From positions 1 to 47,628 of IMG/VR virus record IMGVR_UViG_3300010883_000055: a stretch of DNA of 47,628 nucleotides, one strand, 5' to 3'. A program made the position numbers and the translations under genes. Each line of letters starts with the position of its first letter. Position 1 is the stretch's first letter. The DNA comes from a virus. Shown here one piece after another: positions 1 to 47,628 of this stretch. The notes beneath the pieces were generated by a model. That model made no database searches, had not been told where the DNA came from, and saw only the letters and a list, made by a program, of their open reading frames with translations.

Positions 1-1671
1 ACAGCAAGCCAAGAAGCTTATTACGCTATGTTCGATGAAAGAGAATCGGTTAATTATGACACGCAGGCTTATTTGTCAGCCAGTATGGGGGCAATGACTG
101 CGACACAACCCTATACTTTTGGAGCGTGGTTATACCCTACTGATTCAACAGCTACCAGATATATTGGTTTCTGGACAGCCCCTTCCTTAACCAGCGGCCA
201 GCGCTATCTTTATAGAAATTCCGCTGGAAGTCTGCTTTTTACTAGTAGGTATACTGGCGTCGACGTGAATGCATACACCCCGATTGGCGCGCTGCCCCAA
301 AACGTGTGGACTCATATAGCACTTAGCCATAATCCATCCGATCTTGCCGCTTTACCCACCCTATATATTAATGGGATATCATCCTCTTTCACCCTGCTGA
401 CCTTTCCCCCGACAGGGACACCCCAAGACGCCGTTGGCTTCTCGGTAGGAGGCTGGGGAGACGATGCAAGCAATTGGAGTGGATCGATTGACGATGTTGC
501 CTACTATAATTCAGTCCTTTCCGCAGCTGAGATTCTTGAAATTTATAACAATGGGTGCCCTGTCGATCTTAAATCTTTGGATAGCGTTTCCTCGCTGGCA
601 AATTGGTGGATCAACGGAGATGGTCCCAGCGATGCCATTCGATTAGGGGAGCCACCCACCGAAGTAAGCATCTATGATCAAGTTGGAAGTCAAAACCTCT
701 ATGCAACAGGCAGCGGCGGAATGAAAATCGTTTCGGGCCCTTGCGCAGAGCAAGCACCAGGAGGTAACAGATCGACTGGAGAGCTTATTAACTATGCGGG
801 CGCCCAAACAAGCTATTATACCAAGAAATTCTTCGGAAGAGGTTCCCAATATTATTATAAACGTCCTATATTAGAAGCCTGTTGGGATTCAGCTGTTAAA
901 GATGATCGCGGCCGCATACATCTAAGCAGTTCTTTATTAACTGGCGAAGAAAATCTCTACAATCTTTATATTTATAATATTTTTGCAGGACGCCTAAGAA
1001 ATATTCCGGCTGTAGGTACGGGCCCTATTTATATGAGAATTTTCACCGAGGCAGCCGGCGGTACAGAGTTATCAGCTTTTGCAGCTGATAGTAACGGGAA
1101 TTACCCTATTACTGGCGGTCATGCATCTGCGGGACTATATTCTTCTTCTTTTTATATTGATTCAACTGGGAAAACTCTTGATACCGTGTATGACAGGTGG
1201 TACGACGCAGCGGGAACTACATGTTATCATACTGGAGCCTTTACACCATCAATCCACCGGTCCGATGGATACCACCCAGCAAGTATGAAATATGTTTCAA
1301 ATATTACAAATTTGGACCCCGGCTATACTCCAGATGATACAGTGCGCTTGAGACTGTTCACACGATTAAAAAACTGGTCTCCCACCATTTATACCGTCGC
1401 CAACTCGCTCATTGAAACCTCCATTATTGTCAGTGCCTCTTATCAAATTCATAGAGTTATCGACGATCTACCGATCATTCCCTATGGAACAGGAAGTGAT
1501 AACTGTACCCTCCTATCTTATGATATATCGGGAAATTATTTTGATTTAAATATGAGTTATTTTGAGCCTGGATATGCATATGGAATAAAAATTGCTTTTT
1601 ATGATGAAAATTCCTATGTGGAACAACCATATATATGGAAATTTAGGGTTAATGAATTAGATGAGTATTAG
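1..1671 (+). CDS. LamG-domain structural protein (5' end outside window)
   Basis: The reading frame is open from base 1, and the nine codons before the first ATG (position 28) contain no stop and no ribosome binding site, so the true start is probably outside the window. Counting from that ATG, residues about 20-175 look like a concanavalin/LamG jelly roll: 'FGAWLYP', then 'NVWTHIALSH', then 'PTLYINGI', ending with 'SGSIDDVAYYNSVLSAAEI'. A segment 'NNGCPVDL' followed by 'WWINGDG' comes next, and the same arrangement recurs in the next gene near residue 2230 ('NEGCPTDL', 'WYRMGDA'). The C-terminal third is beta-rich and unrecognised. LamG domains in phages usually belong to tail fibres, baseplate adhesins or capsid decoration, so binding of host-surface glycans is an inference. 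The stop overlaps the next start by 11 bases, suggesting translational coupling. Confidence 0.8.
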   Translation, partial: TASQEAYYAMFDERESVNYDTQAYLSASMGAMTATQPYTFGAWLYPTDSTATRYIGFWTAPSLTSGQRYLYRNSAGSLLFTSRYTGVDVNAYTPIGALPQNVWTHIALSHNPSDLAALPTLYINGISSSFTLLTFPPTGTPQDAVGFSVGGWGDDASNWSGSIDDVAYYNSVLSAAEILEIYNNGCPVDLKSLDSVSSLANWWINGDGPSDAIRLGEPPTEVSIYDQVGSQNLYATGSGGMKIVSGPCAEQAPGGNRSTGELINYAGAQTSYYTKKFFGRGSQYYYKRPILEACWDSAVKDDRGRIHLSSSLLTGEENLYNLYIYNIFAGRLRNIPAVGTGPIYMRIFTEAAGGTELSAFAADSNGNYPITGGHASAGLYSSSFYIDSTGKTLDTVYDRWYDAAGTTCYHTGAFTPSIHRSDGYHPASMKYVSNITNLDPGYTPDDTVRLRLFTRLKNWSPTIYTVANSLIETSIIVSASYQIHRVIDDLPIIPYGTGSDNCTLLSYDISGNYFDLNMSYFEPGYAYGIKIAFYDENSYVEQPYIWKFRVNELDEY

Positions 1672-4600
1672 AGACCTTTTTGACAAAAAAGCGCCGTATG
1701 CCGTAGTTTCCCTTACAGACACGGTTAAGCTCGGAGATCAAGTAGAATCAGTCGATAATATTAAACAAAAATATATCGAAAGGAAAACTTTCATTCCAGG
1801 AGTTAGTTATGAAAATCCAGCTAACTTCGCTAAATTTGGCTCTGCTAAAAAATATTATCTTGATTCATTAACAAGGATGTATGATCAATATCCTTATGAT
1901 GGATCTCTAAAAGAGCGAACAGAATTTTTAAATAAATCTACCTATTTGGATACATATATCTTTTCGGAACGCTATCCCCGAACTAATGGATTCATTGTTC
2001 TGGGCTCCAACGGAGCGGCATGGTCCGGAGCGTCCGTTGGCTTTATTCCTTTAACTACCCCGGGCTCAGAAGAATATGTGGAATTTATAGGTGGCCCCCA
2101 CGCAGCGCCTTCCCAATATATCCAAGATCCCATATCCAAACAGTTCTCATATGCTAATGTATATAATGCGGAGTCCAATCAAGAATCTAATCTTCAGATG
2201 AATCTGACAGGCGGCGCCAGTGTGGAATTCTGGTTCAAGCACGGTACCGCCTATGCACCTTTCGGTGGTTCCCCCACCATTGTAGAAACTATTGTGGATT
2301 TAGTATCTGGGAGTGCTGTCCTCCCCTCTAGATTGAATATTAATATAGATCGATCTGCCGCTACCCCGAATCTCTATCAATTTAATTTTTCTATTCAAAG
2401 CCTCGGCGCCCCCGGAGTGATCCTCACAACCGCCCCAACTCCCATAGGTTCTCTAGAAAACTGGCATCACTATGCTTTTACTGCTATAAACTCCGGCTCC
2501 GGAACCGAACTGAAATTTTATATGGACGGTGCCCTAGTTCAAACCACTTTCGATGTTGATCAGGCGGTGCCCATAAATTACATATCGGGGACCTTGGGCG
2601 CCCTGTCTATGGAAACTATCGCCGGCGTATCTAAAGGAGACGCCAAAACCTCTGGATCATTTGATGAATTCCGTTATTGGAAAACAAAACGGTCTTCTCA
2701 AGATATAGGGCGCTATTGGTTTACCCAAGTGGGAGGAGGAGCAAATACGGATCCTTCTAACGTAAATCTTGGAGTTTATTATAAATTTAATGAAGGTATC
2801 ACCGGTCAAAGATCTACCGATTCTAAGGTTTTAGATTATTCAGGACGTATTACTAATGGAGATTGGATAGGATACCCCGGTTCCGCAGCACGCTCCATCG
2901 AATCAGCCATGGTTTTATCCAAGGCAGCTAAATTCGAGTTTAAAGATCCTATTATTTATCCTTTTCATCCCGCAGTCGCCACCCTTCAAGAAAAATTAAG
3001 TGTTACAGGGTCTATTTACGATCGTAATAATAATGCGGGCCTCTATACATCGCTACCTTATTGGATTATAGACGAAGATGAATCCGGAGCGGGAAATCTT
3101 TCTGATTTAACTCAAATAATGGCAAGTTATTTTGATACTTTATATCTCCAAATCCAGGCCGTGTCGAAAATAAAAGATATGACTTATGACCAGGATTATA
3201 TAAAGCCAGCCCCTTTTTCTAATAAGTTATTAGAATCATATGGTTTACAAGCTCCAGAAATATTTGTTAATGCGGACATTATTTCACAAATACTTAATCG
3301 AGATGAAAATCTTCAGTTTGATGATCAATTAGAAGATATTAAAAACTTGATTTATAAAAATATCTATAATAATCTTATTTATATCTATAAATCTAAAGGG
3401 ACCATGAAATCTCTTAGAAATCTAATCCATTGTTATGGAATAGATGAAGACTTAATTCGAGTTAATACATATGGTAACAATGTTGTTTATACTTTCGAAG
3501 ATAATTTTAGATCTAAGTCTCAACGCAAAAAATATATTGATTTCAATAGTCCTGATCGATTTTCATCTACCATCTATGAGCAAACAGCTAGCGGTAATCC
3601 GAATAGCGTTTCTTTTATCACTGGTAGCGGGTTTGGAGATTTCAGTCAAGAGGGATTCTCATCTCTAACTTTTGAAACTGAAGTTATTTTTCCTCACAAA
3701 TGGGGGAAATCCGACCCTGAATGGTTTGCCACTCCTTTCTTAAGCTCTTCTTTATTCGGTTGGCATAGTGCAGACCCAACCACTCCAGAAGATTTTACAT
3801 GGCCAGTAAATGATTGGAGTATGCGAGCATATGCAGTTCGAGATCAATTAGAATCGCATAATGTATATTTTGAATTGTTGGCTGAAGGGCCCGGAGGGAC
3901 TCCTTCTTTTTCTTTAACAAGCAGTTTATTTTATGACGTGTATGAGAATGAAAAATGGAATTTCGCTGTCCGGGTATCTCCCGATAAGGTGGGAGGAGAT
4001 TTAGTTTCAGGTACTCTAGGAGCTACCGAAACCACTTTTCAGGTGGAATTTTATGGAGTCAACTCTGAGGTAGATGTAGTAGCTAACGAATTTTATATCT
4101 CCACGGGATCATTAAATCTTCTCGCTGGGGGGCATCTCGTACAACCGAAGCGCATTTATGCTGGAAGCCATCATACTAATTTTACAGGCTCAATTATAGA
4201 TTTTACTGATGTTAAGCTTTCTTCAGTAAGATATTGGGCGAGTTATTTAAACAATGATGTTATTAAAGCACACGCGCGCGATGCGGCTAATTTTGGAACT
4301 CATCAGCCATATAAAAGTACCTATTTATATCTTACTGACTTAGCAGATATTCAGATTCCCCAAATGGAGACATTAGCTCTTCAATGGGATTTTAATAATG
4401 TATCTTCTTCAGGAGATGGCCTTGTTCCCAACGCTCCCGACGCGGGATTCGCGGTACAAGATTTATCCTCTGGGTCTTTGACTGATCTTGCCGCATACAC
4501 AGCGGGCAACCCGGATGGAAATTTTGGGGGGATTATCCATCTTCAGCATACAGGGCGTGGGGATTTCTTTAGAGCGAATGACCCCAAAGTAGTGGATCTA

Positions 4601-7600
4601 CGGTTTGTTTATAGTGGTAAACAAGTCATTCCCGAAGTGGTTCAAAGCGCAGATATGATTGACATCCTTAGTACTGACGACATTGTTTTTACTAAAGATA
4701 GTCGCCCTATTGATTATTATTTTCAAATTGAAAAGAGTATGTATCAAACCATTTCGGATGAAATGTTAAATATTTTTGCCACTATTGTAGATTTTAATAA
4801 TCTTATAGGGGATCCAGTTAACCGATATCGCTTAAAATATAAAAGGATGGAAAAGTTACGACAACTTTTCTTTAAAAGAGTTCAAAATACGCCCAAATTA
4901 AATGAATATATTAAATTTTATGAGTGGATTGATGGCTCTCTGAATATCATGTTACAACAACTATTACCAGCTTCGGCGAATTTTAGTGACAATATTCGTA
5001 ATATGGTAGAGGGGCATATTTTAGAAAGGAATAAATATGATAATAAGTTCCCCACTTTAGAGATGATCCCAGCTGACCCAGAAACGGGTTTGCGCGGGAT
5101 TAATGAGCTTCTTTATAACTGGAAATTCGGTCATGCCCCAAATGGGAATATCGGTATTCCGTCTCCTCAGAATGAAAACTGTTTCTGGTGGAAAGAACGA
5201 GCGTCACGCCAGCGCCCAGGATTAGCATCACCAGATAGCGCTGTAAACTTTGATAAAAATCAGTATCTCAGCGCGTCTCTTCAAGTTTTAGAGAGGAGTT
5301 ATACGACCCCCTATCGCATGGATATAAATAGAAGTAGACAAATTCAAGGTGGCTATAACCGACCTAAAAATCAAAAAAGAGATTTTGTTCGCTCGGCCAT
5401 TTCTTTTGGAACGAGCGATGGATTACAATTATTTGATTTACCAGGCAATAGTAATGATAATATAAAAGATTGTGTAGATGATTTAGCATTAAGATCCAAT
5501 ACTCCTTATTATGGCATGGGAATAAGAGCTATTCCTGAAGTAGAATATCAAACTAATAAATTAAGTCTCTTTGCCCCTCTTACACTAACCAAAGTTTTAC
5601 CTGACACACAGGCTGTCATTACCAATTACCACGAAGATACTTACGGCGATGATTATGAAGTCCCGGCCCAAGGGCCCTTTACAGATTACGCAGTTGGAGG
5701 CAACCAATACCGCCACGTACCCCTCAACGACGGAACAGATAATGTAACCAATCGCATGGAAGGGTTTCAAGTCGCTCCTCTCCCGGGCGGCACCGCTTTG
5801 TTGCATCCGGAGGTTCATAATCCGCGAGGGGTTTATTATCGCGATGAAATCGCCAAACGCCCAGTTAATATTCGAAATATTCATCATCGAACAGGGTCTA
5901 CCATTTTAGGAAATTATGACCACATATACGATGTTGTACAAACATGTGGAAGGTATACTAATAACCGCGCTTTCGTAAAAGCTGGAGGCTTTAACATCGC
6001 ACCCCCGCTTTCTTATTCGGATTGGGTTTTGGATATTGCGGCCATTCAATATGCCGAAGTCCAACGCGGCCGGACTCCACACGTATTTGTAAACCGATTT
6101 TCTTCTCCTGGCGGACCAGAAACCGCCGGCGATTCTAATGGAGGCCCAGGCCTAGATCGCTATTCGGCAGAGTTCTCAGCTTATAACAATCTTAATTATC
6201 GCAATTCCACTGTGCGCAAATTTTTACAACTATTCCAGACATCCCATGTAGGGCAATTTGGCTATTATACTAACTCCCAACATATTAATGGACTAAGCGG
6301 ATCTGTTGTTAACTCCTTTAACTACAATGGAACTGGGTCCATATATCAAGTTAATCGAAATCCTGTTTCACGTCGTCTCAATGAAACAACAATGGTTTCG
6401 GGCACAAGCACTTTTAGTCTAAGTTGTTCGGCATTTGATGCTAGCGCTGTCAACCCGAGCCCGAATACGGGCCCAGGTTGCAACCCCGTTGCTGATTATT
6501 TGAGTCTTGACAGATATAACTTCCCCGGCCAATTCGCCAGTATCCCCACCTATCATTTTAATTTTGCTACTCAAAATTTTACTATTTCGGTATGGGTTAA
6601 AACAACACATACTATTATCGGTGGAGGCCAAACAGATTATATTATTTCTAATGCCGTTCATGGCCCTGCACCAGCACCCATAAAACATTGGAAATGGGCG
6701 ATATTTGCTAGACCCGACGGAACTGATCCCCTCAAAAGCAGGATTTATGGCACAGTTGGCGGCGCCGGAGTCAGCCCTCTGACAATAACAACTATAACCT
6801 CCCCGACTATTCAAATTAATGATGGGGAATGGCATCATTGTCTTTTAACGAAGGGCGCCTCTGGTGGGGGGAACTTTGATTTTTATGTAGATGGAATACA
6901 TTTAGGAACAGCCGGCATGGACGATATCACCGGCGGCGCCAGTAGTAGTCCTATTTTTATTGGTTCCGTCGCAGAGTATGACAACACGGCCGGCGCATGT
7001 AATAGTGTTTATCGCCCCTGTACAAGCGTCTCTATCCCTCCTAATACAGGTGGAGGGTTTAGTGGCTTTATCGATGATGTCACTATCTGGGAAACAGATT
7101 TTTCGGCCGATGAGGTCTTAGCATTATATATTCGACCGGTGACTCCGGGGTGCACTGGCCCACCTGTTGCCGCACCAGGAAATATATTTGAGATCGTTTG
7201 GCCCGGACCAACTAATCCGATGGGGAATTTACTCGGATATTATCTTATGGGTGACGGGTCGACCGATATTCCGGGAAATATAAAGAATTATGCGGGGGGA
7301 CTGGAACCAAATCTTCCTGTACTCCCAAGTGCCGAAGGCATAAATATAGGTATAGTGGTAGCCGAGCAGCAGCCAGTAGCCTGTATATCTTACACTCAGC
7401 CCACCGGATGTAAAAAAATATATGATAATTATTATATTCAACACGCCATTCCCCAGACTGATTGCCAATACACATGGACAACTGCCTCGATTCTTGATTG
7501 TCAAGGAGATGTTTGTACTACGGGATATTGGCCTTATAGTGGAATGGAAGGAAATGCACCCGCTGTTAACTTCGTAAGCTCTAGTGCCTTCAAAGTAGTT

Positions 7601-9361
7601 TATGCCAGCGGAGGATCTGAAGATGATTGGTATTCTGCGAATGAAAAAAAATCATGGGGATCTTCCTCTGCCGACCCTATAACTGCTTTAACGCCTTTTA
7701 TTGCCATTCCTAATAATGATTTGGGCGTTCCTCCTTTCGGAAGTCCAACTCCCTACCCTCCAGGATGTAACCCAAGTAACTTTACGGTCTCGGCTTGGTT
7801 TAAGATACATCAGAACCAATTACCCACCGCCGGCACAGACCCCGTAGTAATCATGTCCCGATGGAAAAGTGATGGCGGCATTACTGATTTCCAAAATTCT
7901 GATTGGCGCCTCGGTGTTGAACGCCACGGACTTCTACAATTTGATATAATAGATGGACCAACGCTATCCATGCGAACAGTACTGTCACCAAACAATCCCA
8001 TTGGAACATCCGGAATTCCAGCCGGTTCTTGGGCTGATGATAAATGGCATAATGTGATAGCTAGCTTAGATACTCGCGCCTTTGGGCTGACGTGCCGGTG
8101 GAGCATGAGAATATGGGTAGACGGTATAATCACCAACGGCCTTAACCCTGCAGGAGGCCAAACACGCGCTGCATCCAATGACGGCCGCGTCGTCATCGGG
8201 GCCCAGTTTGACTCCTTCGCCGGCGGCGGTCCTTATGGGGAGGGTGTTATAAACGCATGGCCTATTGGTAACTTGGACGAAATATCCTGGTGGAGCCAAG
8301 ATTTTATACTTCCCTTTGCCAATACATACGCTGTTGACCTTTATAACGAGGGATGCCCCACTGATCTTACAACTCACGCTGCAGCACCGACGCTGGTTTC
8401 ATGGTACCGGATGGGAGACGCTCCGGGGGATGGAGGGATGAATGGAGATCCTATATACGATGTCATTGGACCAAATGATGGGATTAATATTAATAATGAC
8501 TGCGTAGATTTTCTCCGTCCCGGAGAAGTACCCGGAACTGTATGTTCGTGCTCAATCCCCACCACTTTTTATCAAGATTTTGCGGGAATTAATAGCATTA
8601 TTGTAGATACCGTGTATCCCGAGATGGCTTTATTAAGTTCTTCGGGAAATTCCTATCAAAATACTGATTTTGCTTATTTATGTCCACAGAATAGCCCGTC
8701 GCCAGATGAATTACATGCTCTTCTTCTTCACCGCGATGGACCTGGCGGCTGGCCTACATGGAAACAGATACGCGGAAAAGATAATGCCTTAACACGCTAT
8801 TATAATAATCATAATCTTATAACATGTAACAGAACCCCCGGTATCACACGCACGGTTTTACGTCCGCCGCCCGCAAGTGTAAGATTCGTAAGAGATCGCT
8901 TCGCACCGTTGAAGATATTTAAGGAACCAGCCTTAACCTCGGATTCGGCTATTTTAAGGCATACACTGGGGTGCCGCACGATTAATGCGGGGGAGGATAA
9001 TAGAACTAAACCTTTCACTACAATGCACCCGATTACGGTAAAACATTCCTTTGGAAATAATTTAGAACTATTTACAAGTACCCAGTTGAATGAATGTGCA
9101 GAAGTTGGAAAATGTGATTTCCAAGCCTATGATACAATCACTAAATGGTATTTAAATGGCCAACTTGAACAAAATTCGCTGCCCATTTATAGTTTCATAG
9201 AGATGAGATATCAGGAAAAAATATTTCCTGCTGCTAATAACTCCTTTTTAAAACAAAATAGAGAAAGAATAGGATATAAAAATGGATATTGGAGAGATAA
9301 TCGACGAGATCGATCAAAACTTGGAGAAACCAAATGGGGAGAGGAGACAATATGCCATTAA
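1661..9361 (+). CDS. giant multi-LamG tail/baseplate structural protein (2566 aa)
   Basis: Very large virion protein, probably at the tail tip or baseplate. Visible LamG-like units lie at about residues 165-355 ('VEFWFKHG', 'NWHHYAFTA', 'GSFDEFRYWK'), 656-870 (divergent, 'SSVRYWASYL'), 1633-1823 ('ISVWVKTTH', 'GEWHHCLLTKG', 'FIDDVTIWE') and 2036-2230 ('VSAWFKIHQ', 'DKWHNVIASL', 'NLDEISWW'). Between the first two is an alpha-helical core with 'YKSKGTMKSLRNLIHCYG' (about 576-594), reminiscent of the KGT-type motif in P2 gene I-like tail proteins. A Cys-containing stretch with 'GCKKIYDNYYIQH' (about 1910) and 'LLLHRDGPGGWPTWKQIRG' (about 2352-2371) are motifs I recall from other large aquatic-phage structural proteins. 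This points to a baseplate component carrying several carbohydrate-binding domains. It overlaps its neighbours at both ends. The exact role is unproven. Confidence 0.85.
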   Translation: MSIRDLFDKKAPYAVVSLTDTVKLGDQVESVDNIKQKYIERKTFIPGVSYENPANFAKFGSAKKYYLDSLTRMYDQYPYDGSLKERTEFLNKSTYLDTYIFSERYPRTNGFIVLGSNGAAWSGASVGFIPLTTPGSEEYVEFIGGPHAAPSQYIQDPISKQFSYANVYNAESNQESNLQMNLTGGASVEFWFKHGTAYAPFGGSPTIVETIVDLVSGSAVLPSRLNINIDRSAATPNLYQFNFSIQSLGAPGVILTTAPTPIGSLENWHHYAFTAINSGSGTELKFYMDGALVQTTFDVDQAVPINYISGTLGALSMETIAGVSKGDAKTSGSFDEFRYWKTKRSSQDIGRYWFTQVGGGANTDPSNVNLGVYYKFNEGITGQRSTDSKVLDYSGRITNGDWIGYPGSAARSIESAMVLSKAAKFEFKDPIIYPFHPAVATLQEKLSVTGSIYDRNNNAGLYTSLPYWIIDEDESGAGNLSDLTQIMASYFDTLYLQIQAVSKIKDMTYDQDYIKPAPFSNKLLESYGLQAPEIFVNADIISQILNRDENLQFDDQLEDIKNLIYKNIYNNLIYIYKSKGTMKSLRNLIHCYGIDEDLIRVNTYGNNVVYTFEDNFRSKSQRKKYIDFNSPDRFSSTIYEQTASGNPNSVSFITGSGFGDFSQEGFSSLTFETEVIFPHKWGKSDPEWFATPFLSSSLFGWHSADPTTPEDFTWPVNDWSMRAYAVRDQLESHNVYFELLAEGPGGTPSFSLTSSLFYDVYENEKWNFAVRVSPDKVGGDLVSGTLGATETTFQVEFYGVNSEVDVVANEFYISTGSLNLLAGGHLVQPKRIYAGSHHTNFTGSIIDFTDVKLSSVRYWASYLNNDVIKAHARDAANFGTHQPYKSTYLYLTDLADIQIPQMETLALQWDFNNVSSSGDGLVPNAPDAGFAVQDLSSGSLTDLAAYTAGNPDGNFGGIIHLQHTGRGDFFRANDPKVVDLRFVYSGKQVIPEVVQSADMIDILSTDDIVFTKDSRPIDYYFQIEKSMYQTISDEMLNIFATIVDFNNLIGDPVNRYRLKYKRMEKLRQLFFKRVQNTPKLNEYIKFYEWIDGSLNIMLQQLLPASANFSDNIRNMVEGHILERNKYDNKFPTLEMIPADPETGLRGINELLYNWKFGHAPNGNIGIPSPQNENCFWWKERASRQRPGLASPDSAVNFDKNQYLSASLQVLERSYTTPYRMDINRSRQIQGGYNRPKNQKRDFVRSAISFGTSDGLQLFDLPGNSNDNIKDCVDDLALRSNTPYYGMGIRAIPEVEYQTNKLSLFAPLTLTKVLPDTQAVITNYHEDTYGDDYEVPAQGPFTDYAVGGNQYRHVPLNDGTDNVTNRMEGFQVAPLPGGTALLHPEVHNPRGVYYRDEIAKRPVNIRNIHHRTGSTILGNYDHIYDVVQTCGRYTNNRAFVKAGGFNIAPPLSYSDWVLDIAAIQYAEVQRGRTPHVFVNRFSSPGGPETAGDSNGGPGLDRYSAEFSAYNNLNYRNSTVRKFLQLFQTSHVGQFGYYTNSQHINGLSGSVVNSFNYNGTGSIYQVNRNPVSRRLNETTMVSGTSTFSLSCSAFDASAVNPSPNTGPGCNPVADYLSLDRYNFPGQFASIPTYHFNFATQNFTISVWVKTTHTIIGGGQTDYIISNAVHGPAPAPIKHWKWAIFARPDGTDPLKSRIYGTVGGAGVSPLTITTITSPTIQINDGEWHHCLLTKGASGGGNFDFYVDGIHLGTAGMDDITGGASSSPIFIGSVAEYDNTAGACNSVYRPCTSVSIPPNTGGGFSGFIDDVTIWETDFSADEVLALYIRPVTPGCTGPPVAAPGNIFEIVWPGPTNPMGNLLGYYLMGDGSTDIPGNIKNYAGGLEPNLPVLPSAEGINIGIVVAEQQPVACISYTQPTGCKKIYDNYYIQHAIPQTDCQYTWTTASILDCQGDVCTTGYWPYSGMEGNAPAVNFVSSSAFKVVYASGGSEDDWYSANEKKSWGSSSADPITALTPFIAIPNNDLGVPPFGSPTPYPPGCNPSNFTVSAWFKIHQNQLPTAGTDPVVIMSRWKSDGGITDFQNSDWRLGVERHGLLQFDIIDGPTLSMRTVLSPNNPIGTSGIPAGSWADDKWHNVIASLDTRAFGLTCRWSMRIWVDGIITNGLNPAGGQTRAASNDGRVVIGAQFDSFAGGGPYGEGVINAWPIGNLDEISWWSQDFILPFANTYAVDLYNEGCPTDLTTHAAAPTLVSWYRMGDAPGDGGMNGDPIYDVIGPNDGININNDCVDFLRPGEVPGTVCSCSIPTTFYQDFAGINSIIVDTVYPEMALLSSSGNSYQNTDFAYLCPQNSPSPDELHALLLHRDGPGGWPTWKQIRGKDNALTRYYNNHNLITCNRTPGITRTVLRPPPASVRFVRDRFAPLKIFKEPALTSDSAILRHTLGCRTINAGEDNRTKPFTTMHPITVKHSFGNNLELFTSTQLNECAEVGKCDFQAYDTITKWYLNGQLEQNSLPIYSFIEMRYQEKIFPAANNSFLKQNRERIGYKNGYWRDNRRDRSKLGETKWGEETICH

Positions 9362-12300
9362 ATTCACAGTTTAAATTAGTATGCTCTCAAAGCGCGTGGC
9401 CTCTAGATGCATCTACCCACTTTTTATTAATGAACGTGCCCATGGGCTGCTATTGTTCAGCAAGTGCTAACCCTTTAGCGGGTGACCCTGGTGAATTACA
9501 AAATCATTATACTATAGTTCACTCTAATCATGGTGATATTTATGCAGCCGTTACTTGTAGTGGTTTATCCCCTTTGGGAGACCCAGGCCTCGGCCCAGAT
9601 TTAATACCTTCTATAGAGAATCTTCCCGGGAATCCCGGAAGCGGACCGATTTATAATCGAACTCATACTTTGTCGGCCAATCAATCTTTTTCGCAACCCA
9701 CGGGTATGCATATTTATCAAACTCAAAGTATCGAGGTACAATTAATAACAGCATATTCAGACGCCAATCCATTAAGCGGCACTCACCCCATAGGTTTCCC
9801 GCAGCTTTACGCCGGCAATGCCCTCTGGGAAACAGATCGTTTAGCTAACTGTGAGAGCTATTATCCTATTATTAGATCTAGTTCCGCGCAAGGCGTTGTA
9901 GCTGGTGTCGAAAATCTTGTAAACCCCTTTTATGATGATTATCCTAAATATAATGAATTGATGCGACTTAAAAACCAGGATTATTCTATTATACCCGAAT
10001 TTCGTATAAGTGAACATTTGCCCTTTTATTTAAATGAAAGAAAAGGAAACTTCTTGGCCATCAATGCATCGGAATTCGAGATTCCGGGGGTGACTGGAAG
10101 TGAAACTTTCTGGATATCTGGGGAAAACAACATTGCCGAGCAAGTCGAAGCCCAAAATCTTCAGAATAGCTCACAACCTAATTTTTATAAAATATATTCT
10201 AATTCGGATTTTATGAAACAGTTTAGTCGCGTCCGACATGATCACGAAGATTTTGTAGATCCCACAACCATTAAGTTAACCTGCAAAGCTTTATTAAAAT
10301 TAAATCCTTATGATGGGTTTTATCCAGCTGACAGAACACTTCAAATAGCCCATTTAGCTAAAATGGATTATGGTTCCCACCTCACGCCTCATATTTCAGG
10401 CGCCGAGGCGGTAGGAAATATAGTTGGGGAACTCTTGAGTAATCCCACCAGCGCGTCTGCGGTATCGTGGACTCAGCGCCCCTTTTGGAGCATTCTCTTT
10501 GGCCCGGGACTTTTATATAATTCTATTAAATCCGGGATGGCGGTAGATTACCCCGTTTATACAGGCTCTTATGCTAACGTTAATTATCAAACCGCTGTTT
10601 CTGGGGCCGGCACTGGAACCGGCACTGGATTTGGAACCGCCACTGGAAGTTTAATGTGGGCCCTCGGGACTGGATCTCTTGGAACCGGCGGATTTGATTA
10701 TCGAGTACCTTTTGAAGCTCTGGTAGAGCCCCATCGTTATTTGGCCAATAACATTCCGTTGTTTGATATGGAGCCTAATCCGGATGCGGGCTATAACTAT
10801 GGATTTTATAAAGATAGTCAAAATAATTTACCCCTTCCTACTTCTAATATTTTTCAAAAATATCCGGAAACGGCCTCTTTCTGGGAATCTTTGAGTATTG
10901 CATGGAATGGTAATCAGAATACTGGTTTATATGTACGCGCAATAAATAATTTCTTGGGGGAAGTACCCGAATTCTTTTTACCACGTGGAAAGTTTTCGAG
11001 CATTTCGTCCGCCAAAGAGCAAGAGTTCGGCAGTGTAGTATCAGGCAATTATTATGGTATGAGAGTAAAACTTTATCGGACCATGGATGGAGAAAGACAG
11101 TGGTCCACGCGCGGGCTAAACCATGATGGTGAATCGGTTATTGATTTTGAACTGCCGCAAGATCCTATCAATGCTAGGTTCTCGGAGCCCCCATTAAAAG
11201 AAAATTTTACTTTATATTCACGACCTTCTGCTTTTGGACCTCCGTGTGCTGCTACTGGGAGTTTTGCGACTGGAGAATATTATCCAACCCTCCCCTCCAC
11301 ATTAGGTGCAGTGTTCGGCAATCCTCTCTTGCGTTTAAGGAATATAGGCCGTAGACCATCTGACGCCACGCAAGGTTTTTATTGTCCCTACACTCCCCCC
11401 TATAAAGATGGAGAGGCATGGGCAGATATTATTTTTAGACCCCCTGTATCTAGGGATACTGGGGAGTTAACTATTAATGAGATACAAAACAATATGATGA
11501 TCTTACTCCAAAGAATAGATCCACTTGTATATGGAGAAATACAAGAGCAGTTTATGTACAACGCCGATGGCCTTGCAGCAAATGACTATCATCATCCCAG
11601 TTATGACTCGACATGGTATAACGAGGGAGTTGGTTCTCAAGGGAACACGCGTCTCAATGCTATTTGGAACGCTACCAGCGGCACCGGCGGCCTGATTGGC
11701 CCGGATATCGAATCTGCTTTCGTTGACGCAAGGTATCCATTAGGCGCCTTCTCTGCAAACAATTATGCAATGCAATTAAATGCCTCAATTAATCTATTCG
11801 GCCGTGAGGATAATAGATGGGTGATGCAACCTAAATTTGAAACCCCTCATTATAATTTTAATAATATCAAAAGCGATGTAGGCTATATCCCCCCTGCAGA
11901 TGGACCATCAGAAACTTCTTCCGCTACTAATCCGAATAGTGTCGCCATATCTCTTCATGGGTCAGAATCTGTTCCACGCGGTATGTGGCACCAATTTGGG
12001 CAAATGGAAGATCAAAAAGGGATTTATTTAGAAATAAACGACATTCCACAAAACTATATTGAACATCGATTAATAAATCATTGGCCAGCAGACCAATTTG
12101 GAGGAGGACTGAGTTTTTGGTATCCGGGTCGATCTCGCATTGGATCACGCGAGCCGGGGGTAACCGAGATTCAAAGTGCTTATTACGGTTTTGAACCAGA
12201 TTCAAGCCCAGTTTTCCCTTATGGGCCGGCCAATGGAACTCCGTCGCCCGGGATTCACTCATTAGCAGATATATTGGGATTTAAGAATTCCATCCGGTTG

Positions 12301-13335
12301 GGCCAAACAGCTAATAGTAAAACTATTTACGAGGCGGTTGTAGCAGTTCCATTTTTAGAAAAAGATGGAGAGAGAAAGTTTTTTGAAATTCCTCGGCAGG
12401 TTATCGCCATCGCTTCTGGAGATTTGAGTGGTACCGATGCAATCGACCGCGCGAAAGCCAATGTGACAGCAACCGGACAAGCTATTTCGGAAGCGTTATT
12501 GCCCCTACAAAATGATGATATTATTACTGGAGCCGACGCGTCGGCAGCAATAGCACAAGGAGCAGCTACAGCGGGAGCCAATACTACTACAGCGGGAACA
12601 GGTGAATTGGTCCAAAACAAACAAATTTTATCTATGGTTAACAAAATGAAAAAGTTTATTTTTCCACCTCGCATGGACTTTATTAAAAACACAGAAATCA
12701 CCCCTTTCGCCATGTATATTTTTGAGTTTCGAGCCACACTTTCACAATGTGATTTATCTAAAATATGGCAAAATGTACTACCAGATATTGGGCGCAGTTT
12801 TGAATCTCAAGAAGTTTCGATTTCGCATAAATTGCTTTCCAACGAATTAATGGGAAATTTTGAGGGAGTCCATCAAGAATCACCCAAAGACGAAGTACAA
12901 TGGATGGTCTTTAAAGTCAAACAACGCGCCCAAGATAGCTATTTTGAAAAAACGATCAGATATAAAAATGATAAGACTAAAAATGTTTCCTTTGATTATA
13001 GTTATAACTGGCCCTATGATTATTTTTCTTTAGTGGAGTTTGTTAAAATGGACGGATCAATTGGATTTGGAACTGAGTTGGCTGCCGATTTGAAAGTCTT
13101 GGGAACAATGGATGGTTCTAACACCAGCACGGCCGATTTATTAGATAAGGGAGTCCGTTCAGAAAGACCGCTCGCTGGCCTCGCTTCTCAATTGCTTGCC
13201 GAAACCAAAGGAATGACCAAAGAAGAAAAGAAGACAAGCAATATGGAGAAACGTTCGGAAAAACGAAAAGATCAACTAGAAAAAGGAGCTTTCGGGAATT
13301 CTACGAGAACTCCGAAGGACAAAGATAAAAAATGA
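9352..13335 (+). CDS. large virion structural protein (1327 aa)
   Basis: I prefer the ATG at 9352 over the in-frame ATG at 9334, because GGAGAGGAGA lies a few bases upstream of 9352; the overlap with the preceding stop is then 10 bases. No catalytic motif is visible. A Gly/Thr-rich low-complexity stretch ('GTGTGFGTATGS') lies near residues 416-446, and an Ala/Thr/Gly-rich stretch precedes the C-terminal part. Residues about 1093-1243 ('MKKFIFPPRMDFIKN', 'MYIFEFRATLSQCDL', 'SYNWPYDYFSLVEFVKMD') look like a compact, better conserved domain, followed by a Lys-rich tail. Position inside a run of giant tail genes suggests a baseplate or tail-associated protein. The family is not recognised. Confidence 0.8.
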   Translation: MPLNSQFKLVCSQSAWPLDASTHFLLMNVPMGCYCSASANPLAGDPGELQNHYTIVHSNHGDIYAAVTCSGLSPLGDPGLGPDLIPSIENLPGNPGSGPIYNRTHTLSANQSFSQPTGMHIYQTQSIEVQLITAYSDANPLSGTHPIGFPQLYAGNALWETDRLANCESYYPIIRSSSAQGVVAGVENLVNPFYDDYPKYNELMRLKNQDYSIIPEFRISEHLPFYLNERKGNFLAINASEFEIPGVTGSETFWISGENNIAEQVEAQNLQNSSQPNFYKIYSNSDFMKQFSRVRHDHEDFVDPTTIKLTCKALLKLNPYDGFYPADRTLQIAHLAKMDYGSHLTPHISGAEAVGNIVGELLSNPTSASAVSWTQRPFWSILFGPGLLYNSIKSGMAVDYPVYTGSYANVNYQTAVSGAGTGTGTGFGTATGSLMWALGTGSLGTGGFDYRVPFEALVEPHRYLANNIPLFDMEPNPDAGYNYGFYKDSQNNLPLPTSNIFQKYPETASFWESLSIAWNGNQNTGLYVRAINNFLGEVPEFFLPRGKFSSISSAKEQEFGSVVSGNYYGMRVKLYRTMDGERQWSTRGLNHDGESVIDFELPQDPINARFSEPPLKENFTLYSRPSAFGPPCAATGSFATGEYYPTLPSTLGAVFGNPLLRLRNIGRRPSDATQGFYCPYTPPYKDGEAWADIIFRPPVSRDTGELTINEIQNNMMILLQRIDPLVYGEIQEQFMYNADGLAANDYHHPSYDSTWYNEGVGSQGNTRLNAIWNATSGTGGLIGPDIESAFVDARYPLGAFSANNYAMQLNASINLFGREDNRWVMQPKFETPHYNFNNIKSDVGYIPPADGPSETSSATNPNSVAISLHGSESVPRGMWHQFGQMEDQKGIYLEINDIPQNYIEHRLINHWPADQFGGGLSFWYPGRSRIGSREPGVTEIQSAYYGFEPDSSPVFPYGPANGTPSPGIHSLADILGFKNSIRLGQTANSKTIYEAVVAVPFLEKDGERKFFEIPRQVIAIASGDLSGTDAIDRAKANVTATGQAISEALLPLQNDDIITGADASAAIAQGAATAGANTTTAGTGELVQNKQILSMVNKMKKFIFPPRMDFIKNTEITPFAMYIFEFRATLSQCDLSKIWQNVLPDIGRSFESQEVSISHKLLSNELMGNFEGVHQESPKDEVQWMVFKVKQRAQDSYFEKTIRYKNDKTKNVSFDYSYNWPYDYFSLVEFVKMDGSIGFGTELAADLKVLGTMDGSNTSTADLLDKGVRSERPLAGLASQLLAETKGMTKEEKKTSNMEKRSEKRKDQLEKGAFGNSTRTPKDKDKK

Positions 13336-14417
13336 TATTTTTTAATCCCAAAGAAGATGTATTGGATATTGAATTAACTCAATATGGTAAATATTTATTA
13401 TCTATTGGGAAATGGAAACCGGTATATTATGCATTTTTTGATAATGATATTTTATATGACGGCGCCGCCGGCGGGATTGTGGAGAGCCAAAATGATATAG
13501 AAACCCGGATTCAAGATAATACCCCCCGGCTAAGAACTCAACATTCTTTTACCAGCCGGGAAACTGCTTTTGCTCAATATTATGACAGGAACCAAGATCC
13601 AACAATTAGTGAATATGATCGTATTAAAATGCAATCCATTCCTGAAAAACTATATTCTTTAACAGCCCCCCTTGGTTCTGCCGATTTAAATTTCGATATT
13701 TCCCCCCGGTTAAAATTACAAGTTTATGAAGGGACTATTAGCTCATCCAGTGGTATGACAACAGGATCTTTTCAACAACTACGCATTCCTCAAATAGATA
13801 TGAATATTGTTTATAAAACCGAATTCAAAAATATTTCTGACGCCACCACTTATCAACGAGATCAAGGCGTCTTTGACCCAAACCAGCAAGCTGAAGGCTT
13901 AAATCTGGGAGTATTTAAAGACGGGAACTATATTTATGTTACCCCGGATAGTATTTTATTGACATTGGAGGAAGAAAATAGTGTTTTCAGTAAAGAAAAC
14001 TTTGAAATTGAAGTATTTAAAATCGAACATGAGATTGATCCTACGGATCAACAACTGAAAGAAATTTTAACACCTCTATCTTTTATGACCCAACCCACTC
14101 CCATTAAAGACAATATTCTACAGTCTCCTACCCATAATCCTAATATTTATCTCCCGGACGCCTCTTTCGTAGAATATTATTTTAATCTTTATGTAGATCA
14201 CGAAATAGATGAATCAGCTATTTGTCGTTCGGTTAGTAATCTCAAATCTTTGGGAATTTATGTAGATGAAGAACTAGATTGCCCTGATATTCCCTTTGCT
14301 CCAGTTCGCAAAGATATTTATGGACCTTCCGGATTCTCGGATGTCCAAGTCTGTGACACTGATCCTCCCGACACATTACCTGTCGCGACATATAATAAAA
14401 ATTCTTCCAATGACTAG
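13332..14417 (+). CDS. structural protein with LTxxGxxxL N-terminal module
   Basis: Begins in a four-base ATGA overlap with the preceding gene, so translation is probably coupled. The 361-residue product starts with 'EDVLDIELTQYGKYLLSIG' followed by 'YYAFFDNDILYDG'. The same spacing of residues (LD..LT..G...L..G, then F.DD.I.Y) occurs at the start of the gene at 20911, so the two share an N-terminal module. The rest is mixed alpha/beta without transmembrane segments or catalytic signatures, and ends in an Asn/Ser-rich tail. Its place between giant tail genes suggests a virion protein of the baseplate or tail. Function is unknown. Confidence 0.8.
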   Translation: MIFFNPKEDVLDIELTQYGKYLLSIGKWKPVYYAFFDNDILYDGAAGGIVESQNDIETRIQDNTPRLRTQHSFTSRETAFAQYYDRNQDPTISEYDRIKMQSIPEKLYSLTAPLGSADLNFDISPRLKLQVYEGTISSSSGMTTGSFQQLRIPQIDMNIVYKTEFKNISDATTYQRDQGVFDPNQQAEGLNLGVFKDGNYIYVTPDSILLTLEEENSVFSKENFEIEVFKIEHEIDPTDQQLKEILTPLSFMTQPTPIKDNILQSPTHNPNIYLPDASFVEYYFNLYVDHEIDESAICRSVSNLKSLGIYVDEELDCPDIPFAPVRKDIYGPSGFSDVQVCDTDPPDTLPVATYNKNSSND

Positions 14418-14428
14418 TTAATAACACC

Positions 14429-17400
14429 ATGAATTTCAATATTACCGACATCGATGCTTCGCTTTTACCAGATGTATTTTTAACCAAAATTTTGCTGGAA
14501 ACTAGTAGTACTCCTCAAGAAGTAAAGGGCGCCCAAGAAAGATTATTTGGGAAGGGGCGCCCCTGGGCCAAAAATCCCGCAGAAGGTAATAGTGGATCTT
14601 CTCCTAGTTCTACTATCGCTCCCCAAGACCGTTCTTTAAAGATAACATTGTCTTTAACTATAATGGATTTTATTGATGAAAACGGGCTCACATCGTGGTT
14701 TTATAACGAAGATTTAACTAAGTATCTAACGATTAGAATCATTCAGAGTCAATCGGAAGAAATAACCGAAAGTTTACGAAAGGGAACTTTCAGCGCGCTT
14801 CAACTTCCCAATAATAAAAAATATTTTGATATTAAAGACATACCAGTTAAGAAAACCCAGGAACCTATTACTAATTTTAGTAGTATTAATTCTAGCAGCG
14901 GCCGCCGGGTATTTAATATTGATTATAGAGTAAACTTTATTATTAATGATTTAGAACCTTACCATCTTTCTTATTTTGCTTTTTGTTATTTAGATCTGAA
15001 GGCATTAATAAATGATTATAATATGGGTTTTTTACTACCAGACGGAGATCCAACTACAGTTCGTGGGACTGTAGTAGGCGACCGAGTGATACACGACGGA
15101 ATCCTTCAATTGGAAACATATCAATATTTATTTGCCGGCTCGCATAGCGGCGCCGGAATCACTAGTGGCCAGATATGGACAGGTCCTGTTCACCAAGTGA
15201 AACCCAATCAGGCAGCTCAGGGGGAACAATTCAATGCCACCGGGGGGAAATCCTCCGCTTATAACTGGAAGACAGGCGCCACCACCAGTTCAGATTCTAA
15301 ATATTTAATTCGTCGGAAGGTAGCTAATAATAAAATCCAAGATTATAGAGAACTCGATACCATTAAACTTATGGATTTTGATTTAGTCCCGGCTAAGAAT
15401 ATATTTTCTCAATTTGAGAAAGGGAAAAGGGGATCTCAAAGAGTCATCCAAAATGCTCCAGAAGTATATTTTTCAGATGCTTTTTTATCTTACAGCGAAG
15501 ATGGGGGGAGTAAATTCTTATTTCAGTTAGATTACAATCGTATTTTACGCGATAATACCCAGTTTGGAAGCATTTTTGATCAGGCATCTAACCCCGAGTC
15601 TCTTCAACAGATATACAAGTTGTCTCCGATCTTATCACTCAAAGTACTACGACGACGCGTAGATATAGGCATCGCGAATAATCGTTTAGGGAGCCCCGTA
15701 AAAGGTCAGATAAAAGTACATGAACTTAGCAATGAAAAACTTATAGTCACATCTGGCGATAAAAATGGGATTCTTCGGGAGACTATAAACCCTCCCAGAA
15801 TGAAGCACGCGAAGTCCGGGGACAAAGAAGGGCGCCCCATTAAGAAATATTGGCGCGCCGCAAGTAATCTTAGAAGCCGCAACGAGACTGATCCTATTAT
15901 CGGAGCTATAAAAGAAACTCCCCCAATACTTGGAACTACCTTTAGAACTTTCACAGTATCAGATTGGAGCGCTCAACATATAACAGACGGTTATTATCAA
16001 TATGGTATACAAATAGAAATTAAAGACGGAACTATTGATTTTCTTAACCGCCAAATGAAACGTATTATCGAGATTAAACAAGATCTGGATTCATATTATA
16101 GCGTGGCATCGATGCCTACCTCTTATAATGAGGCATCTGGACGATTCGAAGATAATGGCAAGAAAATAAAGACATATTATCGTTCAGTTTCCCTTCCTAA
16201 AAAACCCTGGGTTAAATCAATAGCCATTTTTATAGATATTCTAACTTCTCTCACAACTATTAACGAGCCCAACGCGCTTGCAATCCGACTTTTATCTTTT
16301 CTCAATCCCTCGACTACAAGTTTAGAAGGTATCAATGCGTTTATTAACTTGGTAGCCATGTTAGAAACTAAAATAATAAATATTTTGGGCCCGAAACTTC
16401 GTGATGATGTGGGTACGTCGACAAAACAATGGGCGCGCGCAAGATTCAAACCATCCGTAATAACACTCACACGCTACTTTAATGAAACATGGAATAGTAA
16501 CGAACGCAGCGATATAGGGTTGGATTATTTGGCCGTCCCCAATATATCAAACGGGATTGGGTTAAAGGGAATAACAACAAAGGATTTTATAAAAAGAGTT
16601 GAGCAAGAAACAGAAATGTATTGGAATGGGAAAAACGCTAAAGAGCTTGAAAGTAAGATAGGAAATACAAAGACTGCAGGAATAACTCCCGAAATCCAAG
16701 GAATCTTAGATATTTCACAACGAGAATATTCTTATCTTACGGTAGGCACCTGCCACGCCGGTAATGGGGATGTTATCCAGCGCACGGGCAAAGGCATCGG
16801 ACCCTCCACAATGCCTCAATATGACGCGTTAACATGTGTTTATGTGGGGATATCTACCGGTGAGATTGAGCCGCCCCGACCTTCCCCCCAACGTGGGACT
16901 CAAGATACAAATAAGATGTCCACTGCTGGGACATATGCCCGCGATGAACTTTTATCTAAACTGGGTATCGTTTTATTAGAAAATACTATAACTCAATATG
17001 AAGAAATAAATGGTCAAGAATATGATAAGTCGTCTCAAAAAGATCCCGGAATGGTCGCAGTAAGTGATATTTTAGGCCCTTTAGATTTGCAAGTGAGAGA
17101 AAATTTAGAATCCCGAGGACGATCGGGGTGTGACCATAAAATATTAGATAATGATTTAGCCATTGTTGATCAAAAAGCTACCCCTATTTCTCTTATGGTC
17201 CTCCAAAATGTAGTAGCAAACGGAAACTTAAGGAATGTAAGTCCATCCGGACCTGTGGGTTTTAAATCGGCATATGAATCCACGCCCCCTTTCAGTTTAC
17301 AAATGTATGATTTAAATCGACCCGATAATGTATTAGCTAAATTAATAAATACTTATAAACCTCTATCCCCGATCCCTTCAGCCGAAGATCAGAGTATAAC

Positions 17401-18076
17401 TAACGAAACATCGCTGAAACAAACCCCTCCACCCCTCACTTCTTATGACTACCGAATTATTTTTGATCAAGTCCCCAATCAGATTGTATCTCTCTTTTTA
17501 AGTAGGAATGAAGCAGTAACTAACAACTGGGCAGATACGGATGTGGATTTACCTACGAATATTGAAACCTCTGAATACTTCCGTTATAATTATAATATGA
17601 TTGCCAAAGTAGAAGTCTTGACTGGGTATAATACTACAAATACTTTCTCAGGAACACGAGGCGCCCTCGCGTCTGGAGTCACTGGTAAAAACATTTCGCT
17701 GATGATGTCTCCAAAATTTCAGTCTCTCAAAAAAGAACATTTACAGCGGCTTCCATCAGGAAAATTATTATTATGTCGTTTTCGACAATATCAAAATAAG
17801 ATATTAGGTATCGGTACCTCTCCTGGAATATCAGTTAAATATTTTGATCAATATTTCCTTTTGTCCGGAACTCAAGAAGGTTTACAAACGATTGATACTG
17901 TCTCAACACCAGATATGGGCCTAGATGCTCTGTCTTTAAGCAGGATGAGCGTGGGGCATCGAGTTCTGGGCTCCGTGGAAGATGCTTATAAAAGCTCTAA
18001 AAAAATAAGTTCTTCTTTTCAAAGTAATATAAGGGTTCAAAACGGATCCTCGCGTCAAAAACTGGAGATTATTTAA
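14429..18076 (+). CDS. large structural protein (1215 aa), baseplate/tail candidate
   Basis: No convincing Shine-Dalgarno sequence precedes the ATG (upstream AATAACACC), and an in-frame stop just upstream excludes a longer product from that side. Reinitiation after the stop at 14417 is plausible. The protein is mixed alpha/beta with long hydrophilic stretches and no signal peptide. A helical region near residues 590-660 ('WVKSIAIFIDILTSLTTI', 'FINLVAMLETKIINIL') is the most hydrophobic part, but is not clearly a membrane anchor. I do not recognise the family. Its overlapping neighbours and size fit a tail or baseplate component. Confidence 0.78.
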   Translation: MNFNITDIDASLLPDVFLTKILLETSSTPQEVKGAQERLFGKGRPWAKNPAEGNSGSSPSSTIAPQDRSLKITLSLTIMDFIDENGLTSWFYNEDLTKYLTIRIIQSQSEEITESLRKGTFSALQLPNNKKYFDIKDIPVKKTQEPITNFSSINSSSGRRVFNIDYRVNFIINDLEPYHLSYFAFCYLDLKALINDYNMGFLLPDGDPTTVRGTVVGDRVIHDGILQLETYQYLFAGSHSGAGITSGQIWTGPVHQVKPNQAAQGEQFNATGGKSSAYNWKTGATTSSDSKYLIRRKVANNKIQDYRELDTIKLMDFDLVPAKNIFSQFEKGKRGSQRVIQNAPEVYFSDAFLSYSEDGGSKFLFQLDYNRILRDNTQFGSIFDQASNPESLQQIYKLSPILSLKVLRRRVDIGIANNRLGSPVKGQIKVHELSNEKLIVTSGDKNGILRETINPPRMKHAKSGDKEGRPIKKYWRAASNLRSRNETDPIIGAIKETPPILGTTFRTFTVSDWSAQHITDGYYQYGIQIEIKDGTIDFLNRQMKRIIEIKQDLDSYYSVASMPTSYNEASGRFEDNGKKIKTYYRSVSLPKKPWVKSIAIFIDILTSLTTINEPNALAIRLLSFLNPSTTSLEGINAFINLVAMLETKIINILGPKLRDDVGTSTKQWARARFKPSVITLTRYFNETWNSNERSDIGLDYLAVPNISNGIGLKGITTKDFIKRVEQETEMYWNGKNAKELESKIGNTKTAGITPEIQGILDISQREYSYLTVGTCHAGNGDVIQRTGKGIGPSTMPQYDALTCVYVGISTGEIEPPRPSPQRGTQDTNKMSTAGTYARDELLSKLGIVLLENTITQYEEINGQEYDKSSQKDPGMVAVSDILGPLDLQVRENLESRGRSGCDHKILDNDLAIVDQKATPISLMVLQNVVANGNLRNVSPSGPVGFKSAYESTPPFSLQMYDLNRPDNVLAKLINTYKPLSPIPSAEDQSITNETSLKQTPPPLTSYDYRIIFDQVPNQIVSLFLSRNEAVTNNWADTDVDLPTNIETSEYFRYNYNMIAKVEVLTGYNTTNTFSGTRGALASGVTGKNISLMMSPKFQSLKKEHLQRLPSGKLLLCRFRQYQNKILGIGTSPGISVKYFDQYFLLSGTQEGLQTIDTVSTPDMGLDALSLSRMSVGHRVLGSVEDAYKSSKKISSSFQSNIRVQNGSSRQKLEII

Positions 18077-20832
18077 TGGCAAGTAAAAATGTAACATATG
18101 TTTCAGAGAATCTTATCGGTACTTCCAATGATGTATTCCGAAAAGATACGGGTAATTATTGGGAAGATGGCCAGCACGGAGTTGAAATAGATTCAACTGA
18201 AAAATATATCAAGGAAATAAGTTTTGAAACAGAACAAACATTTAAACTTAAAGCAGCGCCTTTTTTTGAGACTCGCCAAGAAATTAAGATTCTAGGGAAT
18301 CCAAAGATTTTTACCAGTGAGCGACCTTGGAAGACATATCTACGGACTTTTTTAAATACATTGCCTTTTGAAGACTTTGCTTTTGATCTCAAAAAGGTAC
18401 TTAAAAAAAATAGATCCTCTTTAGGTGCCACTGGGGAACCCTATGCTGAAGTAGATTTTATATATAATTTCTTTGTTCGTGATTATGAATATATTTTAAA
18501 TATGCCACAAATCCATGAAAACCTTCTCCCCAATATTTATGTAGATATTTCTGCCGATGCCACCAACACCGACCCCTTCTTCGAAGCACTAATGACAGGC
18601 TTCGGTGTATTATCAACCGAAGAATCAAGCTTACTTAATTTATTCAGAAACCCCCTGGCATGCCGATGTCAAAAATTTTATCAAACCATAAGTAATAAAT
18701 TAGCGAATACTCAAGGAACTAACCGAGCTGCATTAAAAAAACGATATTCAAATATAATTTTCCCCATGGAAAATATTGATCTTTTAAAAGATATAGAAAC
18801 ATATAAGAATATTTTTCCCATGTTAAGTAAAATAGAGTTTACTACTGACAGTCGAACTCAATTTGCACAAATATTAAAAGATTCTAAATTGAGTAGTTCA
18901 TTATTAAAATATATTTCCTTATTGGTCAGGAATAATACACCTTCTCATGGGTGGTCCGCTTCTCGCTATATGGAGTTAACAGAGGGGTCTGGTCCAACCC
19001 CTGGCCGAGGGGGAACTATATTTTCTAGCCCTTCTGATAACAAAGGAGCATCATCCACCACTTCTTCGAATCCGCAAGCTATAACCGCCTCGATGCGCGA
19101 ATTCAATCTTTTGAAATGGTGGGAGGGTTTTGTTACAGGCACCCTCCCCTTTGCTAACACGGACGAAAAAGAGATCTTTATGGGAAACCAAGATGAATCT
19201 GTATTGATCGCCCGCGATATTCAAAATTCTTTTTCCAAAGTTTTATCTTTACTAATTTTTGTTGGGAAGCTCCAAACATTAATCGAAGAACATATGCGAA
19301 GTTATGCAGATATTACAAATGGTAAAAAATGTTATAATGAAGTCGTAGCCTACCGAATCGCTAAATTCCGTCAAGGCGCTCTGACAGGCGCCCCCATTCA
19401 AAATATATGGATTCCAAATTCTAACGAATTGGATGTAGTCAAATATTTTGATACCCAAATCAAATATGATCGTCAATATACCTACATAATTTACGCTTAT
19501 AATTTTGTGCTGGGGTCCACGATCTCATATAATACCGCTACTGCTAAAACCCCACAAGCACAAGATCAGGGAGATCTCCCTATTCTAGATTACCCTGGTG
19601 ACGAGCTATCGGGTACCGACTATAATCTTACTCAGAAAGCACCCAGCAATGAGAGATATCTAGTGAAATCTGCGCCACGGCCCGCAGTAGGCGCGCCAAG
19701 TTATTTTTATAATGCAGTCACTACCTCACGTATATCCACACATCCAGTTGACCAGCGCGCAGATACAGCCCAGCAAAATACAAATGCAGGCTATTCGGGG
19801 ATGAAGACTCAAAACTATAGTTATAAGGATCTTGGATTAAGACTTAGAGTTCCTTTCGACAATAGTTTACTTCCAAAGGTAAATATGGGCGCCCCCGCCA
19901 CTGATGGTTATTCTCCCGAAGCACGACTAGTAGTCATTACTCGCCCCTCTTTAAAGATTATAGAAACACCGATTGCGAAAAGGACCGGCCGCGTTATTGA
20001 CAGCCCGCCGGTGTTTCCGGATGTATATTTTGTTGCTTTGAAGGGTCATGATAATAAAATAAAGATTAATTTTAATACCAACGTTGGGTCCTATCTGCTG
20101 CATCCTATTGTGCTGGACCAACCCTTTGAACAAGATTTAATTGATCGGATTAGAGAAGGGAATCGCTTACCTGACACCAGCAGATTACGTTATACTACCG
20201 ACGACCCTGTTGATCATTTCGAAATATATCGTATGACGACGCTCCCAGAAAAATATACTGATTTTAGTTCTCACTTACACACCACTATTGATACCGATGT
20301 CGATACCAATAGCCCCCAAAAAGCGTCAGCGGCTTCAGCAGTAGACACAATCGTGCCCAATATAATGTATTATTATATGTTTCGCTGTCGCGACCGACAT
20401 GGGAATTTTTCCAATCCCACTTCCGTTTTTTCAGTTATAATGGTGAGTAATGATGGTATTATTTTTCCAATTATCAAATCAATAGATTTAAAACCCCATT
20501 CAACTCCACGTAGAAGTTCAAAGCCTTTCAAAAAAATGTTAAATATTCTTCCCACAATGGCGCAGTCAATCGTAGATTATTCTAAGACTAATGTTGAAAC
20601 AGCAGGGGGGACAACAAATATGCCCGTATTTTTGGGAGGGGAAGCAGAATCTCTTTTTGGTAGTTCTTTTAAAATCCGACTAACTTCGAAAAAAACAGGA
20701 AAACAAATTGATTTTAATATAGGATTCCAAACCGAGCATATACCAAGTGCGGTGGACTGTGTAAACGATGACCAAGGGGAACCTCTAACCTCGGCTGTAG
20801 CTGTGATATCGTCAGCGACTCTCCTTCCATGA
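18076..20832 (+). CDS. structural protein with fibronectin-III-like segment
   Basis: Start and previous stop share one base (TAATG). The 918-residue product has no recognisable enzyme motif. Residues about 650-795 resemble a fibronectin type III-like beta sandwich: 'VDHFEIYRMTTLP' followed by 'IMYYYMFRCRDRHGNFSNPT', the usual pattern of an interacting strand and a 'YYYRFRARDxxGNxSxPS' strand. Such folds are common in phage tail and baseplate proteins, where they act as spacers or weak surface binders. The stop codon lies inside the loop of a 9-bp hairpin (20814-20843), and this is the last gene of the giant-gene run. Exact role unknown. Confidence 0.8.
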   Translation: MASKNVTYVSENLIGTSNDVFRKDTGNYWEDGQHGVEIDSTEKYIKEISFETEQTFKLKAAPFFETRQEIKILGNPKIFTSERPWKTYLRTFLNTLPFEDFAFDLKKVLKKNRSSLGATGEPYAEVDFIYNFFVRDYEYILNMPQIHENLLPNIYVDISADATNTDPFFEALMTGFGVLSTEESSLLNLFRNPLACRCQKFYQTISNKLANTQGTNRAALKKRYSNIIFPMENIDLLKDIETYKNIFPMLSKIEFTTDSRTQFAQILKDSKLSSSLLKYISLLVRNNTPSHGWSASRYMELTEGSGPTPGRGGTIFSSPSDNKGASSTTSSNPQAITASMREFNLLKWWEGFVTGTLPFANTDEKEIFMGNQDESVLIARDIQNSFSKVLSLLIFVGKLQTLIEEHMRSYADITNGKKCYNEVVAYRIAKFRQGALTGAPIQNIWIPNSNELDVVKYFDTQIKYDRQYTYIIYAYNFVLGSTISYNTATAKTPQAQDQGDLPILDYPGDELSGTDYNLTQKAPSNERYLVKSAPRPAVGAPSYFYNAVTTSRISTHPVDQRADTAQQNTNAGYSGMKTQNYSYKDLGLRLRVPFDNSLLPKVNMGAPATDGYSPEARLVVITRPSLKIIETPIAKRTGRVIDSPPVFPDVYFVALKGHDNKIKINFNTNVGSYLLHPIVLDQPFEQDLIDRIREGNRLPDTSRLRYTTDDPVDHFEIYRMTTLPEKYTDFSSHLHTTIDTDVDTNSPQKASAASAVDTIVPNIMYYYMFRCRDRHGNFSNPTSVFSVIMVSNDGIIFPIIKSIDLKPHSTPRRSSKPFKKMLNILPTMAQSIVDYSKTNVETAGGTTNMPVFLGGEAESLFGSSFKIRLTSKKTGKQIDFNIGFQTEHIPSAVDCVNDDQGEPLTSAVAVISSATLLP

Positions 20833-20843
20833 TAAGAGTCGCT
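20814..20843 (+). terminator. 9-bp hairpin enclosing the stop codon, possible terminator or RNA end
   Basis: AGCGACTCT (20814-20822) is perfectly complementary to AGAGTCGCT (20835-20843). The 12-base loop contains the TGA stop of the upstream gene. It is not followed by a T run, so it is not a canonical intrinsic terminator; it could stabilise or process the mRNA end. It closes the giant-gene run just before a candidate late promoter. Confidence 0.4.
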
Positions 20844-20867
20844 TGAAAGAGGAAAATAATTAAACAC

Positions 20868-20899
20868 TTATATAGAGAACATACTATTTATATAGAGAA
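20868..20899 (+). repeat. 12-bp perfect direct repeat, 20-bp period
   Basis: TTATATAGAGAA occurs at 20868-20879 and again at 20888-20899, with starts spaced 20 bp apart (about two helical turns). The second copy merges with the candidate late promoter CTATTTATATAG and with the ribosome binding site of the gene at 20911. It may be a duplicated promoter or a protein-binding site. Confidence 0.6.
20884..20895 (+). promoter_or_regulatory. candidate phage late promoter (CTATTTATATAG)
   Basis: CTATTTATATAG lies 27 bases upstream of the ATG at 20911. The core CTATTTA recurs at three other gaps in the window, each just after a hairpin and just before a structural gene, which suggests a phage-specific late promoter comparable in role to the T4 TATAAATA element. 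The implied leader is short, so the start site could sit slightly upstream of the ribosome binding site GAAGGGA. Confidence 0.45.
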
Positions 20900-20910
20900 G
20901 GGAATATACT

Positions 20911-21852
20911 ATGGCTTTTTTAGATAACAGCGGCGATATCATTTTAGATGCCGTTTTAACTGATACTGGAAGGAAACGTTTAGCAAAAGGTGACGGGTCT
21001 TTCAAGATAACCAAATTTGCATTAGGTGATGATGAAATCAACTATAGGTTATATGATTACACTAACCCGAGCGGATCGGCTTATTATGATTTAGAAATTA
21101 TGCAAACCCCCATTCTTGAGGCTTTTACCGATAACATGGCTCAACTACACTCTAAAATCGTAACAGTTCCTAGAACTAATTTACTGTATTTACCGGTAAT
21201 GATGCTAAATCAAGTGGCAGAACAAAATGCCACCACCATGTCGAATGAGGGAGTATTCTATGTTGCAGCCGATTCCTCAACCGAAAATGCCCTCCCGGGT
21301 GTCACAGGACTTATTTTTGGGTCTAACCCGAGCGAAGGGGGTACTTATATTCGCGTCGATCAAGGCTTGGACACAACTCAGCTTGTGCCTACCCTTACTT
21401 TGGACGCCACCTTAGTGGAAACTCAATTTATGGTAGAAATGGACTCTCGCTTTGGATCAGTTATCAATGATAAAGGCCGCTATTTAGGCACTATTTCTTA
21501 TATTGATGATGATATGGTAGCAAGTTATTATTTTTCTTTAGGAACCGATCCTAAATTTATAACTGATAATCCCTCTACCCAGATAATCGGTTCCCCTGGC
21601 CTCCAAGGCACCACTACCACACAAGTTATCAAAGGGCCTCGCGGAACTATTTTCAAATGCGGGATTCAGGCTTCTTTAGATTTACTTTCAAGCACATATT
21701 ATTTTGATTTAGTAGGAAGCGAAAAAAATATTCCCACCCCAAATGGGCCCGTTACTTGCAATGTAATTGATACAAATTTGCGTATAACTGGTGTTACGAC
21801 TGGATATCGATTAGATATTCCTATTCGATATCTAAAACTAAAAGATCAATGA
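20911..21852 (+). CDS. structural protein sharing the LTxxGxxxL module
   Basis: Preceded by GAAGGGA at good spacing. The 313-residue product opens with 'GDIILDAVLTDTGRKRLAKG' and then 'FKITKFALGDDEINYRLYD'. This N-terminal block is one I recall as frequent in structural proteins of large aquatic myoviruses, and it parallels the start of the gene at 13332. The middle has beta-rich segments and the C-terminus is short and basic. No enzyme motif or membrane segment is visible. It is the first gene of a three-gene structural unit behind a candidate late promoter. Tail or baseplate placement is inferred from context only. Confidence 0.8.
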   Translation: MAFLDNSGDIILDAVLTDTGRKRLAKGDGSFKITKFALGDDEINYRLYDYTNPSGSAYYDLEIMQTPILEAFTDNMAQLHSKIVTVPRTNLLYLPVMMLNQVAEQNATTMSNEGVFYVAADSSTENALPGVTGLIFGSNPSEGGTYIRVDQGLDTTQLVPTLTLDATLVETQFMVEMDSRFGSVINDKGRYLGTISYIDDDMVASYYFSLGTDPKFITDNPSTQIIGSPGLQGTTTTQVIKGPRGTIFKCGIQASLDLLSSTYYFDLVGSEKNIPTPNGPVTCNVIDTNLRITGVTTGYRLDIPIRYLKLKDQ

Positions 21853-21868
21853 TTAAAAGGATCACAGA

Positions 21869-22870
21869 ATGGCTACAGTATTTAAAAATTTATTAAGCAA
21901 CGATGTTGCAACCACCCGGACGTTGCTCAACGAAGCTATCCCTATTACAGGAACTATTGTGTCTGGCACTTACAATGATGAAAATGTAAAGAATTACGCG
22001 CATGGCATGTTTCAAAGTGTATTTGATTACCCTGTTTTAAGTTCTTCGGCTAATCATATTTTTGATTTAACGTATGGATATGCTTCCACAGTAGGAACTG
22101 CCTCCAATTCTATGAATTCAAAAAAATTAAATATTTACAATCAAATGGCTCAAGTCTTGGTGGGATATGATACTAGCGGATCCGTTCGTATGTTCGACCG
22201 AGATGGAGATCTAACGGGTGGAGATAAATTAGAGGCATGTGTATTTATTAATTATGCGCGCCTCTTAACTAAGGACGAAATCAAGAAAGGATCTTATACT
22301 ATAACTTTATCTTCCTCTGGTACCCCACAGGTGGTTACTCTGGGAGATTATGGCGCTCAAAATGATTATCGAGTTAACTCACCTGCCGGAGAATATGGGA
22401 TTCTTTATACGGCTTCCTCTCCTATCGTGACGGGTTCGGGCGTTGGGCTACTCTATTATCAGGCCGGGATCGCAGTCATAAGTGCATCCACAGATATTAT
22501 AGAATCAGCTTCCTTTTTTACCGGATCTTCGACAGCCTTTGGAACCGACGCGTGGAATATTTCAGGTACATGTGATTATATGCGCCATATTTGGATAAAT
22601 AACTTTTTCAATAACACTACCGAGCTTAATTCTACTATTTATTTTTGTCGAGTCAATAATATGGAATTCAACTATTCTTCAAATCCCACTTATTTAAGTG
22701 GTAGTCGGATTAACGTGAAACAAAATAAGCATGACAATCCTATTTCTTATATCACAACTGTGGGACTTTATTCTGCTGATAATGAGTTATTGGCTGTAGC
22801 TAAAGTTTCCGAACCGCTCAAAAAAGATCCAACTAATGAGCTAACACTCCGCGTCCGACTTGATTATTGA
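21869..22870 (+). CDS. structural protein, paralogue of the next gene
   Basis: Has a clear ribosome binding site (AAGGATCA) 16 bases after the preceding stop. The C-terminal third ('MEFNYSSNPTYLSGSRI', then 'ISYITTVGLYSADNELLAVA', then 'LRVRLDY') has a clear counterpart in the next gene ('AELNYSNNPTYL', 'ITYISKIGVYDNMGNLIGIA', 'FKLKLDF'). The N-terminal parts differ, so the pair looks like a shared C-terminal module on different bodies. No enzyme signature. Probably a virion component of the tail or baseplate; function unknown. Confidence 0.8.
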   Translation: MATVFKNLLSNDVATTRTLLNEAIPITGTIVSGTYNDENVKNYAHGMFQSVFDYPVLSSSANHIFDLTYGYASTVGTASNSMNSKKLNIYNQMAQVLVGYDTSGSVRMFDRDGDLTGGDKLEACVFINYARLLTKDEIKKGSYTITLSSSGTPQVVTLGDYGAQNDYRVNSPAGEYGILYTASSPIVTGSGVGLLYYQAGIAVISASTDIIESASFFTGSSTAFGTDAWNISGTCDYMRHIWINNFFNNTTELNSTIYFCRVNNMEFNYSSNPTYLSGSRINVKQNKHDNPISYITTVGLYSADNELLAVAKVSEPLKKDPTNELTLRVRLDY

Positions 22871-22885
22871 TACGGAGATGTCAGA

Positions 22886-24127
22886 ATGCCTTTTAAAAAA
22901 TTTGCATCAGACGATATTTTTTATAATGTCATCAAAACATATCCAAACATTCAGGTAGATGTCTATAATAGCCAAACCTATCTTCAAAATGAAAATTTAG
23001 TACCTGGCGTATTCGCTCCGAGCGTTCCTTGTGTGCCTACAGGATATGTTTCTCTTTATGAGATGAATGTGGACCGGAATCAAAGCGAAACTGGATTAAT
23101 CTATCCTTTTATCGTAAAAAACGGTACCTTATCTAATTTTAAAACCATTTCTACAACTCAATTTGTTGAAGGGTTTCAATACGGGGATATCATAAGTAGC
23201 TCCTACCCTCTTTCAGCGAGTATCACACGAGAATACTGGCCCCAGGGTGCTGGTATGTTAGTTAAAACTCCATCTGGATGGACACTCACAGCCGGCCATC
23301 CTCGTCGACACCTTTACGCACTGGAAAATGTTTTAAATTATAATAAATATTTAAGTTATCATTATGCTTTTAGTTCCAGTTTAGGAGATAAAGCAGAACA
23401 ACAGATGGCACTTATTTCTATTCCATCGATTTTTTATGGGGCTGGCATTAAAAAAGGCACCGTAGATCTTAAATTCTATATTTCAGGATCTCTGATCGGC
23501 CGACTGCAAGATAGTCTTCAAAATGGAGAATTAATCCAGACTACTGGTAGTGGATACGCGCAGAGTCAAGGATCTGGGTCAACAGCAGGCGTAGTCTTAT
23601 ATAATCAGGGGTTTATTATATTAACGGGAAGCTGGGCCCTTGAAAACGGGGTCACACGCAACTATCAAGGCGGCCCCCCTCTACAACCATCGTCATGGAT
23701 ATTTTTTGGAACTGGCATAGGCGGCCATGAGAGCACATCAGGCGGAGAAATCCCACCCGGAACTCTTCTTAGTTCTAGCTTCAGAATGGAGTTCGAAGGC
23801 ACTCAATATGTCCCCACTATCACTATGTTTGCCAACGCAGACAAGGCGGAACTCAATTATTCTAATAATCCCACTTATCTCGTACATAGTCAATCTATGA
23901 TTCCCAGTACAGGCTCATATATTTATGTCGAGCCCCAGTTAACTATTAAAAACACGGTACAAACTCCGTATCCTGACCCCACTGGATCTTTTAAAAAAAT
24001 AACTTATATTTCTAAAATTGGAGTTTATGATAACATGGGGAATTTAATAGGGATCGCCTCAACGGCAACGCCAGTGAAAAAAACTGAAGACTTAGATTAT
24101 ACATTTAAATTAAAGTTGGATTTTTAA
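22886..24127 (+). CDS. structural protein, paralogue of the previous gene
   Basis: Preceded by GGAGATG at suitable spacing. The 413-residue product shares its C-terminal module with the gene at 21869: the NPTYL motif, a YIS/T..G.Y segment and a terminal LDF/LDY. Its longer centre is rich in Gly and Ser ('SGYAQSQGSGSTAGVVLYNQ'). No transmembrane segment or catalytic motif is seen. It is the last gene of the structural trio, and its TAA is directly followed by the ATG of the RuvC-like nuclease. Virion location is inferred. Confidence 0.8.
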   Translation: MPFKKFASDDIFYNVIKTYPNIQVDVYNSQTYLQNENLVPGVFAPSVPCVPTGYVSLYEMNVDRNQSETGLIYPFIVKNGTLSNFKTISTTQFVEGFQYGDIISSSYPLSASITREYWPQGAGMLVKTPSGWTLTAGHPRRHLYALENVLNYNKYLSYHYAFSSSLGDKAEQQMALISIPSIFYGAGIKKGTVDLKFYISGSLIGRLQDSLQNGELIQTTGSGYAQSQGSGSTAGVVLYNQGFIILTGSWALENGVTRNYQGGPPLQPSSWIFFGTGIGGHESTSGGEIPPGTLLSSSFRMEFEGTQYVPTITMFANADKAELNYSNNPTYLVHSQSMIPSTGSYIYVEPQLTIKNTVQTPYPDPTGSFKKITYISKIGVYDNMGNLIGIASTATPVKKTEDLDYTFKLKLDF

Positions 24128-24649
24128 ATGATATTAGGATTAGATGTAAGTACTAGCATCGTGGGGGTCTGTGTTCTAAAAAATGACAAAATTGTTCATA
24201 CTGCATACATTGATTTGAGAAAAATAAAGAACTTTTTTGAGAAAGGGCAAGAAGTCGAGAATACTTTAAAGGATATAAAGAAAAATTTTAAAATTGAATA
24301 CATTTATATTGAGCAAGCACTCATGTTCTTCCGCCGAGGAGGCTCGACTGCTAACACTATGTCAATTCTTCAACGATTTAATGGTATTGTATCCTGGATA
24401 TGTTATAATGTATATGGTATGGAGCCGAATTATGTAACGCCGATCGGCGCTCGCTCTAAATGTGGCATAAAAGTCAAAAGAGGCGAAAAAGCTAAGGAAA
24501 TTGTCATGAAGCATTTCATCGACAACGAAGATTTCGGTATTATCTATACCAAGAAAGGTAATATCCAGAAGTATTGTTATGATATCGGAGATGCCATTAT
24601 TGTTGCACGTGCTGGGTATATTTTACAAGAAGGATTAAAAAAGGCTTGA
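24128..24649 (+). CDS. RuvC-like Holliday-junction resolvase / RNase H-fold nuclease
   Basis: The 173-residue protein has the RuvC layout: 'ILGLDVSTSIVGVCVL' at the start (D6), 'IEYIYIEQAL' (E62) and a C-terminal 'YDIGDAIIVARAGY' (D152, D155), the expected acidic metal-binding set of the RNase H fold. The length equals cellular RuvC. The probable role is cutting branched DNA during late replication before packaging, the job done by endonuclease VII (gp49) in T4, which has a different fold. The start directly abuts the upstream stop with only a weak binding site (GTTGGA), so it may be read from the upstream transcript. Its stop codon overlaps the -35 box of the next promoter. Confidence 0.82.
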   Translation: MILGLDVSTSIVGVCVLKNDKIVHTAYIDLRKIKNFFEKGQEVENTLKDIKKNFKIEYIYIEQALMFFRRGGSTANTMSILQRFNGIVSWICYNVYGMEPNYVTPIGARSKCGIKVKRGEKAKEIVMKHFIDNEDFGIIYTKKGNIQKYCYDIGDAIIVARAGYILQEGLKKA

Positions 24650-24659
24650 CAAAGCCTTT
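24640..24659 (+). terminator. 8-bp hairpin overlapping a promoter -35 box
   Basis: AAAGGCTT (24640-24647) pairs perfectly with AAGCCTTT (24652-24659) across a four-base GACA loop. On the + strand it is followed by AAAATAT rather than a T run; read from the - strand it is followed by a run of T residues. It may end transcripts, or act as an operator, because the TTGACA -35 box lies inside it. Confidence 0.4.
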
Positions 24660-24674
24660 AAAATATGTTATATT
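24646..24674 (+). promoter_or_regulatory. sigma70-type promoter with extended -10
   Basis: TTGACA (24646-24651), a 17-base spacer and TATATT (24669-24674), with a TG one base upstream of the -10 (extended -10). This is the best host-type promoter I can see in the window. The expected transcription start falls about at the ATG at 24681, so the primase mRNA may be leaderless or nearly so. It probably gives early expression of primase and the nuclease-ATPase fusion by unmodified host RNA polymerase. Confidence 0.75.
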
Positions 24675-24680
24675 AGTAAC

Positions 24681-25619
24681 ATGAATGAAAGGCTATCTAT
24701 TCTCTCTAATATCCTTGGATCACATTTTCAAACGAACGATGAGCATTTGTTTTTTTGTCCTTATTGTAAGCACGAAAAGAGAAAATTTTCTGTCAATTTG
24801 AAAAGGAATGTCTATAAATGCTGGATATGTAACCAACGCGGCAGATCCCTTTATAGGGTCGTCAGGCGCTTTGGATCCTTCAATGAGCAGGAAGGTTGGA
24901 GAGCCCTCACCGGCGCGCCTAGAGAGGACCTAAGCCGCTTTGAAACCCTATTTGAGAGTGAAAAGCCAGATGAAATCATCCAGGTGGTGGACTTGCCAAC
25001 AGACTTCAGAAGTTTGACACATAAAAAGCTGGATTCTTGTGGCAAAAAGGCGTTGCAATATTTAAAAAATCGAGGAATTGATAAGAAAGATATTCTGGGG
25101 TGGAAAGTTGGCTATTGTACATCGGGCCGCTATCGTGACAGAGTTATTTTCCCGTCTTTTAATGAGGACGGAAATGCAAATTATTTCGTGGCTAGATCGC
25201 TTACCGAAGGAGATTTTAAATATCTCAACCCGGCCGCCAGCCGTAATATTATTTTTAATGAGTTATACTTGAATTTCGAGAAAGAGATAACAATTGTCGA
25301 AGGTATTTTCGACGCAATGAAGGCTGAAAATGCCGTCCCAATCCTGGGATCAACTCTATCAGAATATTCTGTGCTTTTTAAGAAGATTATCAAGTATGAT
25401 ACACCGGTCCTTTTGGCTTTAGATAAAGACGCTGAATGGAAGGCAATTAAAATTAAACGTTTGTTATTAAAATATGGTATCGAAGTGAGAGAACTAGATT
25501 TGGAAGGGTATGAAGACGTTGGTGAAATGTCTAAAGATGAGTTTAAACGTTTATCATCTGTTGCTTCTTTTATTCAAGAAGAGAATATTCTTACATCTCT
25601 CTTTTCTAATATCAACTAG
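24681..25619 (+). CDS. DnaG/gp61-type DNA primase
   Basis: A 312-residue primase with an N-terminal CHC2-like zinc ribbon, C26-P-Y-C29 and C47-W-I-C50, and a TOPRIM domain. The TOPRIM glutamate motif is 'IVEGIFDAM' (E207), and the metal-binding 'ALDKDAEW' carries D248 and D250. It would make RNA primers for lagging-strand synthesis with the phage helicase, which is not in this window. Size is close to T4 gp61 (342 residues). No Shine-Dalgarno sequence precedes the ATG, and the strong promoter 7 bases upstream implies a leaderless start. Followed 8 bases later by the recombination fusion gene. Confidence 0.85.
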   Translation: MNERLSILSNILGSHFQTNDEHLFFCPYCKHEKRKFSVNLKRNVYKCWICNQRGRSLYRVVRRFGSFNEQEGWRALTGAPREDLSRFETLFESEKPDEIIQVVDLPTDFRSLTHKKLDSCGKKALQYLKNRGIDKKDILGWKVGYCTSGRYRDRVIFPSFNEDGNANYFVARSLTEGDFKYLNPAASRNIIFNELYLNFEKEITIVEGIFDAMKAENAVPILGSTLSEYSVLFKKIIKYDTPVLLALDKDAEWKAIKIKRLLLKYGIEVRELDLEGYEDVGEMSKDEFKRLSSVASFIQEENILTSLFSNIN

Positions 25620-25627
25620 GAGAAAAA

Positions 25628-28600
25628 GTGAAATTTGCCCACATTGCAGATACACATATTCGTAATTTAAAATATCATTACGAATATAAAATTGTGTTTG
25701 ATAAAATATATCAAACGTTAAGAGACGAAAATGTTGACTATATTGTCCATTGCGGCGACATAGCTCATACAAAGACCCAAATCAGTCCGGAATTCGTGGA
25801 GATGTGTACAAATTTCTTCCGTAGTTTGGCAGATATTGCACCAACTTATATTATTTTAGGGAACCATGACGGGAATTTAAAGAATTCTAGTCGACAAGAT
25901 GCGTTAACACCTATTGTAGAAGCTCTCGATCATTTTAATCTTCATCTATTAAAGAATTCTGGAGAAGTCTCTTTGGAGGGAGATTTTGTGCTGAATGTTT
26001 TGTCAGTTTTTGATGAAGATAACTGGACGCAGCCAAGTGACCTAGATAAAATTAATATTGCCCTATATCATGGTTCTATTTCGGGTGTTAAAACCGATAC
26101 TGGGTGGGTGATGCAGCATGGCGATCACCCGCTAGAAATTTTTACGGGTCTGGACTACGGGTTTCTTGGCGATATTCATAAAACTAATCAGTGTTTGGAC
26201 GAGGGGGGATATATTCGCTATCCTGGCTCTACTATCCAACAAAACTTTGGTGAGACCAATGATAAAGGGTTCTTGATTTGGGAAATTGATAGCAAAGAAG
26301 ACTTTACGTGCCGTCATATTCAGATTGACAATCCACGCCCGTTCATTACTATCGACTTAACATCCAAAGGTAAAATGCCCAAGAATGTTGAAAAAGCAAT
26401 TCCACAAAAAGCTCGTTTGCGTCTTGTATCTCACAACAACCTTCCTTTGAACGTGATGCGTAAAGCAATAGAAATTGCGAAGAGCAAATTCAAGCCCGAA
26501 AGTGTTACTTTCTTAAATCGTGCTGCGGGGGACCATGCCAATGTAGATGAGCTTGCCTCTTCCTTACAAACTGAAGATCTTCGAGATATTATTGTCCAAG
26601 AAGACTTAATAAAAAAATATTTGAAAGATTTCGATCCATCAAAAAATTTGATGGAGAAAGTCCAACAACTAAATTTGAAGTATAATCAATTAGCCGAGGA
26701 AAACGAAGAAGTCTCTCGCAATATCAATTGGAAGTTGCGGGAAGTCGAGTGGGACAATCTCTTTAATTATGGGGAGGGAAATTCTATTAATTTTGATAAT
26801 TTAAATGGAATTGTCGGGATTTTTGGGAAGAACTTTTCTGGGAAGTCTAGTATCATTGATTCAATTTTGTATACCATCTTCAACTCGACTTCTAAAAATG
26901 ACAGGAAAAATCTAAATATCATTAATCAGAACACAGGCACCGGCCGAGGCCGTATAAAAATCTCTATTGGGGAAAATGATTATTTTGTTGAGCGAGAATC
27001 AGAAAAATATACGCGCAAGCTCAAGGGAGTCGTCACCGACGAGGCCCGGACTAATGTAGATTTTACGATGTATAACGCATCTACGGATAATATTCAAACC
27101 CTGAATGGGCTCACTCGGAATGATACGGATAAAAACATCCGTAAGACCTTCGGCACATTAGATGATTTTCTTTTTTCATCAATGTCTTCTCAACTGGGCG
27201 CCCTAGCTTTTATTAGCGAAGGGTCGACCCGCCGCAAAGAAATCCTAGCTAAATTCCTTGATTTGGAGTTTTTTGACAAGAAATTTAAATCAGCCAAAGA
27301 GGCAGTCGCTGACACACGTGGAGCGCTCAATAAATTAAAAGGCAGAGATTATGATGAAGAGCTTGGCGCCGCCGGCGCTGAGTTAGGTGGGTATAATACA
27401 AATCTTATTAAACAACAAGCGTCGTGCAACGAATATAATATTTCTATCCAAGAAAAAGTTCAACAACGGGCAGACATAGCCACCCAGATTGAATCTATCC
27501 CAGCAGAAATAATTGATGTTGTGATAGTTCGCACGGATTTGCGTGACACAAAGAACCAAATAATTTCTTTATCTGATACAAACCAGACATTACTCCTAGA
27601 AGGTGATGAAAAGAAAATACAATATCAAAAAATTATTGACTTTATCGAGAATTTTGATATTAAAAGCCTGCATGAAGATCAGGATAAGATTGATGAAATG
27701 GTCGCAGAAATGGAAGCAATAGAATTAGACTTGAATAGAGAAGAAGGAGATTTAGAGCGTAATATCAATAGAGTTCAACTGCTAAGCGGTATTCCGTGCG
27801 GCACAGAGTTCCCGACTTGTAAATTTATTAAAGATGCCTATGTCTCCCGAGCGACGATTCCAAGCAATAAACAAAAAATTGAGATTTTTGAAGATTCTAT
27901 TGAAGATATAGCTGATCAAATTTCCCTAATTAATCCAGAACGCGTTGAAGAGCACATAAACAAATATAATCAGGTAGTTGAAAGGAAGAATACCCTATCT
28001 AATGACATAACTAATTCGGATTTAAGCGTAGAAAAGAACTCCTCTATTATTAAAGATTTAATGAGCCTGGTATTCTCTCTTGAAGAGAAGCTGACAGAAT
28101 ATGAGCTTAACAAAGAGGCCATTGAAAATTTGGAAAGCTTGCTTAAAAGGAAAAAGGCACTAAAGTGGGAAGCAACTAAATTAAAACGTTCCTACGACAC
28201 GTGTCAGGAGTCTGTGTTAGCTCTTTATAAGACCATAGGTTCTTACGAGCAAAAAATAGAAAATATCAAAGAACAAAAGCAACAATTCACGGATTTACGT
28301 GACGAATATTCGGCTTATGATCTTTATTTGCGGTGCATGCACCCTAACGGAATTGCTTATGATATTACCAAAAAACGACTTCCGATCATTAACGAAGAGA
28401 TAGCCAAGATTTTGGCGAATATTGTTGATTTTGAAATATTTTTCGAAGATGACGGTAAAAAATTAAATATTTTTATAAAACATCCAGAGTATAACCCGCG
28501 CCCCTTAGAAATGGGATCTGGCGCCGAAAAAACAATCGCTGCGGTCGCTATTCGTTTGGCTTTATTATCGGTTTCGAGTTTGCCTAAATCAGATATTTTT

Positions 28601-28786
28601 GTTTTAGATGAACCCGGTACAGCCCTAGATGAAGAAAATATGCAAGGTTTTATTGATATTTTAGATCTAATTAAATCGTATTTTAAAACGGTTTTGTTGA
28701 TTTCCCACGTCGATTCTTTAAAAGATTGTGTAGATATGCAAATCACTATTGATAAAAAAGAAGGTTATGCTTTCGTTCAACAGTAA
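25628..28786 (+). CDS. fused Mre11/SbcD-like nuclease and Rad50/SbcC-like ATPase (gp47-gp46 fusion)
   Basis: GTG start with AGGAG five to six bases upstream. Residues 1 to about 340 are a calcineurin-type nuclease like SbcD/gp47: 'IADTHIRN' (D8, H10), 'VHCGDIAH' (D44), 'LGNHDGN' (N79, H80), 'LYHGSISG' and 'GFLGDIHKTNQ'. After a short helical linker, from about residue 370, comes an SbcC/gp46-type ATPase: Walker A 'GKNFSGKS' (400-407), long coiled-coil arms, a central C724-x6-C731 pair in place of the usual CxxC zinc hook, signature 'MGSGAEK' (962-968), Walker B 'FVLDEPGTALDEEN' (D994, E995) and 'LLISHVD'. In T4 these are two proteins (339 and 560 residues) that resect DNA ends for recombination-dependent replication. 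Here one polypeptide fixes a 1:1 ratio. Confidence 0.9.
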   Translation: MKFAHIADTHIRNLKYHYEYKIVFDKIYQTLRDENVDYIVHCGDIAHTKTQISPEFVEMCTNFFRSLADIAPTYIILGNHDGNLKNSSRQDALTPIVEALDHFNLHLLKNSGEVSLEGDFVLNVLSVFDEDNWTQPSDLDKINIALYHGSISGVKTDTGWVMQHGDHPLEIFTGLDYGFLGDIHKTNQCLDEGGYIRYPGSTIQQNFGETNDKGFLIWEIDSKEDFTCRHIQIDNPRPFITIDLTSKGKMPKNVEKAIPQKARLRLVSHNNLPLNVMRKAIEIAKSKFKPESVTFLNRAAGDHANVDELASSLQTEDLRDIIVQEDLIKKYLKDFDPSKNLMEKVQQLNLKYNQLAEENEEVSRNINWKLREVEWDNLFNYGEGNSINFDNLNGIVGIFGKNFSGKSSIIDSILYTIFNSTSKNDRKNLNIINQNTGTGRGRIKISIGENDYFVERESEKYTRKLKGVVTDEARTNVDFTMYNASTDNIQTLNGLTRNDTDKNIRKTFGTLDDFLFSSMSSQLGALAFISEGSTRRKEILAKFLDLEFFDKKFKSAKEAVADTRGALNKLKGRDYDEELGAAGAELGGYNTNLIKQQASCNEYNISIQEKVQQRADIATQIESIPAEIIDVVIVRTDLRDTKNQIISLSDTNQTLLLEGDEKKIQYQKIIDFIENFDIKSLHEDQDKIDEMVAEMEAIELDLNREEGDLERNINRVQLLSGIPCGTEFPTCKFIKDAYVSRATIPSNKQKIEIFEDSIEDIADQISLINPERVEEHINKYNQVVERKNTLSNDITNSDLSVEKNSSIIKDLMSLVFSLEEKLTEYELNKEAIENLESLLKRKKALKWEATKLKRSYDTCQESVLALYKTIGSYEQKIENIKEQKQQFTDLRDEYSAYDLYLRCMHPNGIAYDITKKRLPIINEEIAKILANIVDFEIFFEDDGKKLNIFIKHPEYNPRPLEMGSGAEKTIAAVAIRLALLSVSSLPKSDIFVLDEPGTALDEENMQGFIDILDLIKSYFKTVLLISHVDSLKDCVDMQITIDKKEGYAFVQQ

Positions 28787-28816
28787 CCAAACTAATTATA
28801 GGCCAAGGGAGGATAT

Positions 28817-29020
28817 ATGACAATGACTAAAGTAGCAAAAGGTCTTTTAGACCGCATTCTAGAAAAAATGGTTTCACGAAAACTATTGGTATGGGGGACA
28901 GCAACAGCTTTAATGTTCACCGCTCATATTGATAGTGGAGATTGGCTTATTCTAAGCGCATTATATATCGGTGGCCAATCCGTAATTGATGCAATCGTAA
29001 AACTTAAAGGGGGGGCATGA
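28817..29020 (+). CDS. holin-like small membrane protein
   Basis: 67 residues. GGGAGG lies four bases before the ATG at 28817 and ten before a second in-frame ATG at 28823, so either start could be used. Basic N-terminal helix, then 'SRKLLVWGTATALMF' and 'WLILSALYIGGQSVIDAIV', two hydrophobic segments. The 'SRK..VW.....F....I....W' pattern followed by 'YIG.Q...DA..K' matches small phage holin-like proteins I recall. It would time lysis by permeabilising the inner membrane. It starts a run of overlapping small membrane genes, which supports a lysis role; no endolysin lies beside it. Confidence 0.55.
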   Translation: MTMTKVAKGLLDRILEKMVSRKLLVWGTATALMFTAHIDSGDWLILSALYIGGQSVIDAIVKLKGGA

Positions 29021-29418
29021 TAAATATTAATTTTGGAGATATTATAACCGGAGTTGGCAAGCTTTTAGCCAAATATTGGCAAACTATCGCTTTGGTTGGA
29101 TTGGTAGGTTTTTTATTTTTTTCACGCAATAACTATTCGGCTTTGAAAAATAGTTTTGACGTGGCCGTGCTTTCTTATGAAAACGAGATAGAGATTATGA
29201 AGGTCCTTTACGCCGAAGAACTAGCGCTGCGAGATGATACTTTGAAAAGTTATGAAGAAACATTAAATCAACTTAAGGAGGATTATAATAATACCAGCCA
29301 AGACTTGGCAGAAGCTAGAAAAGACCGAGTAGAAACCCATGTACGAGATTTTGAAAAGCAACCGGAAGTGTTGGCTGACAAAATTTCCGAAATATTTGGA
29401 TTAGAATATGTGGAATAA
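29017..29418 (+). CDS. N-anchored coiled-coil membrane protein, possible inner-membrane spanin
   Basis: Overlaps the holin-like gene in an ATGA arrangement. The 133-residue product has one transmembrane helix near residues 20-40 ('TIALVGLVGFLFFS'), followed by a long charged helix likely to form a coiled coil ('ALRDDTLKSYEETLNQLKED'). This N-in, periplasmic coiled-coil layout resembles Rz-type inner-membrane spanins. The next gene overlaps by 11 bases, as spanin pairs often do. No sequence-level match is recognised, so the spanin role is inferred from topology and position. Confidence 0.5.
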   Translation: MININFGDIITGVGKLLAKYWQTIALVGLVGFLFFSRNNYSALKNSFDVAVLSYENEIEIMKVLYAEELALRDDTLKSYEETLNQLKEDYNNTSQDLAEARKDRVETHVRDFEKQPEVLADKISEIFGLEYVE

Positions 29419-29848
29419 TTTTATTAAAACATTTTTAATTTTTATTCTTTTTACAACTGGTGCCTACGCATCAGATGGACAATTTACATTCGTACAACAG
29501 GGCAATGAAGTTCCATTTACTGGAACTCTTTTAAATCCCACAGCTACAGCGAAAATTTTGACTGATTATGAATTTTTGAAAGAAGATTATGATTTAGAAT
29601 TAGCTTATCGTTTGGCGGTCCAAAAGGAAGAATATGATTTTGAGGTGGACCAATTGAATATTACCATCCGCTTCCGGAAGGAACACTATGAAGCATCATT
29701 GGCTATCTACGATGCTCAAGTCGAAGATTTGAGAAAAATAATTGCCAAAAAACCAAGTAAAGTAGCTACGGGATTTATAGTCGTGGGGGGTTTTGCAATA
29801 GGGGTGTTAACTTCGGTCGCTATTGTTTATGCTGTTGATGGGAAATGA
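29408..29848 (+). CDS. secreted/membrane protein with signal peptide and C-terminal TM
   Basis: A 146-residue protein with a signal-like N-terminus ('FIKTFLIFILFTTGAYA', likely cut before Ser-Asp), a central charged helical region with coiled-coil character, and a C-terminal hydrophobic helix ('ATGFIVVGGFAIGVLTSVAIVYA'). There is no cysteine at the cleavage site, so it is not a lipoprotein outer-membrane spanin. If the N-terminal segment stays uncut it would form a membrane hairpin. Overlap with the preceding spanin-like gene suggests a joint envelope function, possibly lysis. The family is not recognised. Confidence 0.5.
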   Translation: MWNNFIKTFLIFILFTTGAYASDGQFTFVQQGNEVPFTGTLLNPTATAKILTDYEFLKEDYDLELAYRLAVQKEEYDFEVDQLNITIRFRKEHYEASLAIYDAQVEDLRKIIAKKPSKVATGFIVVGGFAIGVLTSVAIVYAVDGK

Positions 29849-30228
29849 GTAAAAAAATAAATAAAATTGCCCAATTTGAAAAAGCTATTTCACAAAGATA
29901 TGGTGAGGAGGTGGTGGCCTCCCCCAAAAAAGATTGGACCGACAAAAAAGAAAAAGAATATCAAGAACAAATAAAAGAAGTATATCTCCAAGAAAGGCGT
30001 ATTGATAGTACAACGGATAAAATAGAAGTTGATGGCTTTTTAGTCTCCAAAAAACTACTTAATAGAGACAATAATCGAAGTTGTCCAGTTTGTGGGATTT
30101 ATTCATTTGAAATTAGAGATAATATTTATATGATTAAATTTGATTGTTGTTTCAAATGTTATATTCAATGGGTAGAAGATCGTGAAGACCGATGGAAATC
30201 GGGATGGCGCCCCGAAAAGGAAAAATAA
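29845..30228 (+). CDS. small zinc-ribbon protein
   Basis: Starts in an ATGA overlap with the upstream gene. 127 residues: a highly charged N-terminal helix (residues 1-60), then a ribbon with C80-P-V-C83 and C101-C-F-K-C105, enough for one zinc site. It ends 'EDREDRWKSGWRPEKEK'. Short zinc-ribbon proteins beside terminase genes are frequent in large aquatic phages in my recollection, but their role is not known. Nucleic-acid binding or an adaptor role is possible. Confidence 0.65.
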   Translation: MSKKINKIAQFEKAISQRYGEEVVASPKKDWTDKKEKEYQEQIKEVYLQERRIDSTTDKIEVDGFLVSKKLLNRDNNRSCPVCGIYSFEIRDNIYMIKFDCCFKCYIQWVEDREDRWKSGWRPEKEK

Positions 30229-30229
30229 A

Positions 30230-30532
30230 ATGAAACTTACAAAATCATATTTGAGAAAAATCATAAAAGAAGAGTTGGGGCATATTTTATCGGAGTTCAA
30301 TGATGATCCCGATCACGACGATGGTGACGAAGGCCGAGGCGAGGATCCTGAGAGAGATGCCCGTTGGGACAAAGTTGTCGCAGACCGCGATGCGGAGTAC
30401 AAGCGAAACCCACCCGAACTTGGTATGAAGGGAGCTATTGCCCGCCGGAAGAAATATAATGCCGAAAAGGCCGCACCTCGCCAAGAGGGACTTCGCAGAC
30501 GCCCCAAACGACAAACAAGGAAACGTAAGTAA
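30230..30532 (+). CDS. small charged protein with LRKIIKEEL N-terminus
   Basis: I choose the ATG at 30230, which has AAAAGGA about nine bases upstream, instead of an earlier in-frame GTG inside the previous gene. The 100-residue product begins 'MKLTKSYLRKIIKEELGHIL', continues with an acidic Asp-rich stretch and ends in a strongly basic tail ('RRRPKRQTRKRK'). The N-terminal amphipathic helix with IKE and LSE tripeptides resembles a gp21-type capsid-targeting and cleavage peptide. Together with the basic tail this suggests, as inference only, an internal head protein that binds DNA. Confidence 0.55.
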   Translation: MKLTKSYLRKIIKEELGHILSEFNDDPDHDDGDEGRGEDPERDARWDKVVADRDAEYKRNPPELGMKGAIARRKKYNAEKAAPRQEGLRRRPKRQTRKRK

Positions 30533-31059
30533 TGACTACAACACTAGAAATTATACAAGGTATCAATCAAGCAGCCGCAAATGCTTATGATGGAGCCCAT
30601 GATGAACGATTTGTTCCTGATGGAGAAACTAAGAAAGTGGGCTTAAGTCGAGAAGAGGGATGCCCGATCATTGATAGCCGAGTTATTGATGGATTCAAGG
30701 TTAAATTTATTGGAGATAGACTTCAGATTAATTATGAAGCGGATATCCGCCTTAAAGATGTTTATGCCAAAGGCTTCGAAGAAGAATGTGAACGCCGAAT
30801 TGAAGGAATCGCAGACTTTTTAAAAAAAGAATTTAAAACTATTACTGGTAAACAGTTGAGGTTGTCACCAGAAGGTGAAGCTGTGTGTTTTGTTCAGAAT
30901 ACTTCCAGAGTACGAACTTTTGTTATGGCCCACAAACTTTTTAAAATTGGGGGCCTAAAAGGCGTAGCAACGTTAGGAGAAAGTATAACCGACCCCTTAG
31001 CTGTCAACTATTATGAGTTCCTTCAAGAAGGCGGGTTTGGTGGCACCCGTGATAAATAA
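30532..31059 (+). CDS. unknown protein upstream of terminase (small-terminase position)
   Basis: 175 residues; its stop shares a base with the start of the large terminase. Mixed alpha/beta, with 'ECERRIEGIADFLKKEFKTI' as a clear amphipathic helix and a Gly-rich C-terminus ('YYEFLQEGGFGGTRDK'). The position and length match a small terminase subunit (T4 gp16, 164 residues), but I see neither the helix-turn-helix nor the long coiled coil expected for one. A virion role is equally possible. Confidence 0.6.
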   Translation: MTTTLEIIQGINQAAANAYDGAHDERFVPDGETKKVGLSREEGCPIIDSRVIDGFKVKFIGDRLQINYEADIRLKDVYAKGFEEECERRIEGIADFLKKEFKTITGKQLRLSPEGEAVCFVQNTSRVRTFVMAHKLFKIGGLKGVATLGESITDPLAVNYYEFLQEGGFGGTRDK

Positions 31060-32648
31060 TGACTTACACTCTTTCAAAAAAAGAGATAGTGACCGAGATT
31101 ATAACATGCGGTAAGGACCCTAATTATTTTATAAATAATTATGCTAGGATTTCTCATCCTTTGCATGGGTTAATCCCCTTTAAAACTTATCCCTATCAAA
31201 CGGAATTACTGGCGGATTTTAATGATTATCGATTCACTGTCATTCTCAAGGCGCGCCAGTTGGGCATATCCACGATTGCAGCTGCCTATATTGTATGGAT
31301 GATGATGTTCCACCGCGATAAGAATATTCTCGTAATGGCCACTAAATTTAAGACAGCATCCAATCTTGTCAAGAAAGTTAAAGCTATTTTAAAAAATTTA
31401 CCCCCTTGGCTTGTTATAGCGGAGATTAGTATCGATAACCGCGCCTCTTTTGAGTTGTCTAATGGATCACAGATTCAAGCGGCATCTACTTCTGGAGATG
31501 CCGGCCGATCGGAAGCTTTATCATTATTAGTTATTGATGAGGCTGCTCATATCGATAATTTAGATGAGTTATGGGCCGGCCTCTATCCCACCATTTCAAC
31601 AGGCGGCCGTGTCATTGCTTTGTCTACTCCGAACGGGGTAGGCAACTGGTTTCATAAGACATATACAGAGGCGACAGAAGGAAATAATGATTTTCATCCT
31701 TTGGAACTCCTGTGGGATATCCACCCCGAACGCGACGAGGAATGGTTCCAAAAAGAAACCAGAAACATGTCGCGCCGAGAAATTGCTCAAGAATTAGAAT
31801 GTAATTTCAATACTTCTGGAGAAACTGTCATACATCCCGAGGATATTGCACACCTGACTACGATGGCGAAAGCTCCCAAATATAAAACTTCTTTTGATCG
31901 CAATATGTGGATTTGGGAAGAATATAAACCGGAGAACTCCTATCTTTTGGTGGGGGATGTAGCCCGAGGAGACGGTGTTGACTATTCGGTTTTCCATATA
32001 ATTAAATTAGAAACGATGGAAGTGGTAGTAGAATATCAGGGAAAGCCGACTTTAGATATGTTTTCCAATATTCTTTTCCAGGCGGCCAAAGAATATGGGA
32101 ATTGCTTACTCGTCGTTGAAAACGTAGGTATAGGCATTTCAGTTTTGGAAAAATTAAATGAGCTAGGATATTCTAATCTTTATTATTCTATCAAGGGAAC
32201 CCACGAATTTATTGAAAGTTACCGTGGAGAAAATCAACCTAACGCAGTATTAGGATTTACCACTTCAAGTAAAACGCGCCCCCTAATTGTCGCAAAATTA
32301 GAAGAATTTATAAGAAACAAACTAATTAATGTATATTCAATGCGACTAATCAATGAGTTAAAAACGTTTATTTGGCACAACGGTAAGCCACAAGCAATGA
32401 GAAGTTATAATGATGATCTTGTTATCTCTCTAGCAATAGCATGTTGGGTCCGCGACACAGCCCTAACTGTTAATCAACAAGAGCTAGAATATACAAAGGC
32501 ATGCTTAAATTCAATGGTACAAGTTAATACTAGAATCAACACCACAATGCCAGGAATGGAAGGATATAACCGCCAAGAAGCTGTAGATGAAAAACTCTTT
32601 CAATTTAAAGAAGATTATAAACAGTATTCATGGCTCATTAAAGGATAA
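31059..32648 (+). CDS. terminase large subunit (gp17-like)
   Basis: Packaging motor ATPase and nuclease, 529 residues (T4 gp17 is 610). The N-terminal ATPase has a Q-motif-like 'YQTELLADFNDYR', a terminase-type Walker A 'ARQLGIST' (65-72), Walker B 'LLVIDEAAH' (D160, E161) and a coupling motif 'IALSTPNG'. The C-terminal RNase H-fold nuclease has 'LVGDVARGDGVDYS' (D300), 'LLVVENVGIG' (E354) and 'SYNDDLVISLA' (D452/D453). It pumps DNA through the portal encoded four bases downstream and cuts the concatemer. Confidence 0.96.
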   Translation: MTYTLSKKEIVTEIITCGKDPNYFINNYARISHPLHGLIPFKTYPYQTELLADFNDYRFTVILKARQLGISTIAAAYIVWMMMFHRDKNILVMATKFKTASNLVKKVKAILKNLPPWLVIAEISIDNRASFELSNGSQIQAASTSGDAGRSEALSLLVIDEAAHIDNLDELWAGLYPTISTGGRVIALSTPNGVGNWFHKTYTEATEGNNDFHPLELLWDIHPERDEEWFQKETRNMSRREIAQELECNFNTSGETVIHPEDIAHLTTMAKAPKYKTSFDRNMWIWEEYKPENSYLLVGDVARGDGVDYSVFHIIKLETMEVVVEYQGKPTLDMFSNILFQAAKEYGNCLLVVENVGIGISVLEKLNELGYSNLYYSIKGTHEFIESYRGENQPNAVLGFTTSSKTRPLIVAKLEEFIRNKLINVYSMRLINELKTFIWHNGKPQAMRSYNDDLVISLAIACWVRDTALTVNQQELEYTKACLNSMVQVNTRINTTMPGMEGYNRQEAVDEKLFQFKEDYKQYSWLIKG

Positions 32649-32651
32649 AAA

Positions 32652-34634
32652 ATGGCAGACAGCACAAAAAACAATCCCGCTAACCCCCAATCAGAACTAT
32701 TTCGACGGCTAACTAGACTTTTTTCGGGCCCAATTACTAATTGGCGCACCCAACAGAATCGTAAAATTCGTCGTACTTCTCTAGATCGATATGCTACAGA
32801 ATTCAGATCGGCATCGGGTCAGCAATTCCGGAAATCGGAGTATAGTCCTTTTGATGTCATGCATTCTAAAATCATGGCACAACAAAACCGTGCCGAACGA
32901 TACACAGATTATGAACAAATGGAATATATGCCAGAACTGGCTTCGGGTTTAGACATTTATGCCGATGAAATGACTACTCACTCATCGCTAGAATCTATGT
33001 TACATATTAAATGCCCTAATGAAGAAATACGTGCAGTACTACACTCTCTTTATACAAATGTGCTTAATCTAGAACATAATTTGTTTGGTTGGTGCCGGTC
33101 CATGGTTAAATTCGGAGACTTTATGCTTTATTTGGATATTGATGAACGTTTGGGGATTAAACAGGCAATCGCTCTTCCTATAAAAGAAGTAGAACGTCTC
33201 GAAGGCGAAGATCCAACAAATCCTCAATATATCCAATATCAATGGAACTCGGCTGGTATGACTTTCGAAAATTGGCAAGTGGCCCATTTCCGTATTTTAG
33301 GAAATGATAAATATGCCCCCTATGGGACCTCTGTTTTAGAGGGCGGCCGCCGTATCTGGCGCCAACTCGTTCTAATGGAGGATGCAATGATGGCCTACCG
33401 AATTGTGCGCTCCGCAGAACGAAGAGTTTTTTATATGGATGTAGGAAATATTGCCCCGCAAGATGTAGAACAGTATATCCAAAAAACTATTACAGCCATG
33501 AAAAGGAATCAAGTGGTAGATTCTAATACTGGACGCGTGGATCTTAGATATAACCCTTTGTCTGTGGAAGAAGACTTTTTTGTTCCTATCCGTGGCAACG
33601 ATTCATCAAAAATTGAACAACTTGCAGGCGGCGCCTTTACGGGCGATATAGATGATGTTAAATATTTGCGTGATAAACTTTTCGCAGCCATTAAAATACC
33701 TCCTGCGTATTTATCTGCCGACCGGGAATCATCCGAAGATCAAACTACTTTGGCTCAAAAAGATGTACGTTTTTCGAGAACTGTTCAGAGACTACAAAGA
33801 GCGGTTATTTCGGAACTGGAAAAAATAGGCATCGTGCATCTCTATACATTGGGATTTCGAGGAGATGATTTAGTTAGTTTTCGATTAAAACTTAATAATC
33901 CTTCGAAAATTGCCGAATTACAAGAAATGGAACATTGGAAAGCCAAGTTCGAAATTGCCGGAGGAGCGACAGAAAATTTCTTTTCAAGGCGCTGGGTTTC
34001 TGAACATATTTTTGGGCTTTCAGAAGAGGAATTTTTAAGGAATCAGCGTGAGATCTTTTTTGATCGCAAATACGAAGCCCAAGTGAATGCGGCCGCTGAA
34101 TCTATGGCAGAATCAGAGGCTTTCGCGGGGTCCGCCGGCGAGGGGTTATCCGCAGATCTAGGAGGAGGCCTTGGCGATGACATGGGCCTGGAAGGAGGAG
34201 ATCTTGGAGGAGACTTAGAAGGAGGAGACCTTGGTGTCGACCCCGCTGCCGCCACCGACGCAACGGGAGGTGATGAAGACACTACGCTTTTGGCCGCCCC
34301 GCCGGCCAAACGCGACTCTGAGACAGGGAAGGTACTTACCCATAAGTCAACAAGACCATCAGCAAAGGGCCACACATATACATCAGTTAAACATGCATCT
34401 GGTGATGGCAGAAACGGGCGCCCCCAAAATTACCGAGCAAAGGGGATCCCAAAACCAAAAACGTGGTTACCGGGTTCTCCTGGGTTAAAGAGTTTGGGAA
34501 AAGGGATTTACGAACACCAGGAATCTACTTATAATCAAGAAGAGGATCTATTATTCGAAGCTTCCAACGAAGTAAAAACTTTAATAGCAGAGTTAAGTAA
34601 TCTGGAGATTAAGATAAATGAAGATGAAGCATAA
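32652..34634 (+). CDS. portal vertex protein (gp20-like) with long C-terminal extension
   Basis: AAAGGAT precedes the ATG. The 660-residue protein follows terminase directly, and its body ('YEQMEYMPELASGLDIYADE', 'MVKFGDFMLYLDI', 'KYLRDKLFAAIKIPPAYL') is that of T4-type portals, forming the dodecameric DNA channel at one head vertex. T4 gp20 is 524 residues; here the core ends near residue 500, followed by an acidic Gly-rich repeat region ('GGDLGGDLEGGDLG') and a basic, Gly/Pro-rich segment before a helical C-terminus. The extension is unusual and looks disordered. The end overlaps the next gene by 17 bases. Confidence 0.93.
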   Translation: MADSTKNNPANPQSELFRRLTRLFSGPITNWRTQQNRKIRRTSLDRYATEFRSASGQQFRKSEYSPFDVMHSKIMAQQNRAERYTDYEQMEYMPELASGLDIYADEMTTHSSLESMLHIKCPNEEIRAVLHSLYTNVLNLEHNLFGWCRSMVKFGDFMLYLDIDERLGIKQAIALPIKEVERLEGEDPTNPQYIQYQWNSAGMTFENWQVAHFRILGNDKYAPYGTSVLEGGRRIWRQLVLMEDAMMAYRIVRSAERRVFYMDVGNIAPQDVEQYIQKTITAMKRNQVVDSNTGRVDLRYNPLSVEEDFFVPIRGNDSSKIEQLAGGAFTGDIDDVKYLRDKLFAAIKIPPAYLSADRESSEDQTTLAQKDVRFSRTVQRLQRAVISELEKIGIVHLYTLGFRGDDLVSFRLKLNNPSKIAELQEMEHWKAKFEIAGGATENFFSRRWVSEHIFGLSEEEFLRNQREIFFDRKYEAQVNAAAESMAESEAFAGSAGEGLSADLGGGLGDDMGLEGGDLGGDLEGGDLGVDPAAATDATGGDEDTTLLAAPPAKRDSETGKVLTHKSTRPSAKGHTYTSVKHASGDGRNGRPQNYRAKGIPKPKTWLPGSPGLKSLGKGIYEHQESTYNQEEDLLFEASNEVKTLIAELSNLEIKINEDEA

Positions 34635-35439
34635 TAAAAAACGTAATACGGCTTTTATTTTTGAAGTATTGGTGAGGGAACTCACTAAATCTATTATCGA
34701 AAAAGATGCCAAGCAAAAGAAGATTATTTTATCTCTTATTAAAGAAAATTTTAAAAGCAACAGCGCGCTGGGCCGGGAGCTAGAACTTTATAAAGCTCTC
34801 TTAGAGACGCAGGGTATAGAAATAGATGTGGCCGAAAAACTTATTTTTGAATGCAGAATGCAGCGCTGTACTATTGATCACAAGCAACTATTTTGTGAAC
34901 AAACTACACTCATCAGTAAAATTAATAAACATATTTCCAAGAGCGCTTTTACTATTTTTCTCCCCAACTATCGTAATGTGGCTAGTGTTTATCAAATCTT
35001 TAATCCAAACACTAAAACCAAACAGAGGGTTCTTCTAGAAAAACAAATTATAAATCAAATGGTAATCAAAGAGAACAAAGAGGAACAACTCCTACAGCCG
35101 ATTAGCAATTTAACTTTAAAGACATTTGTCAAAAACTTTAATCATAAATATGCGGATGGTCTCATAAATGAGCAAAAAAAGTTACTCCATAAATATATTT
35201 CTTCTTTCCACGACGGGGGGACGGAAATGCGTGTATTTCTGAATGAAGAGATAGAGCGCCTTAAAATAGAAATACAACACTCTCTCAAACTTGAAGAAAT
35301 CCAAAACGATTCAGATATGTTTCAAAAAACGAAAGATGTTTTAAATATTTTGAATAATACTTCCAAACGTCCCATAGATAGCCCGTTGATTCAAGATATT
35401 TTGAAGATTCAGAATTTAGTAAAGGAAATCAAGCACTGA
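34618..35439 (+). CDS. unknown helical protein between portal and prohead genes
   Basis: Starts inside the end of the portal gene (ATG at 34618, with a second in-frame ATG at 34624). 273 residues, mostly helical and Lys/Glu/Ile-rich, without membrane segments: N-terminal 'RNTAFIFEVLVRELTKSI', a central 'FTIFLPNYRNVASVYQIFN' and a C-terminal heptad-like stretch. I recall similar genes next to portals in other large aquatic myoviruses but know no function. A head-assembly or chaperone role is possible from context. Confidence 0.7.
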   Translation: MKMKHNKKRNTAFIFEVLVRELTKSIIEKDAKQKKIILSLIKENFKSNSALGRELELYKALLETQGIEIDVAEKLIFECRMQRCTIDHKQLFCEQTTLISKINKHISKSAFTIFLPNYRNVASVYQIFNPNTKTKQRVLLEKQIINQMVIKENKEEQLLQPISNLTLKTFVKNFNHKYADGLINEQKKLLHKYISSFHDGGTEMRVFLNEEIERLKIEIQHSLKLEEIQNDSDMFQKTKDVLNILNNTSKRPIDSPLIQDILKIQNLVKEIKH

Positions 35440-35984
35440 TGGCTATCACAATCAAAGTCGGAAGAAAAAAAGAAGAAATAACTCTTAAATTAGAAGCGCG
35501 CCGAACCTTGGATGGAAATATACTCATTTATGATCATGATGATATGGATATCGCGCTGCTTTTAAAAGAAAAGAAAATTTTGACTTTCCCTAAAGAAAAG
35601 GCAACCGATACACTTTATGATTCTCAAAATAGATTATTTGAATTTTTACGAAAAAAGGGACTCATTATTTTAGATTCAATTCGAGGAGGTAATATCTTCG
35701 GGTCTATAGAAGCTATGATAGCAGAGTCTATAAATGAAGATTACGATACGGTAAGTTATCTTCTATATGGAATTTCCGAGTTCATAGAACACGAAAAACC
35801 ATATATGGATTATATTAAAGATTACGAACAAATGATGGATGACTATCTTACAGAGCCAACGGAGGAAGACTCCACTGAACTAGGTGAAGTCCCCCAGATG
35901 GCCCAGAAGGGGACAATACGCCCCGGATATAACTACGCTCCCTATTGGATGAGTTATATGCTTGAAAACCAAAAGAAAAAATAA
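35439..35984 (+). CDS. unknown head-region protein (181 aa)
   Basis: Start and preceding stop share one base (TGATG). The N-terminal half is a small alpha/beta domain ('ITIKVGRKKEEITLKLEAR', 'ILIYDHDDMDIALL'). The central region 'NIFGSIEAMIAES' is followed by an acidic patch ('EPTEEDSTELGEV') and a Tyr/Pro-rich end ('GYNYAPYWMSYMLENQKKK'). No recognisable family. Tight coupling with portal-region genes suggests head assembly. Confidence 0.7.
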   Translation: MAITIKVGRKKEEITLKLEARRTLDGNILIYDHDDMDIALLLKEKKILTFPKEKATDTLYDSQNRLFEFLRKKGLIILDSIRGGNIFGSIEAMIAESINEDYDTVSYLLYGISEFIEHEKPYMDYIKDYEQMMDDYLTEPTEEDSTELGEVPQMAQKGTIRPGYNYAPYWMSYMLENQKKK

Positions 35985-36280
35985 TGTCTCTTCTTTACTT
36001 TGTGTTAACGGCCTATGGTTTAACTCAACTTCTCTGTTATGGAAAGATCTTTGGCAAGATTAGACCGGAAGGATATTTTTGGAGATGCCCAATGTGCATC
36101 GGTTTTTGGGTTGGAGTCTTTTTGTGCGGTATAAACCCTTTCACAGAACTATTTACCTATGAACTTACAGTTATAAATTTTTTAATTTGTGGGTGGATAA
36201 GTTCAGGAACTTCATATATTTTAAATATGATTTTCGGTGATTGTGGCTTTAACATACATCACCAGAAAGGGGGTGATTAG
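35984..36280 (+). CDS. small membrane protein with CPMC motif (DUF1360-like)
   Basis: 98 residues, overlapping the previous stop by one base. A first hydrophobic segment (about 3-18) is followed by 'WRCPMCIGFWVGVFLCG' with C35-x2-C38, and then by a second and third hydrophobic stretch (about 40-58 and 61-85). The 'CPxCxGFWxG' signature resembles DUF1360-type small membrane proteins found in bacteria and phages; I am only moderately sure of that family. Function unknown. A membrane protein between portal and protease genes is out of keeping with its head-gene neighbours. Confidence 0.65.
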   Translation: MSLLYFVLTAYGLTQLLCYGKIFGKIRPEGYFWRCPMCIGFWVGVFLCGINPFTELFTYELTVINFLICGWISSGTSYILNMIFGDCGFNIHHQKGGD

Positions 36281-36283
36281 AAA

Positions 36284-36373
36284 ATGTTAGAAACGTTAAA
36301 AAGATGGATGCTCCAGCCAGTTCGTCTATGCAAAAACGGCTGTATGCCCGCGCGGGTGGCGCCCGCATTTTAA
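36284..36373 (+). CDS. possible 29-residue small ORF with near-ideal ribosome binding site
   Basis: AAAGGGGGTGATTAG directly upstream differs by one base from the full anti-Shine-Dalgarno complement AAGGAGGTGAT and sits six bases before the ATG. The ORF runs 29 codons ('MLETLKRWMLQPVRL' onward) to TAA at 36371-36373, contains two Cys and is basic. The same bases encode the C-terminus of the membrane protein, so the match could be coincidental. Product and function unknown. Confidence 0.35.
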   Translation: MLETLKRWMLQPVRLCKNGCMPARVAPAF

Positions 36374-36376
36374 TTT
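36352..36376 (+). terminator. weak GC hairpin followed by T-rich tract
   Basis: GCGGG (36352-36356) pairs with CCCGC (36362-36366) around TGGCG, and ATTTTAATTT follows. The stem is only five GC pairs plus a possible T-G closing pair. It lies just before the prohead protease gene, so it may be an attenuator or weak terminator. Confidence 0.3.
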
Positions 36377-36391
36377 AAAGGAAATAGAGAC

Positions 36392-37003
36392 ATGTCTAAA
36401 GTTTTGCTCAGAGAATATTATGAACTTTGTGATGGCGGCATTTGTCAGGATTTATTAACTGAATCCGAGAAGGCCGAAGTCGCCAATGGAGGAATGTATC
36501 TTGTGGGCATGCTTCAATGTGGAGATACCAAAAATGGAAATGGCCGAGTATACCCTACCAAAGTTTTGGCAAGAGAAATTAAAAATTATCAAAAATTAGT
36601 TGATGAGAATCGCGCTTTGGGAGAATTAGATCACCCGGATGATTCTGTCATTAATCTTAAAAATGCTTCTCATATGATTGTCAATATTTTTATGGATGGA
36701 CCCAAAGTAATGGGGAAAGCTAAAGTTTTGGATACACCCTCCGGAAAAATTCTCCGGTCACTTGTTGATTCTGGAGTTAAGCTGGGTATATCATCGCGGG
36801 GATTAGGGTCAGTTCATGAAGGCCGCGAAGGGACAATTGTAGAAGAGGATTTCCAACTTATTTGTTTTGACTTCGTTTCCGAACCGTCTACCCCCAACGC
36901 ATATATGGAGTTGCGTGAAGGGAAAACTCTATCAGAACCCAATATTTTTACCAAAGCTGACCGAATTAATCGAGCTTTGAATAATGTGTTGGGGAATAAA
37001 TAA
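36392..37003 (+). CDS. prohead core protease (gp21-like)
   Basis: AAAGGAAA precedes the ATG. 203 residues, close to T4 gp21 (212). The herpesvirus-type assembly-protease fold is indicated by 'GMLQCGDTKNGNGRVYP', 'LGELDHPDD' with the catalytic His (H81) and 'LGISSRGLGSV' with the nucleophile serine (S134 or S135), followed by 'LICFDFVSEPSTPNAYM'. It degrades the scaffold and trims capsid and internal proteins at LxE/IxE-type sites during head maturation. Candidate substrates are encoded immediately downstream. Confidence 0.93.
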   Translation: MSKVLLREYYELCDGGICQDLLTESEKAEVANGGMYLVGMLQCGDTKNGNGRVYPTKVLAREIKNYQKLVDENRALGELDHPDDSVINLKNASHMIVNIFMDGPKVMGKAKVLDTPSGKILRSLVDSGVKLGISSRGLGSVHEGREGTIVEEDFQLICFDFVSEPSTPNAYMELREGKTLSEPNIFTKADRINRALNNVLGNK

Positions 37004-37981
37004 ATGAGCAAACTGTGGTGCAGCTTTGATAAGCACAAGCTTATGACGGAAAACTGGCGCGAATTTATCCAAGAGGAAGAGGGGTCGACCGTTATTGGGG
37101 ATGCTGACGAATTAATGAAGTTAAATTTGAGAAATTTTATTGATCAAGTACAGCTTAAACCGAATCAAGCCGCCATACTGAACGGATTGGGCGACGGCGC
37201 CCTGAATGATGATAAATTTACTGTAGAGAGTGTCATTGTGACGTGCCGCGATTTGCGCCCAACACAAAATGAAGTTGTGATGTCAAAATCTCTGGAATAC
37301 CCCCTGGTCCATGCCGGAGATTTTATAAAATACACTTCCAGCAATGGCCCTTTTAAGGTAGGTCCACCCGGAAACGACGCCATCATTACTTTTGGGGGCA
37401 AATATGTTATCGATGGTCACCATAGATGGTCGGCTTTATATTGTTGCAACCCCGACGCACAGTTACATGCATTTAATATTAGCAAACCGGGTGAAACAGC
37501 CGATGACGTGCTCAAGGGAGCCCAAGCGGCTATTATGCACGCGTTGGGTCGCATACCGGCCAACAAAGGAGGGGGCATCAACCTTTTCACTGTTGACCAA
37601 AAGACAGTTTTGGAGTATGTCCACATGCTGCTCAAGAAACATCCTAAAAGTGCCCAAACCCTTCACAAATATTTAGAAGAAAAGGGAGTTTTGAAAGAAT
37701 ACCGCCAAATGGGGACACAGTTAGTTTTTAAACCTCTGACAACCCGCGTAATATGGCCCAATATTAAAGTTTTAAAGACAGAAAGTCCCCCAATGGACTC
37801 GGCAACTAGCCGACCATTCATGCCCCAAACTGATATGGTAGGAGGAGTGGTAGCCGGCGGTGAAACCCCAGCAGCTTTGGAACCCTTAGTGAGGGGAATA
37901 ATAAATACCGAAAAACCATTCCGGAAAGGCCGGCGAGGCTCGTCAATCAACCTGAATCGATTAAAAGGCCAAAAAAAGTAG
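37004..37981 (+). CDS. ParB/sulfiredoxin-like fold protein, candidate internal head protein
   Basis: The ATG directly follows the protease stop, with only GGGG upstream. Within the first 30 residues is 'MTENWREFIQEEEGS', which resembles the T4 capsid-targeting peptide of internal proteins (MKTYQEFIAEA type) with an IxE cleavage site. The internal Met at 37043 could be an alternative start but lacks a binding site. The middle domain carries 'GGKYVIDGHHRWSALYCCNP', the GxHR-type motif of ParB/Srx-fold proteins, which bind DNA or nucleotides and include nucleases. The C-terminus is basic ('FRKGRRGSSINLNRLKGQKK'). A DNA-associated protein packaged in the capsid is an inference from sequence and context. 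Confidence 0.72.
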   Translation: MSKLWCSFDKHKLMTENWREFIQEEEGSTVIGDADELMKLNLRNFIDQVQLKPNQAAILNGLGDGALNDDKFTVESVIVTCRDLRPTQNEVVMSKSLEYPLVHAGDFIKYTSSNGPFKVGPPGNDAIITFGGKYVIDGHHRWSALYCCNPDAQLHAFNISKPGETADDVLKGAQAAIMHALGRIPANKGGGINLFTVDQKTVLEYVHMLLKKHPKSAQTLHKYLEEKGVLKEYRQMGTQLVFKPLTTRVIWPNIKVLKTESPPMDSATSRPFMPQTDMVGGVVAGGETPAALEPLVRGIINTEKPFRKGRRGSSINLNRLKGQKK

Positions 37982-38005
37982 CAGAATATAAGGAAAGGAT
38001 TTAAG

Positions 38006-38437
38006 ATGAAAAGAAGCGAATTAAAAAAGGTTTTAAAACCTCTTATCAAAGAATGTATCAAAGAAGTTATCTTTGAAGAGGGCGTCTTGTCGGGACTTAT
38101 AAGCGAGGTGGTTCAAGGTTTGGCCGGCCAACAAATGCTCACAGAAACTACCCATGTGTTATCACAACAAAATCCTCCCGCCGCTCAATATCAGCAAGAG
38201 GAGGTAGATCCTCATCTTCACGAAGAACTCGAAGAAAGAAAAAGAAAATTAGAAGAATCTATGGGATCTCAATTCTCTGGTATTTTAGACAATACCCAAC
38301 CTTTATCCAAGGGCGGGTCTCTAAACGAATCACCGTCCCAAAGTCCCCTGTCGGCTTATGCCCCTAATGACCCGGGCGTAGATATATCCGACCTCGTGCA
38401 GATGGCTGGGGGGCAGAATTGGAAACATATGATTTAA
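38006..38437 (+). CDS. small head-region protein with repeated IKE-type sites
   Basis: Strong AAAGGAT binding site. 143 residues beginning 'MKRSELKKVLKPLIKECIKE', then 'VIFEEGVLSGLISEV': a Lys-rich amphipathic helix with several IxE tripeptides of the kind cut by gp21-type proteases. The remainder is Gln/Pro/Ser-rich and probably disordered. It sits between the ParB-like gene and the bS21 gene in the head operon. Likely a prohead-core or internal protein by analogy, but no homologue is recognised. Confidence 0.65.
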   Translation: MKRSELKKVLKPLIKECIKEVIFEEGVLSGLISEVVQGLAGQQMLTETTHVLSQQNPPAAQYQQEEVDPHLHEELEERKRKLEESMGSQFSGILDNTQPLSKGGSLNESPSQSPLSAYAPNDPGVDISDLVQMAGGQNWKHMI

Positions 38438-38440
38438 GAG

Positions 38441-38471
38441 TGACTAAAGGTAATATTAGTCAGTTATTTTT
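38441..38471 (+). terminator. 7-bp hairpin with T-rich tail before the bS21 gene
   Basis: TGACTAA (38441-38447) pairs perfectly with TTAGTCA (38456-38462) around AGGTAATA, and GTTATTTTT follows. This has the form of an AT-rich intrinsic terminator. Because it lies in the leader of a ribosomal-protein homologue, a translational operator is also possible. Confidence 0.45.
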
Positions 38472-38486
38472 AGCAAGGAGAAACCA

Positions 38487-38735
38487 ATGGCAAAAAAACC
38501 TGCACACGTTTTAGTGAGCCCCCGAGGTCGTAATGATACTCCTCAACGGATGATTAAACGATTTATAAAAAAAGTTAAAAAATATAAAATAATAGAAAAA
38601 TGTAGAGAAACGATGCGATACGAAAAACCTTCTGAAAAGAGGCGTAGACAGCGGAAAAATCGCGACAGACTTATTAAAAAAGCGAATGAAGAGAATAAAG
38701 AAAAACAACCAACTAATTATAATAGAAAGAACTAG
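38487..38735 (+). CDS. phage-encoded ribosomal protein bS21 homologue
   Basis: 82 residues, strongly basic, with AAGGAG eight bases before the start. It aligns along its length with bacterial S21: 'MIKRFIKKVKKYKIIEKCR' against the S21 pattern LRRFKRxCEKAGVLxExR, then 'RYEKPSEKRRRQRK' (residues 44-57) against the diagnostic YEKPTxxRKRxK. Cellular S21 is about 70 residues and sits near the mRNA/anti-Shine-Dalgarno helix on the 30S platform, affecting initiation. A phage copy could replace the host protein and bias translation towards phage mRNAs. The location, just before highly expressed capsid genes with strong Shine-Dalgarno sites, fits that idea. Basic C-terminal extension of unknown role. 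Confidence 0.85.
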   Translation: MAKKPAHVLVSPRGRNDTPQRMIKRFIKKVKKYKIIEKCRETMRYEKPSEKRRRQRKNRDRLIKKANEENKEKQPTNYNRKN

Positions 38736-38746
38736 GAGATCTCCAA

Positions 38747-39163
38747 ATGGCAACCAATAGCTATAAAAGCGGCCTCGGAAACGCGGCATCTTATCAGGTT
38801 TCGGGCCTGCCTTGGGTCTCTGGAGCAATCGATGTCGCGGCCGAAGTGGCTGCTAGCGGAGGCCCCATGCTGGTTCAATTCCCATATGTCACACAATGGC
38901 TTACCATCCATAACCATGATACAGCGAATGATTGTTTCATGGCTTTTGTCTCGGGAGGTCTGCCATCCGCCGGCGGGACTAACTTTATAAAAATAAACGA
39001 TGCAGGCCCAACACATCCAAACTCGCCCACTCCACTGCGCTGGAAAGTTACTGAAATATGGATAGAGGGGCCATCGACAGATATTGATATTTTAGCCGGC
39101 CTCACCGGAATTTCACCAACTCAGATTTTTGAAAATTGGAGCGGTAGTGCAGGCGTTGGGTAA
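38747..39163 (+). CDS. small structural protein, tandem copy 1
   Basis: 138 residues with AGGAG upstream. Almost entirely beta-strand in character: 'VQFPYVTQWLTIHNHD', 'CFMAFVSGGLPS', 'WKVTEIWIEG', 'LAGLTGISPTQIFENWSG'. It is about 70% identical to the next gene by eye. Small, soluble, all-beta and placed directly before scaffold and major capsid genes, it could be a head decoration or vertex protein. No family is recognised, and the placement is the only evidence for that role. Confidence 0.75.
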   Translation: MATNSYKSGLGNAASYQVSGLPWVSGAIDVAAEVAASGGPMLVQFPYVTQWLTIHNHDTANDCFMAFVSGGLPSAGGTNFIKINDAGPTHPNSPTPLRWKVTEIWIEGPSTDIDILAGLTGISPTQIFENWSGSAGVG

Positions 39164-39182
39164 TTCAAAGGAGCAAGGATAA

Positions 39183-39608
39183 ATGGCAACCAATAGCTAT
39201 AAAAGCGGGCTTGGAAACGCGGCCTCTTATCAGGTTTCAGCACTCCCTTTCATTTCGGGTGCAATAGACGTAAATGCGGAATCAACAGCCGGCACTGTAC
39301 CGTTTAGAGTTTCTTTCCCATATGTCACACAATGGATTACCATCCATAACCATGATAATACGCTCGGTCATAATGTTTTCATGGCTTTTGTTTCTGGCGG
39401 TCTCCCATCGCAAGGTGGCACTAACTTTATTAAAGTTATTGACGCTGGCAACCCGGGCCCGCCCAATTCACCGCCGCCATTATATTGGAAAGTTACTGAA
39501 ATCTGGCTAGAGGGAACAGCTGATGAAGTTGATATCGTTGCAGGCCTCACCGGAATTTCACCAACTCAGATTTTTGAAAATTGGAGCGGAAGCTCGGGAG
39601 TCGGGTAA
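39183..39608 (+). CDS. small structural protein, tandem copy 2
   Basis: 141 residues, ATG preceded by AAAGGAGCAAGGAT. It duplicates the preceding gene. The first about 60 bases and the last about 45 bases of the coding regions are nearly identical, while the middle has diverged ('EVAASGGPMLVQ' against 'ESTAGTVPFRVS'). Both copies keep intact frames, so both are probably functional. The pair may form hetero-oligomers on the head surface; this is inference. Confidence 0.75.
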   Translation: MATNSYKSGLGNAASYQVSALPFISGAIDVNAESTAGTVPFRVSFPYVTQWITIHNHDNTLGHNVFMAFVSGGLPSQGGTNFIKVIDAGNPGPPNSPPPLYWKVTEIWLEGTADEVDIVAGLTGISPTQIFENWSGSSGVG

Positions 39609-39624
39609 GTCGCAGAGAGAATGC

Positions 39625-39659
39625 GGGAAACCTCCCATAAAAAGGGTCATTTGCTTTTT
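39625..39659 (+). terminator. two small hairpins between the tandem genes and scaffold
   Basis: GGGA (39625-39628) pairs with TCCC (39633-39636). Next, AAAAAG (39639-39644) pairs with CTTTTT (39654-39659) around a nine-base loop, and the second arm ends in a T run. Individually weak. The arrangement precedes a CTATTTA element, as at the other unit boundaries. Confidence 0.35.
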
Positions 39660-39666
39660 ATAAACA

Positions 39667-39676
39667 CTATTTATTG
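39667..39676 (+). promoter_or_regulatory. candidate phage late promoter (CTATTTATTG)
   Basis: TATAAACACTATTTATTGAT stands 39 bases (counting from CTATTTA) before the scaffold ATG. It closely parallels TATAAAAACTATTTAAAGAT before the gene at 42656. It is expected to drive scaffold and major capsid genes, which are only 14 bases apart. Confidence 0.5.
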
Positions 39677-39705
39677 ATGAACAAATTTCCAGAGGGAACT
39701 CATTA

Positions 39706-40737
39706 ATGTTATCATTACTAGACCAGGCTATTGTGGACGCCGGCGCTCTCAAAGAGGCAGCTATTAAAAATGCTGAAGCCGCAGTTATCGAAAAATATGC
39801 GCCGGATATTAAAAGGGCGGTGGAAACTCTTCTAGAACAAGAAGATGGTGACGAATTCAATATGGGATTGGGAGCTGATGAAGAGGCTTTAGAGGTTGAC
39901 AGCGAAGATGGGCTGGAAAACTCAGAAATAGTAGACGAAATACCCCTAGCCATTTCCCCCGAAAAAGAAACGGATGTAATCGAGTTAGATCTAGGAGAAT
40001 TAAGCAAATTGGCTGATAAATTAACAGCCGATGAAATGGGCAATCAAATGTCCCATAAGGTCGCAGCACCAGATGACCCCGAAGGTATGCGTCCCCCTCC
40101 TTCTCACGATGACTCTAGTCCAGAAAGTGTTCCTGTGCCTATCTCTCTGGAAGAAGAAGAAGAAATGGATATAGATGAGCTTCTGGAAGAATTAATAGTT
40201 GATATAGATCCTAAAAGTATCGGAACCGGGAAATTTACACCCGATGGTATCTTAGATTACCAGGAACAATTAAAATTAGCTCATATGGCTGGCACCCAAA
40301 CCCAAGCCGAGCTAGAAGAATTACGAAGTGCGATCGAGCGTTTAGCAGAAGAGAGAAATAATATTATTTCTAAAAATAAAAAGCTGCTTAGGACGGTTCG
40401 AAGCCTTCAAGAAAAGTTTGAAAAAGTTAACCTCTCAAATGCGAGGTTGCTTTACACGAATCGAGTTTTGACAAATAACTCCCTGAATGAGCGACAAAAA
40501 ATGAAAATTGTTGAATCTTTGTCAGCCGCCGATTCAATCGAAGAAGCCAAGGTAATCTTTGAAACCCTTCAAAGCGCTGTGGGCAGCATCCATCAACGGA
40601 AGCCGCCACAATCACTGCGCGAAGCTATTCATCGACCCTCCAACGTTTCTTTGAGACGAGAGCCGAAATCAGCAGAGAGTCCAGAAGTGTCTCGAATGCA
40701 GATTTTAGCAGGCATTAAGAAAAATGAACAACAATAA
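39706..40737 (+). CDS. prohead scaffold/core protein (gp22-like)
   Basis: Preceded by AGAGGGA. 343 residues, highly acidic in the centre (runs such as 'EEEEEMDIDELLEELIVDID') with a helical N-terminus ('LLDQAIVDAGALKEAAIKN') and a predicted coiled coil ('QTQAELEELRSAIERLAEER' and following). Immediate position before the major capsid gene is the gp22 position in T4-like phages. It contains LxE/IxE tripeptides such as LKE-A near residue 17 that the prohead protease could cut. The role is to template the head shell and then be degraded and expelled. Sequence similarity to T4 gp22 is not evident by eye; composition and order decide the call. Confidence 0.8.
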   Translation: MLSLLDQAIVDAGALKEAAIKNAEAAVIEKYAPDIKRAVETLLEQEDGDEFNMGLGADEEALEVDSEDGLENSEIVDEIPLAISPEKETDVIELDLGELSKLADKLTADEMGNQMSHKVAAPDDPEGMRPPPSHDDSSPESVPVPISLEEEEEMDIDELLEELIVDIDPKSIGTGKFTPDGILDYQEQLKLAHMAGTQTQAELEELRSAIERLAEERNNIISKNKKLLRTVRSLQEKFEKVNLSNARLLYTNRVLTNNSLNERQKMKIVESLSAADSIEEAKVIFETLQSAVGSIHQRKPPQSLREAIHRPSNVSLRREPKSAESPEVSRMQILAGIKKNEQQ

Positions 40738-40751
40738 AGGAGAATTTTACA

Positions 40752-42557
40752 ATGTCAGTACTTAAAAAGCTAACTGAAGGCATTGTTCGTCGCGATCTTT
40801 CTAAGGACGGTGAAGCACTTTTAAATAAGTGGAAACGCACTGGTCTTTTGGAGGGCATTCAACACGATCGAGGCCAACATGGAATGGCAGTCTTGCTTGA
40901 GAACCAAGCAAAGGAACTTCTTCGTGAAACCAGCACTATGGCTGGTGGAAGCGTGGAGGGTTTTGCATCTGTTGCATTCCCAATCGTCCGTCGAGTCTTC
41001 GGCGGCCTAATTGCTAACGATCTCGTTAGCGTTCAGCCCATGAGTTTACCCTCTGGTCTGATCTTCTTCCTAGATTTTACCGTGGACACCCTTACGGGCG
41101 CCGCACGTCTAGGATATCCAGATGGATCATCCATTTATGGTCAAGGGGCAATCGGCTCCCAGATCACGGGTGGCGTTTCGCTCAGAGGAGCCCTCGCGGA
41201 AGAAAGCTTTTATTCTTTGAATAATGGTTATTCCTCTCCTACGGGTTCTTCCGTCGGCCTTAACTTTGCAGTTGTGGCCTCGGGTACAGTTGGTAATGCG
41301 GGCACCTGGACTTCAACTACAACCGCTGGTACCACGTTCGCTGGTACTGGATATGGAACTTTGCAGGATGCATTAGTTCGCTTTGATCCTGATTTGAGTG
41401 GATCCAACGTCGCTGTGGCTTTGGGTACTCTTGCTCAGTTCCAAGGTGGCGCATTGATTTCACCGCACGTTCCTGACGGGCAGTTGAATGTAAAGGATTA
41501 TATTACCATTACAATCACCAACCTCACCAACCCGGTTAATCCCCAGGATACAGGTCAGCAAGTTCGTCGATTGACGCGAGATGACTTGGATGGTGTTGCC
41601 CCGACAACCAATATTGCTACCGATCTCTATTTCGTTTGCGCAGCAACCGGTTCAGAGTTAACAACTGACCTTTCCCGTTCTTTGGACAATGCGTCTCAAG
41701 GTTCATGGGCAGTTGAAGATGACTTCCAGCAAGGTGGTGCTTTAGGCGCTATTGTAGGTGACCCTGCATGGGGCTTGGAAGACAACGAGCGCATCCCCGA
41801 GATTAACATTCGAGTTGATTCCGTGGCTGTTACAGCAATGACCAAAAAGCTCAAAGCTAAGTGGACGCCAGAATTGGCTCAAGACTTGAATGCGTATCAC
41901 AATCTCGATGCCGAGGTTGAGTTAACGTCTATCCTGTCCGAGCAAATTGCGCTGGAGATCGATCAAGAGATTCTCGAAGATCTGGTCAAGGGTGCAACCG
42001 CTGCTACTCTGTTTTGGTCACGTCTTCCTGGTAAGTTCGTGGATCGTGAGCGAGGTACCGTTATTAACGCTGCCGGCGCGCAACCATTCCCAGATTTCAC
42101 GGGTAATGTAAGTGAGTGGTATGAAACCCTCGCTGAAACTATCAATGATGTCTCAGCACAAATCCATCGCAAAACTTTGCGAGGCGGTGCCAACTTCGTG
42201 GTGACCTCGCCGGAAGTTGCCAACATTCTTGAGTTTACGGCAGGATTCCGTGGGCAGGTTACTCATGACGACGATCGAGGTTCCATTGGAACCGTTAAGG
42301 TCGGAAATCTGAGCAAGAAGTGGGATGTATATGTAGATCCTTATTTCCCCCGGAACGTTGTTCTGGTAGGTCGTAAGGGATCTTCTTTCCTCGAAAGCGG
42401 ATATGTATACGCGCCATATGTGCCACTCCAGATGACTCCGACCATTTTTGGACCGGAAGACTTTGTGCCGCGTAAGGGTGTTATGACTCGTTACGCCAAG
42501 AAGATGGTTCGACCAGATATGTATGGTCTTGTCGTTGTAGAGGATTTGCTAGGTTAG
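40752..42557 (+). CDS. major capsid protein (gp23-like)
   Basis: AAAGGAGA precedes the ATG. 601 residues (T4 gp23 is 521). The N-terminal propeptide ('LLNKWKRTGLLEGI', 'MAVLLENQAKELLRETSTM') is typical of gp23, with a plausible maturation site after L57-R58-E59, near the known T4 cut at residue 65. Then 'FPIVRRVFGGLIANDLVSVQ', an inserted Gly/Thr-rich loop, 'MTKKLKAKWTPELAQDL' and 'VYVDPYFPRNVVLVGRKG' follow the HK97-fold gp23 plan. It forms the head lattice. Strong ribosome binding site and an excellent terminator directly after the gene fit very high expression. Confidence 0.96.
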   Translation: MSVLKKLTEGIVRRDLSKDGEALLNKWKRTGLLEGIQHDRGQHGMAVLLENQAKELLRETSTMAGGSVEGFASVAFPIVRRVFGGLIANDLVSVQPMSLPSGLIFFLDFTVDTLTGAARLGYPDGSSIYGQGAIGSQITGGVSLRGALAEESFYSLNNGYSSPTGSSVGLNFAVVASGTVGNAGTWTSTTTAGTTFAGTGYGTLQDALVRFDPDLSGSNVAVALGTLAQFQGGALISPHVPDGQLNVKDYITITITNLTNPVNPQDTGQQVRRLTRDDLDGVAPTTNIATDLYFVCAATGSELTTDLSRSLDNASQGSWAVEDDFQQGGALGAIVGDPAWGLEDNERIPEINIRVDSVAVTAMTKKLKAKWTPELAQDLNAYHNLDAEVELTSILSEQIALEIDQEILEDLVKGATAATLFWSRLPGKFVDRERGTVINAAGAQPFPDFTGNVSEWYETLAETINDVSAQIHRKTLRGGANFVVTSPEVANILEFTAGFRGQVTHDDDRGSIGTVKVGNLSKKWDVYVDPYFPRNVVLVGRKGSSFLESGYVYAPYVPLQMTPTIFGPEDFVPRKGVMTRYAKKMVRPDMYGLVVVEDLLG

Positions 42558-42590
42558 TGAAATAGGCTAGTTAAAAAACTTAAATATATA

Positions 42591-42622
42591 CCCTCCTCTG
42601 GAAACAGAGGGGGGTTTTGTGT
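42591..42622 (+). terminator. strong intrinsic terminator after the major capsid gene
   Basis: CCCTCCTCTG (42591-42600), GAAA tetraloop, CAGAGGGGGG (42605-42614), then TTTTGTGT. The ten-base stem has one G-T pair and a GNRA loop. It would limit read-through from the capsid transcript into the neck genes. Confidence 0.92.
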
Positions 42623-42631
42623 ATATAAAAA

Positions 42632-42641
42632 CTATTTAAAG
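42632..42641 (+). promoter_or_regulatory. candidate phage late promoter (CTATTTAAAG)
   Basis: TATAAAAACTATTTAAAGAT begins ten bases after the capsid terminator and lies 24 bases (from CTATTTA) before the ATG at 42656. It matches the element before scaffold at most positions, so it probably restarts transcription for the neck genes. Confidence 0.5.
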
Positions 42642-42655
42642 ATGGAGGAACCTAT

Positions 42656-43924
42656 ATGGCACTACCCGTTTTAACCCCTATAAGTCAGATGAGCAAATCT
42701 ATTTTGCCTATCACTGGCACCGCTGCGAATGTTGGAACCACACTCCCTCTCTCTATTTATGGAGTCGTGGGAGAATCCTTATATGACGCAAACTTCGTTT
42801 CCGGCGCGGTAGACCAGGTGGCCTATACTTATAAAAAACTAGGAGGAGATGTTTTAGATATCGAACTCAAGGAAGGTAATGTATATGCTAATTATCAGGA
42901 AGCAGTTCTCGAATACAGTTATCTAGTGAACCTTCATCAGACAAAAAATGTTCTTTCTGATGTTTTGGGTCAACAGACAGGGACTTTCGATCAAGATGGT
43001 CAGCTTCTCACCGGGCCCGCAGGTGTTAACCTAAAATTCCCTCGCTTTACTTTCCAATATTCTCGCAGAGTTGGCGATGGCTATTCTCATGAGGCTGGGT
43101 TCGGAGGAACTATTCCGATCTATTCGGCTTCTTTTAATCTGCGTCAAAATATTCAAGATTATGATTTACAAGCTATTATTTCGCAATCTGCTACAAGTCC
43201 AACCTCAGACTTTTTTGGGGTGGTTGGAGATAAACGATGTATCATCCGCAAAGTTTATTTTAAAACGCCTCAAGCAATGTGGCGCTTTTTCGGATATTAT
43301 GGCGGATTAAATGTAGTGGGTAACCTTTTGTATTATGGTCAATATACTGACGATTCTACTTTCGAAATTATTCCGGTGTGGCAAAATAAACTTCAAGCCA
43401 TGGCCTATGAAGATCACTTATGGACACGATTATCTCATTATTCATATGAGCTAAAAGACACAAGATTAAGAATTTTTCCTACACCTCAAGTCATCGATAC
43501 CTATAATAAAATGTGGGTTGACTTTAATGTCGAGCCAAATGCTTGGGAGAACGACAATGCCTATGATATGGGGATTGATGGAATAAATAACTTAAATACA
43601 ATCCCTTTTGATAATATACCTTATGAAAATATTAATGCTATTGGTAAACAATGGATCCGCCGATTCTCTTTAGCTTTATCTAAAGAAACATTGGGACAGA
43701 TCAGAGGAAAGTTTTCTTCTATTCCTATTCCCGGAAACGATACTCAATTGAACGCCACTGAACTTTTGGGCCAAGCCGCGACCGAACAAACAGCTTTGAG
43801 AGATGAACTGAAAGAAATTTTAGAACAAGTTACATATAATCAACTTATGAAAGATGACGCAGAAATAGCCGGATCGGTGGAGGCGATTTTTAAAGAAATC
43901 CCCATGCTTATTTATCAAGGATAA
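42656..43924 (+). CDS. neck/head-completion candidate (gp13 position)
   Basis: Strong GGAGGAA binding site. 422 residues; the N-terminal part includes 'NVYANYQEAVLEYSYLVNLH', a helical segment like those in head-tail connector proteins. The middle has 'KVYFKTPQAMWRFFGYYGG' and 'YEDHLWTRLSHYSYELKDTR', and the C-terminus is helical ('TALRDELKEILEQVTYNQLM'). It occupies the gp13 slot before the gp14-like and gp15-like genes, though it is longer than T4 gp13 (309). A connector role is inferred from order and the adaptor-like N-terminus. Confidence 0.6.
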   Translation: MALPVLTPISQMSKSILPITGTAANVGTTLPLSIYGVVGESLYDANFVSGAVDQVAYTYKKLGGDVLDIELKEGNVYANYQEAVLEYSYLVNLHQTKNVLSDVLGQQTGTFDQDGQLLTGPAGVNLKFPRFTFQYSRRVGDGYSHEAGFGGTIPIYSASFNLRQNIQDYDLQAIISQSATSPTSDFFGVVGDKRCIIRKVYFKTPQAMWRFFGYYGGLNVVGNLLYYGQYTDDSTFEIIPVWQNKLQAMAYEDHLWTRLSHYSYELKDTRLRIFPTPQVIDTYNKMWVDFNVEPNAWENDNAYDMGIDGINNLNTIPFDNIPYENINAIGKQWIRRFSLALSKETLGQIRGKFSSIPIPGNDTQLNATELLGQAATEQTALRDELKEILEQVTYNQLMKDDAEIAGSVEAIFKEIPMLIYQG

Positions 43925-43932
43925 TCTAATAC

Positions 43933-44469
43933 ATGGCAAATGACGATGAATGGAACGATGGCCCTCGCAAACCCAACCCCGATCAGGGGAAGTGGGAACA
44001 GCCCGAAGCCCCCCCTCCACCTCTCTTTTTGGGAGAAAAAGAAAGAAATTTAGTTAAACAGGTTAACGATGAATTGCTCGAAAGAGTGATAGGCCAACAA
44101 ATAGTTTACTACCCGATTTCCCGAGATAAAAGTAACTATCATTCGCTTTACGGGGAAGCCATCGAAAAAAGTTTTTTATCCCCCGTTAGAGTTTATGCTT
44201 TAATTGAGTGGCCAGATGCAACTACAGTTTATGCAGATAATATGGGGTTGGATAAGGAGTGGCATTTAACTATTCATTTCCATCGTAGACGGTTATGTGA
44301 GGATCAAGATACCTTCGTCCGCGAAGGAGATTTTATTTTATATGGGGAAACTTTGTATGAGATTACTAAAACATCTCTACCGCGTATGCTTTTTGGGCAA
44401 GTCGAGCATGCATTTGAAATATCGGCCGTCTGCCTAATGGCTAGAGAGGGACTTTTTGATGCCCAGTGA
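43933..44469 (+). CDS. neck protein (gp14-like)
   Basis: AAGGATAA lies upstream. 178 residues with a Pro-rich N-terminal arm ('EAPPPPLFLG'). The body 'GQQIVYYPISRDKSNYHSLYGEA' and 'LSPVRVYALIEWPD', followed by 'REGDFILYGETLYEITK' and 'LFGQVEHAFEISAV', follows the pattern of T4 gp14 (YYVPRE ... FGED ... EGDLIYF ... FEI ... QLG). gp14 caps the head side of the tail connector. Shorter than T4 gp14 (256), lacking its C-terminal extension. Confidence 0.65.
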   Translation: MANDDEWNDGPRKPNPDQGKWEQPEAPPPPLFLGEKERNLVKQVNDELLERVIGQQIVYYPISRDKSNYHSLYGEAIEKSFLSPVRVYALIEWPDATTVYADNMGLDKEWHLTIHFHRRRLCEDQDTFVREGDFILYGETLYEITKTSLPRMLFGQVEHAFEISAVCLMAREGLFDAQ

Positions 44470-45370
44470 AAAAGAAAAATATAAAGGTTATCGGGAATAT
44501 TTTACAGATGATAAAATAGCTGTACAGGATGAAAATCCGCAGCAAGTAGTGCAGCCCATGGCGCTTACCCCCTCAACTATTGAAACCATAGATAGAGCCC
44601 TCTTCAACTGGGTTAAGAGTGATTTAGATATCTTTGCTACCACCAATAAAGGGTGGAAAAAAGTAAATCTTATATGGGTAGCCAATGAAAGAGCATTCCA
44701 AATAAAAGATAACAAAGATATGCGGGATGCGAACGGGCGCCTGATACTCCCTTTAATGACCGTCAATAGAACCTCGCTTATTAAAGACCCAAATATGAAG
44801 GGAGTGGCTTGGGCTCATATCCCTCCCAAAAACGATGCCCAAGGGGGAGCGGTTCCATATGCGCGCAGGATCAATCCAGATAAAACTTCTAACTTTAATA
44901 ATGCTGACGCAAATAAATTAACGAAAGGGAGGGATGAGAATTTTCCTCTCCCGAAGACTAAAACTGTTTATGATACTTTATATTCCCCGATGCCCGTGTA
45001 TGTGGTGGCCAACTATGAGCTTATTTTGCATGCGGAATATCAGCAACAATTAAATGAAATGTTTTCTCCTCTTATGGTACGAACTGGCCAAATTAGTAAC
45101 TTTTTTATTGAATGGGATGGTCACCGGTTTGAAGGCTTCATAGAGGGAGACTTCGGAATCGAGAATAATACTTCTAATCTCGGAGATGAAGAGAGGATCT
45201 ATAAAGCCACTATCAATTTAAAAATATTGGCTTATTTGCTCGGCGCTGGAAAAAACGAGCGCCGTCCATCGTATGCTACTCGGGAATCTTTCGTACAAGT
45301 TCAGATCCCTCGTGAGAGGGTTATTTTTGGAGATGCACGCCCATGGGACAAGCCACCCACAAAGAAATGA
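44459..45370 (+). CDS. tail terminator / sheath stabiliser (gp15-like)
   Basis: I choose the ATG at 44459 (303 residues) over a TTG one codon earlier; GAGGGA precedes it and the overlap with the upstream gene is 11 bases. The core 'YDTLYSPMPVYVVANYELIL' and 'EYQQQLNEMFSPLMVRTGQ', followed by a beta-rich segment, parallels T4 gp15 ('MIYELSIFTRYEDDMFQIVEQI'). gp15 caps the tail tube and sheath and joins the neck. It is directly followed by a hairpin and then the tail sheath gene, as expected in a T4-type order. Confidence 0.68.
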   Translation: MPSEKEKYKGYREYFTDDKIAVQDENPQQVVQPMALTPSTIETIDRALFNWVKSDLDIFATTNKGWKKVNLIWVANERAFQIKDNKDMRDANGRLILPLMTVNRTSLIKDPNMKGVAWAHIPPKNDAQGGAVPYARRINPDKTSNFNNADANKLTKGRDENFPLPKTKTVYDTLYSPMPVYVVANYELILHAEYQQQLNEMFSPLMVRTGQISNFFIEWDGHRFEGFIEGDFGIENNTSNLGDEERIYKATINLKILAYLLGAGKNERRPSYATRESFVQVQIPRERVIFGDARPWDKPPTKK

Positions 45371-45372
45371 AG

Positions 45373-45403
45373 TCTATAATTATATAGATTTTGAGTTTTT
45401 ATT
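45373..45403 (+). terminator. AT-rich hairpin with T tract before the tail sheath gene
   Basis: TCTATA (45373-45378), ATTA loop, TATAGA (45383-45388), then TTTTGAGTTTTTATT. A weak stem but with a long T-rich tail, and placed immediately before another CTATTTA element. Confidence 0.5.
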
Positions 45404-45406
45404 AGA

Positions 45407-45416
45407 CTATTTATAG
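45407..45416 (+). promoter_or_regulatory. candidate phage late promoter (CTATTTATAG)
   Basis: GACTATTTATAGG follows the hairpin by a few bases and lies 63 bases before the tail sheath ATG. It is the fourth occurrence of the core CTATTTA at a unit boundary. Confidence 0.5.
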
Positions 45417-45469
45417 GTTGAAAGCCATAGAATGTCAAGGTCCATATTTTAGGATAGGAGAACTATTAC

Positions 45470-47628
45470 ATGTCCGTTAAGAAATTTAAATTTGTATCAC
45501 CGGGGATATTTCTCAGCGAGGTTGATAACTCCCAGGTACCCGCCGATGATGAGGCCATGGGTCCCATTATTATTGGGCGCGCCCCCTTCGGGCCAGCTAT
45601 GCGCCCGATCAAGGTGCAATCTTTTTCAGATTATATTCAACTTTTTGGAAATCCAGTTCCTGGACGCACTGGCGGAGATGTCTGGAGAAAAGGCAATCGC
45701 GCAGGACCTACCTACGGAATGTACGGAGCTAAAGCCTATTTTGAACCGAACGTAGGTTCGGTTACATATTTACGTCTTCTAGGATGTCAGCACTCTGCCG
45801 TCGAATCACCGGCCGGCCTCGCTGGTTGGGAGACAACGAACGATAATACCACAACAATTAACGATAACGGCGGCGCCTATGGACTCTTTATTTGCCAAAG
45901 CGGTACCGTTAATCCAAGACAAGGATATCTTGGAGGAATTTTTTATGTTGAATCAGGCGCCGTTGTTTTAACTGGAAGTTTGGCATCTTCCGGCTCGGGC
46001 CCCGCCGGCTTCAATGTGACGGGCGGTACCTGTGGACTCTGGGAGCCAAATGTTGCTTCTAACTTTGAATATAGAGCTTCTATTTTAGATGACTCCGGCG
46101 CGGTGGTGTATACGACCAACTTTAACTTTAATGAGAGTTCGGATACTTTTATTCGAAAAGTATTTAATACCAACCCACAACTAACCAACGCAGATGTTGT
46201 CGACAGCAGCGGGTTTTCTCAAGGACAAAATCTTTATTGGCTTGGAGAAAGTTATGCGAGCTGGATTAATTTAAAAGCTGATGAGAAAACCGTTGCTACC
46301 GAACGTATTATTGCGGCCAACGCTTATGCTACTTTGGTTCCTTTGGAACAACCAGGAGTAAATGGTCATAACAAAGCTGATTATCGTATCCCTTTCCAGG
46401 AAGCAAAAACTGGATGGTTCTTTAGTCAGGATATATCGACCGATTCGGCTTCATTCGCGCCCGATAAAATGCCGCAACTTTTCCGCTTCCATTCGCGAGA
46501 TGGGGGACGTTGGATTCAAGACAATCTTAAGGTGTCCATCTCCAATATTACGGCTGGAGATGCCGCATCCAGTATTACATCTTTGCAATACGGAACATTC
46601 TCCGTTATTCTACGATCAGCTTCTGATACTGATAAGGTGCCAGAAGTAGTAGAGCGCTATGATAAACTTAGCTTAAATCCAGCTTCTCCAGACTATATTA
46701 AAAAGAGAATTGGTGACAAATTTATGATTTGGAGTGATGTCCAAGATCGATTATTAGCCAGGGGAGATTATAATAACCAATCACGATATGTTCGTATTGA
46801 AATGAATAATGTATTGGACGATGGCGGTTTTGATCCCGCTTATCTTCCCTTCGGAGTTTATGGTCCTCCCAAATTTAAATCTTGTCTTGTAGGATCTGGT
46901 TCAGTTTGCACGGGATCTGATGCAAGTTGGGTCAATGGAGGTACGAACTCTATTTATGCCATCACAGGCGCCGGAGCCGGTATTTCCACCGGCTCTGCTT
47001 CGGTTTTTGGAATTCCTCAATATACCGCATCCTTAAACTTCCCAGAAGTTGCATTGCGACACACTTCCTCTGCCGGCAAGACTAATCTGGACCAGGCTTA
47101 TTTCGGCCTAACCACTCAGTTGAATATGGAAAGCGGAATCAACGACCTCTATGATAACGGGTATGCAGATTACTTATGGCCAATTCCTATGGCTTTGGCT
47201 GAAACGAATACACTGACCCACGAGGGCCCGGGATATGAGCCTCAGTGGGTGTTTACGCTAGATGATTTGGTGGTCGGACAGACTTCATCTGCCGGAGATA
47301 TTACCGAAGTATTTTGGATCTCTGGATCCAGAAATGACATGTCATCCATAACCGCAGGAACAGCCTCATCTGGGTCACCGAATACTTTTCAAGCCGTATT
47401 GGACGCAGACTGTAGTCGATTTACAGCCCCATTATTCGGAGGTTTCGACGGATTGGATATTACTGAGCTAGAGCCATTCCGGAATTCTTTGTTAAGTTCA
47501 GTAACTGAAACTAGTAGCTCTCCTTATTACACATTGCGCCGGGCGATGCAAACAGTGGCGGATCCAGAGTTTGTGGAGTGCAACCTAATCACAATGCCAG
47601 GAGTGACAGAAGAGAGTTTGACAACGGA
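45470..47628 (+). CDS. tail sheath protein (gp18-like), 3' end outside window
   Basis: ATG at 45470 with AGGATAGGAG upstream; the frame stays open for 719 codons to the window end, so the gene is truncated only by the window. The N-terminus 'KKFKFVSPGIFLSEVDNSQ' is the classic contractile tail sheath opening, followed by 'MGPIIIGRAPFGPAMRPIKV' and 'SFSDYIQLFGNP'. Later segments include 'SLNPASPDYIKKRIGDKF' and 'FGGFDGLDITELEPF', both typical of gp18-type sheaths. Already longer than T4 gp18 (659), probably through insertions in the outer domains. It forms the contractile sheath around the tail tube, so the virion is a myovirus. Confidence 0.93.
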   Translation, partial: MSVKKFKFVSPGIFLSEVDNSQVPADDEAMGPIIIGRAPFGPAMRPIKVQSFSDYIQLFGNPVPGRTGGDVWRKGNRAGPTYGMYGAKAYFEPNVGSVTYLRLLGCQHSAVESPAGLAGWETTNDNTTTINDNGGAYGLFICQSGTVNPRQGYLGGIFYVESGAVVLTGSLASSGSGPAGFNVTGGTCGLWEPNVASNFEYRASILDDSGAVVYTTNFNFNESSDTFIRKVFNTNPQLTNADVVDSSGFSQGQNLYWLGESYASWINLKADEKTVATERIIAANAYATLVPLEQPGVNGHNKADYRIPFQEAKTGWFFSQDISTDSASFAPDKMPQLFRFHSRDGGRWIQDNLKVSISNITAGDAASSITSLQYGTFSVILRSASDTDKVPEVVERYDKLSLNPASPDYIKKRIGDKFMIWSDVQDRLLARGDYNNQSRYVRIEMNNVLDDGGFDPAYLPFGVYGPPKFKSCLVGSGSVCTGSDASWVNGGTNSIYAITGAGAGISTGSASVFGIPQYTASLNFPEVALRHTSSAGKTNLDQAYFGLTTQLNMESGINDLYDNGYADYLWPIPMALAETNTLTHEGPGYEPQWVFTLDDLVVGQTSSAGDITEVFWISGSRNDMSSITAGTASSGSPNTFQAVLDADCSRFTAPLFGGFDGLDITELEPFRNSLLSSVTETSSSPYYTLRRAMQTVADPEFVECNLITMPGVTEESLTT

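Follow-up and report, generated by a model that had tools for sequence, protein, structure and literature searches.

A single-frame nuclease-ATPase gene

The viral DNA analyzed here (IMG/VR record IMGVR_UViG_3300010883_000055, positions 1 to 47,628; a 47.6-kb fragment, hereafter the window) contains one long reading frame in which an Mre11/SbcD-type nuclease is followed by a Rad50/SbcC-type ATPase. This raises the questions of whether the gene is a natural fusion, how the two halves are joined, and what such a protein would do for its phage. The gene and its ribosome-binding site are as follows.

25628..28786, plus strand: fused SbcD/Mre11-SbcC/Rad50 gene, 1,052 amino acids, GTG start, identified by its frame, Pfam, and PHROGs
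25618..25622, plus strand: Shine-Dalgarno sequence AGGAG, 5' of the GTG start of the fusion

Pfam placed Metallophos at residues 1 to 156 of the protein (E = 1.8e-12, above the cut-off), SMC_N at residues 370 to 1041 (2.2e-14), and AAA_23 at residues 377 to 620 (1e-8), while in PHROGs the SbcD family phrog_100 covered residues 1 to 450 and the SbcC family phrog_77 covered residues 182 to 1047. The open reading frame and both family searches bear out a preliminary description of this DNA, which had reported a single unbroken 1,052-residue frame encoding the nuclease and then the ATPase, and the motifs lie where it had placed them (D8/H10, D44, N79/H80, GDIHK at 181 to 185, Walker A at 400 to 407, the signature at 962 to 968, and Walker B D994/E995). 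Both domains are thus found in one polypeptide with the nuclease N-terminal, as in the R555 type of Mre11/Rad50 fusion.

We found relatives of the fusion on at least 394 IMG/VR contigs with a single-protein query and on at least 573 with an alignment query. The best 80 of the 394 related viral contigs, which come from many metagenomes and are 53 to 87% identical to the window protein, all carry the gene as one unbroken frame, in keeping with the earlier claim of a natural fusion, which is both genuine and conserved. At the aligned start column of the fusion and its relatives, the codon is ATG in 40 sequences, TTG in 18, and GTG in 3.

Two proteins might nevertheless be made from such a frame by internal initiation at the linker, giving a functionally split complex, and in-frame ATG and TTG codons do occur at residues 332 to 370. 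However, these codons lack a Shine-Dalgarno sequence in the window, and residues 290 to 400 of 81 relatives contain no conserved start that has one, whereas the true start of the fusion usually does; we consider internal initiation very improbable. The probability that an assembly or sequencing artefact joined two neighboring genes is negligible: nuclease and ATPase genes do neighbor each other in related phages (Pseudoalteromonas phage XG4 has 3 nt between them), but we found no support for the artefact itself, the cultured phage Mel-JY01 carries the same single coding sequence, and chance and misassembly are both excluded because the frame is unbroken in all 80 of the best relatives from so many metagenomes.

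The nuclease half carries an altered metal-ligand motif

25628..26332, plus strand: phosphodiesterase (nuclease) core, residues 1 to 235, with D8, H10, D44, N79, H80, H148, D182 (His in canonical Mre11), and H184
26342..26521, plus strand: Mre11-type capping domain, residues 239 to 298, from the AF2 model and a VIA match to SbcD 7dog_B over residues 1 to 298

The catalytic residues are invariant in 81 aligned sequences wherever letters are present, two rows being without letters at the D8/H10 positions and one at the D44-D81 positions. The calcineurin-type phosphodiesterase motifs DxH, GD, GNHD/E, and H are all conserved, with GHxH replaced by GDxH. The full motif set that had been claimed is present at the positions given for it, but its last member is not canonical: the sequence is GDIHK, compared to GHxH in canonical Mre11/SbcD and in T4 gp47, and the metal-ligand His is Asp in 81 of 81 sequences. 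Asp also occupies the His206 position in 12 of 13 phage fusions that group together, in contrast to His in eight of the nine split phage or E. coli nucleases tested. Replacement of the His206 ligand by Asp could alter nuclease activity. In a separate model of residues 1 to 369, the match to SbcD 7dog_B extended over residues 1 to 298 with a Z score of 25.7.

The Rad50-binding helices are retained and the joint is short

26588..26701, plus strand: helix-loop-helix of the Rad50-binding type, residues 321 to 358, from AF2, alignment to the 3tho_B and 3qg5_C C termini, and a conserved motif
26702..26725, plus strand: joint of the two halves, residues 359 to 366, from AF2 and alignment of Rad50 residue 1 at 366 to 368

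The AF2 model of the whole chain has a mean pLDDT of 81 and a pTM of 0.50, so the relative placement of its domains is unsure. Along the chain, it shows the nuclease, a cap at about residues 239 to 297, a disordered loop (299 to 320), two helices (321 to 335 and 339 to 358), a short joint, and the Rad50 lobes, and the helix-loop-helix is modeled with a pLDDT of about 83 to 92. Thermotoga maritima Mre11 chains that contain the Rad50-binding helices (3tho_B and 3qg5_C) align in order up to model residue 359 or 361, with an rmsd of 14 to 17 Å that probably reflects hinge differences, and Rad50 structures align from fusion residue 366 or 368, which corresponds to their residue 1, with Z scores of about 30. 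The preliminary description had expected the nuclease's Rad50-binding helices to be replaced or supplemented by a linker near residues 340 to 370; the model and the T. maritima alignment instead place these helices at residues 321 to 358 and leave only about residues 359 to 366 for the joint. Thus, the capping domain and the C-terminal Rad50-binding helix-loop-helix are predicted to be retained, with a joint of only about 8 residues. This is near the linker of 9 to 12 residues, spanning 28 Å, that was proposed for Mre11/Rad50 fusions in 2011 (Yoshida et al., PMC3175470).

The ATPase half has a Cys-x6-Cys apex

26726..27223, plus strand: Rad50 N-lobe, with Walker A at residues 400 to 407 (26825 to 26848)
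27224..27778, plus strand: outgoing coiled coil, residues 533 to 717 (AF2)
27779..27820, plus strand: hook apex, residues 718 to 731, C724-x6-C731 (IPCGTEFPTC), compared to CxxC
27821..28339, plus strand: returning coiled coil, residues 732 to 904 (AF2)
28340..28783, plus strand: Rad50 C-lobe, with the signature (962 to 968), Walker B/D994-E995, the D-loop, and H1027

The Rad50-type ATPase is complete, as had been described: the motifs, the AF2 model, and alignment to Rad50 structures agree on Walker A being separated from the signature and Walker B by an antiparallel coiled coil, with about 175 residues per arm in the model. Rad50 hooks are normally CxxC. In the window protein, C724 and C731 are instead separated by six residues, within a motif, PCGxxxPxCKFIKDA, that is conserved across highly divergent relatives inside a fast-evolving coiled coil. 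In the window's set of marine sequences, the spacing is Cx6-7C in 75 of 81 and CxxC in 6 of 81; a Cx5-8C hook is present in 37 of the 39 members checked in a second set of relatives, a frequency that is biased by the partial retrieval of this set through searches for the hook itself. The hook is CxxC in T4, E. coli, Mel-JY01, LR756508, XacN1, and the other named phages tested. No paper on a Cys-x6-Cys zinc-hook variant was found in the literature searched. We regard the Cys-x6-Cys apex as a putative zinc-hook variant in a protein that its fold and ATPase motifs still assign to SbcC/Rad50; its conservation breaks a motif usually treated as universal.

Genomic setting of the fusion

24128..24649, plus strand: RuvC-like Holliday junction resolvase gene
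24681..25619, plus strand: DnaG-type primase gene, directly upstream of the fusion, in a conserved replication/recombination block

The order RuvC, primase, fusion, small genes, terminase (TerL), and portal is conserved, and the portal and terminase sequences identify the carrier as a T4-like marine phage. On the contigs of 10 long relatives as assembled (120 to 204 kb), nothing but the fusion matches SbcD, and nothing else matches SbcC convincingly; two of them (G007 and G008) have marginal second phrog_77 matches only, likely to coiled coil. A RecA-family gene is present in 9 of these 10 contigs and in Mel-JY01. Among bacterial genomes, considered as a home of the fusion family, there was one match only, on a 24-kb contig of a metagenome-assembled genome whose length equals that of one of the viral contigs, and a plasmid search returned distant nuclease matches only. 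A Flavobacterium immuto phage shares the primase and portal and gave no SbcC or SbcD profile match; the genes after its primase, first suspected to be a divided fusion, proved unrelated when read.

Other features of these genomes are recorded here. The cumulative G-C minimum of the window lies at 24012, where the skew turns from negative to positive even though the main genes are all on the plus strand; this position separates the RuvC-primase-fusion block from large unassigned genes. Two very large open reading frames, at 1661 to 9361 (2,566 amino acids) and 9334 to 13335 (1,333 amino acids), have no PHROGs match. The 735-kb phage LR756501 (L087 and L003) has a fused protein together with a separate SbcC-type ATPase match.

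Proposed role in phage recombination

We think it probable that this T4-like marine phage makes SbcCD (gp46-gp47) as one polypeptide for end resection that feeds recombination-dependent replication. The M2R2 equivalent would be a pair of fusion chains in contact at the Rad50 heads, at the hook apex, and at the nuclease. Each nuclease would be docked in cis: the helix-loop-helix of a chain would hold it at the base of that chain's coiled coil, across the joint of about 8 residues. DNA access to the nuclease would be gated by the heads as they bind and hydrolyze ATP, and the nuclease, if active, would trim phage DNA ends and supply 3' ends for a RecA/UvsX-type phage recombinase, and the recombinase would then start recombination-dependent replication and repair. 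Post-translational processing of the fusion polypeptide is possible.

Alternatively, the fused enzyme might have a specialized role outside resection, such as host DNA breakdown or action against competitors or defenses, while host SbcCD or RecBCD resects. Such a role would fit the annotation of the T4 record, according to which gp46/47 also degrades host DNA, and the Asp at the His206 position, but we judge it unlikely given that the fusion sits in the RuvC-primase block and co-occurs with a phage RecA, and that the long relatives show no other convincing SbcCD match. Still less probable is a nuclease-dead clamp, in which the ATPase and tether are used and the nuclease is vestigial: one metal-ligand His is indeed Asp, but the family conserves the catalytic H80 and the remaining ligands, metal can also be bound by Asp, and Mimivirus R555 shares the substitution. 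A natural single-chain SbcCD is a handy object for stoichiometry-locked structural and mechanistic work.

Some relatives are split again inside the nuclease

A break within the nuclease active site, between GDIHK and YPGS and just after the former, divides the fused gene in a set of relatives that do not belong to the window's clade (L207, L238, L247, L208, L316-L318, L320-L323, L331, L339, L344, L350, and LR756508 [L002, LR756508.1]). Piece 1 of these genes ends in an acidic C-terminal tail with a net charge of -3 to -10 and piece 2 starts with a mostly basic head; both tail and head are missing in fused relatives. Between the halves in L320, L331/L350, and LR756508, three distinct lineages, lies an open reading frame of about 300 amino acids that resembles a homing endonuclease and has weak matches to Vsr/PvuRts1I/TnsA-type endonucleases; the L331 and L320 versions are 42.5% identical. 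The stop region of this gene overlaps the start of piece 2 (the head) in L320, L331, and L350, and all that is left of the gene in L323 is its final codons, NFSKIFTKKLWEKR followed by the stop. Fused relatives with 75 to 79% DNA identity to L331 on both flanks are without the insert. When split and fused labels are mapped on the tree, five changes are needed, of which at least four are forced by supported branches.

Restoration of the frame by frameshifting is unlikely, with the halves 45 to 930 nt apart in L208, L320, L323, L331, and LR756508. No Rfam family matched the window, LR756508, or Mel-JY01 loci, which gives no support to an intron at the LR756508 break. As a precedent, a phage nrdA gene was split by a homing endonuclease and retained its function, reportedly the subject of Crona et al. 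(2011). We give an even chance to the proposal that a mobile element cut the fused gene and contributed the strands by which two chains would dock to restore the nuclease; the tails would do the docking. Across its relatives, this enzyme occurs in three gene forms: as two genes, as one gene, or re-cut within the active site, where a mobile element is the probable agent.

Comparison with known systems

The comparison with T4 and E. coli in the preliminary description had implied that such a fusion was new. It is not: single-frame fusions of cultured phages are in GenBank, and Yoshida, Claverie, and Ogata reported Mre11/Rad50 fusions in 2011 from Mimivirus (R555), Bacillus phage 0305phi8-36, plasmids, and eukaryotes (PMC3175470). 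The window fusion belongs to this known R555-like class; the new elements here are the identity of its phage carriers and the variation in the protein.

Several named phages carry fusions of their own. Microcystis phage Mel-JY01, the nearest named relative in both of our trees, has a single 1,066-amino-acid fusion (WWT39521.1) that is 31% identical over nearly the full length and lies just downstream of a primase, but its hook is the canonical CxxC. The Bacteroidota phages Tenacibaculum pT24 and PTm1 and Chryseobacterium MA9V-1, as well as Sphingomonas phage PAU (gp288), have single-frame nuclease-ATPase fusions, which the trees place on the same side; these differ in being 1,301 to 1,326 amino acids long and 23 to 24% identical to the LR756501 fusion, with a CxxC hook and another gene neighborhood. 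Xanthomonas jumbo phage XacN1 also has a single fusion of 1,099 amino acids (ORF305), but both trees place it among T4-type split proteins, so that it counts as an independent fusion. On these trees, which are midpoint-rooted so that clade assignments depend on the root, fusion appears to have occurred independently at least twice in phages. The XacN1 fusion (L104:3396-6695) has an insertion within the Walker A region, GRNYDSVVDGQVDSNGAGKS.

T4 gp47/gp46 and E. coli SbcD/SbcC share the domains, catalytic motifs, and fold of the window protein, and T4-like phage relatives are a further point of likeness; both are, in contrast, pairs of separate polypeptides with GHxH and a CxxC hook. The best BFVD fold matches of the fusion are giant-virus DNA repair fusions of the R555 type. 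Like the window protein, Mimivirus R555 is a nuclease-then-ATPase chain with the His in the GDxxD motif, a retained helix-loop-helix, and the same reported Asp at the His206 position (PMC3175470). It differs in length (1,351 compared to 1,052 amino acids), whereas the window protein has the Cys-x6-Cys apex and is carried by a tailed phage with a T4-like terminase and portal. R555-like genes were abundant in marine viral fractions, their owners were argued to be phages or other aquatic viruses, and the metagenomic scaffolds that bore them also encoded primases whose closest counterparts came from SPO1, Twort, LP65, and A511 (PMC3175470). Since the window primase matches the same phage groups, these 2011 marine fragments probably came from the window's phage family, with R555 compared by description only. 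R555-like fusions that were conspicuous in early marine metagenomes, with owners then unknown, would thereby be tied to an abundant clade of T4-like phages.
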